The notes: a model not told the origin generated them from the sequence alone. A stretch of 64,000 nt of DNA from Treponema sp. Marseille-Q3903 (GCF_014334335.1 NZ_JACSEU010000001.1:1178001-1242000); one strand, 5' to 3'; shown: positions 1 to 64,000, counted from the stretch's first letter. Translations and numbers: made by a program.

Positions 1-960
1 ACCGATTGCGTCAAGCGAACGAAGCATAACGTTGCCCGGAATATGTGCAAACGCTGCCTGAACTATAAACGGAGAAAATAAATCTTTTTTTTCAATGCGA
101 GATGGCGGCACTATTGTGCATCCGGGGAGCTTTGAAAGTTGTTCAATAAATTCATCTGTTTTTGCTTTTTGTGCCGAATTGTCTTTGTTGAAATACCGCA
201 AAAGACATTTTGAAAATGCAACAGCTCCGAGAACATTTTCAGTGCCGCTTCTGATACCTTTTTCTTGTCCGCCGCCGCGCAAAAAAGGTTCAATTGAGTC
301 TTTCATATAGAGAATGCCTATTCCGCGAGGACCACAGATTTTGTGTGAACTAAGCGCTGCGCTGTCAATTCCTTTGTAATTTAAGTCTATGCTGATTTTT
401 CCGACAGCTTGAACACAGTCAACGTGAAATTTCGGACGGCGTTTACCTTCGCATGCTTTAGTTATGGCATCTGCAATTTCATATATCGGCTGAATAGAAC
501 CTGTTTCATTGTTTACTGCCATGACAGCAACAATCATTGTGTCGTTTGTGAGAAGTGATGTAACTGCTTCGGGCTCAATAATTCCGTCAGTATTTGAAGG
601 AATTTCAACGACATTCCAGCCGCAGTGTTTCATCGCCTCTGCTTGAGCTTTTACCGCCGGGTGTTCGATTGAACTTATTAAAACAGTGCCTTTTAGCGGT
701 TTTGACATGACAGCGAGAAGTGGAATCTGGTTGCTTTCTGTTCCGCCCGAAGTAAAGTAGATTGTATCTGGTTTTACTCCGAGCGCTTTTGCTGCTGTCG
801 AACGCGCTTCTTCTAGAATTGTTTTTGCTTTTTTCCCGACTGTATTTGAGCCTGAAGGATTTCCCCAGTTTTCGAGAGAGATTTTAACTGCTTCGTTTAA
901 TATGTCTTCATCGGCAGGGCTTGTTGCTGCCCAGTCAAAATAGTGCTTTTTATAATCCAT
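1..960 (-). CDS. Cysteine desulfurase (NifS/IscS-type), 3' end cut by window edge
   Basis: PLP-dependent class V aminotransferase that takes sulfur from cysteine for Fe-S cluster and thio-cofactor assembly. The frame opens at an ATG (960) and stays open to base 1, giving 320 visible residues. Family signatures seen are the SGGTESN glycine-rich loop near residue 71, a SSHK motif carrying the PLP lysine at about residue 207, and an RSGTENV loop. The catalytic cysteine loop would lie beyond the window, so NifS/IscS cannot be told from related subtypes. It is the last visible gene of the minus-strand run tmk, small exported protein, aroB, desulfurase, 27 bases after aroB, so it is probably cotranscribed. 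Confidence 0.9.
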   Translation of the reverse strand, partial: MDYKKHYFDWAATSPADEDILNEAVKISLENWGNPSGSNTVGKKAKTILEEARSTAAKALGVKPDTIYFTSGGTESNQIPLLAVMSKPLKGTVLISSIEHPAVKAQAEAMKHCGWNVVEIPSNTDGIIEPEAVTSLLTNDTMIVAVMAVNNETGSIQPIYEIADAITKACEGKRRPKFHVDCVQAVGKISIDLNYKGIDSAALSSHKICGPRGIGILYMKDSIEPFLRGGGQEKGIRSGTENVLGAVAFSKCLLRYFNKDNSAQKAKTDEFIEQLSKLPGCTIVPPSRIEKKDLFSPFIVQAAFAHIPGNVMLRSLDAIG

Positions 961-987
961 GAATGTCTCTGTAACAGTAAAGTAAAT

Positions 988-2136
988 CTATTTTAAAACA
1001 GAAAGAATATCTTGATCATCTGTCTCTTCAATCACAGTGTCACAAACTCCTTTTTGTATTATAAGTCTGACCTTGTTCGTGATGTTTTTCTTGTCGTTGT
1101 GCATGACGAAAATAAGGCGCTCTCCGGCTCTTTCTCCTATTACAATTTTTGGGATTGCGCCGGTTGCCCAGCCGTATTTTTTAAGGATTTCAAAAACTTC
1201 GTCGCGAAACGCCTCTGCACAGTAATTTTTTTTATATGCCAGTTCTACAGAGCGCCCGATTCCCCAAGCAACAGCGTAGCCGTGAGTTATGCTGCCAAGT
1301 CCTGCAACTGTTTCGAGCGCATGACCGAAAGTATGACCGAGGTTCAGTGTTGCACGAATTCCTTTTTCAGTAAAATCCTGCTCTACGATTTTACATTTTT
1401 CGGCGACGCATCTTTTTATCATAAACTCAAGAATATATTTGTCTCGCCTGTTGATTTTATCTGCATTGTCTTTAAATAAATTGTAAAGCTCTTTGTCAAA
1501 AAGGAGCGCTGTTTTAAATGCTTCTGCAAGCCCTGAGTTGTACTGGTTTTCAGGAAGATAATCGACAAATTCTGGGAAAATGAAAATTTTTGATGCAGGA
1601 AAAAACGTCCCGATTATGTTTTTGTAATTGTCAAAGTCGCAGCCGGTTTTACCGCCGATAGACGCATCTACCATCGCAAGCAGTGTCGTTGGAATAAGCT
1701 GAACAGATGCACCTCGTTTAAAAATTGATGCAGCAAATGATGTTATGTCGCATACAACACCACCACCGATTCCGACAAAAACATCATTGCGCGTGAAACC
1801 TGCGTTTACGGCAGCAGTCACAATTTTTAATACGCTTTCAATTGTCTTGTAATGCTCTCCTGATTCGAGAATTATAAGCCGGTCGTCACCATAAGCGCCG
1901 TCGTTGAATTTAGAAATAAAATTGCTCATGCAGTCGAGTTTTGAAACCGTAACATCTGTGACAAAAAATCTGCGCGGAGTGTTGCCGATGTAAGCTTTAT
2001 CATCCGGCTTATCTGAATTGTTATCATGTTCAAAAATTGAATTTAAGTTTGGAACACCCGAAATAAATGAAATTTCTGATTTTTTTGTGCCCGGACTAAT
2101 CGAAGGATAAGAAATAAACAACTTTTCTTCTGCCAT
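988..2136 (-). CDS. aroB: 3-dehydroquinate synthase
   Basis: Second enzyme of the shikimate pathway; converts DAHP to 3-dehydroquinate using NAD and a divalent metal in the cytoplasm. The 382-residue protein has the NAD-binding GGGVVCD motif at 124-130, the PTTLLAMVDASIGGKTG block at 149-165, and metal ligands fitting E205, H268 (in NLGHTFGH) and H285. Length is slightly above the usual 350-370, the extra being at the N terminus. It follows the small exported protein by 12 bases and precedes the desulfurase by 27 bases, consistent with one transcript. No other aromatic-pathway gene is in the window. Confidence 0.95.
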   Translation of the reverse strand: MAEEKLFISYPSISPGTKKSEISFISGVPNLNSIFEHDNNSDKPDDKAYIGNTPRRFFVTDVTVSKLDCMSNFISKFNDGAYGDDRLIILESGEHYKTIESVLKIVTAAVNAGFTRNDVFVGIGGGVVCDITSFAASIFKRGASVQLIPTTLLAMVDASIGGKTGCDFDNYKNIIGTFFPASKIFIFPEFVDYLPENQYNSGLAEAFKTALLFDKELYNLFKDNADKINRRDKYILEFMIKRCVAEKCKIVEQDFTEKGIRATLNLGHTFGHALETVAGLGSITHGYAVAWGIGRSVELAYKKNYCAEAFRDEVFEILKKYGWATGAIPKIVIGERAGERLIFVMHNDKKNITNKVRLIIQKGVCDTVIEETDDQDILSVLK

Positions 2137-2148
2137 AATGATGACATC

Positions 2149-2763
2149 TTAGTATTTTTTATCCATTTCGTTAAGTTGTTTTATATTTTTTTCGAGGCGA
2201 GAAATTTCGCGGTTTAACATTTTTTCGTAATCCAATTCACCTGTGACAATCCTTTCACGTTCGTCTTCCCAGTTTTGTTTATCCGTTATATATAAAAAAT
2301 TAAAAGAGGAAGCATTAGCTTTTTCACACCAGACTTTTGCTTCTTTCCAATAATAAAGACCGGCTTTGTAATAAGTTAAAGCCGTTTCCATATTGCGAAG
2401 ATATTCATCTTTCCAAGGAGCATCGTAAAAATAGATACATTTTTTATCGAACGTGCGGCCGGCTCTTAAATGCTGTTCAATCAACTTGAGATTTATGTGC
2501 ATTTGAAAAAGATATCTGTATTTTTCCCATTCTTTTTCCGTCGTTATTTTGATATCGACAAACAGAGGATTGCAAAAATCGGCTTGAACTGCTTTTTCAA
2601 GCCAATAAATATTTTCTATACAGTCATCAGGATACTGTTGGTAATGAACGTGATAGAGTTTGTACCAGTCTTCTTTGTATTTGACCACGTAGGCGTAAAC
2701 CGGAGACGAAACGGAGAAAACTATAAATGCGACGAAAAGTAATGAGATGATACGCTTTTTCAC
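2149..2763 (-). CDS. Small exported protein of unknown function
   Basis: I do not recognise a domain. The 204-residue protein starts with a clear signal peptide (MKKR, hydrophobic stretch, cleavage likely after VYA near residue 25) and continues as a soluble helix-rich region with many Tyr, Trp and charged residues (YYWKEAKVW, LEKAVQ). The ending is a coiled-coil-like segment rich in Lys, Glu and Leu (residues 170-204). It sits 7 bases after tmk and 12 bases before aroB, so it is expressed with them, but nothing suggests a nucleotide or shikimate role. A periplasmic location is inferred from the signal peptide; there is no lipobox. Confidence 0.75.
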   Translation of the reverse strand: MKKRIISLLFVAFIVFSVSSPVYAYVVKYKEDWYKLYHVHYQQYPDDCIENIYWLEKAVQADFCNPLFVDIKITTEKEWEKYRYLFQMHINLKLIEQHLRAGRTFDKKCIYFYDAPWKDEYLRNMETALTYYKAGLYYWKEAKVWCEKANASSFNFLYITDKQNWEDERERIVTGELDYEKMLNREISRLEKNIKQLNEMDKKY

Positions 2764-2770
2764 ATTTTGA

Positions 2771-3376
2771 TTATCGGAAATATTTTTTTATCGTATTAGA
2801 GATATTTTCAATGCTGTCAGTCGCATCTATACGCACAATTTTAATTCCTGTCTCCTGAGATTTTTTTTCATATTCTTTTATCACTATTTCGTATTGTGCC
2901 GCAATTTTTTTCTGTAGCTCGAGCTTTTCGTAAATCTCTTTTTTTTCATTTCGAGCATTTACCCTTGCAAGCGAAATTTCAGGGTCTATTTCAAAATAAA
3001 ATAAAATTTCAGGAAGTGGGAAAGGAGAGTTTAAAAGACGCGGCAATTCTTCTCCGCAGGAGATAGACTGATATGCAAGGCTTGAAAAAAAATATCTGTC
3101 GCTTATGACGATTTTTCCAGAATCTATAAGCTCTTTTACTCCTCCTCTTCCAAATATGTGTTCACATCTATCCGCCGCAAAAAGGTATGCGCTTGTCTTT
3201 TCATCAACTTTAAAATCTCCCGAAAGCATTTGACGTAAAAACTTGCCAGTCGCACCTGCAGTCGGTTCCGAAGTAGCGACAAAATTAATAGGATCTATGG
3301 CTGTCAATTTCTTTATCTGGGTTGAAGTTCCAGCGCCGTCTATTCCTTCAAAGACAATAAAATTTTTAAGTATCAT
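2771..3376 (-). CDS. tmk: Thymidylate kinase with altered P-loop
   Basis: Phosphorylates dTMP to dTDP. The 201-residue length and the motifs fit the family: FEGIDGAG at the N terminus, SEPT at 36-39, and a DRY motif at 93-95 followed by SSLAYQS. The P-loop reads GIDGAGTST, so threonine (T17) stands where the invariant Walker A lysine is expected; the other family residues are intact, so I keep the assignment. It is the first gene of the minus-strand operon to the desulfurase. A perfect -10 box (TATAAT) ends 7 bases before the ATG, so the mRNA is probably leaderless. Confidence 0.9.
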   Translation of the reverse strand: MILKNFIVFEGIDGAGTSTQIKKLTAIDPINFVATSEPTAGATGKFLRQMLSGDFKVDEKTSAYLFAADRCEHIFGRGGVKELIDSGKIVISDRYFFSSLAYQSISCGEELPRLLNSPFPLPEILFYFEIDPEISLARVNARNEKKEIYEKLELQKKIAAQYEIVIKEYEKKSQETGIKIVRIDATDSIENISNTIKKYFR

Positions 3377-3383
3377 GGAGCTG

Positions 3384-3389
3384 ATTATA
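3384..3389 (-). promoter_or_regulatory. -10 box of tmk operon, leaderless layout
   Basis: On the minus strand the sequence is TATAAT followed by seven bases and then the tmk ATG. Transcription starting about 7 bases after the box would begin at the A of the start codon. No convincing -35 is seen 16-18 bases upstream. There is no Shine-Dalgarno sequence in the gap. Confidence 0.55.
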
Positions 3390-3430
3390 AACTGTTAAAC
3401 TAAAATGTACTATATGAGGCTTAATTTTTT

Positions 3431-3439
3431 TGATATAAT
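3431..3439 (+). promoter_or_regulatory. Extended -10 promoter of tamB operon
   Basis: TGATATAAT is an extended -10 (TGn plus TATAAT). It ends 12 bases before the tamB ATG, which would leave a leader of only about five bases. No clear -35 and no Shine-Dalgarno precede the gene. Confidence 0.55.
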
Positions 3440-3451
3440 ATACAGACTAAA

Positions 3452-6400
3452 ATGGGCTCTTTATACAAAAAAGGACATGTCCTAAGCTACATTGTAATTT
3501 TTCTTACGTTCGTTTCTCTGCTGATTTCGGTGCCGATAAAAAAAGCATTCGTTTCAGCTATCGATAAAAAAATCAACAAATTTAGAGAGTCATTTTATGA
3601 AAAAACCGGAATTCTTTTTTCTTACGAATCTGTTTCCCCATCAATTCTTTCAAACTTTTATATCAAAAAAATAAAGATAGTTGACAGTTCAAAAAGTGAA
3701 TTACTTTCTGTAGACAAAACTCGTGTAAATTTCAAATTGTTCAAACTCATAAAAGGAGATTTTCAAGACGGGATTTCTAGTGTCGTCGTTGATGGTATAG
3801 ATGCCGACTTAAGCAAAGTCATAAACTTTATTAAAAAAATTGAAAAAAACAGTTCATCAGGTTCTTTTGAAATGAAAAAAATCAGACAAAAAGTGCCGGA
3901 AAACATTAAACTCAAGAATATAAAACTTTCATATTCCGAACAGCTTTACGACTGTGTTCTATCTGTAAAAAATATATCTGTAAATAACAAAATTGCTTCT
4001 CGAATCACAAAAGTTGATGTTGAATCATCAGTGCAGCTCACCTTAAAAAATTATAAAAAAACAATTTTGGGAAAGCTCGATTTAAACGGAGATATAATGG
4101 AGGAGTTGGATAATTCTCAAGTCAATGTAAAACTCCGAAATTTTAGCGACGGCGAATATAAAATTCCAAAGCTCAATCTCCATGCGTCTTATTCCGACCG
4201 TTCAGTAGAGATACATTCAATTCAGGCTGTAAATCCTATTTCTGTAGGTATTTCGTATAATTTTGACACTACAGATGCAAATGTTCAGCTCAGGACTGAA
4301 AAGCTGAATCCGGTCTCTATGATTTCTGTCTTTTCAAAACAAAAAGAAATCGCAAAGTTCAAAGATGTCCGTCTAGATACGAACACGATTTTAACGAGTA
4401 ACTTGACAGACAAGACTGTGAATTTTCGTTCTAATACAGGCATTTTTCTTCCTCCTGCTGTTTTTCCTGATGGAGCAAACGTTTCGTTCTCTGCTTATGG
4501 AGATGAAAAATCATTTGAACTCGAAAAACTTTCTGTGAAGGGCAAGCGGTGCAACGCTTCTGCAAAGCTTTCATTGATATATAAAGCTCTTCAGCTTTCT
4601 GGTTTGATTGAAATTTCTGATTTTGTCCTAGATAACGGAAAATCCATTTCTACAGAGATATATTTTGACCCTAAAGACTCCGGGTTTATAGCATTTTCGC
4701 CACAGCTTTTTATCGGTTCGAGAGCGCTTACTGCAATTCAATTGTCTGTAGTTCCGCAATCAGATTCGTACGATTTTGCCCTTGAAGCGTATGATTATTC
4801 AAAGTCAAAAGAGAGCGGCGGCTCTGAACCGGGAGTTGTGAAGATTGACGGCAGTTACTTGCTTAGCTCAAATTATTTTCAGACAAGCGCTTCTCTGAAC
4901 AGTATTTATTTAGACAGCGTCGCAGACATCGCCGCACAGTTTTTTAATGAAAACTTGAGTTCGAAAATTGAAAGTTTCCGTTCAACGCTCTCTCCATATA
5001 TGCTGTCAGGCGACATGTATCTCATGACAAATTTGAAGACGTATTCTTACAACGTCCCGTACGTGCTTCTCGCAAACACTCAAAAAGACAATCAAGTATT
5101 TATGTTTTCTATAAATGGAAGTGACCAGAGCGTTCAGCTAAATCAGCTTTCCGTAGTCTATGGGAAATACGCATTAAACGCATCTGCTTCCCTTGATTTT
5201 AATCCGGAAACTCATGACGCATTCTTTTTGGCAGATTTAAATGCAGGTTCAATTCCATATCATTTTTCAGGGACTTTTATGCCTGAAGTTGTCACGATAA
5301 CAGGCGACTATGGCACAGATGTGGAAGTTCGTCTGGCACAAAAAAAAGATAAGGATGTGATAAACGGTCACGTCTCATTCGAAAATCTGCCTTTAAAAAT
5401 CCTGGAAAATTCTTTGGTGCTTTCAACGCGCTCAAACTTCAGCTATGACAATGAAAACGGTCCTCAGATTCAGCTTCAGCAGTTTCAAGTTGAAGGGACT
5501 GGAAGCAATGTTTCTGTAAATCCTAAAGCAGTTTTGACCGGTAACATAACAAAGTACGGCGCTCAGTTAAATTCAATTTCGTATACTGATTTGTATTCCA
5601 CACTCGAAGGCAATGCAGATTTTATAATCAATTTCAATCAGGATGTTTTTGATTCTGTCGGCGTTGTGCTAAAACTCAATAATCCAATAAAAGAAGAAAG
5701 CATAGCTGTTGACGGAAGTTTGTCTAATCCAGATGGGGTAGGCTTAAATGCCGAAACTCTGATGAAAAATATCTATATGAACTTTCAGGTTCTGTTGAAG
5801 AATTTCAGTTTGAACAGATTTGCAAATCAACAGAACGACAATAATTTGCTGACTGCCTCTTTGTATGCGTCGGGAACAGTTGAACATCCGTATGCTGCCC
5901 TCTCTGTCGATAACGCATCTGTGATCATCGCATCAGATAAATTGACAGGAAACGGAAATATTGTCCTTGAAGATCGAGATATTTCAATCGATGATGTTGA
6001 TATTGATTTTGGCAACCTCAAGCTTGACAATATTAAAGCAAATTGTTCTATATCGGAAATGACGCTAGAGGCCTCTTGTGATGCAAGTTACAATGTCTAT
6101 CAAGATAAGATAATTTCGGCTCCTGTAAAACTTTCAGCAAACAACGCTGTAAAATCTGAAGGGAAGCTTTTGCCTGATTCAATTTCTATAAATCTTTCGG
6201 CAAAAGAAGTCGGCGGAAACTTCATCCGTAAAAAATTCCCGATTTCCGTTTCGGCAATCTATAATGACAAGATATTCGACATCAATTCGTCGGAGAACAT
6301 AGGGCTTTCGGGGCAGTATACGGCAGATGGTATTTTGCAATTAAACCTCGACAATCGCGATTTTATGACTGCAAAGCTTGACGGTTTTGTCACATCCGAG

Positions 6401-7864
6401 ACATGCAATCTTGAACTCTACGATGTAAACTGCGATGTTCAAAAAGTATTTGCTTATACAGATTTTGCAAAATATTTTGAAATAGACAGAGGTATTCTTA
6501 CAGGAAATATCGTCGTGACCGGCACAATCGATAACCCAGAATTAAATGGAGCTGCAAAGATTTCAAACCCGCTGTTGAGGCTTCCGATGTTTACAAAACA
6601 AAAACTAACAGCTAACGATATCTTTGCCACAATGGAAAATGGAGAACTTTCAATTCCAGATGCGACACTTTCAATAAAATCTAACCAGCGGCTTCACACC
6701 GATTGGACAATTGTGATGAATAAATGGTCGCTCGACCACATCGAAGGAAATATCAAAACTCCCGAAAAAGACAAATTTCCGATTTTCTATGACAATGACG
6801 GCTTGACTTTTGAAGGAGATGTCTCCGCAGATTTAAACATTTACTATGAAGACCCTGTTTTTAAAATTGCAGGTAGAGTTGTGGGCGAAGATGTTGAGCT
6901 TACAAAACAACTTATCAATTTCAACAATACACTTGCTTCCAGCTCAAAAACTGATGTGTCAGAATTGAATTACGAGAGTTCTTCCGCTCCTTCTGTTTTA
7001 ATTTCATGCAATTTGCAAGTTTTTCTTGGAACTCATGCTTCTGTTCGTTTTGATCCGCTTTTACGCTGTGTCTTTGTGCCAAATACGCAGCTCAGGGTTG
7101 TCATAGATGAAGAAAATTCAACGTATGCGATCGATGGAGCTTTGAATCTAAAATCAGGTGATATTTCATATTTGAATAGAAGTTTCTACATAAAGTCAGG
7201 TGCAATCAAGTTCAACAAAGATGATGTTACAAATCCTCTTGTAACTCTAAATGCCGAAACTCGTGAGCGTGACGATAAGAGCCAGAACGTAAAAATTATC
7301 TTGAGCGTTGAAAATCAATATTTGCTTGACCTTAAGCCGTCTTTTTCATCTGAGCCACCAAAATCTGAGAGAGAAATTCAAAGCATGCTCGGTCAAATTG
7401 TGATCGCAGACTCAGCAAATGCGACAAATTTTCTTTTTGCTGCTTCCGATTATGCTATTCAATCTACAGTTATGCGTGAATTTGAAAACGGATTGCGAAA
7501 CATGCTTAATTTTGATATATTCTCAATACGAACTAACATTCTTCAAAATACTTACAACATGAGTGTTTCCGGAAAATTTTCTGAAGATGACTTCAAAATA
7601 AGTAACTTTTTGGATAACACGACTGTTTATATGGGTAAATACCTGGGAAGTTCTTTGTATGTCGATGCGATGATCCATTTTTCATTCGAAGACAGCAACT
7701 TTTCTAAGATATTGTTCCAGCCTGAATTTGGTATGGAATTGGAGTCGCCTAATTTGTTTATGCCGAATGTCCGCGTAAATGTGGCTCCTGATTTGAATGC
7801 TTTGTTAAAAAATCAATTCGTTCCTTCCACGACAGTTTCTCTTTCATGGAAATACACTTATTGA
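3452..7864 (+). CDS. tamB: TamB/DUF490-family translocation and assembly module protein
   Basis: Very long (1470 residues) inner-membrane-anchored periplasmic protein. An N-terminal membrane segment (about residues 12-28, LSYIVIFLTFVSLLISV) is followed by over 1300 residues of beta-rich repeats with AsmA/TamB character, and a C-terminal DUF490-like end (GALNLKSGDISYLNRSF and following). Family members bridge the inner and outer membranes and assist outer-membrane protein assembly or lipid transport. bamA follows 15 bases later, a common pairing. This order matches the region before the Tp92/BamA gene that I recall from T. pallidum. The start is the ATG just after the extended -10 box. Confidence 0.88.
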   Translation: MGSLYKKGHVLSYIVIFLTFVSLLISVPIKKAFVSAIDKKINKFRESFYEKTGILFSYESVSPSILSNFYIKKIKIVDSSKSELLSVDKTRVNFKLFKLIKGDFQDGISSVVVDGIDADLSKVINFIKKIEKNSSSGSFEMKKIRQKVPENIKLKNIKLSYSEQLYDCVLSVKNISVNNKIASRITKVDVESSVQLTLKNYKKTILGKLDLNGDIMEELDNSQVNVKLRNFSDGEYKIPKLNLHASYSDRSVEIHSIQAVNPISVGISYNFDTTDANVQLRTEKLNPVSMISVFSKQKEIAKFKDVRLDTNTILTSNLTDKTVNFRSNTGIFLPPAVFPDGANVSFSAYGDEKSFELEKLSVKGKRCNASAKLSLIYKALQLSGLIEISDFVLDNGKSISTEIYFDPKDSGFIAFSPQLFIGSRALTAIQLSVVPQSDSYDFALEAYDYSKSKESGGSEPGVVKIDGSYLLSSNYFQTSASLNSIYLDSVADIAAQFFNENLSSKIESFRSTLSPYMLSGDMYLMTNLKTYSYNVPYVLLANTQKDNQVFMFSINGSDQSVQLNQLSVVYGKYALNASASLDFNPETHDAFFLADLNAGSIPYHFSGTFMPEVVTITGDYGTDVEVRLAQKKDKDVINGHVSFENLPLKILENSLVLSTRSNFSYDNENGPQIQLQQFQVEGTGSNVSVNPKAVLTGNITKYGAQLNSISYTDLYSTLEGNADFIINFNQDVFDSVGVVLKLNNPIKEESIAVDGSLSNPDGVGLNAETLMKNIYMNFQVLLKNFSLNRFANQQNDNNLLTASLYASGTVEHPYAALSVDNASVIIASDKLTGNGNIVLEDRDISIDDVDIDFGNLKLDNIKANCSISEMTLEASCDASYNVYQDKIISAPVKLSANNAVKSEGKLLPDSISINLSAKEVGGNFIRKKFPISVSAIYNDKIFDINSSENIGLSGQYTADGILQLNLDNRDFMTAKLDGFVTSETCNLELYDVNCDVQKVFAYTDFAKYFEIDRGILTGNIVVTGTIDNPELNGAAKISNPLLRLPMFTKQKLTANDIFATMENGELSIPDATLSIKSNQRLHTDWTIVMNKWSLDHIEGNIKTPEKDKFPIFYDNDGLTFEGDVSADLNIYYEDPVFKIAGRVVGEDVELTKQLINFNNTLASSSKTDVSELNYESSSAPSVLISCNLQVFLGTHASVRFDPLLRCVFVPNTQLRVVIDEENSTYAIDGALNLKSGDISYLNRSFYIKSGAIKFNKDDVTNPLVTLNAETRERDDKSQNVKIILSVENQYLLDLKPSFSSEPPKSEREIQSMLGQIVIADSANATNFLFAASDYAIQSTVMREFENGLRNMLNFDIFSIRTNILQNTYNMSVSGKFSEDDFKISNFLDNTTVYMGKYLGSSLYVDAMIHFSFEDSNFSKILFQPEFGMELESPNLFMPNVRVNVAPDLNALLKNQFVPSTTVSLSWKYTY

Positions 7865-7879
7865 TAGGAGTTAAAAAAA

Positions 7880-10270
7880 ATGCATCGAAGATTTTCTGTA
7901 ATATTTGTCATTCTTGTTTCATTGTTTTCAGTCTCTGCCGAAGAAGACGTCTGGTATTGGAACAGACCGATATCAAAGATTGAATTCAACGGGCTTAAAA
8001 ATGTAAAAAAATCAGACTTAACAGGTATAACAAGTTCTTTTATTGACGAACCTTTTACAGAAGATTTATATAACGACATCCTTGATAAGTTATATAGCCT
8101 TGACTATTTTGAAGATATAGTCCCTTATGCAAAGCACAACAATATCGCTAAAAACGATGTTCTCCTTGTTTTTGAAGTTACAGAGAGACCTGTGATAAAA
8201 TCAATCGAATTCCGCGGAAACAAAAAAATCAGAAACGGAGAACTTAGAGAGCAGATTAAAGCTAAGACAAACGATATATTCATTGAATCTAAAATCCTTC
8301 TTGATGAACGCATAATCCGCAACTACTACCTTTCAAAAGGTTATACAAATTCTACAGTAAGTCACGAGGTTGAATCTAACGACGAAGGAATTACAGTGAT
8401 TTTCAATATCAACGAAGGTAACAGCACTGTAATTAAAAGTATTGATTTTACAGGAAATTCGATTGTCTCTGCTAAAGCATTAAAAGGCAAACTTGAACTG
8501 AAAGAAATCGGATTGTTCCGCGATGGAGCATATCAGCCTTCAACTCTTGAAAAAGATAAATTGGTAATTCTCAATTATTATCGTGAACGCGGTTACGCAG
8601 ATGCCGGCATCCTCGATGTAAAAATCGAATCTCAGGAAAATCCTGAAAAACAGAGAGATGAGCTTTCAATTACTTTTGTAATTCAAGAAGGCCCTCAATA
8701 CAAGTATGCTGGGATAAAAATTACAGGAAATAAAGTTTTTACAGATGAAGAACTTCTCAATGGTCAGAAACTAAAAGAAGGCGCTATCTTTAATGAGACA
8801 AAGTTTCGTGAAGACATTTCTGCAATCACGAGTGTTTATTCTCAAAATGGTTATATGATGAATGAGTACAAGCCTGTCCCTGTAAAAGATACGGACCGTC
8901 ATGAAATTTCTTATACGCTCTCAATAACGGAACGCTCTAGAAGCCATATTGAAAATATCATCATCAAAGACAACAACAAGACAAAAGAATACGTAATAAG
9001 GCGTGAAATTCCTATTACGCCGGGAGATGTTTTTTCTCAAAGCAAAATTATAAACGGACTTAGAAACTTGATGAACCTCCGTTATTTTTCAAATATAGTA
9101 CCTGATGTTATTCAAGGTTCTGAAGAAAACCTTGTAAACCTTATATTTTCGGTAGAAGAACAGAACACAAACATGCTTGTATTCGGGTTTGCTTTTTCAG
9201 GAACTACCGACCCCGGCACAATTCCTATTTCACTTCAATTGAAATATGAAAACTCAAATCTTCTTGGAGAAGGAAGATCTTTTTCTGTATCTACAAATAT
9301 TTCAAATACGACGCAGACTGCAGAGCTGAATTACGGACAAAACTGGATTGGCGATATGCCGATTGCATTAAGCTCTTCACTTTCTCTGTCGCATTCAACA
9401 ACTACAGGGCTTACAAATTATTGGACTCCATCTTTGTCTCTAGTCCAAAATAAATACTATATGACTTACCAAAACTGGAATTTGCAGCTAGGCACTGGAG
9501 TTTCAAGGCGATGGACACCAGATTACGCAATTCTTACAGTTGCTTCAGGCATTTCAAACTCTTTGACAAACAACATCTATGATCAAGCGCTTAATGTCCC
9601 TGTCGATTCGGGTATTTCTATGTATGCTAACAGATGGGGAGTTTCAAACTCTATCTATGCAAGTTTTTCAGTTGATAACCGCGATTATAACTATTATCCA
9701 TCTAGAGGATGGTTTGGAAGCGAACGTTTGACATGGTACGGGCTTCTTCCTGCCGTTGAAAAAGAATTCTTTCTTAAAAGCGACACAAAGCTTGAAGGCT
9801 ATCTAACTCTTTTGAACATTCCGTTTACGGAAAAGTGGGGACTTAAACTCATACTTGCAGATATAGCCCAGTTTACAGGATTATTCCCCACAGCGTCAGG
9901 TATCAGCAGTTCGAATAAACTCTATGTAGACGGCATGTTCAACGGTCGCGGTTGGACAGACATCGCAAAATCTACAAGAGGGCAAGCTTTGCTTTCAAAC
10001 AAACTTGAGCTTAGAATGCCTGTAGTTCCGGGAATCATCGGTGTTGACGGATTTTTTGATATGATTGCTGTAAAACCGACAGTTTCTGAAATGTCAAAAC
10101 TCGGTCTCCCTGATTTTTACTTCAGTTTCGGACCTGGAATCAGATTCCTTTTGCCGCAGCTTCCGCTCAATCTTTTGTTTTCTTGGAAATTCAGATATGA
10201 TAACGGTGCGTTTAAGTTTGAAGACGATCCGTTCCAGTTTGTGCTTTCTTTCAATATTGTAAATTATTAG
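7880..10270 (+). CDS. bamA: Outer membrane protein assembly factor BamA
   Basis: Central subunit of the BAM complex that folds beta-barrel proteins into the outer membrane. The 796-residue protein has a signal peptide (cleavage near SVSA-EE, residue 20), a stretch of POTRA repeats to about residue 430 with repeating I-x-x-I-x-F/I-x-G-N elements, and a C-terminal 16-strand barrel. The loop-6 motif appears as NGRGW with Arg690, equivalent to the conserved VRGF/Y. The chain ends in an aromatic residue (Tyr), as expected for a barrel C terminus. A good ribosome site (AGGAG) precedes the ATG. It is the homologue of the treponemal Tp92 antigen (family knowledge). Confidence 0.96.
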   Translation: MHRRFSVIFVILVSLFSVSAEEDVWYWNRPISKIEFNGLKNVKKSDLTGITSSFIDEPFTEDLYNDILDKLYSLDYFEDIVPYAKHNNIAKNDVLLVFEVTERPVIKSIEFRGNKKIRNGELREQIKAKTNDIFIESKILLDERIIRNYYLSKGYTNSTVSHEVESNDEGITVIFNINEGNSTVIKSIDFTGNSIVSAKALKGKLELKEIGLFRDGAYQPSTLEKDKLVILNYYRERGYADAGILDVKIESQENPEKQRDELSITFVIQEGPQYKYAGIKITGNKVFTDEELLNGQKLKEGAIFNETKFREDISAITSVYSQNGYMMNEYKPVPVKDTDRHEISYTLSITERSRSHIENIIIKDNNKTKEYVIRREIPITPGDVFSQSKIINGLRNLMNLRYFSNIVPDVIQGSEENLVNLIFSVEEQNTNMLVFGFAFSGTTDPGTIPISLQLKYENSNLLGEGRSFSVSTNISNTTQTAELNYGQNWIGDMPIALSSSLSLSHSTTTGLTNYWTPSLSLVQNKYYMTYQNWNLQLGTGVSRRWTPDYAILTVASGISNSLTNNIYDQALNVPVDSGISMYANRWGVSNSIYASFSVDNRDYNYYPSRGWFGSERLTWYGLLPAVEKEFFLKSDTKLEGYLTLLNIPFTEKWGLKLILADIAQFTGLFPTASGISSSNKLYVDGMFNGRGWTDIAKSTRGQALLSNKLELRMPVVPGIIGVDGFFDMIAVKPTVSEMSKLGLPDFYFSFGPGIRFLLPQLPLNLLFSWKFRYDNGAFKFEDDPFQFVLSFNIVNY

Positions 10271-10286
10271 TTTGTAAGAGGATTAT

Positions 10287-10808
10287 ATGAGAAAATTAAA
10301 ATGTTTTATCTGTGTAATTTCATTTGTCTTTATCGCTATCCCTGCATTTTCTCAGCAGGTTACAAAATTCGGTGTAGTTGATACTGCAAAAGTTTACGAA
10401 ACATATTTTAGAAAATCTACTCCTGTCAGAAATTATGAAAATAAAAAAGCTGAATTTCAGGCTGAAATCGATAAGCAGTACGAGCAGATTAAAAAGCTTG
10501 AACAAAAAAAAGTTGAGCAGGAAGGAAACGGAAACAGCGCAGCAGCATTGAAAACAGAAGCTGAAATTACAAAGAAAAAAGATTATCTAAAAGAATATAC
10601 AAATGCTAAAAATGTTGAGCTTGAATCAATCCAAAAAACGTTGCAGAGTTCAGATGAATTTTACAAAAAATTATACAGCACGCTCGCTAAAATCGCTGAA
10701 AGCGGCAGTTACAGCATGATTTTGAGCCTCCAGGAATCAAATGCAATTCTGTGGTACAGTTCATCAGTAGACATCACAAATCAAGTTATAAATGAGCTGG
10801 GATTATAA
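10287..10808 (+). CDS. skp: OmpH/Skp-family periplasmic chaperone
   Basis: 173 residues with a signal peptide (MRKLK, hydrophobic core, cleavage after AFS near residue 22) and then a long Lys/Glu/Gln-rich helical region (residues 40-120) that would form the tentacle-like coiled coil of Skp. Skp holds unfolded outer-membrane proteins on their way to BamA. The position directly after bamA (16 bases), with an AGAGG ribosome site, supports this. Sequence identity within the family is always low, so the call rests on size, signal, coiled coil and context. Confidence 0.88.
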   Translation: MRKLKCFICVISFVFIAIPAFSQQVTKFGVVDTAKVYETYFRKSTPVRNYENKKAEFQAEIDKQYEQIKKLEQKKVEQEGNGNSAAALKTEAEITKKKDYLKEYTNAKNVELESIQKTLQSSDEFYKKLYSTLAKIAESGSYSMILSLQESNAILWYSSSVDITNQVINELGL

Positions 10809-10842
10809 GTTTTAGTCTATAAGTTTTGACGGCAGATATTTA

Positions 10843-13467
10843 ATGGCAGACAACGAAAATTTAACCCCGATGATGATTCAATATCAAGGGATTAAAGAAA
10901 AATATAAAAATGATGTTGTATTCTTTAGGCTAGGCGATTTTTATGAAATGTTTAATCAAGATGCGGTAGAAGTATCGCGTCTTTTGAATTTAACATTGAC
11001 ACACAGAGCTTCACAACCTATGTGCGGAATTCCTTATCATGCGGCGAAGATCTACATAGCAAGGCTTTTGCGTTTTGGGAAAAAAATTGTAATATGCGAA
11101 CAAGTCGGTGAAATTCCAAAAGCCGGGAAAGGGATTGCAGAGCGCAAAGTTGTAGAGATAATAACGCCGGGCACAGCTGTTGAATCTGAATACCTCGACG
11201 GTTACAAAGCAAATTATCTCGCTTCTTTGTCAATCACAAAAGGAAGAGCAGGGTTTGCTTATATCGATGTGACGACATCTTCTTTTAGTGCGACTTCGTG
11301 GTCGGCTGCAAAAATGACTGAAAATTTTGCAAAAGAGTTGAACAGAGCATCTCCTCGTGAACTTTTGCTTCCTATATCGTTAAAGACAAATAAAGATATC
11401 CGCACAGTTTTAGATTCTTACGGAAACATTTCAGTTTCGTATTATCCTGATTGGGATTTTTCGTCCGAGTTATCATTTAAAAAGCTTACAAATCAGTTTA
11501 AAACTGCAAATCTGAAGGCATTTTCGCTTGAAAAAGACAGCCCTGAAGTTGTGCCGGCAGGGTTTTTGCTCGACTATCTTGAAAAGACGACTAATTCAGA
11601 TATTCCTCATGTCAGCTCTATTTCTGTTTACAGCGACAGTGATTTTTTGATGCTCGATGATTCATCACGGCGCAACCTCGAAATCACTGAAAATATGCGT
11701 GATGGCAGTTCTCAATTTTCGCTCCTCGAATGCGTAGACTTTACGAAGACTGCAATTGGCGGAAGACTTTTGCGAAATTGGCTTTTGTTTCCTCTTACAA
11801 ATATCAAACAGATTGAACGTCGGCAGGAACGAATCACAAGTTTTTACAAAGACAGAAATCTCCTTGCAAAAGTAAAAAACGATTTAAGTTCAATTCTCGA
11901 TGTTGAACGGCTTGCCGGCAGAATCGCTATGGATAAAGCACATGCAAAAGATTTACAAGCTCTTCGCACAAGCTTGGAATCGTGGTGCAAGATAAAAGGA
12001 TATATTGAGGCTTTCGATTTTTCTTTTATATCATCGGAAAACTCTGAAAAAATATGTTGTTTGATTTCAAATTCAATTCTTGACGAACCTGCGACTTCTT
12101 TGACTGAAGGCGGAATTATAAAAAAAGGCTGGTCTAAAGAATTAGATCACTGGCGTTCAATTCATGACAATTTTAATCAAGTTCTTTCAGAATATGAAGC
12201 AGAAGAAAAACAAAAAACAGGAATTTCTAACCTGCGCATAAAATATACAAACGCTTTCGGATATTTTATTGAGATAAGCAAAGGAAAGCTTTCTTACGTT
12301 CCGCCTCATTTTATCATGAGACGTGCGCTTGTAAACTGCGACAGATATACTACGGAAAAGCTTCAGCAGCTGGAAATGGATTTGAATGAATCTTCTACAA
12401 AGGTTTTGGAGCTTGAACGCGATTTATTTATAGAGGTAAGAAGCTCTCTCCATCAATATATTCCGTATCTTTTACAGATTGCAGAGGAAATAGCTGATAC
12501 TGATGTTTCAGCCTCTTTTGCTCATGCTGCAATCGAGCACAACTGGGTATGCCCCGACATCGACGATTCTTGTATTTTTGAGATAACTGATGGGCGACAT
12601 CCTGTCGTAGAAAATCATATCCCAACTGGAGAATTTGTTCCAAACAATTCATTTTTGTCTGCCGGCAGCGACGATATTCCATCTTTTGCTCTTATCACAG
12701 GCCCCAACATGGCTGGAAAAAGTACATATTTACGTCAAAATGCTCTGATATCACTTCTTGCGCAAACCGGCTCTTATGTTCCGGCGAGCAAAGCAAAAAT
12801 CGGTATCGTCGATAAGATATTTTGTCGAGTTGGAGCTTCCGATAACCTTGCAAAAGGCGAATCAACTTTTTTAGTTGAGATGACGGAGACTGCTAACATT
12901 TTGCATGCTGCGACAGAGCGTTCTCTTGTAATCATGGATGAAGTCGGCAGGGGAACTTCTACAGAGGATGGGCTTGCAATTGCCCGCGCTGTTTCTGAAT
13001 ATCTTGTAGATATAATCAAATGCAGAACTTTTTTTGCGACTCACTATCATGAACTCTCTAGGATGGAAAACCCCCATCTTGTGATGCTATGCATGGATGT
13101 TCGCGAAGATAACGGTTCCGTTGTTTTCCTACGTAAAGTGAAAGAAGGAGTCACTGCAAATTCGTATGGAATTCATGTAGCGCGCCTTGCAGGAATTCCT
13201 CAAAACGTTATTGACCGTGCAAAAGTTATACTAGCGCGTATTCAGTCGCTTGCCCAAGATAATCCTATTCTCATGGAAGATATTCCGCTTTCTGAACAAA
13301 ACAATACTTTAAAAAATAATGATGAAAACAATTACAAAACACCAGGTCTTTTCAGCGATGAAGAGATAATAATCTCCGAGATTCTTTCACTCGATGTTGA
13401 CAATGTGACACCATTAAATGCACTTCAGATAATCTCAAGATGGCAAAAGACACTTAACAATCAATAA
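10843..13467 (+). CDS. mutS: DNA mismatch repair protein MutS
   Basis: Recognises mismatches and recruits MutL. The 874-residue protein has the mismatch-reading F-Y-E triplet at 33-35 (in RLGDFYEMF), the clamp and lever domains in the middle, Walker A GPNMAGKST at 620-628, Walker B ending in MDEVGRGTS near 698-706, and ATHYHEL near 730. It starts 34 bases after skp and appears to share the tamB-bamA-skp transcript, with no convincing promoter or ribosome site of its own. Its partner mutL is at 48.8-50.7 kb on the other strand. There is no mutH, in keeping with a MutL that nicks DNA itself. Confidence 0.97.
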   Translation: MADNENLTPMMIQYQGIKEKYKNDVVFFRLGDFYEMFNQDAVEVSRLLNLTLTHRASQPMCGIPYHAAKIYIARLLRFGKKIVICEQVGEIPKAGKGIAERKVVEIITPGTAVESEYLDGYKANYLASLSITKGRAGFAYIDVTTSSFSATSWSAAKMTENFAKELNRASPRELLLPISLKTNKDIRTVLDSYGNISVSYYPDWDFSSELSFKKLTNQFKTANLKAFSLEKDSPEVVPAGFLLDYLEKTTNSDIPHVSSISVYSDSDFLMLDDSSRRNLEITENMRDGSSQFSLLECVDFTKTAIGGRLLRNWLLFPLTNIKQIERRQERITSFYKDRNLLAKVKNDLSSILDVERLAGRIAMDKAHAKDLQALRTSLESWCKIKGYIEAFDFSFISSENSEKICCLISNSILDEPATSLTEGGIIKKGWSKELDHWRSIHDNFNQVLSEYEAEEKQKTGISNLRIKYTNAFGYFIEISKGKLSYVPPHFIMRRALVNCDRYTTEKLQQLEMDLNESSTKVLELERDLFIEVRSSLHQYIPYLLQIAEEIADTDVSASFAHAAIEHNWVCPDIDDSCIFEITDGRHPVVENHIPTGEFVPNNSFLSAGSDDIPSFALITGPNMAGKSTYLRQNALISLLAQTGSYVPASKAKIGIVDKIFCRVGASDNLAKGESTFLVEMTETANILHAATERSLVIMDEVGRGTSTEDGLAIARAVSEYLVDIIKCRTFFATHYHELSRMENPHLVMLCMDVREDNGSVVFLRKVKEGVTANSYGIHVARLAGIPQNVIDRAKVILARIQSLAQDNPILMEDIPLSEQNNTLKNNDENNYKTPGLFSDEEIIISEILSLDVDNVTPLNALQIISRWQKTLNNQ

Positions 13468-13560
13468 ATATTCTTTTCACAAAAGACTTATTTCATAAAA
13501 AAATAAAATAATTTTTAATTCAACTTCATAAAATCGAATATCGGTGACCATTATATATGT

Positions 13561-14304
13561 GTGAAACATTTACTTTTTGAGTGCAAACAATTTTGTGTTC
13601 AGGCGGTTAGGTTGTTCTTTTCGTTTATCAGTGGCGGAAAAGAATGTGTTGTTTGTGGGAAAAAATCTTTTAGAACGTTGCTTTTGTGTCAGGAATGCGC
13701 TAAACGTTATTTTTCTGTTAACGATGTGTTTGAATTTGAACGATGTGCTGTCTGCGGCAGGGAATTGATTTCGACAAAAGGTACTTGCATGAACTGCCGT
13801 GATGAGCCTGTTCTGAAGCATGCGGACAAAGTCGTACCTCTTTTTTCTTATAGGTTGTGGAATAAAGAATTATTGTATAGATGGAAGTTAAATGGTGAGA
13901 GATGTATGTCTTCATTTTTTGCACGACTTGTAAGCGATGTTTTGAAGGTTATGGAAATTGACTCAGTTGTTCCGGTTCCGCCGCGTAAAGGTAAAATAAA
14001 AAAAAATGGCTGGGATCAGGTTGATGACTTGTGTGAATTTTTGAGATTGCGGTATGGCTTTAATGTTTATGAACTTTTGGAACGCAATTCTGTCGTGCAA
14101 CAAAAACAATTGAATAGAGTTGAACGGCTGGAAACGATCAAAAGTGCATATTCATTAAAGCCTTTTTTTGGAAAAGTACCGGAAAAGGTATGCCTTATAG
14201 ACGATGTTTGTACGACAGGCTCTACAATCGAGTGTTGTGCTGCAATCTTAAAATCAGCAGGAGTTAGAATAGTCAACGTCGTCACTCTTTTCGTTGTGGA
14301 CTGA
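13561..14304 (+). CDS. ComF-family phosphoribosyltransferase-like protein
   Basis: 247 residues starting at GTG. The N terminus holds two four-cysteine zinc modules (C29/C32/C43/C46 and C62/C65/C76/C79). The C-terminal phosphoribosyltransferase fold has the PRPP loop IDDVCTTGST with Asp214-Asp215, and a VPVPPRKGK block upstream. ComF proteins are linked to DNA uptake in competent bacteria, and the E. coli homologue GntX to growth on DNA; the enzymatic activity is not established. The gene stands 93 bases after mutS in an A/T-rich gap and may have its own promoter. No other competence gene is near. Confidence 0.85.
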   Translation: MKHLLFECKQFCVQAVRLFFSFISGGKECVVCGKKSFRTLLLCQECAKRYFSVNDVFEFERCAVCGRELISTKGTCMNCRDEPVLKHADKVVPLFSYRLWNKELLYRWKLNGERCMSSFFARLVSDVLKVMEIDSVVPVPPRKGKIKKNGWDQVDDLCEFLRLRYGFNVYELLERNSVVQQKQLNRVERLETIKSAYSLKPFFGKVPEKVCLIDDVCTTGSTIECCAAILKSAGVRIVNVVTLFVVD

Positions 14305-14368
14305 ATCAGCTGTTGAAAAAACTATCTGAAACCAAAAGGAGGCAATAAAAATACAATTAACTTTGGAT

Positions 14369-14399
14369 TGCAAAACACTTAAAATCAGAGTATTATAAT
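14369..14399 (+). promoter_or_regulatory. Probable promoter of cheW operon
   Basis: TTGCAA and TATAAT are separated by 19 bases, a long but possible spacer. The -10 is perfect. It would give a leader of about 30 bases carrying the ribosome site AGGCGG before cheW. Confidence 0.4.
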
Positions 14400-14435
14400 G
14401 AAATAGTAATTTCTAATTTTAGGCGGTATTATTTT

Positions 14436-14921
14436 ATGGGAGTAAAAATATCAAATGATTCTCAGTTTCAATTGGTAACATTCCATCTTGGAGAAGAATT
14501 ATACGGTGTAAACATCATGGATGTAAAAGAAATCGTTCGACTTCAAAATGTACGTGTCATTCCAAATGCGCCATATTATGTAGAGGGAATCATCAATCTT
14601 CGAGGGGAGATTATCCCGATTATTGATTTACATAAACGTTTTAAAATTCAAACTTATGAAAAACCTGAAGATATCGAGATGGAAGGCGGTTTTATAATCC
14701 TGAATATTGACGGTGGAAAAATCGGCATTATCATAGATAAAGTTGAACGTGTTGTTTCTGTCAAAATGGAAGATATCAAAGAACCGCCTCAGATGCTCAG
14801 CGGTATCGGGACAGAATACATTGAAGGTGTTATCCGTGAAGAAGTTGGTTATTTAATCATGCTAAATACTCGTAAATTGTTCAATGCTAAAGAATTGCAG
14901 AAGATTATCGAAAAACAGTAA
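14436..14921 (+). CDS. cheW: Chemotaxis coupling protein CheW
   Basis: Adaptor linking methyl-accepting receptors to the CheA kinase. 161 residues consisting of a single CheW SH3-like domain; recognisable segments are FQLVTFHLGEELYGVNI at 11-27 and GIINLRGEIIPIIDLHKRF near 57-75. There is no extra receiver domain, so it is CheW rather than CheV. It heads a tight run (DegT-like, nadK, recN, unknown, HD protein), the first joint being only three bases. Other chemotaxis genes are not in the window. Confidence 0.95.
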   Translation: MGVKISNDSQFQLVTFHLGEELYGVNIMDVKEIVRLQNVRVIPNAPYYVEGIINLRGEIIPIIDLHKRFKIQTYEKPEDIEMEGGFIILNIDGGKIGIIIDKVERVVSVKMEDIKEPPQMLSGIGTEYIEGVIREEVGYLIMLNTRKLFNAKELQKIIEKQ

Positions 14922-14924
14922 TAA

Positions 14925-15992
14925 ATGATACAGACATACAGTACAACTATTCGTAGAAAAGAGATGGATGCCGTGCTGACTTGCATGGTTGATGAAAAAA
15001 TCGGGCCGGGTGAGCTCAATGCCAGACTAATCCAGACGATTAAAGAATTTATAAAGATCGATGGGGCTGTCGCTTTAAGAAGCCCGGCAATTGCTCTAAA
15101 ATACGCACTCGTTTCTCTTGACCTAGAACCGGCATCAAAAATTATGATTTCAGCCCTTGCGCCTGCGTGGCAGTATCAGACTGTCGTTTCACTCGGCTAT
15201 CAACCGCTTGTCCTCGATGTTGAAGAAGCTTCCGGGCTTGTCAACGCTAAAATTGTTGAAGAAGGAATAAAAGACGGCGGAAAACTTCTTATACTTTATG
15301 AAGGAGAAGGAATCGTTCCTGATATGGACTCTATCTTTGCTCTTGGAGTTCCGATTATTGAGGATATCTCTCAGAGTGCAGGTTCATATTATTCAAGTAA
15401 AACTGACGAAAATCATGATTCCGCGGAGTTTGATGTAAATAAAAAAGCTTGCGGAACGTTCGGCGTTTACACAATTCTTGGAATGGAAGAGAGGGATGTC
15501 ATAACAGCCGGCGGTGGAGCCGTCTTAATGGCAGCGGGACGACGCGAATGGATTGTCCTAAAAAAATGGGTTGATCAAGCTCCTTTGACAGACCTTCTGC
15601 CTGATATAAACTGCGCTCTCGCATGGGTTCAGGTAAAAGAGTTTTCACGCAATGAAAAAACTCGCAAAGAAATATATTCTATGTTCTTTCAGGCATGTAT
15701 GATTGGACACCATAAAACTTACGCAAGGGAGATGGAAGACGGTTCTACAATGTGCAGTTTCCCATTGATTCTTTCGAGTTCTTTCAAAGATGTCAAACAA
15801 TATGCGGCAAAAAAAGATGTCGAAATTCAACTTGCATACGAAAACTCGGTGATAGCTTTAAGAGAGGAATTGTCTGAAAAATGCATTCATGCAAAATCGT
15901 TGTACCTTCGCTGTGTTCATATTCCGCTTTATCCTCGTCTTATGCATTCTGAAATTGCAAAGATTGTAAAAGTTTTGAATTCGCTGCCATAG
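14925..15992 (+). CDS. DegT/DnrJ/EryC1-like protein lacking the PLP lysine
   Basis: 355 residues with the fold signature of the sugar-aminotransferase DegT/StrS family: a SPAIALKYAL segment near 46-55, an EDISQSAGS block with D147 and Q150 in the positions that contact PLP, and a GxFG...TAGGGAV block. In active enzymes this last block carries Lys in K-x-x-T-T-G-E-G-G; here it reads R-D-V-I-T-A-G-G-G, so Arg190 replaces the Schiff-base lysine and Gly replaces Glu. A normal transaminase reaction is therefore unlikely. It lies between cheW (3-base gap) and nadK (12 bases). Function unknown; possibly a binding or regulatory protein. Confidence 0.75.
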   Translation: MIQTYSTTIRRKEMDAVLTCMVDEKIGPGELNARLIQTIKEFIKIDGAVALRSPAIALKYALVSLDLEPASKIMISALAPAWQYQTVVSLGYQPLVLDVEEASGLVNAKIVEEGIKDGGKLLILYEGEGIVPDMDSIFALGVPIIEDISQSAGSYYSSKTDENHDSAEFDVNKKACGTFGVYTILGMEERDVITAGGGAVLMAAGRREWIVLKKWVDQAPLTDLLPDINCALAWVQVKEFSRNEKTRKEIYSMFFQACMIGHHKTYAREMEDGSTMCSFPLILSSSFKDVKQYAAKKDVEIQLAYENSVIALREELSEKCIHAKSLYLRCVHIPLYPRLMHSEIAKIVKVLNSLP

Positions 15993-16004
15993 CAAAAGGA
16001 TAGA

Positions 16005-16847
16005 ATGAAAAAAGCGCTGATCATTATAAACATTAGTAAAGATACATCTATGAGTCTTGCAAAACAGATAGGTGATTTTCTTAAAGCAAAAAAAATACAC
16101 TTCGATTTTCTCAGTTTTGATGGGTTTAGTGATAATCCGAAATTCTCCTGCTATGATTTTGTCATCACGCTTGGCGGGGACGGAACAGTTTTGTTTGCCG
16201 CACGAAATTCTGTAGAAGCCGATATTCCTGTTTTTCCTGTAAATCTCGGCGAGTTTGGGTTTATCGCATCTATTCAGCCGGAAGAATGGAAAACAGAACT
16301 TGAAAACTATTTGGACGGGCGATGCGAAATTGAAGAACGCCTGATGATAAAAGTTTGCGTTCAACGAGACGGAAAGACAGTCTATTCTTCGTTCGGACTG
16401 AACGATGTCGTGATTTCAGCAAAAGGTGCTGCGACGACAGTTTCTCTCGCTGTAAAATACAACAACAATCCTTTGTGCAGATTGAAAGCCGACGGTGCTA
16501 TTGTCTCAACTCCGACTGGTTCTACCGCTTATTCGGCATCTGCAGGCGGCCCTATCGTCGGTCCCAATATCGACGTTCTTGTTTTGACTCCGCTCAATGC
16601 GTTTTCACTTTCAAGCCGCCCTATCATTTTAAATCCTGACGGAAAACTCGATATATCAGTTGAGAAGTGCCGCACAAAAGAGCTTATCGTAACAATAGAC
16701 GGACAGGAACCTTTTTTGATGCAGTTAGGCGACACAGTTTCTGTCTCAAAGTACGAAAAAAGCATAAAGCTTATTTCCTGCACGACTGAAAAGTTTTACA
16801 ATGCGCTTAGGTCAAAATTGAATTGGTCGGGGGTGCCTCATGCTTGA
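16005..16847 (+). CDS. nadK: NAD kinase
   Basis: Phosphorylates NAD to NADP. The 280-residue protein has the diagnostic GGDG motif at 57-60 (TLGGDGTVL), NLGEFGFIA, and the conserved TPTGSTAYSASAGGPIVGP block that forms the NAD site. Length and motif order are normal. Its last eight bases overlap the start of recN, a pairing of nadK and recN seen in many bacteria, which supports translational coupling. Confidence 0.95.
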   Translation: MKKALIIINISKDTSMSLAKQIGDFLKAKKIHFDFLSFDGFSDNPKFSCYDFVITLGGDGTVLFAARNSVEADIPVFPVNLGEFGFIASIQPEEWKTELENYLDGRCEIEERLMIKVCVQRDGKTVYSSFGLNDVVISAKGAATTVSLAVKYNNNPLCRLKADGAIVSTPTGSTAYSASAGGPIVGPNIDVLVLTPLNAFSLSSRPIILNPDGKLDISVEKCRTKELIVTIDGQEPFLMQLGDTVSVSKYEKSIKLISCTTEKFYNALRSKLNWSGVPHA

Positions 16848-18579
16848 AGATTTAACGATAAAAGATTTTGCGCTCATAGAATCTGACCATCTTGAATTTG
16901 AAAATGGGTTTACAGTCCTTTCCGGCGAAACAGGAGCGGGAAAATCGATTTTGATAGGCGCACTCTCTTTTTTGCTCGGCGGTAAAGCTGATGTCAGTCA
17001 GATCCGTGCAACGAGGAATGAAGCTAGTGTAAGCGGAACTTTTGTGATTTCCAATGAAAAAATACGCAACTCTATTGGTGAAGATGATGAGCCTATAAAT
17101 GCATCTGAGTGGCTGGCGATGCACGGAATTGAAAAGGAAAATGACAGGGTTTTGCTTCGTCGTTTTATCCGTGATACAGGAAAATCAGGTGCGTGGATAA
17201 ATGACACTCCCGTCACGCGTGCAGAACTCGCACAATTTTCTTCATTTCTTGTAGATATACATGGACAGCATGAACATCAGTCTCTGATGAAAATTTCAGA
17301 ACATCGAAAATTTCTTGATGCCAACGCAGGAATCACAACTGAAGTAGAAGAGTTTACAAAAAAATATGCAGAACTCGTGCAGCTTCGCAAAGAACTTGAT
17401 TTATATAATTCTTCTGACAGTGAACGTTTGCGAAAGCTTGATATGATGAACTTTGCAGTTAAAGAAATTTCGGAAGCAAAACTAAAAAAAGACGAAGATG
17501 TTGAACTTGAGGCAGAGCAGAGCAGGCTTATGTCTTTCGAAAAAATCTTTTCTGATGTAGATTCAATCGACAATGCTATGAGCAACTCTGAAAGTTCGAT
17601 TATATCTGTTCTAAAGCAGATTCGCAGAGACGCTTCTAATGCCGCCGAACTCGATAAAGCCCTTGAGCCGCTGAATTCCAGACTCGAATCGGCATTTTAC
17701 GAACTTTCTGATATCGCCGACGAATTTTCATCATACAAAAATAAACTTGTCTACGACCCTTCCAGGCTTCAAACTGTGGAAGACAGGCTCTCTTTGATTT
17801 ACAATCTCAAAAAAAAATATGCGTCATCTGTCAACGCCTCTCTCGGCGAAGTTTTTTCGTACTTTGAACAGGCACAAAAATTTATCGAAAGCAATGCGGA
17901 CGGTAATAATAAAAAAGAAAAACTTGCAGAATTGATAAAAATTCTTGAAAAAGAAGTCCTTTTGCGTGCGGAAGATTTGTCTAAAAAGCGGATTTTATCT
18001 GCGAAAAAACTTGATGTTGCAGTAGATTCAATTCTCGCAAATCTTGGGATGCTTGGAACAAAGTTTACAGTCAGCATTAAGCAAAAAGAAGGGAACGATA
18101 CTGTTCAGCGCTGTGGACCGTACGGAAAAGATGATATCGAGTTTTTAATCAGTGCAAATCCCGGAAATCCTCCGATGCCGCTTGCAAAAATTGCCTCCGG
18201 TGGTGAACTTTCGCGGGTTATGCTTGCGCTTAAAACTATTTTTGCAAAAGCTGACACTGTTGAAACTCTTGTGTTTGATGAAATTGACACCGGTATTGGT
18301 GGAGAAGTCGCTGTTGCAGTCGGGGCACATATAAAGAATTTATCAAAAAATCGTCAAATTTTTTGTATTACACATCTTGCAAGCATCGCTGTTTATGCCG
18401 ATAATCAGATTAAGATAGAGAAAAGCGTTTCAGGAGAGCTTACTTCATCTAATGTTTATTTTGTAAAAGGCAACGACAGAGTTAAAGAAATTGCACGAAT
18501 GCTTTCCGGCGATGCTGATACTGCTCAATCTATGGAACATGCAAAATCTCTACTTGAAAAATACAGCGGAGGTATCTGA
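16840..18579 (+). CDS. recN: DNA repair protein RecN
   Basis: SMC-like ATPase acting in double-strand-break repair. 579 residues: Walker A GETGAGKS at 29-36, a DIHGQHEHQ block, long central coiled coils rich in Glu, Lys and Leu, the ABC signature SGGELSRVMLAL, and Walker B VFDEIDTGIGGE. It overlaps nadK by 8 bases and the following gene by one base (TGATG). Confidence 0.96.
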   Translation: MLEDLTIKDFALIESDHLEFENGFTVLSGETGAGKSILIGALSFLLGGKADVSQIRATRNEASVSGTFVISNEKIRNSIGEDDEPINASEWLAMHGIEKENDRVLLRRFIRDTGKSGAWINDTPVTRAELAQFSSFLVDIHGQHEHQSLMKISEHRKFLDANAGITTEVEEFTKKYAELVQLRKELDLYNSSDSERLRKLDMMNFAVKEISEAKLKKDEDVELEAEQSRLMSFEKIFSDVDSIDNAMSNSESSIISVLKQIRRDASNAAELDKALEPLNSRLESAFYELSDIADEFSSYKNKLVYDPSRLQTVEDRLSLIYNLKKKYASSVNASLGEVFSYFEQAQKFIESNADGNNKKEKLAELIKILEKEVLLRAEDLSKKRILSAKKLDVAVDSILANLGMLGTKFTVSIKQKEGNDTVQRCGPYGKDDIEFLISANPGNPPMPLAKIASGGELSRVMLALKTIFAKADTVETLVFDEIDTGIGGEVAVAVGAHIKNLSKNRQIFCITHLASIAVYADNQIKIEKSVSGELTSSNVYFVKGNDRVKEIARMLSGDADTAQSMEHAKSLLEKYSGGI

Positions 18580-19382
18580 TGGCTAAAATTTCTGAAGAAA
18601 CGAGGCTTCATTTTAGCGAAGCAATTCAGCCTTACAAGGCAAAGATTACAGCACTTCTCGGAAAAGAAAAAACTATGCTAAATGGTATGCATGCCGGTGA
18701 TATCGATTTTGAAAATAAAAAAATCATCTTGTGCGAAGATATGATTTATATAGCTTCACTCTATATCGCTCAAAACAGTCTTTCACTGAAATTGATGGAA
18801 GTAAAGAACAACGATGCCTTAAACGATGCCCGAAAGATTCTCTACAAGGCAATCATCTACCTTGAAGAAGTTGTCACCGATGGAATTGATGTCCCTTACT
18901 CTGAGCTTTCTGACAAGCTGGAAAAGATTAGCAGCGTTTCAATTGCCAACCGCTATATGATAATCCGAAAACTTGGGCTTGCAATCACTATTTTGAAAGA
19001 TGCTTTCGGTGATAACAGTAAATGGAAATGGTCGTTTGTCGAACTTGAAGGCCGTTTTTCAACAATTGCAAAAAATCTGATAGACATGAGAAGTTCCGTA
19101 AAAGATTATTTTGACCCTCATTCAGAAGATTATGAAACTACAGTACTTTATATCAGGCTGATTACAAAGCTTCTGACAAATTCTGCAACTGCATATCGCG
19201 ATAAATATGAACTTTCTACCCGCCGAATTGATGATATGCGAAATGCCATAAAGTATCTTTTAGCTTTGAGAAAATTGAACGTTGCAATCGGAAACTCTGA
19301 ACAGGCTGAAGAAATCAAGAAAAAAGCGATCGTATGGAAAGATAAGATGGATTCTGACCATAAATCAGGTTTGAGTAACTAA
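18579..19382 (+). CDS. Unknown soluble protein downstream of recN
   Basis: 267 residues with no signal peptide, membrane segment or motif I recognise. The composition is helical and charged (KISEETRLHF at the start, LRKLNVAIGNSEQAEEIKKK near the end). Its ATG overlaps the recN stop codon by one base, and an HD-domain protein follows after 20 bases, so the three are likely translated together. A link to DNA repair or nucleotide metabolism is possible from context only. Confidence 0.7.
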   Translation: MAKISEETRLHFSEAIQPYKAKITALLGKEKTMLNGMHAGDIDFENKKIILCEDMIYIASLYIAQNSLSLKLMEVKNNDALNDARKILYKAIIYLEEVVTDGIDVPYSELSDKLEKISSVSIANRYMIIRKLGLAITILKDAFGDNSKWKWSFVELEGRFSTIAKNLIDMRSSVKDYFDPHSEDYETTVLYIRLITKLLTNSATAYRDKYELSTRRIDDMRNAIKYLLALRKLNVAIGNSEQAEEIKKKAIVWKDKMDSDHKSGLSN

Positions 19383-19402
19383 ATCATTTTGGATTTAAAA
19401 AA

Positions 19403-20623
19403 ATGGAAAAAGCTCTCGCTTTAAAAATATTTGAAAGTTTTTCAATTCAACGCTGGAACGACCTTGTCCGTCCGTTTGACCTAGTTGAGACAGACAAAGC
19501 TGCTGAAAAAATGATTTTGGCGTATATAATTGGAAAATATGCAGAGAACAGCGGAAAAAAAATCGACTGGATATGGATGATGTACGCTTCTTTGTTTGAT
19601 CTATTCCGTAAAATTTCTTTGTGCGATATAAAAGCTCCTGTTCAGCAACTTCTCAAAAAGGAATTCAAAGAAGAATACACAAGGCTCAATGAATGGGTTT
19701 TAAAAGGCTATAATCCGATTATAAAAGATGAAGAATTGTTTTCGCAGTTTACTATTTACACAGGGATGAAAGCCGGCTCGATTCCGTATCCTGAAGAATT
19801 GAGAGATACAATCCGCATCTATCATGCGGCACATAAGTACTCTACAATGCGCGAACTTGAAATGCTTGCTGTTGTAAATGAGAAGGAGCGCCTTTTAAAT
19901 ATCAGAATAGAACTCGAAACTGAAATACAGCCTTATCTCGACCTCGAAGGCCTTCAAAAACTTATAACCCATCAAAAAATTTATGATTTTCTTTTAAAAA
20001 TTGAACAACTCCGTTTTCAAACTAGATGGAATCAGACTCCACGCGTCCCAGCAACTTCAGTTTTGGGACATTGTTTTTACGTCGCGATAATGACGATGCT
20101 GATGGCTCGTGAATCGAATCCGAATATGTGCCGTCAGAGAATGATAAACAATTATTTTAGTGCACTTTTTCACGATCTGCCTGAATCTGTAACGCGAGAT
20201 ATAATTTCGCCTGTCAAACAGGCAACTGACGATCTCCCTGGCATCGTAAAAAAAATTGAAGACGAGATTGTAAACAAAGAACTTGTGCCTTTGATGGAAC
20301 CTTTCTTTGTTGAAGAAGTTTTATATTACACAAACGATGAATTTGCAGATAGAATCATCGATAAAAATGGCAATGTAAAACTCGTTTCGTGGGAAGAGCT
20401 GAATACAAAATATAATTCAGATGAATATCAGCCTGTAGACGGGCGGCTTGTTCGCATCTGTGACCATTTTTCAGCGCTCATGGAAGCAGACACTTCTATA
20501 AAACATGGAATTACCTCGACTCATCTTACGACAGGGCGAGATGGAATCTTAAAGCATTATAAAACCGGAGAAATAGTCAGCGGCATAAATGTCAGTGAAT
20601 TTTTCCATAAAGTAATTAATTAA
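19403..20623 (+). CDS. HD-domain phosphohydrolase (YfbR-like)
   Basis: 406 residues. The C-terminal half holds an HD-superfamily metal site: GHCFYVA with H223, FHDLPE with H257 and D258, and a later Asp in RICDHFSALMEAD. The block around it (TRWNQTPRVPATSVLGH) resembles the HD_3 or YfbR nucleotidase group. The N-terminal 180 residues are helical and unassigned. Such proteins hydrolyse phosphate esters of nucleotides; the substrate here is unknown. It is the last gene of the cheW operon, with the lysM promoter inside the gap that follows. Confidence 0.8.
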   Translation: MEKALALKIFESFSIQRWNDLVRPFDLVETDKAAEKMILAYIIGKYAENSGKKIDWIWMMYASLFDLFRKISLCDIKAPVQQLLKKEFKEEYTRLNEWVLKGYNPIIKDEELFSQFTIYTGMKAGSIPYPEELRDTIRIYHAAHKYSTMRELEMLAVVNEKERLLNIRIELETEIQPYLDLEGLQKLITHQKIYDFLLKIEQLRFQTRWNQTPRVPATSVLGHCFYVAIMTMLMARESNPNMCRQRMINNYFSALFHDLPESVTRDIISPVKQATDDLPGIVKKIEDEIVNKELVPLMEPFFVEEVLYYTNDEFADRIIDKNGNVKLVSWEELNTKYNSDEYQPVDGRLVRICDHFSALMEADTSIKHGITSTHLTTGRDGILKHYKTGEIVSGINVSEFFHKVIN

Positions 20624-20648
20624 CAACGACAAGTTTTTTGCCGATAAT
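20620..20648 (+). promoter_or_regulatory. Promoter of LysM/LytM gene, leaderless layout
   Basis: TTAACA and GATAAT with exactly 17 bases between them; six bases follow before the ATG. The predicted start site is the A of the ATG, and no ribosome site is present. Confidence 0.65.
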
Positions 20649-20654
20649 AAATAT

Positions 20655-21569
20655 ATGAAAACTTCAAACTTTAAACGGATTTGCTCAATATCAATTTTTT
20701 CATTTTTTACTTTATTTGCATTTGCAGAAATTACATATAAAGTTGGAAAAGGAGATACACTTTATTCTATCAGCCGAAAGTATCAGATTACAGTTGCGGA
20801 ACTCAGGGCTGCTAACAACCTTTCAGAAAGCGATATCCTTAAGGCAGGACAAAAGCTGATAATCCCGGACGCAGATATTGGAAACGCTGTGGCGCTTTCT
20901 TCTTCAACGAAAAATGATTCAAGCAACGCAACAGCAGAGGTAAAGACACAGTCGTACATCGTAAAGAAAGGCGATACACTTTACAGAATCGCTAAAGATA
21001 ACAACCTTACAGTTGCAAAACTTCTTGCGATAAACAACTTAGACAACAATGAAGTTATAAAAGTGGGGCAAAAATTAAAAGTTCCACAAAAAAATCAATC
21101 GGGAAGCGTTGGTGACAATCCTTCAGCATCAAAAAAATCCGGAGAAACTGTGATTAAAATTGCGGAAAATGCTCCTGATACGAGGACTTACGGCTCAACT
21201 TTAAGTGCAGATTCTTCAACAAAGTGGCCTGTCTCTTCTCCAAAAATAACACAGATTAAAGGGAAAATTTCAGGAGTTTCTCTTTCGGCTGGGGCAGATG
21301 AAAAAGTAACTTGTATTCATGAAGGAACTGTGATGTATGTTGGAACATACAGAGGGTTCGGGCAGGTTGTTTTTGTTCAATCTAAAACAGGCTTGATTTA
21401 CGCATACACAGGGCTAGGTTCTGTAAAAGTCCGCAAAGGCGAATACACTGTTTCAGGTTCGGAACTCGGAACAGCAGGCATCGATTCTATTAGCGGCAAT
21501 TCTCAGATTCAGTTTATGGTTTTTCAAAATGGTCAGCCTATAGACCCTGGAAAGGCACCGCGTAATTAA
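20655..21569 (+). CDS. LysM protein with degenerate LytM (peptidase M23) domain
   Basis: Exported 304-residue cell-wall protein. Signal peptide to about residue 25 (FALF-AFAE). Two LysM repeats for glycan binding follow: YKVGKGDTLYSISRKY near 29-72 and YIVKKGDTLYRIAKDN near 98-142. The C-terminal 100 residues align with the M23 fold (EGTVMYVGTYRGFGQVVFVQ, then VRKGEYTVSGSELGTAG) but the metal-binding histidines are missing: HxGxD is replaced by SAGAD and HLHF by QIQF. This resembles NlpD/EnvC-type activators of amidases, which are also inactive. A cell-wall amidase is encoded at 58.8 kb. Its 3' end overlaps the opposing exonuclease by 32 bases. Confidence 0.88.
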   Translation: MKTSNFKRICSISIFSFFTLFAFAEITYKVGKGDTLYSISRKYQITVAELRAANNLSESDILKAGQKLIIPDADIGNAVALSSSTKNDSSNATAEVKTQSYIVKKGDTLYRIAKDNNLTVAKLLAINNLDNNEVIKVGQKLKVPQKNQSGSVGDNPSASKKSGETVIKIAENAPDTRTYGSTLSADSSTKWPVSSPKITQIKGKISGVSLSAGADEKVTCIHEGTVMYVGTYRGFGQVVFVQSKTGLIYAYTGLGSVKVRKGEYTVSGSELGTAGIDSISGNSQIQFMVFQNGQPIDPGKAPRN

Positions 21570-22119
21570 GACAGAATTCAAATAATTTTTTGCAAGTGTT
21601 TGCATCATCTTGGGCTCTGTGTGAAGAGCCTTTATCTATTTTTAGATAATCTGCAAGATAATCGAGTTTGTGGCTTTGAAGCGCCGGAAATTTCTGGCGT
21701 GATAATTGAAGCGTATCTATAAATCTGTTTTTTGATAAAGGTAGATTGCAGCGTCCACACTCAGAGTTTAAAAAGTTTAAATCAAATTGGGCGTTGTGTG
21801 CGATTATCACAGAATCGCTTAAAAAATCGATAAAATCAGGTAGATGGCATGATATGCGGTCTTCTACATCTACCATTGCCTGCGTTATGTGCGTCAGCTG
21901 TGTTATAAAAGGCGGAATTTGCTGTTCCGGATAAAACAATCTGTTCCAAGTTTGAATAATTCCGTCCTTGTTGAACTTGACGGCACCGATTTCGATTATT
22001 CTGCATGAGGAAGGAGTGATTCCTGTTGTTTCAGTGTCGAATGCAGTGAAAGATACGCCGTCTTCGTAAAGACGGCGTATTCGTTTCATGTCCGTAATCT
22101 TTTTATTTTGATGCTGCAT
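21538..22119 (-). CDS. DnaQ-like 3'-5' exonuclease
   Basis: 193 residues with the DEDDh exonuclease fold: AFDTETTG with D28 and E30, AHNAQFDLNFL in the middle, and HRAQDDAN near the C terminus with the catalytic His and final Asp. It resembles the epsilon subunit or the PolC exonuclease domain, but no polymerase is attached. The start is uncertain: ATG 22119 overlaps the preceding mutase stop by 17 bases, and an in-frame ATG at 22089 would avoid overlap; neither has a clear ribosome site. Its end overlaps the convergent LysM gene by 32 bases. Confidence 0.87.
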   Translation of the reverse strand: MQHQNKKITDMKRIRRLYEDGVSFTAFDTETTGITPSSCRIIEIGAVKFNKDGIIQTWNRLFYPEQQIPPFITQLTHITQAMVDVEDRISCHLPDFIDFLSDSVIIAHNAQFDLNFLNSECGRCNLPLSKNRFIDTLQLSRQKFPALQSHKLDYLADYLKIDKGSSHRAQDDANTCKKLFEFCLNYAVPFQGL

Positions 22120-23848
22120 CTATAAATTTTTTAATATCAGCTGCGATTCCGTCACAAAGTTTTGCAGCTTTTGCCTTAGCGTCTGCAAACCATTTGTCCG
22201 AACCGTCTCCGGCAGGAACCATGGAGTTGATGTAGAACTTAATCTTCGGCTCTGTTCCTGATGGACGCGCACTTACGATTGTACCGCTTTCCAGGTAGAA
22301 CTGTAGCACGTTTGATTTTGGAAGTTCAGGGTCGTTCATTACATCGCGAACTTTGAGAACTTTTTCACCGCCGAGAACTTTTGGCGGATCTTTTCGCAAT
22401 GAAGCCATCATTCCATTCATCGTCTCAACGCCTTGCATTCCGGGGAAGTATTGTGAAATTGAGCGGTCTTCAAAGTAACCGAATTCTTTGTACATTTCAT
22501 CGAGGTGCTCGAGAAGGCTCTTACCTTGCGAACGCCAGTAAAGAATCATCTCCGCACACATTGCGGCTGCCGAAACTCCATCTTTATCCATAACTTCTTT
22601 TTCAATCTTGTAACCGTAGCTTTCTTCAAAACCGAACACGTAGTTGTGTGAATTTTTCTTTTCAAAGTCGTCTTCAATCGCTGCAATCCATTTAAATCCG
22701 GTAAGACATTCCATCATTTTTACACCGTATTTTTTGCAGATGTAGTCACCAAACGGAGATGTTACGATAGAGCGGATACATGCGGGATTTTGAGGCATTT
22801 TGTTTAATTCTTTTCGAGAGAGGAATACATACTCCATCAGCAAGGCACCCATTTGATTTCCTGAAAGCAAAATCCAGTTCCCGTCTTTGTCAGGGAAAGC
22901 AGTTCCGAAGCGGTCAGCATCAGGGTCTGTAGCCATTAAGCCGTCAGCCTTTTCTTTTTTTGCCAGTTCAACAGCGAGTTTAAGCGCTGGTTTTTCTTCA
23001 GGATTCGGTTTTTCTACAGTAGGGAAGTTTCCATCAGGTTCAAACTGCTCTTTTACGTTTATGATATTTAAGCCGAGGTCACCTAAAACTTTGTTTACGT
23101 GCATTCCTCCTGTTCCGTGAAGCGGTGTGTAAACTATGCGGACGTCTTTTGCTTTTTCTTTTATTAAATCAGGACGGAAAAGCTGCGATTTACACATATC
23201 CCAGAATTTTGTATCAATCTCTTTGTCTATTAAAACGAGTTTTCCTGTCGAAATCGCTTCAACGCGAGTCATCGTTTTTACTTCTGTGACTTTGTTTACT
23301 TCTTCGATAATTCCAATATCATGCGGCTCTATAACCTGAGCTCCGTTGTCCCAATATGCCTTGTAACCGTTATAAATCCTCGGGTTGTGCGACGCTGTGA
23401 CTACGACTCCTGTCTGTGCTTTTAGCTGTTTAATTGCAAATGAGAGTTCCGGTGTAGGGCGGAGTCCTGAAAAAAGATACGCTTTGATACCGTTTGCAGC
23501 AAAAATCAACGCTGTGGCTTCGGCAAATACATCTGAATTCAATCGGCTGTCATATGCGACAACGGCGCTCAAAGTTCCATTTTTAGCTTTGTCAGGGAAT
23601 GTTTTGATAACGTAATTTGCCAATCCCTGTGTAGCGAGATTTATTTCAAGAGTGTTCATACGGTTTGTGCCGCCACCCATAATCCCTCTCAGTCCGCCCG
23701 TCCCGAATTCAAGTGTCCGATAGAAACGGTCTTCTAGTTCCTTATAATCTTCTTTTGCGATGAGTTCTTCAACTTCTTTGCTGAACCTTTCGTCTTTTTC
23801 TGCGGCAATGTATTCTTTTGCCCTCTTTAAGATTTCATTTTTATCCAT
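22103..23848 (-). CDS. Phosphoglucomutase/phosphomannomutase (long PgcA-type)
   Basis: Interconverts hexose 1- and 6-phosphates. 581 residues. The active-site serine loop is TASHNP with S153-H154, the Mg loop is DPDADRFG, the sugar-binding loop FGFEESYGY, and the phosphate-binding loop RPSGTEPKIKFY. The sequence GFEESYGY and the length fit the phosphopentomutase/PGM2-like group rather than short PGM. It has a good ribosome site (AAGGAG). It follows a second, different phosphohexomutase by 18 bases. Confidence 0.93.
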   Translation of the reverse strand: MDKNEILKRAKEYIAAEKDERFSKEVEELIAKEDYKELEDRFYRTLEFGTGGLRGIMGGGTNRMNTLEINLATQGLANYVIKTFPDKAKNGTLSAVVAYDSRLNSDVFAEATALIFAANGIKAYLFSGLRPTPELSFAIKQLKAQTGVVVTASHNPRIYNGYKAYWDNGAQVIEPHDIGIIEEVNKVTEVKTMTRVEAISTGKLVLIDKEIDTKFWDMCKSQLFRPDLIKEKAKDVRIVYTPLHGTGGMHVNKVLGDLGLNIINVKEQFEPDGNFPTVEKPNPEEKPALKLAVELAKKEKADGLMATDPDADRFGTAFPDKDGNWILLSGNQMGALLMEYVFLSRKELNKMPQNPACIRSIVTSPFGDYICKKYGVKMMECLTGFKWIAAIEDDFEKKNSHNYVFGFEESYGYKIEKEVMDKDGVSAAAMCAEMILYWRSQGKSLLEHLDEMYKEFGYFEDRSISQYFPGMQGVETMNGMMASLRKDPPKVLGGEKVLKVRDVMNDPELPKSNVLQFYLESGTIVSARPSGTEPKIKFYINSMVPAGDGSDKWFADAKAKAAKLCDGIAADIKKFIDAASK

Positions 23849-23866
23849 ACTTGTATTCTCCTTATA

Positions 23867-25633
23867 TCAGGCCTTATCTGCTTTGCCTAACATTTTAGTT
23901 TCCCAATTTAATAAATCTTTTTCCATTTCCGGTCTGTTGCCGCAAACATCGCACATGATTCTAAAAACAGGTTCGGTGCCGCTTCCTCTCATCCAGATAA
24001 ATGCAGTTGGCTTTTCGTTTTTGTCTTTAAATAAAATTTTAAGACCGCCTTTGCCTGAAAGCGAAAAGTCTTTTACGTTGTGCGTTTCTTTTGTTCCGTT
24101 TGTGATGACAGCTTCCCAGCTGCATATACCGTATTTCTTTTTTAATTCGGAAGATTTTGCTTTATATTCTTTTTCAAAAACGTTTTGAAAGCTCTTTTTA
24201 AGTTCCGCATGATCTGTGTTCTTTACATGAAGAAGTGCACGAGGTTCTGAAACTCCTGTCGTCGTGTATTTCGGCAGTGACTCTAAGACGTCTGTCAGCG
24301 TGAAGTTCGGATTATATTTGATTCCTGTTTTTTTGCACCACATTTCAAACAGTCCGTTTTCCCTCATTATCAAGAGTTTTAATATTGCAAAAACAGTGTT
24401 CAATGGGTCTCTGACTGATGATGGATAAGTTATCGTTCCGCCGTTTGAACCTTCTCCCAAGATTCGAATCGTATAACCTTCCGAACGTTTTTCGCGGGCA
24501 AGATTTACTACATTTGCTTCACCGACTTCTGCACGGAAAACTTTTGCACCGAGTTTTTCTGCAATTTCCTCGATTCTCATCGAAGTCGGGCAGTTCACCG
24601 CAACTGCTGGTTTAAAACCGTCTTCTGTGCCGTGCTGCCAGATTGAATATGTGAGTTCCGCAAGAACCGAAAGGCTGAAAACTTCCTGCGCTTTTAGAAT
24701 CACAGCTTTTTTGTTCTTTTCGTCCCAAAAGACGATATTTCCGCGGTCTCCGTCGCAGTCAGGCATGTAGCCAAGCACAACTTCTTTGTGTCCATCAGAA
24801 TGAAGTCTTTCCATCTCTTTCGCGAGTTCTACAAGGTTTTCCGCTTCAGGGATAATCTCGTGCACGATCTGCGCATCGTTCATAGAATAAAAGTTTATTC
24901 TGTGTTCCCTAAAATATTCGCGGTCAATGCTGCGTGAACGTGAACTTCCATTAAAATCTGCGACAACGCCGATTGGGTTTTCAGCAGTCAGCGTGTTAAA
25001 CATTCCAAAAAAATCATCTTGGTATTCTTTGTTGTCAGTTCCTGTTATTGTTTCATTTATAAAGTTTTTGTAAGCATAAAGTGAATTGTGTTTTGAACTT
25101 TCAGAAACATCGTAAACTTTTTTGAGCTCAGATGCATAGCATGAATAAGCGACTTTCACAGCCTCTTCAACAGCTTTGTCATCGCTGAGGCGTGAAATAA
25201 AATCTTTTACAAGTTTTGCATTTTCGCTTCCGCACAAAACTCCGCCATCGTTTGTCCCGAATTTTATTCCATTATGCCCGATAGGGTTATGGCTTGCCGA
25301 AACGTAAATAAAACCGTCCAGTTTTTTTGCATAAGCCATGATTTCCGGTGCAGCAGTGACTGCTGAATATTGAATGATTGCGCCTTTTTTTACAAGAGCG
25401 TGAATCATCGCGTCTGCAATTGCAGGACCGGTAGGACGTGAGTCGATTCCAAGTGCAATTACAGGAGCTTCCTGGCCGCTGACTTCTTTTATATAATCAA
25501 AAAAAACGTTTGCAGCGATAACAGAAATCGCTTTATTTTCTTCACTTATCTGTGGATTTTTGTCCTGTTCATTCCCAGAGACTGCAAATATTTTTCGCCA
25601 GCCTGAGGCGGAAAGAATCATGTTATGTTCCAA
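23867..25633 (-). CDS. Second phosphohexomutase-family protein
   Basis: 588 residues with all four mutase loops: SASHNPIGHNG with phosphoserine S114, Mg-binding DCDGDRG, GEGSNGG sugar loop, and MRGSGTEPVFRI phosphate loop. It differs strongly from the neighbouring mutase, so it is a distinct subfamily and not a recent duplication; the substrate cannot be named. The start given is TTG at 25633, with GGGAGG 11 bases upstream; an ATG four codons inside (25621) lies too far from that site but could also be used. Confidence 0.88.
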   Translation of the reverse strand: MEHNMILSASGWRKIFAVSGNEQDKNPQISEENKAISVIAANVFFDYIKEVSGQEAPVIALGIDSRPTGPAIADAMIHALVKKGAIIQYSAVTAAPEIMAYAKKLDGFIYVSASHNPIGHNGIKFGTNDGGVLCGSENAKLVKDFISRLSDDKAVEEAVKVAYSCYASELKKVYDVSESSKHNSLYAYKNFINETITGTDNKEYQDDFFGMFNTLTAENPIGVVADFNGSSRSRSIDREYFREHRINFYSMNDAQIVHEIIPEAENLVELAKEMERLHSDGHKEVVLGYMPDCDGDRGNIVFWDEKNKKAVILKAQEVFSLSVLAELTYSIWQHGTEDGFKPAVAVNCPTSMRIEEIAEKLGAKVFRAEVGEANVVNLAREKRSEGYTIRILGEGSNGGTITYPSSVRDPLNTVFAILKLLIMRENGLFEMWCKKTGIKYNPNFTLTDVLESLPKYTTTGVSEPRALLHVKNTDHAELKKSFQNVFEKEYKAKSSELKKKYGICSWEAVITNGTKETHNVKDFSLSGKGGLKILFKDKNEKPTAFIWMRGSGTEPVFRIMCDVCGNRPEMEKDLLNWETKMLGKADKA

Positions 25634-25715
25634 AATTTACAAAACCTCCCAATGAATGTAAAAAATATATGAATATTTTAACATAAATCAGCATATTACT
25701 CAAAAAAAATATAAT

Positions 25716-26588
25716 TTATTTTATTATTATATTGTAATTTAGCTGTTGTACATTTCCAAAAAAGTCTGTTATAGAAAGACCAAGATTTACACGTCCCGGC
25801 GTAAACATCGCTTCTCCGAGCAGTTGAAGTTGCCCATCAGGAAACACATCAGCACTTGTATATTTTTTCTTTCCGTTTACGCACAGCTTGTTGTCTCTTT
25901 GCGTGATAGTATCGTAAGAAATCTGATCTACAAGTACGCCGTTTATTGAAACAGCTGTCTTATACGGAACTGCAATTTCATTTCTTTTAAAATAGACTCT
26001 ATACAAACCGGACTTATATGTTTTGTAAATATTTGCGTCGTAAATATCTTTGTCTTTACTTTCAATCATTATACCTGCAAATCTTAGAGGTAATTCGGAT
26101 TCTGTACGCGGCATCAGAATCTTCGGATTGATAGCCGATTTATTATTTGTGTCGATGATTTGAAATTCTAAGTTTCCTTTTTCAACTTGATATCCTGAAA
26201 TGCCGACTTGCCCGATTATTTCTCCAGCATCTACAGTTTTACTATTTCTATAGTTGAGAGTTAAAGTCTCCTGGTCGATATTCCCATAGACAGAAAGCAT
26301 GTTGTCTTCGTGTGAAATAATTACAGCCGTTCCCAAAGTTGATGGGAAAAAGTCCATCTCATCTTTGTCTTCTGTGAGAATGGCGAGAATAAATCCTTTT
26401 TCGGCAGCTTTTATCTCTGTTGGCTCTGTAAAAATCAACGAAGTGCTCAATATGCTGTCTCTGTTTTGTCCAAAATATGATTTAAATGAATTTGCTGTGA
26501 TTTCACTTTGCGGCCAGTCAAAAGAATAAACTGATTGTGCAAATAAAAAAAGCAGCGCTGTAAATACAAAATTTTTCAGATTTTTCAT
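25716..26588 (-). CDS. Exported protein with degenerate LytM-like domain
   Basis: About 290 residues with a signal peptide (FVFTALLFLFAQSVYS). The N-terminal half resembles the peptidase M23 fold (EIKAAEKGFILAIL, GTAVIISHEDNMLSVYGNI, VDAGEIIGQVGISGYQVEKG, LEFQIID), but the catalytic HxGxD and HxH are absent (LEFQ in place of HLHF). The second half is beta-rich and unassigned. I chose the ATG at 26588 since GGAG lies nine bases upstream; an ATG five codons earlier (26603) has no ribosome site. It follows the WD40-like gene closely, and the pair may act together in the envelope. Confidence 0.75.
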   Translation of the reverse strand: MKNLKNFVFTALLFLFAQSVYSFDWPQSEITANSFKSYFGQNRDSILSTSLIFTEPTEIKAAEKGFILAILTEDKDEMDFFPSTLGTAVIISHEDNMLSVYGNIDQETLTLNYRNSKTVDAGEIIGQVGISGYQVEKGNLEFQIIDTNNKSAINPKILMPRTESELPLRFAGIMIESKDKDIYDANIYKTYKSGLYRVYFKRNEIAVPYKTAVSINGVLVDQISYDTITQRDNKLCVNGKKKYTSADVFPDGQLQLLGEAMFTPGRVNLGLSITDFFGNVQQLNYNIIIK

Positions 26589-26620
26589 TTTAATTTTCTC
26601 CATGACTACTTTTTTTTATA

Positions 26621-27685
26621 TTATTCTTTTGAAACTTTTATGCGAGAAATTGAATTGTCTCTTCCGACGTAAAGATTGTTGTCGTATGTATTGATAAATG
26701 CAGATTCTGCTGTAAAAGAAAACGAACCCTCAAGAGTATTTGTAGAGTCGACCAGAGAAACTGTGTATTTTTTCTTTTCTTTACTCAAAAGAAAAATCAT
26801 ATCGTCAGTCTCTTTTACCGAAATGATTTTATCTTTTATGCCTATAAATTTTGATTTTTTATCTTCAATATCATAGATGTCGAGCCCTTGCGGAAAGTTG
26901 TATAAAATGCGCCTAGAGTCTTTGCAAAATCTCACAATAGTCCTGTACGGCAAATCGTTTTCAAAAAATTTATGATATATTATTTTCTGTTGATTTCCTT
27001 CGCGGCGTGAAAGAACAAAACGCTGCTTTTTGTGACCGGAAATCGATGCGACGTATTTTCCATCAGGTGAAATATCGAGACCGAGAATTACAGGATAGTC
27101 GCTTCCTCCCGGAGCAAAGTTTACTTCTGTCTGACCGTCTGCGTTGTTTAGCACTTTTATTGTGCCGTCGGCAAAGCCTGCTGCTGTATGATTATCGTTT
27201 GCAGCAAAAGCCGTGATTGGAATAGTCCCTTCATACGTCCACTGAATATCGCCTGTCTGTGTACATTTTGAAAAACTGCATCCGCCGGGGAGAAACACAT
27301 ATATAATCTGCTCTGCAAAATATGGAAACCCTTCTGCTTTAATATACCCGGCAATCTCGCCGTTGTTGTTAAAAAATTCAGTGTTTTTGGCCCCTGAATT
27401 GTATATTGCAAAATAGTAATCGGAGATATCTGCTTTTGCCGGAAATGATTTTAGCAATGTTATTTCTCCATCTTCTGAGAAGTAACCGACTGACTGCCCG
27501 AGATGAAATGCAAGCTTTTTTTTGTCTTTTTCAACTGTCTGTGTGATTGGAGCCGAAATATTTATTTTCCAGATTGGAGTAAATTGAAATTCTTCTGTGA
27601 GAGGTTTTGCTGCTAAAGCAATGTAGACGATTGTTATAAGCACAGCGAAAAGTAAAAAGAATGGAATGCCTTTTTTGTTTTTCAT
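26621..27685 (-). CDS. Membrane-anchored WD40-like beta-propeller protein
   Basis: 354 residues: an N-terminal membrane anchor or uncleaved signal (IPFFLLFAVLITIVYIALAA), then repeating beta-blade motifs such as AAGFADGTIKVLNNADG and GLDISPDGKYVASISG, typical of WD40/quinoprotein propellers. The C-terminal blades are less regular. Such periplasmic propellers act as binding scaffolds. It is the first gene of a minus-strand run with the LytM-like protein and the two mutases. Its promoter has the leaderless layout. Confidence 0.75.
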   Translation of the reverse strand: MKNKKGIPFFLLFAVLITIVYIALAAKPLTEEFQFTPIWKINISAPITQTVEKDKKKLAFHLGQSVGYFSEDGEITLLKSFPAKADISDYYFAIYNSGAKNTEFFNNNGEIAGYIKAEGFPYFAEQIIYVFLPGGCSFSKCTQTGDIQWTYEGTIPITAFAANDNHTAAGFADGTIKVLNNADGQTEVNFAPGGSDYPVILGLDISPDGKYVASISGHKKQRFVLSRREGNQQKIIYHKFFENDLPYRTIVRFCKDSRRILYNFPQGLDIYDIEDKKSKFIGIKDKIISVKETDDMIFLLSKEKKKYTVSLVDSTNTLEGSFSFTAESAFINTYDNNLYVGRDNSISRIKVSKE

Positions 27686-27692
27686 ATCGTTT

Positions 27693-27721
27693 AATATATA
27701 TTAAAAATATGTAAAATTCAA
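27693..27721 (-). promoter_or_regulatory. Promoter of WD40-like gene, leaderless layout
   Basis: On the minus strand TTGAAT and TATATT are 17 bases apart, and seven bases separate the -10 from the ATG. No ribosome site lies in the gap, so the transcript probably starts at the ATG. Confidence 0.7.
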
Positions 27722-27771
27722 TTCAAGAAGAAATCGCTGTGTGCCGCATAAATATAATAATATGTTGAATC

Positions 27772-27800
27772 TTGACAAAATACCGTAAAGTATGCAAAAT
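27772..27800 (+). promoter_or_regulatory. Promoter of ptsN-like gene
   Basis: A perfect TTGACA at 27772-27777 is followed after 17 bases by CAAAAT (4 of 6 matches). It gives a leader of about 50 bases ending in AGAGAGG, a ribosome site, before the ATG at 27858. Confidence 0.5.
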
Positions 27801-27857
27801 ATTCTAAGAATTTCAAGCTGATAACAGTGATTATCAAGTGTTTAGAGAGGTAAAAAG

Positions 27858-28505
27858 ATGGAAGATAATATCCTTACCATAGAAGAAGTCGCAAAATATC
27901 TTCGTGTTTCTGACAGAACGGTATATGATTGGGCTCAAAAAGGTGAGATTCCGGCAGGCAAAATCGGAACTGTATGGCGTTTTAAAAAGTCGGAAATCGA
28001 AAACTGGGTAAATGTAAGGCTTTCATCGGATTCTGCAAAACAATCTGATATGCAGATTCAGGTAAGAAATATCCTCTCTCCAAACCGCGTTGTTTTTATC
28101 AATCAGTCATCAAAACACGATGCTCTCGTAGAGCTTGCCGATGTATTGGCGACAGCTCCTCAAATTAAAAACGCTCAAGAACTAACAGACGAAATCTTAA
28201 AGCGCGAAGAGCTTATGTCCACAGCAATCGGAAGAGGAATTGCAATCCCACACGTAAGGCTCTCTTCTGTCACCGATCTTGTGATGGCTGTTGGGGTTTG
28301 TAAGAAGCCCATATCGGACTTTGCAGCAATCGATGACCAGCCTGTAAGTCTTCTGTTCATGATAGCAGCTGCATATAATCAGCATTCATATTATTTAAAG
28401 ACGATTTCACATTTCAGTTCAAAACTTAAGCAAAACGATTTTCGTGACTCTCTGAACAATGCAGGTACTGAGAAAGATATCTTTGATTTACTTTTGCGCG
28501 CTTAG
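27858..28505 (+). CDS. Excisionase-type HTH fused to PTS EIIA(Ntr)-like domain
   Basis: 215 residues. Residues 1-52 form a MerR/excisionase-like helix-turn-helix (LTIEEVAKYLRVSDRTVYDWAQKGEIPAGKIG...WRFKKSEIENWV). Residues 66-215 form a PTS EIIA type-2 domain of the PtsN group with the phospho-accepting His132 in GRGIAIPH. PtsN proteins are regulatory rather than sugar-transporting. The fusion suggests that phosphorylation state controls DNA binding (inference). No other PTS component is in the window. The stop codon overlaps that of the convergent gene by four bases. Confidence 0.9.
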   Translation: MEDNILTIEEVAKYLRVSDRTVYDWAQKGEIPAGKIGTVWRFKKSEIENWVNVRLSSDSAKQSDMQIQVRNILSPNRVVFINQSSKHDALVELADVLATAPQIKNAQELTDEILKREELMSTAIGRGIAIPHVRLSSVTDLVMAVGVCKKPISDFAAIDDQPVSLLFMIAAAYNQHSYYLKTISHFSSKLKQNDFRDSLNNAGTEKDIFDLLLRA

Positions 28506-29680
28506 TCAGAAAAAGCTACGGGAATCCATTTAGTTCTGTCGGCGTGATTTTTGGCAATCATTCCCCAAGTGACTTTTGCCGTAGTTTCTCCAAACAAATA
28601 TTTTGTTCCGTCTTCGGTAATGTAACTTTGTCCAGGTGCGTTTATTTTTGCTGCCGGCATTGCGTGAGAATATTCAGGTGAAAATAAAAACAGAGTTTCA
28701 ACTCCAATTGAATTGAGAAGAGAGCATACGAGCATGCTTCGGCTGTCACAATCGTTGCCGGTTCCTGTCAGTACAGCCGGAAGACTTGTGAAGTCAGATT
28801 CTCTTTTCGATTCCGCCCGCCTGTATTCAAAATTCTGTACCCAAGACAAAAGCATTTGCGCGTATTCAATGTCTGGATTTGAATGATTTTTGTTTTTGCA
28901 TTCTTTGTAAAGTGTATTGTAGATATCTTTATTTACGTTTTGAAGCCTGCCATAATTGTCGCGGTAAATCGTTTTGTAGTAGCGAATCCAAGCATCTTTG
29001 ATAAGTTTGTGATTTGCATAAAATGTTAAAACCGAATATTCAATGTCAATTACAAATTTAGAAGCCTCTTCATCTGATTCATTTATCGATGTTTTGATTT
29101 TTTTACCTCCTATGTTCAGCAAAATTTCTTTTTGAGAAAGATTAGGAAATGCATAAGAAACGATTATGCCGGGTGTGTTGTATTTTTTTTCATCGATGCA
29201 AAGAGAATTCAAAATTGACATCATAAAATGTTCACATGTTTTTCCTTTATCTGATGGAGAATAGCAAAGTAAGACTAGATAACTTCCTGCAATTTGTGTA
29301 GGGGCAGAAACACCCCAGCCGCTGTAAATTTTATCGAGGTTGACTGAAAAAGTTCCGATTGCACATTCAGTATCATTCCATAAAAAGTTGTCTATGTTAT
29401 TTTGGGCTTTTAATTTTGAAAAGCTTTGTTCGAGCGCCATTTTAGAATCTTGATAAGAATTGTCAGTTGTAATTTTCATCACAAACGTGACAGGAATATC
29501 AGGGTGCTCAAAAAAATATGAAAGTCCATCATCAGTGTTGTCAGTTACGTTGAATCCTTCCGGAATGTCGAGTGAAAATTTAAAATCATTATCTACAATC
29601 TTTTCTGCAAATATAGATGCGAAACTCGAAAATAAGATGATTAAAAGTAATGTGATTTTTAATTTTGATATTCTTGTCAT
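28502..29680 (-). CDS. Exported transglutaminase-like protein
   Basis: 392 residues with a signal peptide (LLLIILFSSFASIFA). The N-terminal part (residues 30-190) is a beta-rich domain of unknown type. The C-terminal part has a transglutaminase-like cysteine-protease core: C311 in GTGNDCDSRS, H339 in EYSHAMPA, and acidic residues in the GETT block after it. Bacterial members act as proteases or cross-linkers in the periplasm; the substrate is unknown. A ribosome site AGAGGTG precedes the ATG. It is divergent from the pseudouridine synthase gene, 28 bases away. Confidence 0.78.
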   Translation of the reverse strand: MTRISKLKITLLLIILFSSFASIFAEKIVDNDFKFSLDIPEGFNVTDNTDDGLSYFFEHPDIPVTFVMKITTDNSYQDSKMALEQSFSKLKAQNNIDNFLWNDTECAIGTFSVNLDKIYSGWGVSAPTQIAGSYLVLLCYSPSDKGKTCEHFMMSILNSLCIDEKKYNTPGIIVSYAFPNLSQKEILLNIGGKKIKTSINESDEEASKFVIDIEYSVLTFYANHKLIKDAWIRYYKTIYRDNYGRLQNVNKDIYNTLYKECKNKNHSNPDIEYAQMLLSWVQNFEYRRAESKRESDFTSLPAVLTGTGNDCDSRSMLVCSLLNSIGVETLFLFSPEYSHAMPAAKINAPGQSYITEDGTKYLFGETTAKVTWGMIAKNHADRTKWIPVAFSD

Positions 29681-29708
29681 TTTTGAACACCTCTATTAAT
29701 ATAATCGG

Positions 29709-30422
29709 ATGAATATGGTGCCAATTATATATGAGAATGATGAAATATACATTATAAATAAACAGTCCGGTCTTGCCGTACAGGGAGGAAGCGGAGTCTC
29801 TCATTCGCTAGACTCTGATTTTTCCATGCAGACCGGTCAAAAAGTTTTTCTTGTTCATAGGCTTGATAAAGACACATGCGGATTGATGATTGTAGCAAAA
29901 ACTCCGAAAGCGGCATGTAAATGGACAAAACTGATAAGTTCAAAGCTGGCTCAAAAGGAATACATCGCTGTTTGCGCAGGCTCTCTTAAAAAGAAAAGTG
30001 GAGTCATCAAAGAAGATGTCGTTCAACACGGCGAAGCAAAATCCGCTATCACAAATTACAACGTAGAAAAGGAATGGGAAGTTTCATTTTCTTCTAAAAA
30101 TGAGAACTCAAAAAACGAAAACGAAGAATATGATTTTGAACACATGCAGACAATAAAAATGTCTTTGGTCAAGCTTAAGCTTGAGACGGGACGCATGCAT
30201 CAAATTCGCATCCATTTGGCAAAACAAGGCTGCCCTGTCGCAGGTGATGATCAACACGGTAATTTTAAAATAAACAAACTTCTCAAAAAACACTTTAAGA
30301 TAAAGCATATGCTGCTTGCGTCTGTAAAACTTTCAGTTCCGTTTGAAGGAAAAGTGAACGTTTTTGAGATAGAATTGCCTGATGAGTTTAAGAAATTAGA
30401 AAATAGAGAACCTTATCTATGA
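29709..30422 (+). CDS. RluA-family RNA pseudouridine synthase
   Basis: 237 residues with the family core: NKQSGLAVQGG, HRLDKDTCGLMIVAK with catalytic D53, and GRMHQIRIHLA near 157-167. There is no S4 domain, so it belongs to the short RluA/RluE-like forms; the target uridine is unknown. An acidic Asn/Glu/Ser-rich insert (about residues 122-140) is unusual. A TATAAT at 29700-29705 sits only three bases before the listed ATG and nine before a second in-frame ATG (29715), so the real start may be 29715. Confidence 0.9.
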   Translation: MNMVPIIYENDEIYIINKQSGLAVQGGSGVSHSLDSDFSMQTGQKVFLVHRLDKDTCGLMIVAKTPKAACKWTKLISSKLAQKEYIAVCAGSLKKKSGVIKEDVVQHGEAKSAITNYNVEKEWEVSFSSKNENSKNENEEYDFEHMQTIKMSLVKLKLETGRMHQIRIHLAKQGCPVAGDDQHGNFKINKLLKKHFKIKHMLLASVKLSVPFEGKVNVFEIELPDEFKKLENREPYL

Positions 30423-30447
30423 CAGTCTTTGCGCTATGACAGTCTTT
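30417..30447 (+). repeat. Tandem direct repeat at the end of the pseudouridine synthase gene
   Basis: CTATGACAGTCTTT occurs twice, starting at 30417 and 30434 (period 17). The first copy includes the stop codon of the synthase. It is followed by T-rich sequence but forms no hairpin. Confidence 0.6.
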
Positions 30448-30482
30448 TTGCGGCTTTATCTAAGCTTGTTTATAATGAATAG

Positions 30483-30496
30483 CGATACAGGTATCG
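30483..30496 (+). promoter_or_regulatory. Palindrome upstream of rmlB, possible operator
   Basis: CGATACAGGTATCG is a perfect inverted repeat with six-base arms and a two-base centre. It lies about 29 bases upstream of the rmlB -10 box, where a regulator could bind. Function is inferred from position only. Confidence 0.4.
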
Positions 30497-30521
30497 GGCA
30501 GTAGTTATTTATTGCATATTA

Positions 30522-30530
30522 TGATACAAT
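30522..30530 (+). promoter_or_regulatory. Extended -10 promoter of rmlB, leaderless layout
   Basis: TGATACAAT is an extended -10 element (TGn plus TACAAT). Seven bases separate it from the ATG at 30538. The upstream in-frame ATG at 30529 overlaps the -10 box itself, so 30538 is the likelier start. Confidence 0.55.
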
Positions 30531-30537
30531 GCCTATC

Positions 30538-31680
30538 ATGAATAGAAAATTACATAACATTTTGGTGACAGGAGGAGCCGGATTTATCGGCTCTAATTTT
30601 ATTCGTTATTTGTTTGGACTTTCTTCGGCAGAGAAAAATCTTTTTAACGATGCGGACTTTGGCGGAAAAGTTGTAAACGTAGATTGCTTGACTTATGCAG
30701 GAAACCTCGAAAGCCTTTCTGATGTTGATGCAAAATTTGGAAGCGGTGCTGAAAAAGTCAACAAGCGGTATTTTTTTGAAAAAGTTGATATATGTGACCG
30801 CAAAAATATTGAGCGGATTTTTAAGCAGTATGACATCGATACTGTAATTCACTTTGCTGCTGAAAGCCACGTTGACCGCTCTATCTTAGGTCCTGAAGCG
30901 TTTATGAAAACAAATGTTATGGGAACTTTTACGCTTCTTGATGTCGCACGCAATTACTGGAAAAAAGATGACGGCACAATCCGCGACGATGTTCTTTTTC
31001 ATCATATTTCAACTGATGAAGTTTATGGTTCTCTTGGCGAGACAGGATATTTTAGAGAAGACACACCTTATGACCCGCGCAGTCCATATTCTTCTTCAAA
31101 GGCAAGCTCCGACCATATCGCAATGGCATATTTTCACACATACGGGCTACCTGTGACGTTGTCTAACTGTACAAACAACTACGGACCATACCAATTCCCC
31201 GAAAAACTCCTTCCGCTGATGATTTCAAATATCCGTGACGGAAAAAATCTCCCTGTTTACGGAAAAGGCGACAATATACGTGATTGGATTTATGTGGAAG
31301 ACCACAACCGTGCAGTCTGGCTGATTGTGAAAAATGGCATAGCCGGCGAAAAATATAACATCGGCGGTGAAAACGAATGGCAAAATATAAAACTTTTGCA
31401 TAAAGTGATAGAGCTGACAGCTGCACAAATAGGAAAGCCAGTTTCAGATGTAGAAAAGACAATCACTTACGTAAAAGACAGACCCGGCCACGATAAACGA
31501 TATGCTATAGACTGTACAAAAATCAAGACAAAACTCGGCTGGGAAAGAAAGATGACTTTTGAAGAAGGGTTGAAGGAAACTGTAAAGTGGTATTTGAAAA
31601 ACAGCGACTGGATAAATCACATTTTGTCAGGTGACTACAAAAACTGGATCAGCAAGAATTACACTGAATTTGGAAGGTAG
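30538..31680 (+). CDS. rmlB: dTDP-glucose 4,6-dehydratase
   Basis: Extended short-chain dehydrogenase that converts dTDP-glucose to dTDP-4-keto-6-deoxyglucose. About 380 residues. Motifs: NAD-binding GGAGFIGS near the N terminus, STDEVYGSLG catalytic Thr-Asp-Glu, and SPYSSSKASSDH with the Tyr-x-x-x-Lys pair. I start it at 30538, not at the longer ATG at 30529, since the promoter overlaps the latter. rmlA follows after 56 bases and rmlC after that. An insert near residues 30-45 makes it slightly longer than the usual 350. Confidence 0.95.
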   Translation: MNRKLHNILVTGGAGFIGSNFIRYLFGLSSAEKNLFNDADFGGKVVNVDCLTYAGNLESLSDVDAKFGSGAEKVNKRYFFEKVDICDRKNIERIFKQYDIDTVIHFAAESHVDRSILGPEAFMKTNVMGTFTLLDVARNYWKKDDGTIRDDVLFHHISTDEVYGSLGETGYFREDTPYDPRSPYSSSKASSDHIAMAYFHTYGLPVTLSNCTNNYGPYQFPEKLLPLMISNIRDGKNLPVYGKGDNIRDWIYVEDHNRAVWLIVKNGIAGEKYNIGGENEWQNIKLLHKVIELTAAQIGKPVSDVEKTITYVKDRPGHDKRYAIDCTKIKTKLGWERKMTFEEGLKETVKWYLKNSDWINHILSGDYKNWISKNYTEFGR

Positions 31681-31736
31681 CGTGTTCAAATTTGTAAATA
31701 AAACTCGACAGTAAGCGAAAAAAAGGGGCGAACGCA

Positions 31737-32609
31737 ATGAAAGGAATTATTTTAGCCGGCGGAAGCGGAACTCGTTTGTATCCGATAACAAAAGCTGTAT
31801 CAAAACAGATTTTACCGTTGTATGATAAACCTATGATTTATTATCCATTGTCTTGTCTCATGCTCGCAGAAATTCGTGAAGTCTTGATTATTTCAACTCC
31901 GCGCGATATCTCTTGCTTTAAGGAATTATTCGGAGACGGCTCTTGGTTTGGGATGAAATTTGAATACGCAATTCAGGACAAACCGCGCGGTCTTGCAGAT
32001 GCATTCATAATCGGTAAAAAATTTATCGGAAACGACAGCGTTGCTCTTGTGCTCGGAGACAATATTTTTTATGGGCAGAGCTTTACTCAAACTTTAAAAC
32101 GTGCTCGCAAAAAAGTTGAAAGCGGAGACGGCAGCGTGATATTCGGTTATCTTGTAAAAGATCCTACATCATACGGAGTTGTCGAATTTGATAAATCAGG
32201 AAAAGTTTTAGGAATTGAAGAAAAACCCGCAAATCCGAAATCAAATTATGCTGTTCCGGGACTTTATTTTTACAGCAACGAAGTTGTGAATATTGCTGCA
32301 AATGTAAAGCCAAGTGCCCGTGGAGAAATCGAAATAACTTCAATCAACAATGAATATTTGAACCGCGGAGAACTTTCCGTAGAGCTTTTGGGACGAGGAA
32401 TGGCATGGCTCGATACGGGAACTTATGACGGGCTTTTGGAAGCGAGCAATTTTATCGCTACAATCCAAAAACGACAGGGGATGTATATTTCTTGCATAGA
32501 AGAAATTTCGTTCAGAAACGGCTGGATTACAAAACAGCAGCTTCTCGATATGGCAAAAGGCTATAAAACCGATTACGGCAGATACTTGGAATATATTGCA
32601 AACAGTTGA
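31737..32609 (+). CDS. rmlA: Glucose-1-phosphate thymidylyltransferase
   Basis: Makes dTDP-glucose from glucose 1-phosphate and dTTP. 290 residues, normal length, with the nucleotide-binding [11 protein letters not shown] at 8-18, [14 protein letters not shown] near 27-40 and LGDNIFYG. The glucose 1-phosphate could come from a phosphoglucomutase at 22-25 kb. Ribosome site AGGGGCG precedes the ATG. Confidence 0.96.
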
Positions 32610-32684
32610 TGTCGTTCACTGCAAAACGGAGATGCTATTGTGTAAGTAAATGCGGCGGATCCAAAGAAATGCATGTACGTAAAC

Positions 32685-32705
32685 TGTAAATTGTAAATTG
32701 TAAAA
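32685..32705 (+). repeat. Short tandem repeat before rmlC
   Basis: Three copies of a seven-base unit (TGTAAAT, TGTAAAT, TGTAAAA) lie just upstream of the rmlC ribosome site GAAGGA, within the 110-base gap between rmlA and rmlC. Copy-number change here would alter the leader length; no function is evident. Confidence 0.6.
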
Positions 32706-32719
32706 ATGAAGGAATTTAT

Positions 32720-33316
32720 ATGAGTTTTGAATTTAGACAGTGTGAAAAAGAAGGCGTAAAGTTTGATGGACTTTATGAAATACAGCCGAAACTGTTTGGT
32801 GATTCACGAGGATATTTTGCAGAAACTTACAGCGAGCGAGATTTTTTTGAAGCTGGACTCAAGATGAAATTTGTGCAGGACAATCAGTCAAAATCAAGCA
32901 AAGGAGTTCTTCGCGGTCTTCATTTTCAGACAAATCATCCGCAGGGAAAACTCGTCCGCGATCTTCAGGGAAAAGTTTACGATGTCGCTGTCGACATCCG
33001 CAACGGTTCAGACACTTTTGGAAAATATTACGGTGTAATTCTCGACAGTGAAAAACAGAACATGTTTTACATTCCTGAAGGTTTCGCTCACGGTTTTTAT
33101 GTTTTGTCGGATGAAGCAATTTTCACATATAAATGCACTGATTTTTATGACCCGAGCGGAGAAGGCGGTCTCATGTGGAACGATCCTCTAATCAATGTAA
33201 ATTGGACTGAAATCGCCCCTGATGTAAATCCTCTCCTGTCGGAAAAAGATGGAAAACATCCTGCATTCGACCCTGATAAAAAATATTTTGATATAAAAGG
33301 TAAATGGCAAAAATAA
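32720..33316 (+). CDS. rmlC: dTDP-4-dehydrorhamnose 3,5-epimerase
   Basis: Cupin enzyme epimerising dTDP-4-keto-6-deoxyglucose at C3 and C5. 198 residues with the family blocks FGDSRGYFAETY, NQSKSSKGVLRGLHFQ (catalytic His) and IPEGFAHGFYVLS. The set rmlB-rmlA-rmlC lies in order, but rmlD, the reductase that finishes dTDP-rhamnose, does not follow; a bactofilin gene starts after one spare base. Confidence 0.94.
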   Translation: MSFEFRQCEKEGVKFDGLYEIQPKLFGDSRGYFAETYSERDFFEAGLKMKFVQDNQSKSSKGVLRGLHFQTNHPQGKLVRDLQGKVYDVAVDIRNGSDTFGKYYGVILDSEKQNMFYIPEGFAHGFYVLSDEAIFTYKCTDFYDPSGEGGLMWNDPLINVNWTEIAPDVNPLLSEKDGKHPAFDPDKKYFDIKGKWQK

Positions 33317-33317
33317 T

Positions 33318-33692
33318 ATGTTTGACGTAAAAGATACTGATTTTTTTGATTTAGACGACTCAGCTTTTGATACAATTGTTGAAGATGACATCTCTTTTAC
33401 AGGTGAAATCAAAATTAAAAAGACATTTATGATTCGCGGCAAAGTAAATGGCAAAATCTCTTCAACAAGTGATATTGTGATTGATTCAAATGCAGTCGTA
33501 AATGCCGATATTGAGGCAGAGCGTGTCCTGATTCGCGGAAAAGTAAAAGGAAATGTAATTGGAAACAAATTGATCTTCATCACTTCATCAGGTGCTGTGG
33601 ACGGCGATATTACGACAGGAAAAGTAGTGCTTGAACCGGGCTGCGTATTTTCCGGCAAATGCACAATGGTAAAAAATGAAAATGAAAAATAA
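33318..33692 (+). CDS. Bactofilin family cytoskeletal protein
   Basis: 124 residues with a right-handed beta-helix repeat typical of bactofilins (DUF583/CcmA): IRGKVNGKISSTSDIVIDSNAVVNADIEAERVLIRG contains repeated short beta turns with Gly and hydrophobics spaced every five to six residues. The acidic N terminus (about 25 residues) is the usual disordered tail. Bactofilins polymerise without nucleotide and often position cell-wall enzymes. The ATG follows the rmlC stop directly, and the next gene overlaps its end by 17 bases. Confidence 0.9.
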   Translation: MFDVKDTDFFDLDDSAFDTIVEDDISFTGEIKIKKTFMIRGKVNGKISSTSDIVIDSNAVVNADIEAERVLIRGKVKGNVIGNKLIFITSSGAVDGDITTGKVVLEPGCVFSGKCTMVKNENEK

Positions 33693-34317
33693 ATCTATAC
33701 TAATTATCTCTTTATGTTTGCTATTTTCTTCACAATTGGTTGCACAGGTATCTAATGCAAAACAAGATGCGCTTGTCCTTTATCACAACGGAAAATATCG
33801 AGAATCTATTCAAGTTTGTGAAGAGGAACTGAAGTTAAATCCAAACCGCATTGAGTCGTATGTTGTCATGTGCTGGGCGTTGATCAAAAACAAACAGTAT
33901 GCCGAAGCCGAAGAACGTGCATCTGAGGGGCTTGCAGTCAGTCCTTATGATTTACGTCTGATTGAAGCGCTCGGTGAAGCTAAATACTATCTTGGAAAAA
34001 ACACAGGTGCGATGGAACAGTTTCAAAGATATGTCGCAGGTGCTTCTGAAAGCGGTTCTCGAGTTGGCGTTGCATATTATTATATGGGAGAGATTTTTAT
34101 TCGCCAGGCTCGTTACCAGCATGCAGATATAGCGCTTTCATCGGCTGTAAAAAAAGAACCTCTGCTCGATACTTGGTGGGTTCGACTTGGCTACGCTCGT
34201 GAAATGGCAAAAAATTATCGCAAAGCACTTGAAGCGTATGAAGAAGCTCTCAGACTGAATTCCTCTTCGTCAGATGCTTCTCGCGGTTATGAGCGAGTCA
34301 ACGCAAAATTGCAGTAA
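33676..34317 (+). CDS. Exported TPR protein
   Basis: 213 residues with a signal peptide (ILIISLCLLFSSQLVAQ) and tetratricopeptide repeats covering most of the mature chain (residues 28-205, e.g. ALVLYHNGKYRESIQVCEEELKLNP split across blocks, and YRKALEAYEEALRLN near the end). A periplasmic interaction scaffold is inferred. Its start lies inside the bactofilin gene (17-base overlap), implying translational coupling. A second ATG two codons in (33682) is possible. Confidence 0.85.
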   Translation: MKMKNKSILIISLCLLFSSQLVAQVSNAKQDALVLYHNGKYRESIQVCEEELKLNPNRIESYVVMCWALIKNKQYAEAEERASEGLAVSPYDLRLIEALGEAKYYLGKNTGAMEQFQRYVAGASESGSRVGVAYYYMGEIFIRQARYQHADIALSSAVKKEPLLDTWWVRLGYAREMAKNYRKALEAYEEALRLNSSSSDASRGYERVNAKLQ

Positions 34318-34339
34318 AATTACCGGAAGATAACGTTAA

Positions 34340-35800
34340 TTGCCAAACTATAACACAATCAGAATTGAAACTCTTGGATGTCGCCTGAACCAGATTGAAA
34401 GTGAAGGAATGTCAAGATTTTTTTTAAGCTGCGATTTTCTTGTCGATATGTCAAATATCACATCTTCTTCTGCTGAAAATGAAGATGTAGTTCTTTGTGT
34501 TGTAAATACATGCACAGTAACGCAGAAAGCGGAACAGAAAGCGCGCCGAATAATTAGATTGCTGTTGACTAAATGTCCTAATGCTGCTGTCCTTGTCACT
34601 GGCTGTTACGCGCAATTATCACCGGAAAAAATAAAGCAGATTGACGAAAGAATCTGCGTGATAGGTGGGCAGATAAAAAGCCGTATAGCAGAAGTCCCAC
34701 AATTAATCAAAAAATATTTTGATAATTTACTTGAAAAAAAACTTTATAACCCTGTAAAGCTCGCAGAGTTAATCGATTCAGAAATCGGTAAAACGCCGCA
34801 AGAAAAACCAACCTATCCTGAAAATTCATTTAAACTTTCCGCAACTTCTTTAATTGCGCATTCGCGTGCAAGCCTGAAAATTCAAGATGGCTGCAACAAT
34901 AACTGTTCTTATTGTGCAATTCACATGGCTCGTGGGCACAGCGTTTCAATAGAAGTCGAGACGGCAATTGAGCGTGTGAAACAGATGGAAAAAGAAGGGC
35001 AGTCAGAAGTAGTTCTCACGACAGTCAATATTTCACAGTATCATGGGAAATATAAAAATGGTTATTGTAATTTTTCAAAACTTCTAAAAATTCTTTTGGA
35101 AAATACAGATAAAATCAACTTTAGAATTTCAAGCCTCTATCCAGAAATTGTAGATGATGAATTTTGTGCTGCAATTTCAGATAAAAGAGTTCGCCCTCAT
35201 TTTCACATTTCTGTACAAACAGGGTCAGATAAAATCTTACGATTGATGAACAGGACTTACACAGCTTCCGATGTCGTAAATGCGTGCCGTAAGTTGCGTC
35301 AGGCAAAAACAAACCCTTTTATCGCATGTGATATAATCACCGGTTTTCCCGGCGAGACTGACGAAGACTTTGAGAAGACGATGAAGCTCTGTGAGCTGTG
35401 TGATTTCTCTTGGGTTCATGCATTTGTGTTTTCAGAGCGTCCGGGAACGCCTGCAGCAAATATGAAAAATAAAGTCGCTCAAGTGACAGCTGACGAGCGC
35501 TCAAAACGAGTGACTGCATGGGCGATAAAAAATAAGATAAAATATATTGAGAATTTTATAAATGCGGAATTAGACGCAATTTTTGAAACTGTAAAACGCC
35601 CTGCTGTTTTGTCGCCTTTTTCATCAGATTTCATATATCACGCTGTAACAGAAAATTTTATTCACTGTGAGATTCATTGTCAAAATGGAAATCTTTCAAA
35701 TCAACAACACCGAGTAAAAATACTCAAAACGCTAAGAGAAAAAATATCAAAAGGCGGTGAAATAGAAGCCGCCGCAGAATTGCTGAATAGTTGCACTTGA
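34340..35800 (+). CDS. mtaB: tRNA methylthiotransferase, MtaB-like
   Basis: Radical-SAM enzyme that adds methylthio to t6A37 of tRNA. 486 residues starting at TTG. The N-terminal UPF0004 domain has ETLGCRLNQIESE and VNTCTVTQKAEQKAR with cluster cysteines; the TLGCRLN form is characteristic of MtaB rather than MiaB or RimO. The radical-SAM triad is in DGCNNNCSYCAI. The C-terminal TRAM region is weak. Two extra stretches (about residues 45-55 and 130-165) lengthen it beyond the usual 430-450. It follows the TPR gene by 22 bases. Confidence 0.88.
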   Translation: MPNYNTIRIETLGCRLNQIESEGMSRFFLSCDFLVDMSNITSSSAENEDVVLCVVNTCTVTQKAEQKARRIIRLLLTKCPNAAVLVTGCYAQLSPEKIKQIDERICVIGGQIKSRIAEVPQLIKKYFDNLLEKKLYNPVKLAELIDSEIGKTPQEKPTYPENSFKLSATSLIAHSRASLKIQDGCNNNCSYCAIHMARGHSVSIEVETAIERVKQMEKEGQSEVVLTTVNISQYHGKYKNGYCNFSKLLKILLENTDKINFRISSLYPEIVDDEFCAAISDKRVRPHFHISVQTGSDKILRLMNRTYTASDVVNACRKLRQAKTNPFIACDIITGFPGETDEDFEKTMKLCELCDFSWVHAFVFSERPGTPAANMKNKVAQVTADERSKRVTAWAIKNKIKYIENFINAELDAIFETVKRPAVLSPFSSDFIYHAVTENFIHCEIHCQNGNLSNQQHRVKILKTLREKISKGGEIEAAAELLNSCT

Positions 35801-35833
35801 ACAAGTTTTTACCGGATATTATTTAAAATAAAA

Positions 35834-35861
35834 AAAACACTTGCAGCTTTACAAGTGTTTT
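35834..35861. terminator. Bidirectional hairpin terminator between mtaB and tRNA-Pro
   Basis: Perfect ten-base arms AAAACACTTG and CAAGTGTTTT around an eight-base loop, with T-rich ends on both strands. It can end mtaB transcription from the left and tRNA-Pro transcription from the right. Confidence 0.8.
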
Positions 35862-35864
35862 AAG

Positions 35865-35937
35865 TCGGGCAGACAGGATTTGAACCTGCGACATCCTGGT
35901 CCCAAACCAGACGCGCTACCAGCTGCGCTACTGCCCG
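35865..35937 (-). tRNA. tRNA-Pro (UGG)
   Basis: Full cloverleaf on the minus strand: seven-pair acceptor stem CGGGCAG/CTGCCCG, anticodon stem TCTGG/CCAGG (G-U closing) with loop TTTGGGA and anticodon TGG, and a TTCAAAT T-loop. Discriminator base is A; CCA is not encoded. It lies downstream of thrS on the same strand with its own promoter between. Confidence 0.95.
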
Positions 35938-35948
35938 ATGTGATAACA

Positions 35949-35977
35949 AATATATACTAAATCATGTTTTTAATCAA
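35949..35977 (-). promoter_or_regulatory. Promoter of tRNA-Pro
   Basis: Minus strand TTGATT and TATATT with a 17-base spacer. The -10 ends 11 bases before the first tRNA base, giving a short 5' leader for RNase P. Confidence 0.7.
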
Positions 35978-36046
35978 GTACCCTAAATGACTTTTCGTAA
36001 AATTATTCTACTTCAGATTTATTATATGATTTTATCACTTACAAAA

Positions 36047-37801
36047 TTATATGCCAGTTCCTCTTTCTTCATTTTTTGTAAGAACATATTTTATGAAGTC
36101 TGAAATTTTCATTGTTTCCTGCGGTTTTTTGCTCGAAAAACGATAGCGGACACAGACTGAATTTTCCGATTTTTCTTTTTCGCCTACAACAAGTACATAA
36201 GGAGTTTTGTGTTCCATAGAAACTTGTTTAATCTTTGCTTTCATGTTTTCATCACCAAGGTAAACGTTTGAACGGATATCTGCTGACAACATGGCATCAT
36301 TGACTTCTTTTGCATAATCGTTAAATTCTGATGAAACAGGAACTACGGCGACTTGTTCAAATGCAAGCCATGCAGGAAATGCCCCTGCAAAGTTTTCAAT
36401 CAAAATACCTAAAAATCGTTCCAATGACCCAAGGACAGCGCGATGGAGCATGACAGGGTGGTGTTTTTGATTGTCGGCACCGATATAAGTTGCATCAAGG
36501 CGCTCTGCAGAAGGGAGCTGATAGTCTACTTGAATTGTACCACACTGCCATTCGCGTCCAAGACAGTCGAACAGCTTGAATTCGAGTTTTGGTCCATAAA
36601 ATGCACCTTCACCCGGCTGAATTTCATATTCAAGTCCGGCGGCGTGACATGCATCTGCAAGCGCTTTTTCTGCATGCTGCCACGTTGCAAGGTCTCCAAC
36701 GTGATCTTCCGGCATCGTAGAAAATTTTACGACTAGATCTTCAAATCCAAAATCATGATAAACAGCTTTTAATAGTTTACAGAATTTTGCAACTTCTGAA
36801 CCTATCTGTTCTTCTGTGCAGATGATATGTGCGTCGTCCTGAACAAAACCTCGTACACGCATGATACCATGCAATGTTCCCGACGGTTCATTTCGTACAC
36901 AGTGCCCAAATTCTGCAAGGCGAAGAGGAAGGTCTTTGTAAGAACGCTGCTTTGAATTAAAAATCTCGAGCGCTCCTGGACAGTTCATCGGTTTTATTGC
37001 AAATAAGCGCTTTTCAGATTCTGTTATAAACATGTTTTTCTGATAGTGTCCCCAGTGACCAGAACGTTCCCACAATGTACGCGGCATGATTGCAGGAGTG
37101 TTGACTTCTTTATACCCGTCGCGAATAGTCATCTTTCGCATATAGTCTTGAATAATTGTATAAATTGTCCAGCCGTTTGGATGCCAGAAAATCTGTCCTG
37201 GATCTTCGGGCTCTAGATGGAATAAATCCATCTCTACACCGATTTTTCGGTGGTCACGTTTTTCAGCTTCCGCAATCATATCAAGATATTCTTTCAGTTC
37301 TCCCGGTTTTGTAAAACAAAGGGCATAAACTCGCGTCAACATCTGACGGTCGGAATCGCCACGCCAATATGCACCTGCAACGCGGCTAAGTTTAAATGCC
37401 TGTCCGTTGATTTCTTTTGTGCTTGCGACATGAGGTCCGCGGCACAGGTCTATAAAGCCATCCTGTTCGTATGTTGAAATAATTTCATCATCTGGTAAAT
37501 CGTTTATAAGTTCAACCTTATAAGGTTGGTCTGAAAACAATTTGAGTGCCTCTTGCTTTGAAACTTCTCTGCGGACAAATTCGTGGTTGCCGGCAAGAAT
37601 CCTTCTCATCTCTTTTTCAACAACGGGAAAGTCAGTCTCGGTGAATCTTGTGCCGTTTGGAAATTCAAAATCATAGTAAAATCCGTTGTCAATTGCGGGT
37701 CCGATTGCAATTTTTGTCCCTGGATATAATTTTAAGATTGCTTCTGCCATCACGTGTGCGCAGCTGTGTCTTACAGTCTGCAATTTGTTATCAACAGCCA
37801 T
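36047..37801 (-). CDS. thrS: Threonyl-tRNA synthetase without TGS domain
   Basis: Charges tRNA-Thr. From the ATG at 37801 it has 584 residues against about 640 in the usual enzyme. The editing domain is present (HSCAH at 12-16, CRGPHV), as are class II motif 2 ([15 protein letters not shown]), motif 3 ([14 protein letters not shown]) and the C-terminal anticodon domain. HSCAH normally lies near residue 72, so the N-terminal TGS domain of about 60 residues is missing, and there is no upstream room for it. AGGAG ten bases before this ATG marks the start; a longer TTG start (37822) would put that site inside the gene. Confidence 0.95.
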
Positions 37802-37845
37802 TTTTTTGCTACTCCTGAACAAGGATGGAATTTTTCACCCTTTGA

Positions 37846-37878
37846 TTATAAATTTAATTCCCCGAGACGGGTTTATAA
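37846..37878 (-). promoter_or_regulatory. Hairpin in the thrS 5' leader
   Basis: TTATAAA and TTTATAA form an outer stem of seven pairs, and CCCG/CGGG around AGA an inner stem. On the minus strand it begins within a base or two of the predicted thrS start site. On the plus strand it ends in a T run, so it could also stop antisense transcription. A role in thrS mRNA control or stability is an inference. Confidence 0.5.
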
Positions 37879-37885
37879 TTTTTTT

Positions 37886-37914
37886 ATTATATAACTTTGA
37901 ATTACTCTATTCAA
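37886..37914 (-). promoter_or_regulatory. Promoter of thrS with overlapping dyad
   Basis: Minus strand TTGAAT and TATAAT (perfect -10) with a 17-base spacer. The -35 is one arm of an inverted repeat, TTGAAT-N6-ATTCAA (37897-37914), whose other arm lies in the spacer; a repressor bound there would block the promoter. Confidence 0.7.
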
Positions 37915-37922
37915 CAAAAAAA

Positions 37923-37987
37923 TCAGCAGATGTCTGCAGTCAGACTGACAGAAGTTTGCAATCAATCTGTCAAAAAAAATCTGCTGA
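37923..37987. other. Nested inverted repeats (three-way-junction-like) upstream of hslO
   Basis: Outer arms TCAGCAGA (37923-37930) and TCTGCTGA (37980-37987) enclose a small hairpin GTCTG-CAGT-CAGAC (37932-37945) and a second stem TGACAGA/TCTGTCA (37946-37952 with 37966-37972). All arms are perfect. It lies between the thrS promoter and the hslO start. It may be a structured RNA, an operator cluster, or the remnant of a small RNA gene. Confidence 0.5.
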
Positions 37988-38015
37988 CGATCTTTCTTTT
38001 AGTTGTGATTTTGTT

Positions 38016-38021
38016 TATATT
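38016..38021 (+). promoter_or_regulatory. -10 box of hslO, leaderless layout
   Basis: TATATT lies seven bases before the ATG at 38029, and no ribosome site is present. No clear -35 is seen. It supports starting hslO here and not at the TTG 44 codons upstream. Confidence 0.45.
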
Positions 38022-38028
38022 AAGCATT

Positions 38029-38994
38029 ATGATTAAATCAGAATTAAACAGTGAGCTGCAGACTTATCTTGGTACTTTAGAAGATGATAAACTTCATATT
38101 TTTACAATGGCTGACGGTCGCCTTCGTGGCGCATTATTTCACGGCACTCGTTTTGTAAACAGGATGAGGGCACAGCATAAACTCGGCATTCTTGAAACTT
38201 ATATTTTGGGGCAGGCGAGCTTGTGCGGCGCTCTTACAATTCCAATGATGAAAGACCTAGAGCACAATGTTATCCGTTTTGAAGGAACCGGTTCTGCAGA
38301 AGGATATTCCGTAGAGGCAGATTCAACCGGCTACGTGCGCGGATATATCTACAACAGAAATATCCCTGTATTAAAACCTCTTGAAAACTGGGATTTAAAG
38401 CCTTTTCTCGGCGCCGGAAATCTGACGTTTTCTCGCATTCATAAAGATGATAAATTTCCGCAAAGCTCTACCGTCGATGTAGATGGAAAAGATATTGCAG
38501 CTGATTTCGCTTCATATTTCCTGCAATCAGAACAGATAAACACAGCATTTCAGGCGAGCATAAAATTCGACAGAGATGGGGCTGTGATTGGAGCCGGCGC
38601 AATGTATCTTCAAGTTATGCCAAAAACCGGTGGAACTGCAAAATTGGGAGCACAGGTAGACAGCCACGTACAGGAAAGCGATTATGAAGAGGAAATCCTT
38701 TTAAAAGCTGAAAATGCTTTCAGAGCATGTCCAAGTCTCGGGCTTTTATACAGCGAAAAAAAAGTGACATCTGCCGACATAATAATAGGAATGTTCCGTG
38801 AATTTAATCCGGAAATCACATTAGAGCGCGATATAAGATGGGACTGCCCTTGCAACAAAGATTATTTCATCAGCTATCTCAAAAATTTACCGAAATCTCA
38901 AATCGAAGACTTCAAAAAAAATGGACCGGATCCATTGGAAATAACGTGCCGCAACTGTGGCAGCGTTTACGAAATTCCTGTCTCTGAAATTTAA
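38029..38994 (+). CDS. hslO: Hsp33 redox-regulated chaperone
   Basis: Cytoplasmic holdase activated by oxidation. From the ATG at 38029 it has 321 residues, near the usual 290. It shows the N-terminal domain (TMADGRLRGALFHGT, LGQASLCGALT) and the C-terminal zinc switch with four cysteines, C273-x-C275 and C307-x-x-C310. The frame continues upstream to a TTG at 37897, but that extension would be a hydrophobic stretch unlike Hsp33, and it runs through the thrS promoter and the nested repeats; I treat it as non-coding. Confidence 0.9.
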   Translation: MIKSELNSELQTYLGTLEDDKLHIFTMADGRLRGALFHGTRFVNRMRAQHKLGILETYILGQASLCGALTIPMMKDLEHNVIRFEGTGSAEGYSVEADSTGYVRGYIYNRNIPVLKPLENWDLKPFLGAGNLTFSRIHKDDKFPQSSTVDVDGKDIAADFASYFLQSEQINTAFQASIKFDRDGAVIGAGAMYLQVMPKTGGTAKLGAQVDSHVQESDYEEEILLKAENAFRACPSLGLLYSEKKVTSADIIIGMFREFNPEITLERDIRWDCPCNKDYFISYLKNLPKSQIEDFKKNGPDPLEITCRNCGSVYEIPVSEI

Positions 38995-39088
38995 TTTATT
39001 GATTTTTGCATGTTTATACTGCTTTTACAGCGCTGCTGCGAACTCATTTATCTTTATGATTTAATTTTATCGCAGATTCGAATAACAG

Positions 39089-39117
39089 TTGACTAATGAA
39101 AATTTTATGATTATATT
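39089..39117 (+). promoter_or_regulatory. Promoter of ssrA
   Basis: TTGACT and TATATT with a 17-base spacer, ending 13 bases before the first tmRNA base. Confidence 0.75.
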
Positions 39118-39130
39118 TACTAGTGGTAAT

Positions 39131-39511
39131 GGGGGTGTCCCGGTTTCGACGGAATTGGGAAATCTTGTATTGCAGGTGAGGGTGAAGGTCCTCTAAACTG
39201 ACGAAAAAATAACTGCAATTTTCGCAAGAAAAGAAGAAGAAGCTGAAGAAGCTTCTTTCGAAGCAGAAGCACTCGCTGCGTAAGCAGCTGTGCAGGAACT
39301 CAACCGACTCTGTTCCGCGTTGGATGATGTTCTTTCACTTTTCGGGACTCGCTTGCTATTGTGTCCGGTCTTTAGCAGGGACTTTTAATCGGAATACGGA
39401 GACGACGCTTGTTATGCTGCTACCGTCTCTCGACAAATACCTCGCATAACTAAACTTGTAGATGTACCTGGTTTACTTTTTCGGACGGGAGTTCAATTCT
39501 CCCCACCTCCA
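39131..39511 (+). ncRNA. ssrA: Transfer-messenger RNA (tmRNA)
   Basis: Rescues stalled ribosomes and tags the incomplete peptides. The 5' end GGGGGTG pairs with CACCTCC at the 3' end, followed by discriminator A; the T-arm GTTCAATTC is intact and CCA is not encoded. The tag frame opens at GCA (39215) just after ATAACT and closes at TAA (39281), giving 22 codons: AIFARKEEE, then AEEASFEAE, then ALAA. The ALAA ending is the usual protease signal. The tag is longer and more acidic than the 12-13 residues I recall for T. pallidum and T. denticola, whose resume context (ATAACT before GCN) matches. Confidence 0.96.
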
Positions 39512-39525
39512 ACATTGCGTTAAAC

Positions 39526-39559
39526 AAAAAGAACTCGGACAAAACCGAGTTCTTTTTTT
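39526..39559. terminator. Bidirectional terminator of ssrA and the rsb-like operon
   Basis: AAAAAGAACTCGG and CCGAGTTCTTTTT arms around a six-base loop, followed by a T run on the plus strand and a T-rich tract on the minus strand. It ends ssrA from one side and the six-gene minus-strand operon from the other. Confidence 0.85.
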
Positions 39560-39576
39560 ATTCATAAATAAATTAG

Positions 39577-40131
39577 TTATTCGCCGTCGTTGTTTGCGTT
39601 GTGAAATTTCTGCTGGAATTTTTTCAACATAGCAACAGCATTTCGTTTTGCATTGTAAACAAATCCACCGTTCCAGTATTCCAGAGCAGCGAACAAAGCG
39701 TTTCCGCCGTCTTGACTGTCAGATTCTTTTGTACGGAATGACACATAATTAGCTAATTCCATAAAGTCATTTTTGTGAAGGCATTCGAGACGTTTTCTAT
39801 TGAATTCGTTCCATTTTTCAAGTTCTTTAAATCCTTCACCTTCGTCTTGTACTATGATATGTGCGTGAGTAGGGCTGAATGAATACCATACAGTAACCTT
39901 TTTGTTGATATCACAGTGATTTCCGTGTTTTACAGCATTTTTTATAACTTCGCTAATCTGCTGTTCAAGAAGGTTTAATTCCTTAATTTCTGTCGGTGCC
40001 GACTGAACAATAAGCAATGTGAAATAACGAATTTGTCTGAAGTCAGAAGGAAATTCCTTCTTAAGCATATTTGTTTTGTCAAATAATGGATCATTTTCAT
40101 CCGATCTAAGTTCTTTTATTTCCTGAACCAT
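39577..40131 (-). CDS. HATPase-type serine kinase / anti-sigma-like protein
   Basis: 184 residues with a GHKL ATPase fold of the RsbW/SpoIIAB group: N-box EQQISEVIKNAVKHGN near 57-72 and G1-like VQDEGEGFKELEKW near 94-107. Such proteins phosphorylate a STAS partner or bind a sigma factor or other target. The STAS gene and a SpoIIE phosphatase gene lie just upstream, completing a partner-switching trio. The C-terminal tail (residues 120-184) is longer than in RsbW. No sigma factor gene is adjacent, so the final target is unknown. Confidence 0.85.
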   Translation of the reverse strand: MVQEIKELRSDENDPLFDKTNMLKKEFPSDFRQIRYFTLLIVQSAPTEIKELNLLEQQISEVIKNAVKHGNHCDINKKVTVWYSFSPTHAHIIVQDEGEGFKELEKWNEFNRKRLECLHKNDFMELANYVSFRTKESDSQDGGNALFAALEYWNGGFVYNAKRNAVAMLKKFQQKFHNANNDGE

Positions 40132-40180
40132 TTTTTAGTTCCTCCAAAAGCGTCAAATTATTAAATAAACTCTCTTTTTT

Positions 40181-40519
40181 TTATTCTTTTACCATAAGGA
40201 GAGCTTCTTCAATGCTGTTAGCGATAGGGAAGTACCCCATCAATTTTGTAAGCTCAATTACCTTTTTTACTGAACCGTGAATGTTTGCAATCGCAAGACT
40301 CAAATTCATTTTTTTAATTGTTGAGCAAATGTAGATAAGAGCACCGATTCCAGATGAGTCGATATAATCTACCTGTTCAAGATTGATAAGGAAATATTTT
40401 ACATTTTTTTCAAGCATTTTCATAACAAGTTCTTTCAACTTATATGAATTGTAAAGATCCATTTCACCTGTTACGTCTATAATGTAAACGTCTCCATTCT
40501 TGCGTATTTTAAGTTCCAT
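40181..40519 (-). CDS. STAS-domain anti-anti-sigma-like protein
   Basis: 112 residues, the usual size of SpoIIAA/RsbV. The phospho-acceptor motif is YIDSSGIGAL with Ser55/Ser56. In the standard model the unphosphorylated form captures the HATPase partner and frees its target. It lies between the HATPase and phosphatase genes. Confidence 0.93.
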   Translation of the reverse strand: MELKIRKNGDVYIIDVTGEMDLYNSYKLKELVMKMLEKNVKYFLINLEQVDYIDSSGIGALIYICSTIKKMNLSLAIANIHGSVKKVIELTKLMGYFPIANSIEEALLMVKE

Positions 40520-40540
40520 ACGAAGCTCCTTACTTGTTTA

Positions 40541-42214
40541 TTATTGAACTTTGACAATCAAAAGTGACTGATCATCATATTGTTGTGCTGTTCCACAGTA
40601 TCTCTTCAAATTATCTTTTACACGATTTGAAATATCTTTTGCGGATGCATTGCTATTTTTAATAATCACTTTTTTTAGATTTTCAAGTGAATATTGTACA
40701 CCATTTTCGTTGAGAGATTCAAGTAATCCGTCTGTACAAGTCACAATGATATCTCCGGGTGATAAATGAATAGTATCGCTTTTATAAACAGTGTCTTTAG
40801 TAACACCCATCGGCTCACTTGGAATTGAAATCTGTTTAACTGTTTTATCTGATGCACAGTAGTGGAAAACAGGATTATTTCCACATGTACAGATGTCAGC
40901 TTCTTTTGTGAGAGGATTATAATCTATCAGAGCAACACTTGCAAAATGGTCGATTTTTGAATTTTCAAGACAAATTCCTCTGTTTACCCAAGACATAACT
41001 GTTGATGCTGATTGTGCTGTATGAACAGCAAGGCGGAGAACTGCACGAATCATAATCATCACGATAAGCGAATTCATTCCTTTACCTGCAACATCTGCCA
41101 TTACAAATGAGATTTTGTCTTTCCTTGAAACTAGAATATCGTAATAATCTCCGCAGACATTTTCCATCTGGTTTGTAAAACATCCAATTGAGAGTCCGGG
41201 AATAACTGGAAATTTCTGAGGTAACATGTCTTTTTGATATTTAGAAGCTATGCTTCCTCCCTTGTGCAACTCTGTGTGTTCAGCATAATCAAGGAAGCTG
41301 TACAGAGGCTTCATAGAGGTTGAAATTGCATCTGCAAGAATTATTGCGCTGTCAAAATCGGCTTTTGTAAATTTTTCATTGCCGTAATTTCGTGAAAGTG
41401 CGATAAGTCCAATTACAGTATCAAACTGCTTTAGCTGCACAAAAATATAACTTCCGCATTTTAAGAATTCTTCCGGACCATTTTGAAAAACACGAGAATC
41501 TTTTACCGAGTCTTCAATTAAAACAGGCTGTCCGTCTGTGAAAATCTGACCGAAAATATTGTCTGTCAGAGGAAACTGCGCAAATTTAAGGTTTGTCTCA
41601 ACTCTTATAGGTTTGTGCGGCAAGTCTTCCGGCAATTTATATGGAGGTGGAAAATTTCCTTTAAATGATTTTACAGAGAGAGTGTTGTCGTAATCATCAG
41701 CGATGATGAAAATACAACCGTCCGCTTTTACCTTTTCCGTAACAAGATTATTACAATATTCAAGGAAGTTTTCCAGTGAGTTATTGCTTGAAAAAAATGT
41801 TGAAAGTTTAAATATCAAATCTTTATTGATGTTGAGAAGTCTCTTGTATTTTTCTTCAATTTGAGCGACTACTTCTTTATTTACCATATCGCTGTCGTGC
41901 GAAACATTGATTTCTGTCTGTTTTTTAGAAGCGCGTTTTTCTTCTCGTTTTTGAGGATTGTCGAATGCTTTTAATATTAAATAAGGAAGCAATAATACCT
42001 GTGCAATTATTATTGTAACTGCAAGGTAAAAATACTGTTTATTAAACAAACTATAAACAGCTCCTAAAGCGATAATTGCCGACATAAAAAAGAAAATAAA
42101 ACTGACTTTTGCGGTTTTTTTTATTCGAATGAATAAGAGAAAAATGAACAAAAGTACAGCAATGCCAGCAATTAAAATAAGTGGTACGTTTATAAATGAA
42201 TCAATATATGGCAA
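40541..42214 (-). CDS. Membrane SpoIIE-type PP2C phosphatase with GAF domain
   Basis: 557 residues. Three hydrophobic helices in the first 85 residues anchor it to the membrane; a charged linker follows, then a GAF-like sensor (about residues 135-300, CIFIIADDY...FVQLKQFDTVIGLIALS) and a SpoIIE/PP2C phosphatase domain (about 320-557) with the metal-binding Asp in FVMADVAGKGM, and CTDGLLESLNENG and YDDQSLLIV at the end. It would dephosphorylate the STAS protein encoded next, in response to an unknown signal, like RsbU/RsbP. Confidence 0.92.
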   Translation of the reverse strand: MPYIDSFINVPLILIAGIAVLLFIFLLFIRIKKTAKVSFIFFFMSAIIALGAVYSLFNKQYFYLAVTIIIAQVLLLPYLILKAFDNPQKREEKRASKKQTEINVSHDSDMVNKEVVAQIEEKYKRLLNINKDLIFKLSTFFSSNNSLENFLEYCNNLVTEKVKADGCIFIIADDYDNTLSVKSFKGNFPPPYKLPEDLPHKPIRVETNLKFAQFPLTDNIFGQIFTDGQPVLIEDSVKDSRVFQNGPEEFLKCGSYIFVQLKQFDTVIGLIALSRNYGNEKFTKADFDSAIILADAISTSMKPLYSFLDYAEHTELHKGGSIASKYQKDMLPQKFPVIPGLSIGCFTNQMENVCGDYYDILVSRKDKISFVMADVAGKGMNSLIVMIMIRAVLRLAVHTAQSASTVMSWVNRGICLENSKIDHFASVALIDYNPLTKEADICTCGNNPVFHYCASDKTVKQISIPSEPMGVTKDTVYKSDTIHLSPGDIIVTCTDGLLESLNENGVQYSLENLKKVIIKNSNASAKDISNRVKDNLKRYCGTAQQYDDQSLLIVKVQ

Positions 42215-42267
42215 CGTTGTTCTCCTAAGTTAAATAGATATTCTATTATCGGCATTATTAGCTAATT

Positions 42268-43236
42268 TTAACATTGAAATTTTTTGCCGTCAAGTTTTTG
42301 TTCTGTAGGAAAAGGATGTGAAGTTTCGATTGATTTCCTCAGAATGATGCATTTTATTCTGTTTAGAATTCGGCGTAGAAATGGAATTCTGTATTTTTTA
42401 TTGAAATCTGAAACAGCTTTGTCCATAGGAATATCATCACCGAATTTTTGTTTTAGATCATCCCAATAACGCACAGTCCATACGTAAAGGTCTCCTATAG
42501 TTCTGCGTGGAAAACGTCTCAACATGTGTTTTTTATTTATGATAGATGCAAGCGGCAAATAAACATTGTTAAACCATGAAAGAATTGCATCTTCCATAGA
42601 GATTTCAGTCTTTTCTTGACAGGACATGTAATATTTATGTGTCATGATGTGGTTGTAAATTACGTCGTATTGTCCTGGTGTTGAAAAATCAAGCACCCAA
42701 TAATCTGTGATATCGCCAAAACATGTCATGCTGTAAAATTCACGCTTTTCGTAATTGATAATTTGTTTAACTATATCTTTCAAATTTTTTGGACGACGAA
42801 GTTTTATTTCACTTTGGAGAGATACAACTTCTGCATCTATAAATTCTATTCCGCGTGCTTTTGCAACTGAAACACGGTGGTTTCCATCGCGCACAAAATA
42901 AAGTCCTGCAATTTCATATACTTTAATCGGTGGGAGTGTTATCGATTCTATTGCAGCTTGATCTACATGTTCCCATCTGTTTTTTAGATGTGTGTGCTTT
43001 GGAAAAAACTTGTTATCAAAATCATTGTAACGCCCTTCGCTTCCTACTATTTTATCGATAGGAATCTCTTTCATTCCGATGTAAGTCTCTGCGTTTGACT
43101 TAATCATCTGTTTTACATCGTTTAACGATATAAGAGATGCTTCTTCGGGTGAAAGCAAGTGCTGAATTGAGTTAAAAAAAGCTTTTGTATGTGCTTTGTA
43201 AAAATCATCTTCCGACTGAGCTAAAGTAAAATTCAT
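42268..43236 (-). CDS. ParB-like-domain protein of unknown role
   Basis: 322 residues. The centre has a ParB/sulfiredoxin-like block (IKVYEIAGLYFVRDGNHRVS, then VAKARG, near 101-130), similar to that of ParB N-terminal domains, which bind CTP or nucleic acid. The C-terminal part (FPRRTIGDLYVWTVRYWDDLKQKFG) is not recognised. It lacks the ParB helix-turn-helix, so a chromosome-partition role is unlikely. It is in the minus-strand operon with the partner-switching trio and the phosphoesterase, nine bases after the latter. Confidence 0.75.
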   Translation of the reverse strand: MNFTLAQSEDDFYKAHTKAFFNSIQHLLSPEEASLISLNDVKQMIKSNAETYIGMKEIPIDKIVGSEGRYNDFDNKFFPKHTHLKNRWEHVDQAAIESITLPPIKVYEIAGLYFVRDGNHRVSVAKARGIEFIDAEVVSLQSEIKLRRPKNLKDIVKQIINYEKREFYSMTCFGDITDYWVLDFSTPGQYDVIYNHIMTHKYYMSCQEKTEISMEDAILSWFNNVYLPLASIINKKHMLRRFPRRTIGDLYVWTVRYWDDLKQKFGDDIPMDKAVSDFNKKYRIPFLRRILNRIKCIILRKSIETSHPFPTEQKLDGKKFQC

Positions 43237-43245
43237 TTCCCATCC

Positions 43246-43956
43246 TTATCCTGAAGGTAATTCTATAACTGTATGTGCATAAGCGTTGACAATTGTTGTA
43301 TCAAAATATTTACCGATGCGTTCTTCGCGCACATCGTATAGATGGATGTGCCCGTGAACCATAAATGTCGGTTTAAATTTTTTAATGAACCAGTTATAGC
43401 ATTCAAAACCTTTATGGCAGGGATCTTCATGATCGTGAATGTGACGAGGAGAAGCGTGCGTCATGAAGATATCAAGATATCTGCCATATTTAATTTTATT
43501 TTTGATCAATTTTGGAATCATTTTTAATAATTTTAATTTCATTGCAAAATCCGTGTACTGATTTAAGCCGTGGTTGTATTCGATTGAACCTGAACACCCG
43601 GCTATCAAAAGCGGAGTCTTTTTTCCGGTTTTAGGGTCAATATACGATAAATCATGGTTTATAAAAGTTTTGAATCCAAGATATATTGCCCCGTGACCGG
43701 GAGAACATATTTCTCTGCTGTTAAAATTTTTTTCGTTTAGATTACAGCTTTTATTGTGAAAATAATGGAACTCATTGAGGTTGTGATTTCCGAAAATAAA
43801 GTAAGTCGGTTTATTAAAGACTGTTACTATAAAGTCAACGTAATCCATCGGTAAGTCGCCGGCACACAATATTAAATCAACATCAGAAAAAGTCTGCTTG
43901 ACATCCTGATTGTATATTAGAGGATCTACATAGTCAGATACACATAATATTTTCAT
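43246..43956 (-). CDS. Calcineurin-like metallophosphoesterase
   Basis: 236 residues with the motif order of the family: an N-terminal Asp in CVSDYVDP, CAGDLPMDY, FGNHNLNEF, THASPRHIHD and HGHIHLYD. The first motif, normally D-x-H, reads D-Y-V, so one metal-binding His is replaced. The substrate is unknown. Its ATG overlaps the preceding TPR gene stop by one base. Confidence 0.87.
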   Translation of the reverse strand: MKILCVSDYVDPLIYNQDVKQTFSDVDLILCAGDLPMDYVDFIVTVFNKPTYFIFGNHNLNEFHYFHNKSCNLNEKNFNSREICSPGHGAIYLGFKTFINHDLSYIDPKTGKKTPLLIAGCSGSIEYNHGLNQYTDFAMKLKLLKMIPKLIKNKIKYGRYLDIFMTHASPRHIHDHEDPCHKGFECYNWFIKKFKPTFMVHGHIHLYDVREERIGKYFDTTIVNAYAHTVIELPSG

Positions 43957-45314
43957 TATTTACCAGCTTTTGCCAAAAGAGCTTCCAGTTTTGCTTTTTC
44001 TATAAGTTCAACAGGTCTGTTTTCTGCAAATCTCTTTGCTGCTGAATGATAATCAGAGCTCGAGAACATATATGCTTTTACACTGTTTAATGTTTTCATT
44101 TCATCAAGACAGTTGTGTATTTCTTGTTCGGGAACAGGTTCGGGATCACGGTAAAAACGAATCATCATAACCTGTTTGCGTACTGCCATCCATGATTCGT
44201 CGCTTTTGTTGACACATGTAATCTGACAGCCCCATTTTTTTAGATCGCAGCTTAAAACCTGAAATCCGAGCCCTTTTATTGTCGCATTCTTGCAGATTTC
44301 TGCAAATTCGTCGTTGCTGCATGTCAGATAATCTTTTAGATAATCGTTTGATTGTAAATCTTTGTATTCGGAAATTTTTGCTGCCACATCGCGAAATCCT
44401 TTGTTTTTCTTGTAAATCGATTCCCACTGTTCAATCGCTTTGTCGATTTTGCGTGATTTTTCGTAACAACTTGCAAGAAAGTAACGAGCGTAAAGAGTTT
44501 CCGACTGGGTGTTTGTTTTGTCGAGTTCAATCGCTCTTAGAAAATCTACAATTGCGTTATCGAGCCGTCCAGCCATCATATAACATGAACCGTGTTCGAT
44601 GATTGCCTTTTGTTTATATTCTTGATCGCGCTGGGCTTTTTCGAACGCCTTTATCGCACCCGGCAAATCTTTTGCATCTTTGTAAATCTTTCCAAGATAA
44701 TAATATGAAGAATAAGTTTCCGGACTCAACCTTATAGCAGTGTCGATTTCTTTTTTTGCATCGTTGAAATTCTTTGCGCGATAAAGCATAAGTCCGATTT
44801 CGGCATGCGCTTTTGCGTGCTTTTTATCGAGCATTGCACATTTTTTCATAAATCCCAAAGCGATGTCATATCTGTTCTGCATTTCATAGAGCCGTCCAAC
44901 CTGATAGAAGTTTTCAGCATTTCGCGGATCGAGTTTTGTCAGAAGAAGATAATTTTTTAGAGCTTCATTTTGATTGTTGTATTTTAATAAAATCTGAGAA
45001 TACTCTGTGCGGAATGTAAGTTCATCGATTGAATCTCCAAAAAGAGCGTTGTCGTTGACAGTTTTGTATTCCATCACAGCGAGTTCGGTTCTGTTTTCTT
45101 TTAGATATGCTTTTCCAAGATAATAATGAGCAAGATAATTTTTAGGATCTTTTGAAATTATCTGCTTTGTAAGCTTTATTGCATTTGTAGTTTTTCCCTG
45201 CTTTAAGAGACGAGGAACTGCTTCGAGCCTTTTTGGAGATAGAAAACCTTTGAAAATGAAAAATATTAAAACTAAAACAACAACTGCAAAAATAGTAATT
45301 AAAACAAAAATCAC
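43956..45314 (-). CDS. Membrane-anchored TPR protein with C-terminal Mrr-like domain
   Basis: 452 residues starting at GTG with ribosome site AAGGA. An N-terminal membrane helix (FVLITIFAVVVLVLIFFIF) precedes about eight TPR repeats (residues 35-300). The last 120 residues (KGLGFQVLSCDLKKWGCQITC, then AVRKQVMMIRFYRD, and SSSDYHSAAKRFAENRPVELI) resemble the Mrr-like restriction endonuclease fold, but the catalytic acidic residue is not evident. It is first in the operon leading to the partner-switching trio. A nuclease activity is doubtful; a docking role is as likely. Confidence 0.78.
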   Translation of the reverse strand: MIFVLITIFAVVVLVLIFFIFKGFLSPKRLEAVPRLLKQGKTTNAIKLTKQIISKDPKNYLAHYYLGKAYLKENRTELAVMEYKTVNDNALFGDSIDELTFRTEYSQILLKYNNQNEALKNYLLLTKLDPRNAENFYQVGRLYEMQNRYDIALGFMKKCAMLDKKHAKAHAEIGLMLYRAKNFNDAKKEIDTAIRLSPETYSSYYYLGKIYKDAKDLPGAIKAFEKAQRDQEYKQKAIIEHGSCYMMAGRLDNAIVDFLRAIELDKTNTQSETLYARYFLASCYEKSRKIDKAIEQWESIYKKNKGFRDVAAKISEYKDLQSNDYLKDYLTCSNDEFAEICKNATIKGLGFQVLSCDLKKWGCQITCVNKSDESWMAVRKQVMMIRFYRDPEPVPEQEIHNCLDEMKTLNSVKAYMFSSSDYHSAAKRFAENRPVELIEKAKLEALLAKAGK

Positions 45315-45433
45315 AATATATTCCTTAAAATAAAAGCAAAATGTTACTATAATTTATTAAATACTGGAATTTCGTAAATCGTTAAAGCAGATTAAGTATT
45401 AACAAATTCACTCGATAATAAGAGTAGTAAATT

Positions 45434-45449
45434 TATGTCAATATGTCAA
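45434..45449 (+). repeat. Tandem octamer in divergent intergenic region
   Basis: TATGTCAA occurs twice in direct tandem. On the minus strand the same bases give two TTGACA -35-like boxes; the second is 15 bases from TATTAT and could serve the minus-strand TPR operon. It lies between two divergent TPR genes. Confidence 0.45.
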
Positions 45450-45461
45450 ACACGAAGGTTG

Positions 45462-45467
45462 TATAAA
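45462..45467 (+). promoter_or_regulatory. -10 box of TPR gene, leaderless layout
   Basis: TATAAA is followed by seven bases and the ATG. A weak AAAGG in the gap is too close for a normal ribosome site. Confidence 0.45.
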
Positions 45468-45474
45468 AGGTTAT

Positions 45475-46842
45475 ATGAAGCAGAAATCTAAATTATTTAT
45501 CGTCGTATTTTTATTTATATTGTCAGGTGTAAACGTTTTTGCGCAACCTGCAGATGGCTCAAATAACAAATCTGAGTTTCAATCTCAAGGTGAACTTTTG
45601 TTCAAACAAAACAAAACACAAGATGCCGTCGAAGTTCTTGAATATGAGATTTTGAATGGTCAGATTTTTGAAAATACATATAACATACTTGGATTGGCTT
45701 ATTATCAGCTTGGAGATTATGAAAAATCAGTAGATGCTTTTAAACGCGGATTAAAATATGGAAAAGTTGATGTAAAAATAATAAATTACAATCTTGGAAA
45801 TACATTTTACGCAATGAAAGATTACAATTCTGCAAAAGAATGTTATTCGCTAGCCCTCGCCGAAGATGATAAATTTTACGATGCGATTTTAAATCGAGCA
45901 AACGCACTTTTAATGTCAGATCAATTGAAAACGGCACATGACCAATACGTCGATTATCTTAAAAAAAATCCCACAACAGAACAAAAAGATTCTATAGAAC
46001 AGATGATTCAAGCATTGGAAGAAGATATTGCACGGCGCGAAGAAGAAGCTAGGCTTTTAGCGGAAAAGAATAAATCAGTCTGGGAAGAATACGATGCGTC
46101 AATCACTGAAAATCAAAGCGGTTCAAAAGGACCGAAATGGGAAAAAATAGAAAATGAGTTTAAAAACAAGCAGATAACCGAAGAGTCTTCGCAATGGGAA
46201 CCTATCAATCATGATGAGAAAACAGGCGAACGCAAAGATTATGAAAATCTCGTTGGAGAAAAAAAATGGGAAAATATCGGTGTAACCGATAACGGGAAAA
46301 AGTCAGCGATGACAAAAAAAACAGATTGGGAGCACATCGACTCTAAAATTGCAGAAGCATATAAAAATGAAGATGACAAACATGTAGACTTTGAGCAGTT
46401 TAAAAAATCGCTTCAACCTTCTGATTTATTGAAAGCTAACGGCGAATATATATCTGATGAAGAACTTGAAAAATATTTCTACGAAAACTATAAATCGGAT
46501 AGAGAAAACGGCGAAAGATGGTCAGGTCTGAGCGATGAAGATATACTCGAACTCGAAGAACTCGACGCAGATTCGAAAGCCGCTCATCAGCGATGGCTGA
46601 ACGAACAAAAAAGAATTAAAAAACAAAAAGAAGAAGAAGCCTTAAAGCAAAAAAAACTTGAAGATGAGAAACGAAAACTCGAAAACAGACAATTGATTGA
46701 AGATATGATGGAAGCTGAAGACAAACGCCGCAAAAAATTGCTTGACGATATGGCAAACTCTCTGCAGAATTCCGACAATGCGAACAAATCGTCAGGAACT
46801 GAAAATGCTTTTGAATATGATATAGAAGGAGAACTCGATTGA
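45475..46842 (+). CDS. Exported TPR protein with W-E-x-I repeats
   Basis: 455 residues with a signal peptide (FIVVFLFILSGVNVFAQ). Residues 35-185 form TPR repeats (YNILGLAYYQLGDYEKSVDAFKRG). The middle, residues 200-300, carries four copies of a tryptophan motif (KWEKI, QWEPI, KWENI, DWEHI) in a charged, probably disordered region. The C terminus is a Lys/Glu coiled coil. This plan resembles the BatC-type TPR proteins of spirochaete aerotolerance operons, but no BatA/B gene is adjacent, so I leave it unnamed. It is coupled to a second TPR gene. Confidence 0.8.
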   Translation: MKQKSKLFIVVFLFILSGVNVFAQPADGSNNKSEFQSQGELLFKQNKTQDAVEVLEYEILNGQIFENTYNILGLAYYQLGDYEKSVDAFKRGLKYGKVDVKIINYNLGNTFYAMKDYNSAKECYSLALAEDDKFYDAILNRANALLMSDQLKTAHDQYVDYLKKNPTTEQKDSIEQMIQALEEDIARREEEARLLAEKNKSVWEEYDASITENQSGSKGPKWEKIENEFKNKQITEESSQWEPINHDEKTGERKDYENLVGEKKWENIGVTDNGKKSAMTKKTDWEHIDSKIAEAYKNEDDKHVDFEQFKKSLQPSDLLKANGEYISDEELEKYFYENYKSDRENGERWSGLSDEDILELEELDADSKAAHQRWLNEQKRIKKQKEEEALKQKKLEDEKRKLENRQLIEDMMEAEDKRRKKLLDDMANSLQNSDNANKSSGTENAFEYDIEGELD

Positions 46843-48734
46843 TGAAGTTTTATCGCAATTTTACAAAAGAGCAGAAACGTCAGCTGAAAAGGAAATCAAA
46901 GTATGTGTGCGGAATTGCTGCAATTATAATAATTTTGCTTTTGATTTTTAAATGCGGCATTCGAGATGATAAACAAAAAAAATCAAAAGCTCAGGCGCCA
47001 TCTGAGCAAAAAATATTAGAATTTTCTGAAGATTCAAAGATAATTGAAGAAGACAAAGTCGGTGAAAAAATATCAGGAAGAGAAAAAACTGATGAAAAAG
47101 GGAAATCTGATGAAAAAAAATCAGACGGCAGAGAACTGTCTGACAAAGAAAAATCTGGCGAAAGCCGCAAAGGCATCGAAAAAAAAGACGATGTAAATAA
47201 AAATACCGCCGAAAACAAAGGAGACAGCAAGCAAAAGTCCTCTGGAAAATCCGCAGAAAAAGCGGAAAAACAATCCGCAAAAAAATCTGCGGGAAAATCT
47301 GAGGAAAAATCTGCCGAAAAAAAATCCCGAGAAAAATCAGATAAAACTTCCCCCACCGAAAATAAAAAACTTGACGAAGCTCGCTCAACCGAAAATAAAA
47401 GCAGTCAGAGCGGTCGCCTTGAAAATCTTATTGAAAAATTAAATGACGCAGAACTTCCCGCAGAAAAAAACAAATTGATTGACGAAGGCGCGGAACTTGC
47501 AAAAAAAATCATTGAAACTGAACCAGAAAACGAGTCAGCGCATTACATGCTTTCTGTTGAAGCTCAAAAAAATAAAAATTATGAACAGGCGTTGCGAGAA
47601 CTCGAAAAAGCCATCGTCAAAAACGAAAACAATTACCTTTATTACTACGACAAAGGCAAAATCGAATATATTTTGAAAAAATATGAAGATGCAATCAGCT
47701 CTTTTAAACATTCGATGAGCCTAAACGATTCTTTTGCGCAAACTTGCTATAACCTCGGTTTGTCTTACGTTAAGATTGGCAACGAAAATGAAGCGCTGAT
47801 ATATCTCACTCGTTCAACGAAAATAAATCAAAACTATGAAAAAGGTTATCTTGAGATTGCGAGAGTGTATAATCGGCTTGGCAAATTTGAACAGTGTGTA
47901 AAAGCGTACGAGACTGTAATCCAAAAATTCCAAAATAATTTTCAAGCGATGATGGAGCTCGGTTCTGTTTACTATCAAAATGGAAAACTTGCAGAAGCTG
48001 AAAAACAATATAAATCTGCCCTTTCAAAGCTTCAAAAAAGTGAGATGCAGACTTTGACTGAATACAATCTTTCAACAGTTCTTTTCGATGAAAGAAAATA
48101 TGAAGAAGCACAAAATTATGCCAGACTTGCTTATGAAAAAAAAGATTTTATCTCAAATAATTCCGCAAAAGCAAATATTGTCTACAACTATGCTCTGATT
48201 GAAAATACGCTTGGAAAAACAGAAGCTGCAATAAAATTGTATAACGAAGCTTTAACTTTAAATCCCAATCATGTAAAAGCAATGATAAATTTGGCTTCAT
48301 CGATGATGACATTAAAAAATCCTGATTTTGATAGAGTTTATAAACTTTTGTCACAAGCGTACAGCGCAAACAAAGATAATTTTGAAGTGAACAACAATCT
48401 AGGAAGCTATTATATTTTAAAAAATGATTTTGCAAATGCCGTAGCGTTTTATGAAAAAGCTTCAAAAATTAAACCTAACGATACTGAAGTTCAGTCAAAC
48501 CTCGGGAATGCATATCTGAAAAACGGAAATCTTGAAGAGGCAAAAAGAGTTTTTAATGAGCTTATTTCAAAAAATGCAAAAGACTGGGACTCTTATGTGA
48601 ATCTGGCTAAAGTTTATATTCAGCTGCGAGACAAGGAAAACGCTCGAAAAAATCTTTTGTTTGTAAAAGCGAATCAGCCTGATTTTAGGACTGAAGAAGT
48701 GAACAGCCTTATTTTGCTTCTTGTTGAATTGTGA
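46842..48734 (+). CDS. Large membrane-anchored TPR protein with low-complexity linker
   Basis: 630 residues. A membrane helix near residues 22-40 (YVCGIAAIIIILLLIF) is followed by a linker (about 45-185) made of Lys, Glu, Ser and Asp in repeated EKS/KSAEKS-like units, then about ten TPR repeats to the end. A scaffold reaching into the periplasm is inferred. ATG 46842 overlaps the stop of the previous gene (TGATG); a TTG one codon earlier is spaced better from the AAGGAG site and may be used instead. Confidence 0.82.
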   Translation: MKFYRNFTKEQKRQLKRKSKYVCGIAAIIIILLLIFKCGIRDDKQKKSKAQAPSEQKILEFSEDSKIIEEDKVGEKISGREKTDEKGKSDEKKSDGRELSDKEKSGESRKGIEKKDDVNKNTAENKGDSKQKSSGKSAEKAEKQSAKKSAGKSEEKSAEKKSREKSDKTSPTENKKLDEARSTENKSSQSGRLENLIEKLNDAELPAEKNKLIDEGAELAKKIIETEPENESAHYMLSVEAQKNKNYEQALRELEKAIVKNENNYLYYYDKGKIEYILKKYEDAISSFKHSMSLNDSFAQTCYNLGLSYVKIGNENEALIYLTRSTKINQNYEKGYLEIARVYNRLGKFEQCVKAYETVIQKFQNNFQAMMELGSVYYQNGKLAEAEKQYKSALSKLQKSEMQTLTEYNLSTVLFDERKYEEAQNYARLAYEKKDFISNNSAKANIVYNYALIENTLGKTEAAIKLYNEALTLNPNHVKAMINLASSMMTLKNPDFDRVYKLLSQAYSANKDNFEVNNNLGSYYILKNDFANAVAFYEKASKIKPNDTEVQSNLGNAYLKNGNLEEAKRVFNELISKNAKDWDSYVNLAKVYIQLRDKENARKNLLFVKANQPDFRTEEVNSLILLLVEL

Positions 48735-48777
48735 TTTTTTGTGAAAGACATGTTTTGCAAAAGCAGGACAGAGACTT

Positions 48778-50670
48778 TTAAGTTCTTTTTACAAGCTCAA
48801 ACAATTTTTGACGGCTTATCACAGTGTAGATTGGGCGTCCGTGAGGGCAGTGTGGATCTTCAAGCTCAAAAGCTTGTTCCGCAAGCCTAGTTGCTGTAAC
48901 TTCGTCTAAAACGTATCCGTCTTTTACAGCTGCTTTGCATGACGTCATCGCGGCAATTGAACGGATTATCTCTTTCGGTTCAACATTCTTCACAAAAATC
49001 ATCGTGCGCAGTTCGTATTCAGAGCCTGTCCATCGTTCCGGAATTGAAGTGATTTCCCAATATCCGTCTGAAATGTGACTAGTTGAAAATCCAATTCTAT
49101 CTAATTCCGGCTTAAGCTTTTCAAGGAGATTGTCTTGAGTCTTTGATTCCGTATGTATTTTATATGGGATTAAAAGCGGCTGGCTTCCTTTTCCATTTTG
49201 ATTGCTTATGATTTTGTCGAACAAAATGCGTTCGTGTGCAGCATGCTGGTCTATTATAAAAAGATTGTCGTTTTTTTCTACAAGCAGGAATGTCCCAAGA
49301 CACGCTCCTATGTATCTGATTTTTTTGCTTTCGCTTGCATCTGAAAATTTTGAAAATGTTCCAAATGCTGAGCCTTCATTTTCTCGCTGACTTTCTTTTT
49401 GCGCTGATATATTTTTGCTTTGAGCTTGAATTGCCGCTTCTGCAAGAGATTCTATTGAGCTTGATGAGCCTGAGCTTTTGATTCCAAGATATTTAGAACG
49501 AAAATCGCTCATGCTGTGTGCTTGAGTCTCTGAAGTTTTATAAGAGATATGTTTTTGGTACGTTGGATTGGAATTGCTTTTTTCCCAAAAATCAAATTCT
49601 TCATTTCTGATTTCTCGTATATCATCTGCAGGTCTGTCTTCTGCAAAATTTGAAAAAGTATACTGGCGGAAAAACTGTTTGATTGTAGAACTTAAACCGT
49701 GATGAAGGGGAGAGATATCGAAAAATCGTGCTTCTTTTTTTGCAGGATGGATATTAAAATCGACTAAATCTGCCCTTACGTTTGCAAATACAGCCGCCAC
49801 AGGATAGGTCCCGTTTGGAAAAAATCCCTGGCTGCCGTATTCAACAGCCTGAACAAGCGAATATTCTTGAATTCTTCTTCCGTTTGCGTATATAAAAATA
49901 TCTTTTTTATTTGAACGGGAGACAGCAGGCTCTCCGATAACAACATCAAAACTCCATTCATCGTTTTCTTTGCCGTCTGCGTCTGAGCCTGGGCATGAAC
50001 TTTTTAATTCAAAAAACAGTTCCGGAGCTTCGGAATAACTGTTTGCGCCGGTAAATCTGTCTTTCAGAGATTGTCCGGCAGGCAAATTGATTTTTGTCTG
50101 ACCGTCTTGAATAAAGCGGAATGCTATGTCTGGACGTGCAAGCGATTTTTCTACAAAAGTGTTTTTGCACATGATTCCTTCTGTAGCAGCCCGTTTTAAA
50201 AACTGACGCCTTGCAGGAAAGTTTTCAAAAAGCCCTTCAGATTGCACAATTGACCCTTTTATATCTGCAACAGGTTCAAGGATGTGATCTTCTGTGATGC
50301 TCGCAAGCATCTTCCAGCCACCGCTTATGATTGAAAGTCTTGCAACTGCTGCAACAGATGCCAGTGCTTCTCCACGAAAACCTAAAGTTGAAAGATTCAT
50401 CAAGTCAACTTCTGTCGCTATTTTGCTTGTTGCGTGGGGGCGGGCGCAATTGTACAAATCTTCCTTTGTCATTCCGCAACCGTTATCTATAACCCTGATT
50501 TTTTCTATTCCACCACCTTCAATTTCTACAGTTATGCTTGTAGCGCCGGAGTCAATTGCGTTATCTATCAGTTCACGGACAATTGCGTTAGGACGGTCGA
50601 TAACTTCGCCGGCTGCAATTTTGCGTGCAACTTCTGGATTCAGTGTTTTTACAGGATTATTCACACTCAT
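48778..50670 (-). CDS. mutL: DNA mismatch repair protein MutL
   Basis: ATPase and nicking endonuclease acting with MutS. 630 residues: GHKL ATPase motifs near the N terminus (IAAGEVIDRPNAIVRELIDNA with the catalytic Glu, DNGCGM, FRGEAL), a linker, and a C-terminal endonuclease domain with DQHAAHERILFD, SCKAAVKDG and CPHGRP. The nuclease motif DQHA-x2-E-x4-E ends in Asp in place of Glu, a conservative change. It is third in the xseA-xseB-mutL operon, 30 bases after xseB. Confidence 0.96.
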   Translation of the reverse strand: MSVNNPVKTLNPEVARKIAAGEVIDRPNAIVRELIDNAIDSGATSITVEIEGGGIEKIRVIDNGCGMTKEDLYNCARPHATSKIATEVDLMNLSTLGFRGEALASVAAVARLSIISGGWKMLASITEDHILEPVADIKGSIVQSEGLFENFPARRQFLKRAATEGIMCKNTFVEKSLARPDIAFRFIQDGQTKINLPAGQSLKDRFTGANSYSEAPELFFELKSSCPGSDADGKENDEWSFDVVIGEPAVSRSNKKDIFIYANGRRIQEYSLVQAVEYGSQGFFPNGTYPVAAVFANVRADLVDFNIHPAKKEARFFDISPLHHGLSSTIKQFFRQYTFSNFAEDRPADDIREIRNEEFDFWEKSNSNPTYQKHISYKTSETQAHSMSDFRSKYLGIKSSGSSSSIESLAEAAIQAQSKNISAQKESQRENEGSAFGTFSKFSDASESKKIRYIGACLGTFLLVEKNDNLFIIDQHAAHERILFDKIISNQNGKGSQPLLIPYKIHTESKTQDNLLEKLKPELDRIGFSTSHISDGYWEITSIPERWTGSEYELRTMIFVKNVEPKEIIRSIAAMTSCKAAVKDGYVLDEVTATRLAEQAFELEDPHCPHGRPIYTVISRQKLFELVKRT

Positions 50671-50700
50671 TTTTACTACCGAATATTTGAGAAATTAAAA

Positions 50701-50961
50701 TCATTTCCTAGTTCCGCTGATTTCACCTTCATCAGCAAACAAGTCAAACTGAGGAGGATTGTTTTTTGTCATCGGTTCCGGCTCGTTCATCAAAATCTGG
50801 ATTTTCCCTTCGATTTCATCAAGCTGTTTTTCCATCCCTGACGCGAGCTTAATTCCCTCTTCAAAATCTTTCAGCGCATCTTCAAGGCTTATATCGCTTC
50901 GTTTTATGTCTGACGTAAGTTCTTCGAGTTTTTTTAAGTTTTCTTCAAATGTATTTTTCAT
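50701..50961 (-). CDS. xseB: Exodeoxyribonuclease VII small subunit
   Basis: 86 residues, the usual size. The family signature is FEENLKKLEELTSDI, then SLEDALKDFEEGIKL. It binds XseA to form the single-strand DNA exonuclease. Ribosome site GAGAGG. A C-terminal tail after residue 60 is longer than in E. coli. It starts 39 bases after xseA. Confidence 0.93.
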   Translation of the reverse strand: MKNTFEENLKKLEELTSDIKRSDISLEDALKDFEEGIKLASGMEKQLDEIEGKIQILMNEPEPMTKNNPPQFDLFADEGEISGTRK

Positions 50962-51000
50962 TTTTTTCCTCTCGTAAAATAAATTGTCATCTGTTTTATT

Positions 51001-52212
51001 TTATTGTTTTACAACAGCGACTATCTTTCCTTCTGCCGGTTTTATGATGATTTCATTTCCGACTGCGACTTGAGCGCTGCTTCTTATTATGTTTCCGTTT
51101 TTATCTGTCACCATCGAATAACCTCGTTTTAAAATTGTCTGGGGACCTGCGTTTTCAAGAATCGTCATGCTGTTTTTAATTCTCGTTTTCAAATCTTTTA
51201 TTTTGTCCTGCATATTTTTTACAATGTTTTCGCGTGCGTTTCCATAGCGGTTCAACAGCGGTGTCTGAATGTTTCGGAACTGAATTTCCATATTTTCAGG
51301 ATTAAATGATTTTATCATCAGCCTTGTTTTGTATACATGCTGCTTTATGGAATTGTACAAATCGTCTTTATACGAAAAAATATTTTGTTGAACATCTGCC
51401 AGGACAGGGACAGCCATTTCAGCTGCCGCAGATGGAGTTGGAGCACGCCTATCCGCCGCATAATCGCACAGCGCCCAGTCAATTTCATGACCGACTGCGC
51501 TTATCACTGGAATTTCAGATTTTGAAACTGCCCGCACAACTGATTCTTCGCTAAAAGGCAGTAAATCTTCCAGAGAGCCGCCGCCGCGTCCGACAATTAA
51601 AACATCGCACAAATTGTAGAAATTTGCCAATTCGATCATCTTGACAATCGTCTGAGCGGCTCCATCTCCTTGAACAATTGCCGGGAGAACTACAACATTT
51701 ACACAGCGGTTTCTGCGTTTTGTGACGTTTAGAATATCCCGAATTGCAGCCCCTGTCGGACTTGTCACTACGCCGATTGTGTTTGGAAACAACGGAAGAC
51801 TTCTTTTTTTGCTTTCGTCAAAAAGTCCTTCCGCAGCGAGTTTTCGTTTGCGTTCTTCAATCATCTGAAGAATGTTCCCAAAACCTGCGAGTTCCATTGT
51901 GTTTATGATAATCTGATAATTTCCTTGAGGGGCATATACTGAAATGCTTCCCAAGCAGCGGACTTTGTCGCCGTCCTTTGGTTTGAACGATAATTTTGAT
52001 GCAGAGCCGCGGAAAATAACCGCTTTAATCTGAGCGTTGTTGTCTTTTAATGTAAAATAAACGTGTCCCGCTGCGCTTGGTCGCCAGTTTGAAATTTCAC
52101 CTTCTATTGTGATTGTGCGAAACGAAGTCTCGAGAATCTCTTTTATTAAATCTGTAATCTGTGAAACTGTAAAAATGACATCTTGATTTGCGGCATCGTT
52201 GTAGGTATTCAT
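51001..52212 (-). CDS. xseA: Exodeoxyribonuclease VII large subunit
   Basis: Catalytic subunit degrading single-stranded DNA from both ends. 403 residues: an N-terminal OB fold (ITIEGEISNWRPSAAGHVYFTLKD), the catalytic block (GVVTSPTGAAIRDI, VGRGGGSLEDLLPFSEE, SAVGHEIDW, ADRRAPTPSAAAE) and a C-terminal coiled coil with an RGYSMV ending. It heads the minus-strand repair operon. Confidence 0.96.
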   Translation of the reverse strand: MNTYNDAANQDVIFTVSQITDLIKEILETSFRTITIEGEISNWRPSAAGHVYFTLKDNNAQIKAVIFRGSASKLSFKPKDGDKVRCLGSISVYAPQGNYQIIINTMELAGFGNILQMIEERKRKLAAEGLFDESKKRSLPLFPNTIGVVTSPTGAAIRDILNVTKRRNRCVNVVVLPAIVQGDGAAQTIVKMIELANFYNLCDVLIVGRGGGSLEDLLPFSEESVVRAVSKSEIPVISAVGHEIDWALCDYAADRRAPTPSAAAEMAVPVLADVQQNIFSYKDDLYNSIKQHVYKTRLMIKSFNPENMEIQFRNIQTPLLNRYGNARENIVKNMQDKIKDLKTRIKNSMTILENAGPQTILKRGYSMVTDKNGNIIRSSAQVAVGNEIIIKPAEGKIVAVVKQ

Positions 52213-52237
52213 CTTATCTTCAAAATATCTTATTTTA

Positions 52238-52265
52238 TTAACTTATTCAATAAAATGCCGATAAA
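52238..52265 (+). promoter_or_regulatory. Possible promoter of the SPASM operon, leaderless layout
   Basis: TTAACT and GATAAA with a 16-base spacer, then seven bases and the ATG at 52273. Both boxes match the consensus in four of six positions, so support is weak on its own, but the layout repeats that of seven other genes here. Confidence 0.35.
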
Positions 52266-52272
52266 CAAAGCG

Positions 52273-53802
52273 ATGAAAACCATTGTAATTTTATACAGTC
52301 AAAAAACAGATTTTACAGATAAAAAAGAATTCGGCGGAAAAAGCGCTGTTCAACTTTGCTCGGAGAACATCGAAGTTTTAAATCTTCCGGTATTTACAAT
52401 TTGTGCAGAAAAGATAAAAACGCTCTGTTCTCTTTTGGGCGAAATAAAATTGCTCTGCGACAAGCAAAAAGCAAATTCTGTTGTTTTTTCTTTCGACGAC
52501 CTTCCTTTTTTTGATTCAAAACTCGCTGAAAAATTGATTGATTCTCACACAACTTACAAATCGGAATATACATTTGCCGACGGTTATCCGTACGGTTTTG
52601 CGCCGGAGTTGATAAACACAGGAACTGTCGGGATTCTTTTTCAACTCGCTTCAACAACTCAAAAAACGCTCGGAGATGCTCCGGTTTCTCGCAATTCAAT
52701 TTTCAATCTTATAAAGACAGATATAAATTCATTTGATGTAGAGACAGTTTTAGCAGACTCAGACTGGAGACTCTTGAGGCTCGCTTTTCACTGCGGCTCA
52801 AAAGATAACTTTATGCAGTGCAAGGCTCTTTTTGATGTAGGCGTTGAAAATGCAGATTCTGACAAAAAATCAGAAATTGCAAGTAAAACTATCGGCTGCT
52901 TAAAAACAGTTCCGTCATTTTATAATATTCAGATTTCAAATAAAACTTCATCGAAACCGATTTATCTTCCTGACTGGCAATTTGATACACAGGATTTTAT
53001 GCCGTATTCTCAGTTTTCAGATTTAGTTGACAGGATTGCAGATTTTAGTCAGAAGGCTGTGATAAGTCTTTCAGCTTGGGGAGACCCGCTTTACAACAGC
53101 GAAATCTTAAAAATGATAGAAAAAATTTTGTCACACGACGGACTTTCAGTTTTCATTGAAACTAGCGGTCTTCTTGTCGATGAAAACTTTTGTGCCAAAA
53201 TTAAAGATATTTTTGTCTCCGCAAAAGAAAGGATAAACGGCTGGCAAAAAATCATGATAGCTGTTTCTCTCGATTCGTTTACAGCTCAAACTTATATGAC
53301 GATTCATCGCAATTCTTCAGAAGATGCATTTGACAGCGCTGTGAAAGCAGTCGGTTTGCTTTCAAAATCGCTCCCGGGCTGCGTATATCCTCAATTTGTC
53401 AGAATCAATCAAAACGAAGCTGAACTTGAAAACTTTTTTCGCTATTGGACTGAAAAATCAAACTGCTCGGAAGGAAATCTCATAATTCAAAAATATGATG
53501 ATTTTGCAGGCGAACTCCCTCCTTTTAAACCGGCTGACCTCTCTCCTGTTGAACGATATCAATGCTGGCACTTGCGCCGCGATATGATAATCCTTGCAGA
53601 TGGAAATGTGCCTGTTTGCCGCGCGGTGATGAACTGTGCAAATGGAAAATCTTGTAAAAGCGAATTCTCTTTAGGAAATGTTTTTGAACAATCATTGGAA
53701 AAAATCTGGCATAAATCTGACGATATTCTGACGGCGCATATCGAGAAAAAATACAACAAAAAGTGTGGAAAATGTGATGAATGGTATACCTACAACTTTT
53801 AA
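52273..53802 (+). CDS. Spirochaete-type SPASM protein without radical-SAM cysteines
   Basis: 509 residues from ATG 52273. The first 230 residues resemble a nucleotidyltransferase-like domain (FDDLPFFDSKLAEKLIDSH, YPYGFAPELI). A middle part resembles a radical-SAM barrel (LSLSAWGDPLYN-like block, VFIETSGLL), but the CxxxCxxC motif that binds the reactive 4Fe-4S cluster is missing; the matching stretch (PIYLPDWQFDTQDF) has no cysteine. The C terminus has a cysteine-rich SPASM domain (CWHLRRD, VPVCRAVMNC, CGKCDEW). I recall a spirochaete-specific family of this kind. Longer starts (52255, 52183) are in frame. Function unknown; first gene of the glycan-type operon. Confidence 0.75.
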   Translation: MKTIVILYSQKTDFTDKKEFGGKSAVQLCSENIEVLNLPVFTICAEKIKTLCSLLGEIKLLCDKQKANSVVFSFDDLPFFDSKLAEKLIDSHTTYKSEYTFADGYPYGFAPELINTGTVGILFQLASTTQKTLGDAPVSRNSIFNLIKTDINSFDVETVLADSDWRLLRLAFHCGSKDNFMQCKALFDVGVENADSDKKSEIASKTIGCLKTVPSFYNIQISNKTSSKPIYLPDWQFDTQDFMPYSQFSDLVDRIADFSQKAVISLSAWGDPLYNSEILKMIEKILSHDGLSVFIETSGLLVDENFCAKIKDIFVSAKERINGWQKIMIAVSLDSFTAQTYMTIHRNSSEDAFDSAVKAVGLLSKSLPGCVYPQFVRINQNEAELENFFRYWTEKSNCSEGNLIIQKYDDFAGELPPFKPADLSPVERYQCWHLRRDMIILADGNVPVCRAVMNCANGKSCKSEFSLGNVFEQSLEKIWHKSDDILTAHIEKKYNKKCGKCDEWYTYNF

Positions 53803-54739
53803 TGAACATCAGATAAATTGCACAATTCTTGGCGGAAGAGAAAAAAAATCTGAAAATGTCTTGAACATCTCTGTGATTCTTTTGAACAGCAGCGGAAGCC
53901 ATTATAAACTTCACGTGTTTGAAAAGCTGCTCGAAACGAATTTTAAATCTATCATATCTGTAGAACACAATGCTGAAAATTTTACAGATGATATATCAAA
54001 AAAATATCCGGAGATAAAATTTATTGTTCCGCAGGAAAATGCAAACGATGGAGAACTCATAAATCTTGCAATCAGCGAAATCAGCTCCGAATATGTCCTT
54101 GTTCTTAGAGATACATTAAATATAGACTCAAATTTCATCCTACCACATCTTGCAGAATCTCTTACAAAAGATAAAACTTTTTGCATTGTCCCGCGACTTT
54201 TTGATGCTTTCAAAAACGGCATCTCATGTACTTTTAATCCAAGCGTACGGAAATCTCATTTCATTGTTGAATCTTCCACTGCAATGACTGACGGAATTAA
54301 AACTCTCTATCCGTTTGATTCAATTGCCTTATACAATAGAGAAAAGTTTATACAGCTGGGAGGTTTTGATTGGACAATAACTTCTCAGTACTGGCAAACT
54401 CTTGACCTTGCCTTGCGCTCATGGCTTTGGGGCGAGCAGACAAAAGTCACTTCATTTTTGCAATTCTCTTACATAAAAGAACCTCCTGTAGAAGATCACA
54501 CTTATAACATCGATTATTTAAGATATTATTTAAAAAATGAACTTCCTAAAATTAAAATAGAGCAGGGATACATAAAAAAATCATCTTTTTTTACTTTTTT
54601 GCATCATTCTTCTTGTGGAGTTCTAGAAGCATTCAAGCAATTTAAAGAAGCTCGCATTTGGGTAGAAAAAAACAAATTCAGATTCAAGACAGATTTACAA
54701 AACCTCGTTCATAATTGGAGTAAAGATGAAAACAAATAG
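53777..54739 (+). CDS. Glycosyltransferase family 2-like protein
   Basis: About 320 residues. The pattern of ISVILLNSSGS near the N terminus, a central LVLRDTLNIDSNF (in place of the DxD loop) and FIQLGGFDWTITSQYWQTLDLALRSW fits a GT-A glycosyltransferase; the metal-binding DxD is not obvious. Acceptor and donor are unknown. It starts inside the SPASM gene (ATG 53777, or GTG 53765) and ends inside the next gene (14-base overlap), so translation is coupled along the operon. Confidence 0.65.
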   Translation: MNGIPTTFNEHQINCTILGGREKKSENVLNISVILLNSSGSHYKLHVFEKLLETNFKSIISVEHNAENFTDDISKKYPEIKFIVPQENANDGELINLAISEISSEYVLVLRDTLNIDSNFILPHLAESLTKDKTFCIVPRLFDAFKNGISCTFNPSVRKSHFIVESSTAMTDGIKTLYPFDSIALYNREKFIQLGGFDWTITSQYWQTLDLALRSWLWGEQTKVTSFLQFSYIKEPPVEDHTYNIDYLRYYLKNELPKIKIEQGYIKKSSFFTFLHHSSCGVLEAFKQFKEARIWVEKNKFRFKTDLQNLVHNWSKDENK

Positions 54740-57191
54740 GACTGTCATAGTGCAATGCAGATTATCATCGACAAGACTTCAGGGAAAAGCTCTTAAGATT
54801 CTCGGTGATAAAACTATTTTTGAATGGGTGCTCGCTTCAATGAAAAAAGTTCGCGCTGATTCGTATTATGTCGCAACAGACGAGGACTCTTATGAAAAAT
54901 TAGCCCCATTGTGTAAAAAAGCAGGTTTTCATTGCTTTAAGGGCAGCCTTGAAGATGTCTTAAAGAGATTTGCAGATTTGCTTGATACAATAAAAACTAA
55001 AACCGTGATTCGTGCGACGGCAGACAATCCTTTTTTGTTTTACGAAGCAGCGGAAGAATCTGTCGAACTTTTTGAAGAAAAAAATAAGGGAAAATCTCAC
55101 TGCGATTACCTTACGTACAAAGGTCTTCCTCATGGAAGCGGAGTAGAAATATTTTCTGCCGACTCAATAAAAAAAGCGGCAAAGGAGACAGACAACCCTT
55201 ACGACCACGAACATGTAGGTCCTGCTCTTTACAATCACAGAGATAAATATATATGTGAATTTGTTGAAGCTCCACGCCGTTTTAGACATCCTGAACTTCG
55301 CACGACGATAGATACATATTCTGATTATATTCATGCCATTTCAATCGTAAAATATGTTGGGCTTAAATCTGAACCTTATACGACAGAGCAAATTATAGAA
55401 GCGTGCAAGTCGAACAGTGTAAAATATCCTGTAGTTTTAGTGCCGTCTGTAGTAAAAGGTCACGGGACAGGTCACCTCAGAAGGTGTTTAGGCGCTGCGA
55501 TAAAAAATAATTTTTTTGTATATATCCCGCAAGATAAAACTCTCTCTGAAACAGATAAAATCGTAGAAGAATATTTAGAAAAAGGATTAGATTCAAACCA
55601 GATAATCACATCGCTACCTGATAAAACTTTTCCACCTATAATGATAACAGATACTTTTGAACTCACTCAAAAACAGCTCAAAGAGTTTTCAGAAAATAAA
55701 AGTTTGATTTCCATAGACGAAAGTTCATCTTATTCTGATTATTGCGACTATCTTTTAGACATAATTCCTTCATATAACTGCCTGAGAAAAGCTAACAGAT
55801 TTGACACAAGCTTTATCACAAAACCTGCCAAAGTAAAACAAGAGAAATGCAACTCAGTAAAAAATATTTTGATATGTCTAGGCGGAGAAGATCCTGCCGG
55901 GTTTACAATTCCAGCCTCTAAAGCTTTTACCAAATCATTTCCTCAATCTAAAATCACAGCTATCGTTTCTGGCAATGAAAATTCTTATGAAAAATGTTTT
56001 AGTGAATCAGAGAAGAAAAATATCGAGATTGTAAAACCAATTCCAAATTTGCGCGACAATCTTTATAAATATGATTTAGTCGTAACTCATTACGGGCTTA
56101 CAGCTTTTGAATCTGTTTATGCAGGCTGCGGCGTAATTTTGTTGCCCACAACAAAACTCCATAAAAAACTTGCAGAAAAATATGATTTTGCATTTATCGG
56201 AGATGAAAAAATTACAGAAGATGCGGTGAAAAAAGTGTTCAATTCAGAAAACCTTTATCCGAAACTTAATATCAAAGGTGATTCTCTTTCGCTCGGAGAT
56301 TTTCTTAAAGATATTTCAAAGGGAACTAGAATCGAGTGCCCTGTCTGTGGAAAAAAAGCTTCAAAACTTAGTCCTGTCGTTGCAAGAAATGAAAAACGCA
56401 CTTACCGCCGCTGTGCAGAGTGTGGGATGATTTATCTTTCGTACTCAATCGATGAAGAGAAAAAATATCAAAAATCATATTTTTTTGAAGACTATAAAAA
56501 ACAATACGGTAAAACCTATAAGGAAGATTTTCAATCTATAAAAAAACAAGGGCTGCGCCGAATAGGAATCATAAAAAGTATTGAAAAAGATCTCAAAGAT
56601 AAAACGATTCTAGATATTGGCTGTGCATACGGACCATTCCTTTCTGCAGCTTTAGACAGCAAGATGATCCCTTTTGGAACAGATATTTCATCAGAGGCAA
56701 TAGACTACGTTCAATCGGAATTAAAAATCCCGGCTGCCTGCTCTGCCTATCCTGATATCAACGTTGCTGAGGAATTTGGAATTGCCCAGTTTGACGTTTT
56801 AACAATGTGGTATGTAATCGAACATTTTAAAGACTTGGACAGTGTCTTGAGAAAAACAAGTTCAATAGTCCGCAAAAACGGAATATTTGCTTTTTCAACT
56901 CCATCCGGCGAAGGTGTATCTGCAAAAAGCGATAAGGATAACTTCTTTGAAATAAGTCCGTCAGATCATTATACTGTCTGGGAACCGTCACGATGCGGTT
57001 CAATTTTGAAAAAATACGGATTCAAAATCGAAAAAATAGTTTCAACAGGTCATCACCCGGAGCGTTTCCCTTCAATCAAAAAAAGCGGAGCAAAACCGGG
57101 AAGTTTGCAGTGGAAGATGATTGAAAACATCAGCCACATAAATAAACTCGGTGATACAGTAGAAATTTATTGCAAAAGGGTTGGAAAATAA
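54726..57191 (+). CDS. SpsF-SpsG-methyltransferase triple fusion
   Basis: 821 residues in three parts. Residues 1-235: SpsF-type cytidylyltransferase (VQCRLSSTRLQGKAL, ATADNPFL). Residues 236-525: SpsG/PseG-like nucleotide-sugar glycosyl hydrolase or transferase (GHGTGHLRRC, ICLGGEDPAGF, THYGLTAFESVYAGC). Residues 535-821: a four-cysteine zinc ribbon (CPVCGKK, CAECGM) with a class I SAM methyltransferase (ILDIGCAYGPF near 622-632). In sialic or pseudaminic acid-like pathways SpsF and SpsG are separate. The fusion suggests it makes and methylates an activated acidic sugar (inference). It overlaps the glycosyltransferase by 14 bases; the next gene starts right after its stop. Confidence 0.82.
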   Translation: MKTNRTVIVQCRLSSTRLQGKALKILGDKTIFEWVLASMKKVRADSYYVATDEDSYEKLAPLCKKAGFHCFKGSLEDVLKRFADLLDTIKTKTVIRATADNPFLFYEAAEESVELFEEKNKGKSHCDYLTYKGLPHGSGVEIFSADSIKKAAKETDNPYDHEHVGPALYNHRDKYICEFVEAPRRFRHPELRTTIDTYSDYIHAISIVKYVGLKSEPYTTEQIIEACKSNSVKYPVVLVPSVVKGHGTGHLRRCLGAAIKNNFFVYIPQDKTLSETDKIVEEYLEKGLDSNQIITSLPDKTFPPIMITDTFELTQKQLKEFSENKSLISIDESSSYSDYCDYLLDIIPSYNCLRKANRFDTSFITKPAKVKQEKCNSVKNILICLGGEDPAGFTIPASKAFTKSFPQSKITAIVSGNENSYEKCFSESEKKNIEIVKPIPNLRDNLYKYDLVVTHYGLTAFESVYAGCGVILLPTTKLHKKLAEKYDFAFIGDEKITEDAVKKVFNSENLYPKLNIKGDSLSLGDFLKDISKGTRIECPVCGKKASKLSPVVARNEKRTYRRCAECGMIYLSYSIDEEKKYQKSYFFEDYKKQYGKTYKEDFQSIKKQGLRRIGIIKSIEKDLKDKTILDIGCAYGPFLSAALDSKMIPFGTDISSEAIDYVQSELKIPAACSAYPDINVAEEFGIAQFDVLTMWYVIEHFKDLDSVLRKTSSIVRKNGIFAFSTPSGEGVSAKSDKDNFFEISPSDHYTVWEPSRCGSILKKYGFKIEKIVSTGHHPERFPSIKKSGAKPGSLQWKMIENISHINKLGDTVEIYCKRVGK

Positions 57192-58826
57192 ATGAACATT
57201 CTTATACTCGGTGCAGGTTTGATGCAAAGACCGGCAATATTGAGCGCAAAAAAAATGGGATACACAGTTCACGTTGTCGACGCAGATTCTGACGCAGTTG
57301 CAATTCCATGTGCAGACATATTTAAAAAAATAGATTTAAAAGATAAAGACTCAATCCTCAAATACGCCGATTTTTTGAAGAAAAGCGAAGGCGGTCTTGC
57401 TGCTGTTTTTACAGCTGGAACAGATTTTTCTTCAAGCGTAAGCTACGTTTGCGAAAAACTAGGTTTAAACTCACACAGCTTTGAAGCGGCAGTGAATGCA
57501 AGCGTAAAAACTCAGATGCGTGAATGTTTTGAAAAACAGGGAATCCCATCTCCGAAATTTTTAAAAGCTTCAAAAGGCGATGTAAATGAATTGTTTGTTG
57601 AAAAAGTTTGTGGAAAGCTCTCGTTTCCGATTGTCGTAAAACCTGTAGACAATATGGGAGCTCGAGGCTGCCGCATGGTTCGCTCAAAAAAAGAATTTCT
57701 TCCTGCGCTGAAAATAGCAACAGAATGTTCTAGAACGGGATTTGCGATTGTAGAAGAATTTATGGACGGCGCTGAATTTTCTATCGATGCACTTGTTTAT
57801 AAAGGAACTTTTACAGTTACAGGGTTTGCAATCAGGCATATAAAATATGAACCGTATTTCATTGAAGTCGGACACACGATGCCAGCCGGAGAAAAAGATA
57901 TCACTCAAAAAATGCATGACGAACTTATTTCCGTATTTGCACTTGGGGCAAAATCTCTAGGACTTTCCTGTGGAGCTGCAAAGGCTGATATCAAGTATAC
58001 AAAAAACGGTCCGATGATAGGAGAAATCGCAGGTCGCCTTTCAGGTGGCTATATGTCGGGCTGGACTTATCCTTATGCTTCCGATTTAAATCTGACAGAA
58101 CAAGCTCTGCAAATTGCATGCAATAAAGAACCAGTAGATTTGGTTTCGCTCAGAAAACACGTTGAGTATGTTCCACCTGAAAGCTGCAAAAGTCATTCAA
58201 AACCATACGAACTATACGAAGTTCCTTGCAAACGCACTTCGGCAGAACGCGCATGGCTCAGTATACCGGGGACTGTAAAATATATAGAAAACATAACAGA
58301 ATACACAGATAAAGCAATTTTTGATATTTTGCCACGTTCTGTTGTAAAAATTGGTTCTGATGTAGATTTCCCAAGAAACAATGTTGAAAAATGCGGAAAT
58401 ATAATTGCAGTGAGCAATCAGCGCGATGTTGCAACAAGCGCCGCAGAAGACGCTGTTTCAAATATTTTTATAACTCTTGAACCGAACAACAAAAAAACAG
58501 ATGATTATTTAAAGTATTCCGAAGCGGAATATGAAGCAGCTTTTCCTCCATCTGCATTTGGAAAACTCTCGGCTGAAGAGATTGACCAGCTCTCAGGGAC
58601 AATTCCTGCAAACTCAAAAGTGTCCGACGAAATTCCTGAAGTTTTAAAAAAATCAAAATATAAAAATCTGTGCGACTGGAATTACAATACAATAGAAAAA
58701 ACAACTTTGAAGTTCGATATTCTTCGTGCAAAACATCCAAAGCTCGATGCAAAAAAATTTTGGACAGCGCTTATGCGCGGCGGAATTCAGGCAGCTGTAT
58801 ATATTTGTGATTCGGAGACAAAATGA
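57192..58826 (+). CDS. ATP-grasp ligase with extra C-terminal domain
   Basis: 544 residues. Residues 1-300 are a carbamoyl-phosphate-synthetase-like ATP-grasp enzyme: GAGLMQRPAILSAKKMG nucleotide-fold start, VKPVDNMGARGC glycine loop, EEFMDGAEFSIDALV, and GEIAGRLSGGYMSGW metal-binding end. Residues 340-544 are an unassigned domain. Such ligases join a carboxylate to an amine or similar group; here a sugar acid or wall peptide is plausible from context only. No spare base separates it from the fusion gene, and the next ATG overlaps its stop (ATGA). Confidence 0.8.
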   Translation: MNILILGAGLMQRPAILSAKKMGYTVHVVDADSDAVAIPCADIFKKIDLKDKDSILKYADFLKKSEGGLAAVFTAGTDFSSSVSYVCEKLGLNSHSFEAAVNASVKTQMRECFEKQGIPSPKFLKASKGDVNELFVEKVCGKLSFPIVVKPVDNMGARGCRMVRSKKEFLPALKIATECSRTGFAIVEEFMDGAEFSIDALVYKGTFTVTGFAIRHIKYEPYFIEVGHTMPAGEKDITQKMHDELISVFALGAKSLGLSCGAAKADIKYTKNGPMIGEIAGRLSGGYMSGWTYPYASDLNLTEQALQIACNKEPVDLVSLRKHVEYVPPESCKSHSKPYELYEVPCKRTSAERAWLSIPGTVKYIENITEYTDKAIFDILPRSVVKIGSDVDFPRNNVEKCGNIIAVSNQRDVATSAAEDAVSNIFITLEPNNKKTDDYLKYSEAEYEAAFPPSAFGKLSAEEIDQLSGTIPANSKVSDEIPEVLKKSKYKNLCDWNYNTIEKTTLKFDILRAKHPKLDAKKFWTALMRGGIQAAVYICDSETK

Positions 58827-59848
58827 AACGACTTATATCATTTTTTATTTTTTTACTTTCAGCGATAAACTTTTTTGCCGCAACAGATATTTCTCTTTTA
58901 GATAAAGGTGAGAAATCAGGGATGACAATCTATTGGGATCCTCTTTCGGAAAGCGGAATGATAGAAAAAAACGGACATCAGCTTTTATTCAGAAAAGGAG
59001 AACAGATAGTCCTTTTGGACAGCATGAAGATGATGGTGACAGATGCCCCCGAACTTCGCGACAATAAAATATTCGTTTCAAAAAAGTTTCTCGATGATTC
59101 TGAAGAATTTTTTAATCAAAAGTCGGAACTGCCATTTAAAGTCGGCGCAATTTTAATCGATGCAGGACACGGCGGAAAAGATCCTGGAGCTTTGAAAGCT
59201 TATAAAATAGGCGGAAAGACAATCACCATAAAAGAAAAAGATATAAATTTAAAAGTCGCAAAACTTCTCGGAGAGAGGCTTCAGTCAAGTTATCCGCAAA
59301 AACAGATAATTTTAACGCGCAATTCCGATGTTTTTTTGTCTCTTGGAGAGCGCACTGACATCGCAAACAACGTAAAAGTCGGGGAAAACGAAGCTGTTTT
59401 GTTTATTTCAATTCACGTAAATTCTTCGTTGAACAAAAATTCATCTGGTTATGAAGTGTGGTACCTATCGCCCGGATATCGCAGAACTGTTTTAGATAAA
59501 TCTACAGTTTCCGATGACAAAAACTTGTTCCCAATATTAAACTCAATGCTCGAAGAAGAATATACAACTGAAAGCATCATGATTGCAAAGTTTATCATGG
59601 ACGGATTACAAGCTCAGATAGGAAAAGAATCGACAGCTCGCGGCATCAAAGCGGAGGAATGGTTCGTAGTGAGGAATTCAAACATGCCGAGCGTTTTGAT
59701 AGAACTCGGGTTTGTTTCAAACGAAAAAGAAGCGCTTCTTTTAAATGATGAAAAATACTTGAAAAAGGCGGCGCTTGGAATATATAATGGAATCGTAGCG
59801 TTTATCACACACTTTGAACGTTCTCAAGGGTTTACTTCAATAAAATGA
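58823..59848 (+). CDS. N-acetylmuramoyl-L-alanine amidase (AmiC-type)
   Basis: Exported zinc amidase that cuts the peptide from MurNAc in peptidoglycan. 341 residues: signal peptide (LISFFIFLLSAINFFAA), an N-terminal AMIN-like part, and an Amidase_3 domain with zinc ligands H116 (DAGHGG), E138 and H198 (ISIHVNSS), and the catalytic Glu in VLIELGFVSN. The LytM-like proteins at 20.7 and 25.7 kb could be its activators. I recall an amidase near flaA in T. pallidum too. The ATG overlaps the ligase stop. Confidence 0.93.
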   Translation: MKRLISFFIFLLSAINFFAATDISLLDKGEKSGMTIYWDPLSESGMIEKNGHQLLFRKGEQIVLLDSMKMMVTDAPELRDNKIFVSKKFLDDSEEFFNQKSELPFKVGAILIDAGHGGKDPGALKAYKIGGKTITIKEKDINLKVAKLLGERLQSSYPQKQIILTRNSDVFLSLGERTDIANNVKVGENEAVLFISIHVNSSLNKNSSGYEVWYLSPGYRRTVLDKSTVSDDKNLFPILNSMLEEEYTTESIMIAKFIMDGLQAQIGKESTARGIKAEEWFVVRNSNMPSVLIELGFVSNEKEALLLNDEKYLKKAALGIYNGIVAFITHFERSQGFTSIK

Positions 59849-60327
59849 TTTTATCAAACATAAAAAACAATATGACTTGCAAAGAAAATTTTTCAAAAAC
59901 AATAATTTTTTCATTAATTATACTTGTTTTTATAATTTCTTCTTTCACGTTTTTAATAAAAAGAAAGGGGACACGGTATACTTTTGTATTTCCTTCTGCA
60001 AACAATGGAAAATACATAATAGAAGCGAGAAGACTTACAAAGCAAAAAAACAAAGATAATGTCAATATATATGCAGATGAAATTCTACTCGGCTCGACAT
60101 TAGAACGTACAAAACTCTTATTTACATCTGGCACAAAGTTGATTTCATGTTTTCAACGTGGCAAAGTGCTTTACTTAAACCTTTCAGCGAAATCGCTTCA
60201 GATGGGGGAAGGAGTGATAGAACTTAAAGAAGGCGTTGAATTATTAAAGAAAAATATAAAAAGAAACTTTAAAGACATTGATGTAGTTGAGGTTTTTATC
60301 AATGGGAAACTCGCTTTTGAAAAATAA
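59845..60327 (+). CDS. Membrane-anchored GerMN-domain protein
   Basis: 160 residues: a membrane helix (TIIFSLIILVFIISSFTFL, about residues 20-38), then a GerMN (sporulation/spore germination) domain: IYADEILLGSTLERTKLLF, a VLYLNLSAKSL strand, EGVELLKKNIKRNFKDIDVVEVFINGK ending. The domain is commonly found next to amidases in spirochaetes and Firmicutes; its role is thought to be wall binding. Last gene of the operon; it overlaps the amidase by four bases. Confidence 0.8.
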   Translation: MILSNIKNNMTCKENFSKTIIFSLIILVFIISSFTFLIKRKGTRYTFVFPSANNGKYIIEARRLTKQKNKDNVNIYADEILLGSTLERTKLLFTSGTKLISCFQRGKVLYLNLSAKSLQMGEGVIELKEGVELLKKNIKRNFKDIDVVEVFINGKLAFEK

Positions 60328-60332
60328 AAGCG

Positions 60333-60361
60333 TTGACAAAACGATGTAGTTATTAGATAAT
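60333..60361 (+). promoter_or_regulatory. Sigma-70-type promoter of flaA
   Basis: Perfect TTGACA and GATAAT with a 17-base spacer. The predicted start is near 60368, giving a leader of about 43 bases that ends in AAAGGAG before the ATG. Confidence 0.85.
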
Positions 60362-60384
60362 TAGTTTAATACAAGGCTACATCG
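60342..60384. promoter_or_regulatory. Perfect inverted repeat flanking the flaA -10 and start site
   Basis: CGATGTAG (60342-60349, in the promoter spacer) and CTACATCG (60377-60384, in the transcribed leader) are perfectly complementary. Centres are 35 bases apart, just over three helical turns. This could be a pair of operator half sites. The flaA gene itself lies outside the repeat. Confidence 0.5.
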
Positions 60385-60410
60385 AATATAGAATAAAAAG
60401 GAGCTTCAAT

Positions 60411-61478
60411 ATGAAGAAGACTTTGGGTTTATTTGCAGCTGCTATGCTGCTTGTTGGTGGCGTTGCTTTCGCTGAAGAAGCTATGCTCATCGATTTTACA
60501 CTTCTGGATGCTGACTGCTGCGAAGATGACAATGGCAACAAAACTCAGAATAGCCATACAGTAATGGACTATTCAGTTAGTGCAGGTGCTACTTTCACAG
60601 AAGATCAGAAGAACCTGATGAAAACATCATTGGCTCTTCCAGAATGGGAAGTTAAGTTGAACTCTTCTGCAAAAACAGTTGGAAGTTTGGCTGATTCGAC
60701 AATAGTTGCTGCACCTGTAAAAGGTGAAGCTGACGTTCCGTTCGCAGGAAAAAATGTGATGGGTGTTCGTGTTGTTTTCCCAACATGGAATTCTAACGCA
60801 AATGCTCGTATCGAACCTCCATTTGTTATCCCTGCTTATGAACCGTTGGCAACTGCTGACGAAAACGGTAACCGTCAGAAACAGACAGATGAAGAAAAAG
60901 CAAGCGGTAAGACTCTTTTTGAAGGTGGTTACGGACTTGTAAAAAATGTTGGAACATTAAAAGCTGTTTCTGTAACAACAATGGGAATGAACTATCCTCA
61001 TGGACTTTATGTTCTTATCTCTGACACTGACGATGTTGAACGACGTTATTTCATGGGATTCCTTGAATTCGATGGTTGGAAATCACTTCGCTGGAACAAT
61101 CCACAGTACATTTCTGAAATCCGCAACCGCGAAATTCGTGTTTACCCGATTTATCCACGCGGAATGCCATTTGTTAAGTTTAAGGGTTTCCAGATCACAC
61201 GAGATGCATCACACATCGGTGGAGATTTCATCGGTTACTTCAAAGATGTAAAAATCATATATGATAAAGCACTTCTTACAAGCGATCGTGACATCGATGA
61301 TGAAGATATTTGGGGAATCATCGCTAAAAAAGAAGATGCTCGCCAGAATGCAGAAATGCAGAGATTCGGTAACAAACAGGTTAACCGTTATCTCGAACGT
61401 GTAAAACTTGCTAAAGAAGATGAATTTACTTCAAGCTTAAAAGAAAATTCTAATTCTAACGCACAGGTTTCTGAGTAA
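60411..61478 (+). CDS. flaA: Flagellar filament outer layer (sheath) protein FlaA
   Basis: Structural protein that coats the FlaB core of spirochaete periplasmic flagella. 355 residues with a signal peptide (LGLFAAAMLLVGGVAFAEEA) and the conserved FlaA body: VVFPTWNSNANARIEPPFVIPAYE, GVGLVKNVG-like block, MGMNYPHGLYVLI, and KFKGFQITRDASHIGGDFIGYFKDVKIIYDK. A strong promoter, ribosome site AAAGGAG and a terminator make it a single-gene transcription unit. Confidence 0.97.
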   Translation: MKKTLGLFAAAMLLVGGVAFAEEAMLIDFTLLDADCCEDDNGNKTQNSHTVMDYSVSAGATFTEDQKNLMKTSLALPEWEVKLNSSAKTVGSLADSTIVAAPVKGEADVPFAGKNVMGVRVVFPTWNSNANARIEPPFVIPAYEPLATADENGNRQKQTDEEKASGKTLFEGGYGLVKNVGTLKAVSVTTMGMNYPHGLYVLISDTDDVERRYFMGFLEFDGWKSLRWNNPQYISEIRNREIRVYPIYPRGMPFVKFKGFQITRDASHIGGDFIGYFKDVKIIYDKALLTSDRDIDDEDIWGIIAKKEDARQNAEMQRFGNKQVNRYLERVKLAKEDEFTSSLKENSNSNAQVSE

Positions 61479-61500
61479 TCTATCTGATAAATAGTTCAAG

Positions 61501-61544
61501 CGCTTTGGAAATTATTTGTAAATGGTAATTCCAAAGCGTTTTTT
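61501..61544 (+). terminator. Terminator of flaA
   Basis: CGCTTTGGAAATTA and TAATTCCAAAGCG form a long stem with one unpaired A, followed by a run of T. Confidence 0.9.
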
Positions 61545-61546
61545 AT

Positions 61547-61575
61547 TTTAAATTTACACAATCCGATAATATAAT
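61547..61575 (+). promoter_or_regulatory. Promoter of RelA/SpoT-TPR gene, leaderless layout
   Basis: TTTAAA and a perfect TATAAT with a 17-base spacer, then seven bases and the ATG. No ribosome site lies in the gap. Confidence 0.6.
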
Positions 61576-61582
61576 ATCAAAG

Positions 61583-62830
61583 ATGGATACAACAACTTTA
61601 ATTTCAAAAAAACAGCTTAAAGAAAATTATGAATCATATTCAAGTTATTTTACAGATATAATGAATGGTATAGTTGAAATTTTGCAAGACAAAATAAAAC
61701 TTTCAACTCAGCCAACATATAAAAGTCGTGTAAAAAGCTTTAACAGTTATTATAAAAAAATATTGCGGTTAAAATCCGACCAGATTGAAAAAAATGAATT
61801 GCTGATTTACCTTTCAGACATGATGGGAATCCGCATGATTTGCGCATTCCTTGAAGATATAAACATAGGTCTTGAACAGATAAAAAAAGTATTCGAAATA
61901 GAAGAAGTTGAAATAAAAGGTGCCGAAAAAAAATTCAGCGAATTCGGATATGAATCAATTCACGTTTTAATAAAAATTCCAAAAGAATTAAAAAGCAAAA
62001 TCGATAGCAAATATAAAGGGCTTCCGTCAATTTCCGACCAACTTGTTTGTGAAATTCAGATACGAACAATTCTTCAAGATGCATGGGCAGAAGTCGAGCA
62101 TGAATTGATTTACAAGACAGAATTCAATCCTTTTGATATTCCTCTCCGACGAAAACTTGCATCGATAAACGCTTCATTGACTTTGGCAGATATAACATTT
62201 CAGGAAATACGCGATTATCAGAATAAGCTACAGAGAGAACTTGATGAGCGACGCCGTTCCTTTTACAACATTGCAGATGGCTTTTTGAATGAGAAAAAAG
62301 AACGACTTGATGAAAATATTTCGAGAGTAACCCCTTACGTTCAGGGGACAATAGACGATCTGCTTTTAAGGGCGATACAAGCTCATAACGAAGGACATCT
62401 ATTTGAAGCTGTCGAAATCTATACTCGTATTATTGACGTAGTTCCTAAAAGCGATAAAAACATCCTTGCTGTCATCACAAAACATCGCGGTATGGCATAT
62501 TTTGCTATGAATAAACTCGACGAAGCGCTTGCTGATTTTGAGGAGAGCATCAAAAATGATCCAACTGCGTTCCGTTCTTATTATTACAAGGGAATTGTCT
62601 ATTCAATCATGAAAAAATATGATCAAGCGATTGAATGCTACAACAAATCTCTTGAAATAAATGATTTTCAGGCTCATACGCATTTCAGGCGTGCAATTGC
62701 GTGGTACGAAAAAGGCGAGTATGAAAAATCGATGAATGACCTTGATGTATCTATTAAACTTGGAATTGATACTGATGAATGCAAAACACTTCAAGATAAA
62801 CTTGTCAAAAAGTTCGGTATGAATATGTAA
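61583..62830 (+). CDS. RelA/SpoT-domain (p)ppGpp synthetase fused to TPR repeats
   Basis: 415 residues. Residues 20-230 are a single RelA/SpoT synthetase domain with SRVKS (R49, K51), SDMMGIRM (D79, R84), FGYESIH (Y123, H127) and CEIQIRT...VEHE (E157, Q159, R161, H173), so the catalytic set looks complete. There is no HD hydrolase domain and no TGS/ACT region, so it is a small alarmone synthetase. Residues 250-415 are about four TPR repeats. It would make (p)ppGpp under control of a protein partner (inference). It has its own leaderless-type promoter after the flaA terminator. Confidence 0.9.
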   Translation: MDTTTLISKKQLKENYESYSSYFTDIMNGIVEILQDKIKLSTQPTYKSRVKSFNSYYKKILRLKSDQIEKNELLIYLSDMMGIRMICAFLEDINIGLEQIKKVFEIEEVEIKGAEKKFSEFGYESIHVLIKIPKELKSKIDSKYKGLPSISDQLVCEIQIRTILQDAWAEVEHELIYKTEFNPFDIPLRRKLASINASLTLADITFQEIRDYQNKLQRELDERRRSFYNIADGFLNEKKERLDENISRVTPYVQGTIDDLLLRAIQAHNEGHLFEAVEIYTRIIDVVPKSDKNILAVITKHRGMAYFAMNKLDEALADFEESIKNDPTAFRSYYYKGIVYSIMKKYDQAIECYNKSLEINDFQAHTHFRRAIAWYEKGEYEKSMNDLDVSIKLGIDTDECKTLQDKLVKKFGMNM

Positions 62831-62857
62831 TTTTATAGAAAAATGGCATTATACATA

Positions 62858-62886
62858 TTGACGAAAAAAAAAGTATCTGCTATATT
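62858..62886 (+). promoter_or_regulatory. Promoter of tRNA-Glu
   Basis: TTGACG and TATATT with a 17-base spacer. The -10 ends 25 bases before the tRNA, leaving a leader of about 18 bases for RNase P. Confidence 0.75.
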
Positions 62887-62911
62887 AAAGCAGTCGTAAT
62901 AAATGATGCTT

Positions 62912-62983
62912 GTCTCCTTCGTCTAGTGGTTAGGACATCGGGTTTTCATCCCGACAACAGCAGTTCAATTCTGCTAGGAGATG
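62912..62983 (+). tRNA. tRNA-Glu (UUC)
   Basis: Complete cloverleaf with anticodon TTC in loop TTTTCAT (62943-62949) on stem TCGGG/CCCGA, T-stem AGCAG/CTGCT with loop TTCAATT, and acceptor GTCTCCT/AGGAGAT. The first pair is G1-U72 in place of G-C. Discriminator G73; CCA not encoded. Confidence 0.95.
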
Positions 62984-62987
62984 TTTC

Positions 62988-63023
62988 AAAGCCTTGTGAG
63001 TTTTCTTGCAAGGCTTTTTTTTT
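62988..63023 (+). terminator. Terminator after tRNA-Glu
   Basis: AAAGCCTTG and CAAGGCTTT arms around a 12-base loop, followed by a T run. Confidence 0.88.
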
Positions 63024-63056
63024 GCTTAAATTTAATTTAATGCATATGGGTGGAAA

Positions 63057-64000
63057 ATGGACGTATCAAAATATCTTTCAAATGAAGTCAGAAAGAACCT
63101 CAAAGAAGGAATAGAAGACGCTGGCGGAAATGAAGTTTTTTTTACCGGCGATATAGATGAAAAAGGGCTTGTTGTAAGAGCAAAAATCGGTTCGCGTGGA
63201 ACAGAGAATACAGTTCCTGTCAATTTTTTTGATGCCTGCGAGTCTTCTGTTTTAATTCACAATCATCCAAGCGGAAATCTTAAACCTTCTGATGCTGATT
63301 TGGCTGTTGCTTCTAAGTCATCTCAAAAAGGTCAGGGATTTTACATCATAAACGATGATGCGTCTGATATTTATGTCGTTGTAGAACCTGTCCTTCCGCG
63401 AAAAATCACAAAGGTCGATGCAGAAAAGGCTGGTGAATATATTTCAGATGGAGGCCGGCTTTCAAAAATCTCTGAAAACTTCGAGGAGAGACCTGTTCAG
63501 ATAGAGCTTCTTGAAAATATCGTAAAAACATTTAATGAAAATAAAATCGCAGTGTTTGAGGCTGGCACCGGTGTCGGTAAATCATTTTCATATTTGATTC
63601 CATCAGTTCTTTGGGCGCTTGAAAACAACGAACGTGTTGTAGTTTCGACAGGAACAATCAGCCTTCAGCAGCAGCTTTGCGAAAAAGACATTCCGTTTGT
63701 TGAAAAGATACTTGAAAAGAAAATCAAATATGTTTTGATGAAAGGACGCCAGAATTACATCTGCCGTCGACGCCTTGTAGATGCAGCTTCAATTTTAGAC
63801 TTGTTTGAAGAAGATACGCAGGAACTGAAAAAAATCGCTGAATGGGCGGAAAATTCTGCTACCGGAAGTAAAAGTGATCTTTCTTTTATGCCGTCAGAAA
63901 ATGTTTGGACAAAAGTCAATTCGGAAAGCGATGCATGCATGGGAATGCGTTGTCCTTTTCACAAAGACTGCTTTGTGATGAAAGTTCGAAAAGAAGCAGC
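63057..64000 (+). CDS. RadC/JAB-domain fused to DinG-family helicase, cut by window edge
   Basis: 314 residues visible. Residues 1-125 form a RadC-like JAB/MPN domain with the metal motif HNHPSG at 68-73, S78 and D81 (H-x-H-P-S-G-x4-S-x2-D). From about 140 a superfamily 2 DNA helicase of the DinG/XPD type begins: Walker A AGTGVGKS at 169-176, STGTISLQQQL, and four cysteines (C236, C294, C299, C305) spaced as the 4Fe-4S cluster. The remaining helicase motifs lie beyond base 64000. GGGTGG precedes the ATG. DinG unwinds R-loops and forked DNA; an attached RadC domain is unusual. Confidence 0.88.
   Translation, partial: MDVSKYLSNEVRKNLKEGIEDAGGNEVFFTGDIDEKGLVVRAKIGSRGTENTVPVNFFDACESSVLIHNHPSGNLKPSDADLAVASKSSQKGQGFYIINDDASDIYVVVEPVLPRKITKVDAEKAGEYISDGGRLSKISENFEERPVQIELLENIVKTFNENKIAVFEAGTGVGKSFSYLIPSVLWALENNERVVVSTGTISLQQQLCEKDIPFVEKILEKKIKYVLMKGRQNYICRRRLVDAASILDLFEEDTQELKKIAEWAENSATGSKSDLSFMPSENVWTKVNSESDACMGMRCPFHKDCFVMKVRKEA

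Follow-up and report, generated by a model that had tools for sequence, protein, structure and literature searches.

A conserved gene cluster upstream of flaA in Treponema, probably responsible for an unusual flagellar sugar of spirochetes that is methylated and acid-tailed

Gene content and layout of the locus

The 64,000-nucleotide stretch of Treponema sp. Marseille-Q3903 analysed here (the window) contains six open frames on the + strand at 52273-60327, each overlapping or abutting the next, with flaA beginning 83 bases past the last of them (Table 1), and the layout described in the initial annotation is thereby borne out. The mechanical open frame of the spiroSPASM gene opens at a TTG at 52183 and the earliest start of the glycosyltransferase (GT) gene is a GTG at 53765; relatives favour the tabulated ATG codons in both cases, the latter giving the overlap of 26 nt. 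The fusion gene (54726-57191) overlaps the GT end by 14 nt, the ATP-grasp gene abuts the fusion with a gap of 0, and the amidase and GerM genes each overlap their predecessor by 4 nt. The flaA product (PF04620 FlaA, 253.4 bits) is probably encoded by a transcription unit of its own, separate from the operon, and is preceded by the promoter-like site TTGACA-17-GATAAT with 11/12 consensus matches, in a stretch where 36 such sites were found versus 28.9 expected and where a second 11/12 site lies inside the amidase gene.

Table 1. Features of the operon and of the adjoining flaA gene (window coordinates)
Feature	Position	Strand	Remarks
spiroSPASM protein (TIGR04321)	52273..53802	+	degenerate SpsF-like N-terminus, radical-SAM fold, C-terminal SPASM; NulO module
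26-nt dual-coding overlap, spiroSPASM 3' end / GT 5' end	53777..53802	+	conserved ATG spacing
Family-2-like glycosyltransferase (GT)	53777..54739	+	weak PF00535; wall module by phylogenetic profile
SpsF/NeuA-like CMP-sugar-acid cytidylyltransferase domain of fusion (residues 1-230; boundary set in analysis)	54726..55415	+	PF02348; NulO module
SpsG/PseG-like UDP-sugar hydrolase domain of fusion (boundary set in analysis)	55416..56360	+	TIGR03590 under cut-off; NulO module
Class I SAM methyltransferase domain of fusion, N-terminal CxxC...CxxC	56361..57191	+	PF13489; NulO module
Predicted ATP-grasp carboxylate-amine ligase, L-amino-acid-ligase type	57192..58826	+	ATP-grasp_4; NulO module by profile and linkage in class
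N-acetylmuramoyl-L-alanine amidase, N-terminal Cu_amine_oxidN1 domain	58823..59848	+	PF01520; wall module
GerM-like small envelope protein	59845..60327	+	PF10646 in family; wall module
Promoter-like site upstream of flaA	60333..60361	+	consensus only
flaA, flagellar sheath protein	60411..61478	+	PF04620; neighbour of operon

The SpsF domain of the fusion matches PF02348 (CTP_transf_3) at 103.3 bits (cut-off 22.6) and the cytidylyltransferase PDB 6oew at 8.6e-32, its residues R12, S15, R17, K21 and D100 being invariant in 19 sequences, as are G247, G249, H250 and R253 of the SpsG domain. The fusion domains thus supply both the CMP synthetase (PseF/SpsF) and the UDP-sugar hydrolase (PseG/SpsG) that a NulO pathway requires, the latter matching TIGR03590 (PseG) at 48 bits, below the cut-off of 153.6. 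The methyltransferase domain reaches 59.8 bits with PF13489 (Methyltransf_23), and among its relatives of solved structure are UbiG and TcaB9, the latter a methyltransferase acting on sugars. The ATP-grasp ligase, proposed from its sequence to join a carboxylate to an amine, scores 47.3 bits with ATP-grasp_4, its profile matches PDB 4dim (2.2e-35) and the L-amino acid ligase 3vot (8.9e-32 over 62-377), and the ATP-grasp core is present, with K150, E188, E278, R282 and others invariant in 26/26 sequences. The GT assignment is a weak one, since PF00535 is matched by 6 of 31 family members (best E 2.4e-4; window protein 0.046). The amidase matches PF01520 (Amidase_3) at 165.5 bits, and PF10646 (Germane) is reached at E <= 0.1 in 25 of the 26 aligned GerM family members (best 7.7e-13), the window GerM protein itself not reaching it.

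Distribution across Spirochaetota

Profiles were compared with 247 Spirochaetota genomes and 14 control genomes, matches being counted at E <= 0.001. spiroSPASM was matched in 222 of the 247 genomes (201 of them above the family cut-off), NeuB in 224, PF01973 (the Maf family) likewise in 224, and Flagellin_N in 240. PF01973 is absent exactly from the 16 genomes of a Borrelia-like family (f6) and from the seven flagellin-less genomes of f9 (2) and f12 (5), three of these 23 being counted as negative because no hit row names them; the 224 positive genomes carry spiroSPASM in 221 cases, NeuB in 218 and all four markers in 215, the nine exceptions being drafts of 54-84% completeness. Four control genomes match PF01973, all of them archaea, so that this profile is not Maf-specific. 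All 16 f6 genomes possess flagellin, with NeuB, Maf, spiroSPASM, the fusion and the ATP-grasp ligase unmatched, and spiroSPASM above the cut-off was found in no f6, f9 or f12 genome. In the seven flagellin-less genomes the NulO module (spiroSPASM, fusion, ATP-grasp) and the Maf-family transferases are missing or weakly matched, the leftovers being spiroSPASM in G239 (3e-5), the fusion in G234 (3e-4) and ATP-grasp in four of the seven (6.5e-10 to 1.8e-4); NeuB is above its Pfam cut-off in six of them, five weakly (1e-6 to 1e-13) and G226 strongly (1.4e-58). The module co-occurs with Maf-family transferases and flagellin, and with NeuB as seen against the Borrelia-like family.

The loose E-value is unspecific, TIGR04321 attaining it in 10/14 controls (above cut-off in 0/14) and NeuB in 9/14, so that other radical-SAM proteins may account for part of the 21 weak matches to spiroSPASM. 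ATP-grasp was unmatched in the spiroSPASM-positive genomes G167 (85% complete) and G204 (73% complete), and several other genomes match it weakly. When kinship is allowed for, the co-occurrence becomes weak, since no more than two or three loss events (f6; f9/f12) underlie it.

Partner genes and acceptor flagellins

The same genome encodes a NeuB of 366 aa (PF03102, 189.7 bits vs cut-off 22.1; below the equivalog cut-offs of both PseI and NeuB_NnaB) and adjacent PseB-like and PseC-like proteins (L080; Polysacc_synt_2 361.5 bits, DegT 318.5 bits), the pair being assigned at family level only, because both best equivalogs score under their cut-offs (PseB 167 vs 408 bits; PseC 331 vs 424 bits). 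Since the NeuB and the PseB-, PseC- and PseG-like proteins are all below the NCBIfam equivalog cut-offs, Pse, Leg and other NulOs are indistinguishable at this level. The N-acetyltransferase PseH was not found in this genome (best match 50.7 bits vs cut-off 93.1) and we propose that the ATP-grasp ligase takes over its role, which would make the route a variant of the flagellin NulO pathway. Four PF01973 matches above cut-off, two of them adjacent, provide candidate transferases, in a family broader than Maf; the adjacent pair has a single NCBIfam match, 'flagellin modification protein PseD', and with 30.1 and 57.6 bits stays well short of its cut-off of 670.

The glycan motifs of the T. denticola flagellins are VEVSQL and DRIAS (PMC7431986), and both motif serines are kept in the two flagellins read in this genome, which has four Flagellin_N matches. 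Among 13 flagellins read from cluster-positive genomes the first serine is kept in 11 and the second also in 11, those of L186, L191 and L215 being without one or both, and in the f6 flagellins Glu and Asp replace the two serines in 9/9.

Proposed pathway and its relation to known systems

It appears likely that the NulO module makes and tailors a CMP-activated pseudaminic-type NulO, which a Maf-type transferase encoded elsewhere would put on FlaB serines, with GT, amidase and GerM forming a separate wall module; the NulO could also be placed on molecules other than flagellin. We infer the substrates, the sequence of reactions and the nature of the acyl group as follows. The PseB-like protein as dehydratase and the PseC-like protein as aminotransferase, both encoded elsewhere in the genome, would yield a UDP-4-amino-4,6-dideoxy sugar, to whose amine the ATP-grasp ligase, replacing PseH, would link a small carboxylic acid, the methyltransferase domain then O-methylating the acyl part. 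The SpsG domain would strip UDP, NeuB (also encoded elsewhere) would condense the sugar with phosphoenolpyruvate to the nine-carbon acid, the SpsF domain would form the CMP-sugar, and Maf would move its NulO onto FlaB.

What the cluster makes has probably been described before, as the flagellin glycan of T. denticola (the 450.2 Da kind), the acyl group of which we take to be 2-methoxy-4,5,6-trihydroxyhexanoyl; its mass of 176.068 and that of the monoacetyl-Pse residue, 274.116, add up to 450.185. As stated in the available parts of the sources, the T. denticola FlaBs bear this glycan, which is required for assembly (PMC9481697) and depends on the PseI TDE0960, FlaA being also listed as glycosylated (PMC9862357). 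The feature that the two cases would share is a treponeme flagellin O-glycan that needs a NeuB-family synthase, its T. denticola mass fitting monoacetyl-Pse plus a methylated trihydroxy acid; however, PseI is the only gene named in those parts, and the window cluster adds candidates for activation, methylation and acylation. T. denticola-like genomes (a name inferred from kinship) carry SPASM-GT-fusion (L027, L029, L031, L213, L214), and differ in having the ATP-grasp gene located elsewhere in the three loci read.

According to the accessible text of PMC3765264, the flagellin of Shewanella bears a NulO of 274 Da and an O-methylated moiety of 236-264 Da (versus about 176 Da for the second moiety of the treponeme-type glycan), and its mass is altered by deletion of sfmD (methyltransferase) or sfmE (ATP-grasp), the sfmD deletion abolishing the whole mass shift, beyond the methyl alone. 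The S. oneidensis sfmABCDE operon thus unites a SAM methyltransferase with an ATP-grasp_4 protein, both needed for the full flagellin mass, and in the window the fusion methyltransferase domain adjoins an ATP-grasp_4 gene, in an operon that would likewise modify flagellin, the comparison with sfmD/E being made by the described protein families. The sfm operon differs in encoding a PseI-like protein as well as SfmB, a TPP enzyme, and SfmC, a reductase; that text describes neither spiroSPASM nor a fusion of SpsF with SpsG. The Bacillus subtilis sps pathway for Leg, as far as the consulted portion of PMC7439481 extends, has the SpsG and SpsF roles in common with the window cluster and comprises six enzymes, with UDP-linked precursors, but serves the spore surface with separate genes and has a putative acetyltransferase, SpsD, where the window has an ATP-grasp ligase, no methyltransferase being named. 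The Clostridioides difficile type B flagellin modification locus has a predicted ATP-grasp carboxylate-amine ligase, whereas its FemAB-like, ornithine cyclodeaminase-like and FdtB-like genes are unlike those of the window (PMC5207246, available part). The earlier statement that no described system has this gene set agrees with the literature searched, in which the set was not found, and needs qualification for the product, which is probably known, and for the methyltransferase and ATP-grasp logic, which has its counterpart in sfmDE.

Conservation of the gene order and alternative readings

The genes are not scattered in relatives, a check proposed in the initial annotation: the order SPASM-GT-SpsF-SpsG-methyltransferase is kept in 40/40 loci of set 1, drawn from the family, order and class, and the run continues unbroken to flaA in 34 of them, with a median GerM-flaA gap of 83 nt. 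The ATG giving the 26-nt overlap is found in 38 of these 40 loci and in 71/71 readable loci of set 2 (80 loci; the two sets have some genomes in common). The gene order is old, and its conservation across the class is more than chance.

It is unlikely, though the least unlikely of the other readings, that the flagellin receives a plain NulO, activated with CMP through SpsF and SpsG, and that the ATP-grasp ligase and the methyltransferase have other substrates (e.g., a dipeptide or a cofactor), being kept by linkage. This would accord with the unlinked ATP-grasp gene in three T. denticola-like (L081-L083) and three wider-phylum loci read (L084-L086), its fusion to an FMN-dependent dehydrogenase in both wider-phylum loci scanned, the solved relatives of the ligase, which are amino-acid and related ligases, and the methyltransferase, often a separate gene outside the class; in G138, the ATP-grasp gene is placed with amidase-GerM-flaA instead. 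Against it, methyltransferase and SpsG share a single reading frame in 120/120 loci where both were read (class and Treponema sets), ATP-grasp is unmatched in every f6 genome, and sfmD and sfmE are direct precedents, in the available text of PMC3765264.

That all six genes constitute one pathway, equipping the peptidoglycan or the envelope with a sugar-acid conjugate with GT as the transferase and amidase and GerM as wall-side partners, is quite improbable. The tight overlaps, the class-wide order, the fixed GT/spiroSPASM overlap and the persistence of GT next to spiroSPASM in loci without adjoining amidase, GerM and flaA (L027-L029, L031) speak for it, but the 26-nt overlap alone could lock the two genes together with no common function, and amidase-GerM-flaA lies about 36 kb away from SPASM-GT-fusion in a T. 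pallidum-like genome. GT, amidase and GerM are moreover still adjacent in six loci without the sugar-acid genes, four Borrelia-like (f6, L200-L203) and two from f9 genomes without a flagellin match (L204-L205), and GT is matched in genomes without the NulO module (16/16 f6, 2/2 f9, 4/5 f12). The best explanation is that two modules are interleaved in one operon, the NulO module and a wall module whose persistence does not depend on flagella, and the earlier pathway claim accordingly keeps its activated acidic sugar, methyl group and ligase aimed at flagella and loses GT, amidase and GerM.

Decoration of polysaccharides or lipids at the surface, in an LPS-, capsule- or lipid-linked glycan, with an indirect flagellar link, is very improbable, as the seven flagellin-less f9/f12 genomes have neither a PF01973 match nor spiroSPASM above the cut-off and the T. 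pallidum-like genome, of 1,139,633 bases, retains SPASM-GT-fusion, T. pallidum not being known to have LPS and its flagellins, but not its sheath proteins, being reportedly glycosylated (Wyss 1998, title); on the other side stand the at least two NeuB matches in many of the 247 genomes, the NulOs expressed by Leptospira (PMC3438082, part available) and the Leg of B. subtilis spores (PMC7439481, likewise in part).

A possible role of spiroSPASM

The spiroSPASM protein of the window belongs to the NCBIfam family TIGR04321 (503.9 bits vs cut-off 250), the library name of which assigns no function, and a literature search for the term spiroSPASM found no paper. Its SPASM domain matches above cut-off, its Pfam Radical_SAM match (26.9 bits, below the cut-off of 29.5) begins at profile position 23, and its N-terminus aligns with the SpsF domain over 217 columns (hhalign, Prob 93.9, E 1.6e-7). 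The radical SAM CX3CX2C [4Fe-4S] motif is not found in the window protein, T, P and L standing at the three cysteine columns and CCCC at the four SPASM columns, and the SAM-cluster cysteines are partly or wholly gone in 91/131 homologues, with the SPASM cysteines kept. The present analysis thereby describes for this family a predicted SpsF-like N-terminus and SAM-cluster cysteines that have changed repeatedly.

It is possible, though doubtful, that spiroSPASM combines a dead SpsF-like cytidylyltransferase with a radical-SAM/SPASM body, the SAM cluster having been repeatedly lost and the SPASM cluster kept, and serves the synthesis of CMP-nonulosonate for flagellin in the role of iron-sulphur partner or gatekeeper. 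With the ATP-grasp ligase replacing PseH, this would constitute a spirochete-specific route to N-acylated, O-methylated pseudaminic acid, conserved between Treponema and lineages that are probably akin to Leptospira and Brachyspira, whereas the Borrelia-like family would have lost it as a whole. We know of no parallel to such a gatekeeper role, and, if the proposal is true, spiroSPASM would be a new kind of enzyme part.

Layout and age of the cluster

In the 2.5 Mb genome, whose closest named relatives found were Treponema bryantii and uncultured Treponema, the packed six-gene operon described at 52273-60327 by the initial annotation proved genuine and collinear on the + strand, with successive overlaps of 26, 14, 0, 4 and 4 nt. 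The flaA gene starts 83 bases past the cluster end and is probably a neighbour rather than the last gene of the operon, because it is preceded by a promoter-like site of its own (consensus match). A RelA/SpoT-domain and TPR protein is encoded directly after flaA (61583-62830), and the same neighbour is found in most flaA-containing loci of the family.

Features of the cluster and their assignments
Feature	Position	Assignment
spiroSPASM		family TIGR04321
GT		weak match to family-2 glycosyltransferase
Dual-coding overlap	53777-53802	fixed 26 nt; spiroSPASM end also encodes GT start
Fusion		CTP_transf_3, PseG-like and methyltransferase domains
ATP-grasp gene		ATP-grasp_4
Amidase		Amidase_3
GerM-like protein		label recognised via its relatives

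The same gene order was sought in relatives, and spiroSPASM, GT, SpsF, SpsG and methyltransferase follow one another in all 40 loci of the first set (L009-L048; family, order and class). The full run through ATP-grasp, amidase, GerM and flaA is present in 34 of these and cut by a contig end in one, while in five the order breaks after the methyltransferase. Three of these come from the T. denticola-like genus g2 and one from the T. pallidum-like g3, both labels being tentative and given partly on kinship; the fifth, G138, belongs to another family. Within the class, 46 other genomes have a spiroSPASM match; 45 loci were read, the weak match of G239 being left out, and the order counts cover 40 of the 45. 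In the second set of 80 named loci, retained from 530 relatives and including many short contigs, the full order to flaA was found in 59 and parts of it in the other 21, where contig ends and true breaks are pooled and a few loci are mis-scored, with spiroSPASM off the contig. SpsF and SpsG are fused in 27/28 family loci, with a broken frame in the one exception (L026), and are unfused in 12/12 loci outside the family, and one frame encodes SpsG and the methyltransferase in all 120 loci read in both sets; three-part full-length frames also occur beyond the class (e.g., G001, G015, G038, G053, and G060). At L026:11040-13507, the fusion gene of genome G246 is split across two overlapping frames, perhaps by a draft-assembly error.

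Among 20 loci of the wider phylum, SpsF adjoins spiroSPASM in 15, no other cluster genes stand beside spiroSPASM in five (L049, L050, L051, L058, and L062), and amidase-GerM-flaA is retained behind in three (L056, L064, and L068). In the T. pallidum-like genome, amidase-GerM-flaA (L218:15979-18653) lies about 36 kb away from spiroSPASM-GT-fusion. The cluster is real and ancient. A scan of viral contigs for it gave one locus, the IMG/VR contig L195, which bears spiroSPASM and GT at its end and is perhaps host DNA next to a prophage.

The exact 26-nt overlap of spiroSPASM and GT was found in 38/40 loci of the first set and 71/71 readable loci of the second (the sets share some genomes). Since the end of one gene thereby encodes the start of the other, the two could stay together without any other cause. 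In the GTs of the Borrelia-like family f6 and the flagellin-less family f9, which have no spiroSPASM, the model match does not begin before position 17-23, the pattern expected if these GTs lacked the overprinted N-terminus.

Two separable modules

The initial annotation tentatively placed all six genes in a single pathway. Its sugar-acid half (spiroSPASM, fusion and ATP-grasp) is upheld as most likely a spirochete flagellin nonulosonate (NulO) module. The envelope half can be separated from it as a wall module, as GT-amidase-GerM occur without the sugar-acid genes; the whole operon as one pathway was therefore dropped as the main reading. Each part was searched in the same 247 Spirochaetota genomes, matches being counted at E <= 0.001. 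The spiroSPASM was matched in 222 genomes (201 exceeding the cut-off, with TIGR04321 also giving sub-cut-off matches in 10/14 control genomes), the fusion protein in 224 (many being single domains), ATP-grasp in 226 (some weak), NeuB in 224, the Maf family PF01973, which holds the candidate flagellin transferases, in 224, and Flagellin_N in 240. PF01973 was not found in exactly 23 of the 247 genomes, comprising 16 of f6, two of f9 and five of f12 (also flagellin-less), and in none of the 23 does spiroSPASM exceed its cut-off, a weak match occurring in one. Of the 224 PF01973-positive genomes, spiroSPASM is matched in 221, NeuB in 218 and all four parts in 215, the nine exceptions being drafts of 54-84% completeness. 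The co-occurrence gives a Fisher p of 1.8e-29 with kinship ignored, the losses amounting to two or three events. Against simple co-loss, NeuB matches persist in six of the seven flagellin-less genomes, one of them strong, and a few of these genomes retain weak fusion or ATP-grasp matches. ATP-grasp was not matched in G167 and G204, although spiroSPASM is present in both.

GT was matched in 16/16 f6, 2/2 f9 and 4/5 f12 genomes, the matches beyond the class being 9e-21 or weaker. Four f6 loci (L200-L203) have the order GT-amidase-GerM-flaA; the name Borrelia-like is itself inferred, partly from this neighbourhood and then from apparent chemotaxis genes. Two f9 loci (L204-L205), from genomes without a flagellin match, have GT-amidase-GerM and no flaA, and among three f12 loci GT adjoins the amidase in two (L206 and L207, its position in L207 being taken from the GT profile search) and stands alone in L208. 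No match to spiroSPASM, SpsF, SpsG or ATP-grasp was found in these nine loci. Therefore, the sugar-acid genes are a module that can be lost, lying within or next to a wall module of greater age. GT-amidase-GerM without sugar-acid genes, as in L200-L205, is an uncharacterised spirochete wall module. GT was also dropped as the flagellin transferase, because PF01973 is missing where the sugar-acid module is missing and GT is not.

The pseudo-radical-SAM partner

The N-terminal domain of spiroSPASM is related to the adjacent SpsF domain (hhalign Prob 93.9, E 1.6e-7, 217 columns) and to the solved cytidylyltransferase 6oew (E 3.5e-4), with NTP_transf_3 matched in 10 and CTP_transf_3 in two of 31 members, while the body resembles BtrN (2.5e-12). 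In 131 homologues, which count some genomes twice since the two sets overlap, 40 have the full set of radical-SAM cysteines, 22 have part of it and 69 have lost it, and the four SPASM cysteines tested are retained in 129. The radical-SAM state changed at least nine times, in unspecified direction, on a quick tree of 60 of these sequences. All three cysteines are missing in the spiroSPASM of the window and of the T. denticola-like and T. pallidum-like genomes; thus, an active radical-SAM enzyme is untenable for the window protein, though 40/131 homologues retain the motif, and the conserved property of spiroSPASM does not need the SAM cluster.

Candidate pathway partners and predicted chemistry

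Elsewhere in the genome there are a NeuB candidate of 366 aa, adjacent PseB-like and PseC-like genes, and four PF01973 matches. One adjacent pair among the four has PseD as its sole NCBIfam match, far below the cut-off; no PseH reaching the cut-off was found in this genome. All these assignments are at the family level, none exceeding an equivalog cut-off, and they would fit more than one nonulosonic acid. The ATP-grasp profile matches solved L-amino acid ligases, which join carboxylate and amine. From the sequence, gene order and profiles directly observed, we infer the chemistry, step order and target: the module would provide CMP activation and UDP release for a flagellin NulO, and the amide-forming ligase and the methyltransferase would add its acyl and methyl decoration, the ligase plausibly standing in place of an acetyltransferase. 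The T. denticola glycan is reported (Kurniyati 2017) to be a monoacetylated pseudaminic-type acid with 2-methoxy-4,5,6-trihydroxyhexanoyl at N7, for which mass arithmetic gives a total of 450.185; a literature search for the 2-methoxy-trihydroxyhexanoyl wording returned nothing apparently relevant. To make such a glycan, a cell must release UDP, activate the sugar with CMP, form an amide and transfer a methyl group, which matches what the module offers. In the two wider-phylum genomes scanned (L084:8921-11074 and L086:8413-10659), the protein related to the ATP-grasp ligase also contains LAL_C2 and an FMN-dependent (2-hydroxyacid) dehydrogenase domain, and this fusion is a possible clue to the ligated acid. 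The sugar-acid module is a variant of a known pathway type, with an unexplained pseudo-radical-SAM partner.

Probable tie to the flagellum

In T. denticola, the FlaBs bear a glycan of 450.2 Da that is reported to be required for assembling the filament and for motility (PMC9481697); it depends on PseI TDE0960, and FlaA is also listed as glycosylated (PMC9862357). In Leptospira, putative glycans occupy the space separating the flagellar core from its sheath (PMC13144727). Besides PseI, no gene building or decorating the glycan was found named in the flagellin-glycan literature, as far as accessible. An experimental precedent for the module is given by Shewanella, where flagellin bears a 274 Da NulO and an O-methylated moiety, and deletion of either the methyltransferase gene (sfmD) or the ATP-grasp gene shifts the flagellin mass, the sfmD deletion abolishing the mass shift entirely (PMC3765264).

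The serines of the VEVSQL and DRIAS motifs are glycan sites in T. denticola, and substitution at the acceptor sites in B. burgdorferi has already been noted, both in PMC7431986. Both serines are kept in the two flagellins read from the window's genome. Among 13 flagellins from cluster-positive genomes, 11 keep the first serine and 11 the second, and Glu and Asp replace them in 9/9 f6 flagellins, these 13 and nine sequences being hand-picked from several hundred matches. The coupling of the substitution to the pathway loss is new here. A literature search on Borrelia flagellin glycosylation gave nothing decisive.

Significance

The locus yields a short list of enzymes for glycan building and decoration, of which the fusion and spiroSPASM are also present in the T. 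pallidum-like genome, and each deletion has a predicted outcome: the flagellin would become lighter by 14 Da or by the acyl mass, or would lose its glycan altogether. The locus also calls for caution, since genes that overlap and keep their order may still belong to two separable modules. The Borrelia-like family is a natural experiment, in which the pathway and the candidate transferase have disappeared along with the two acceptor serines, the latter in the nine flagellins read.
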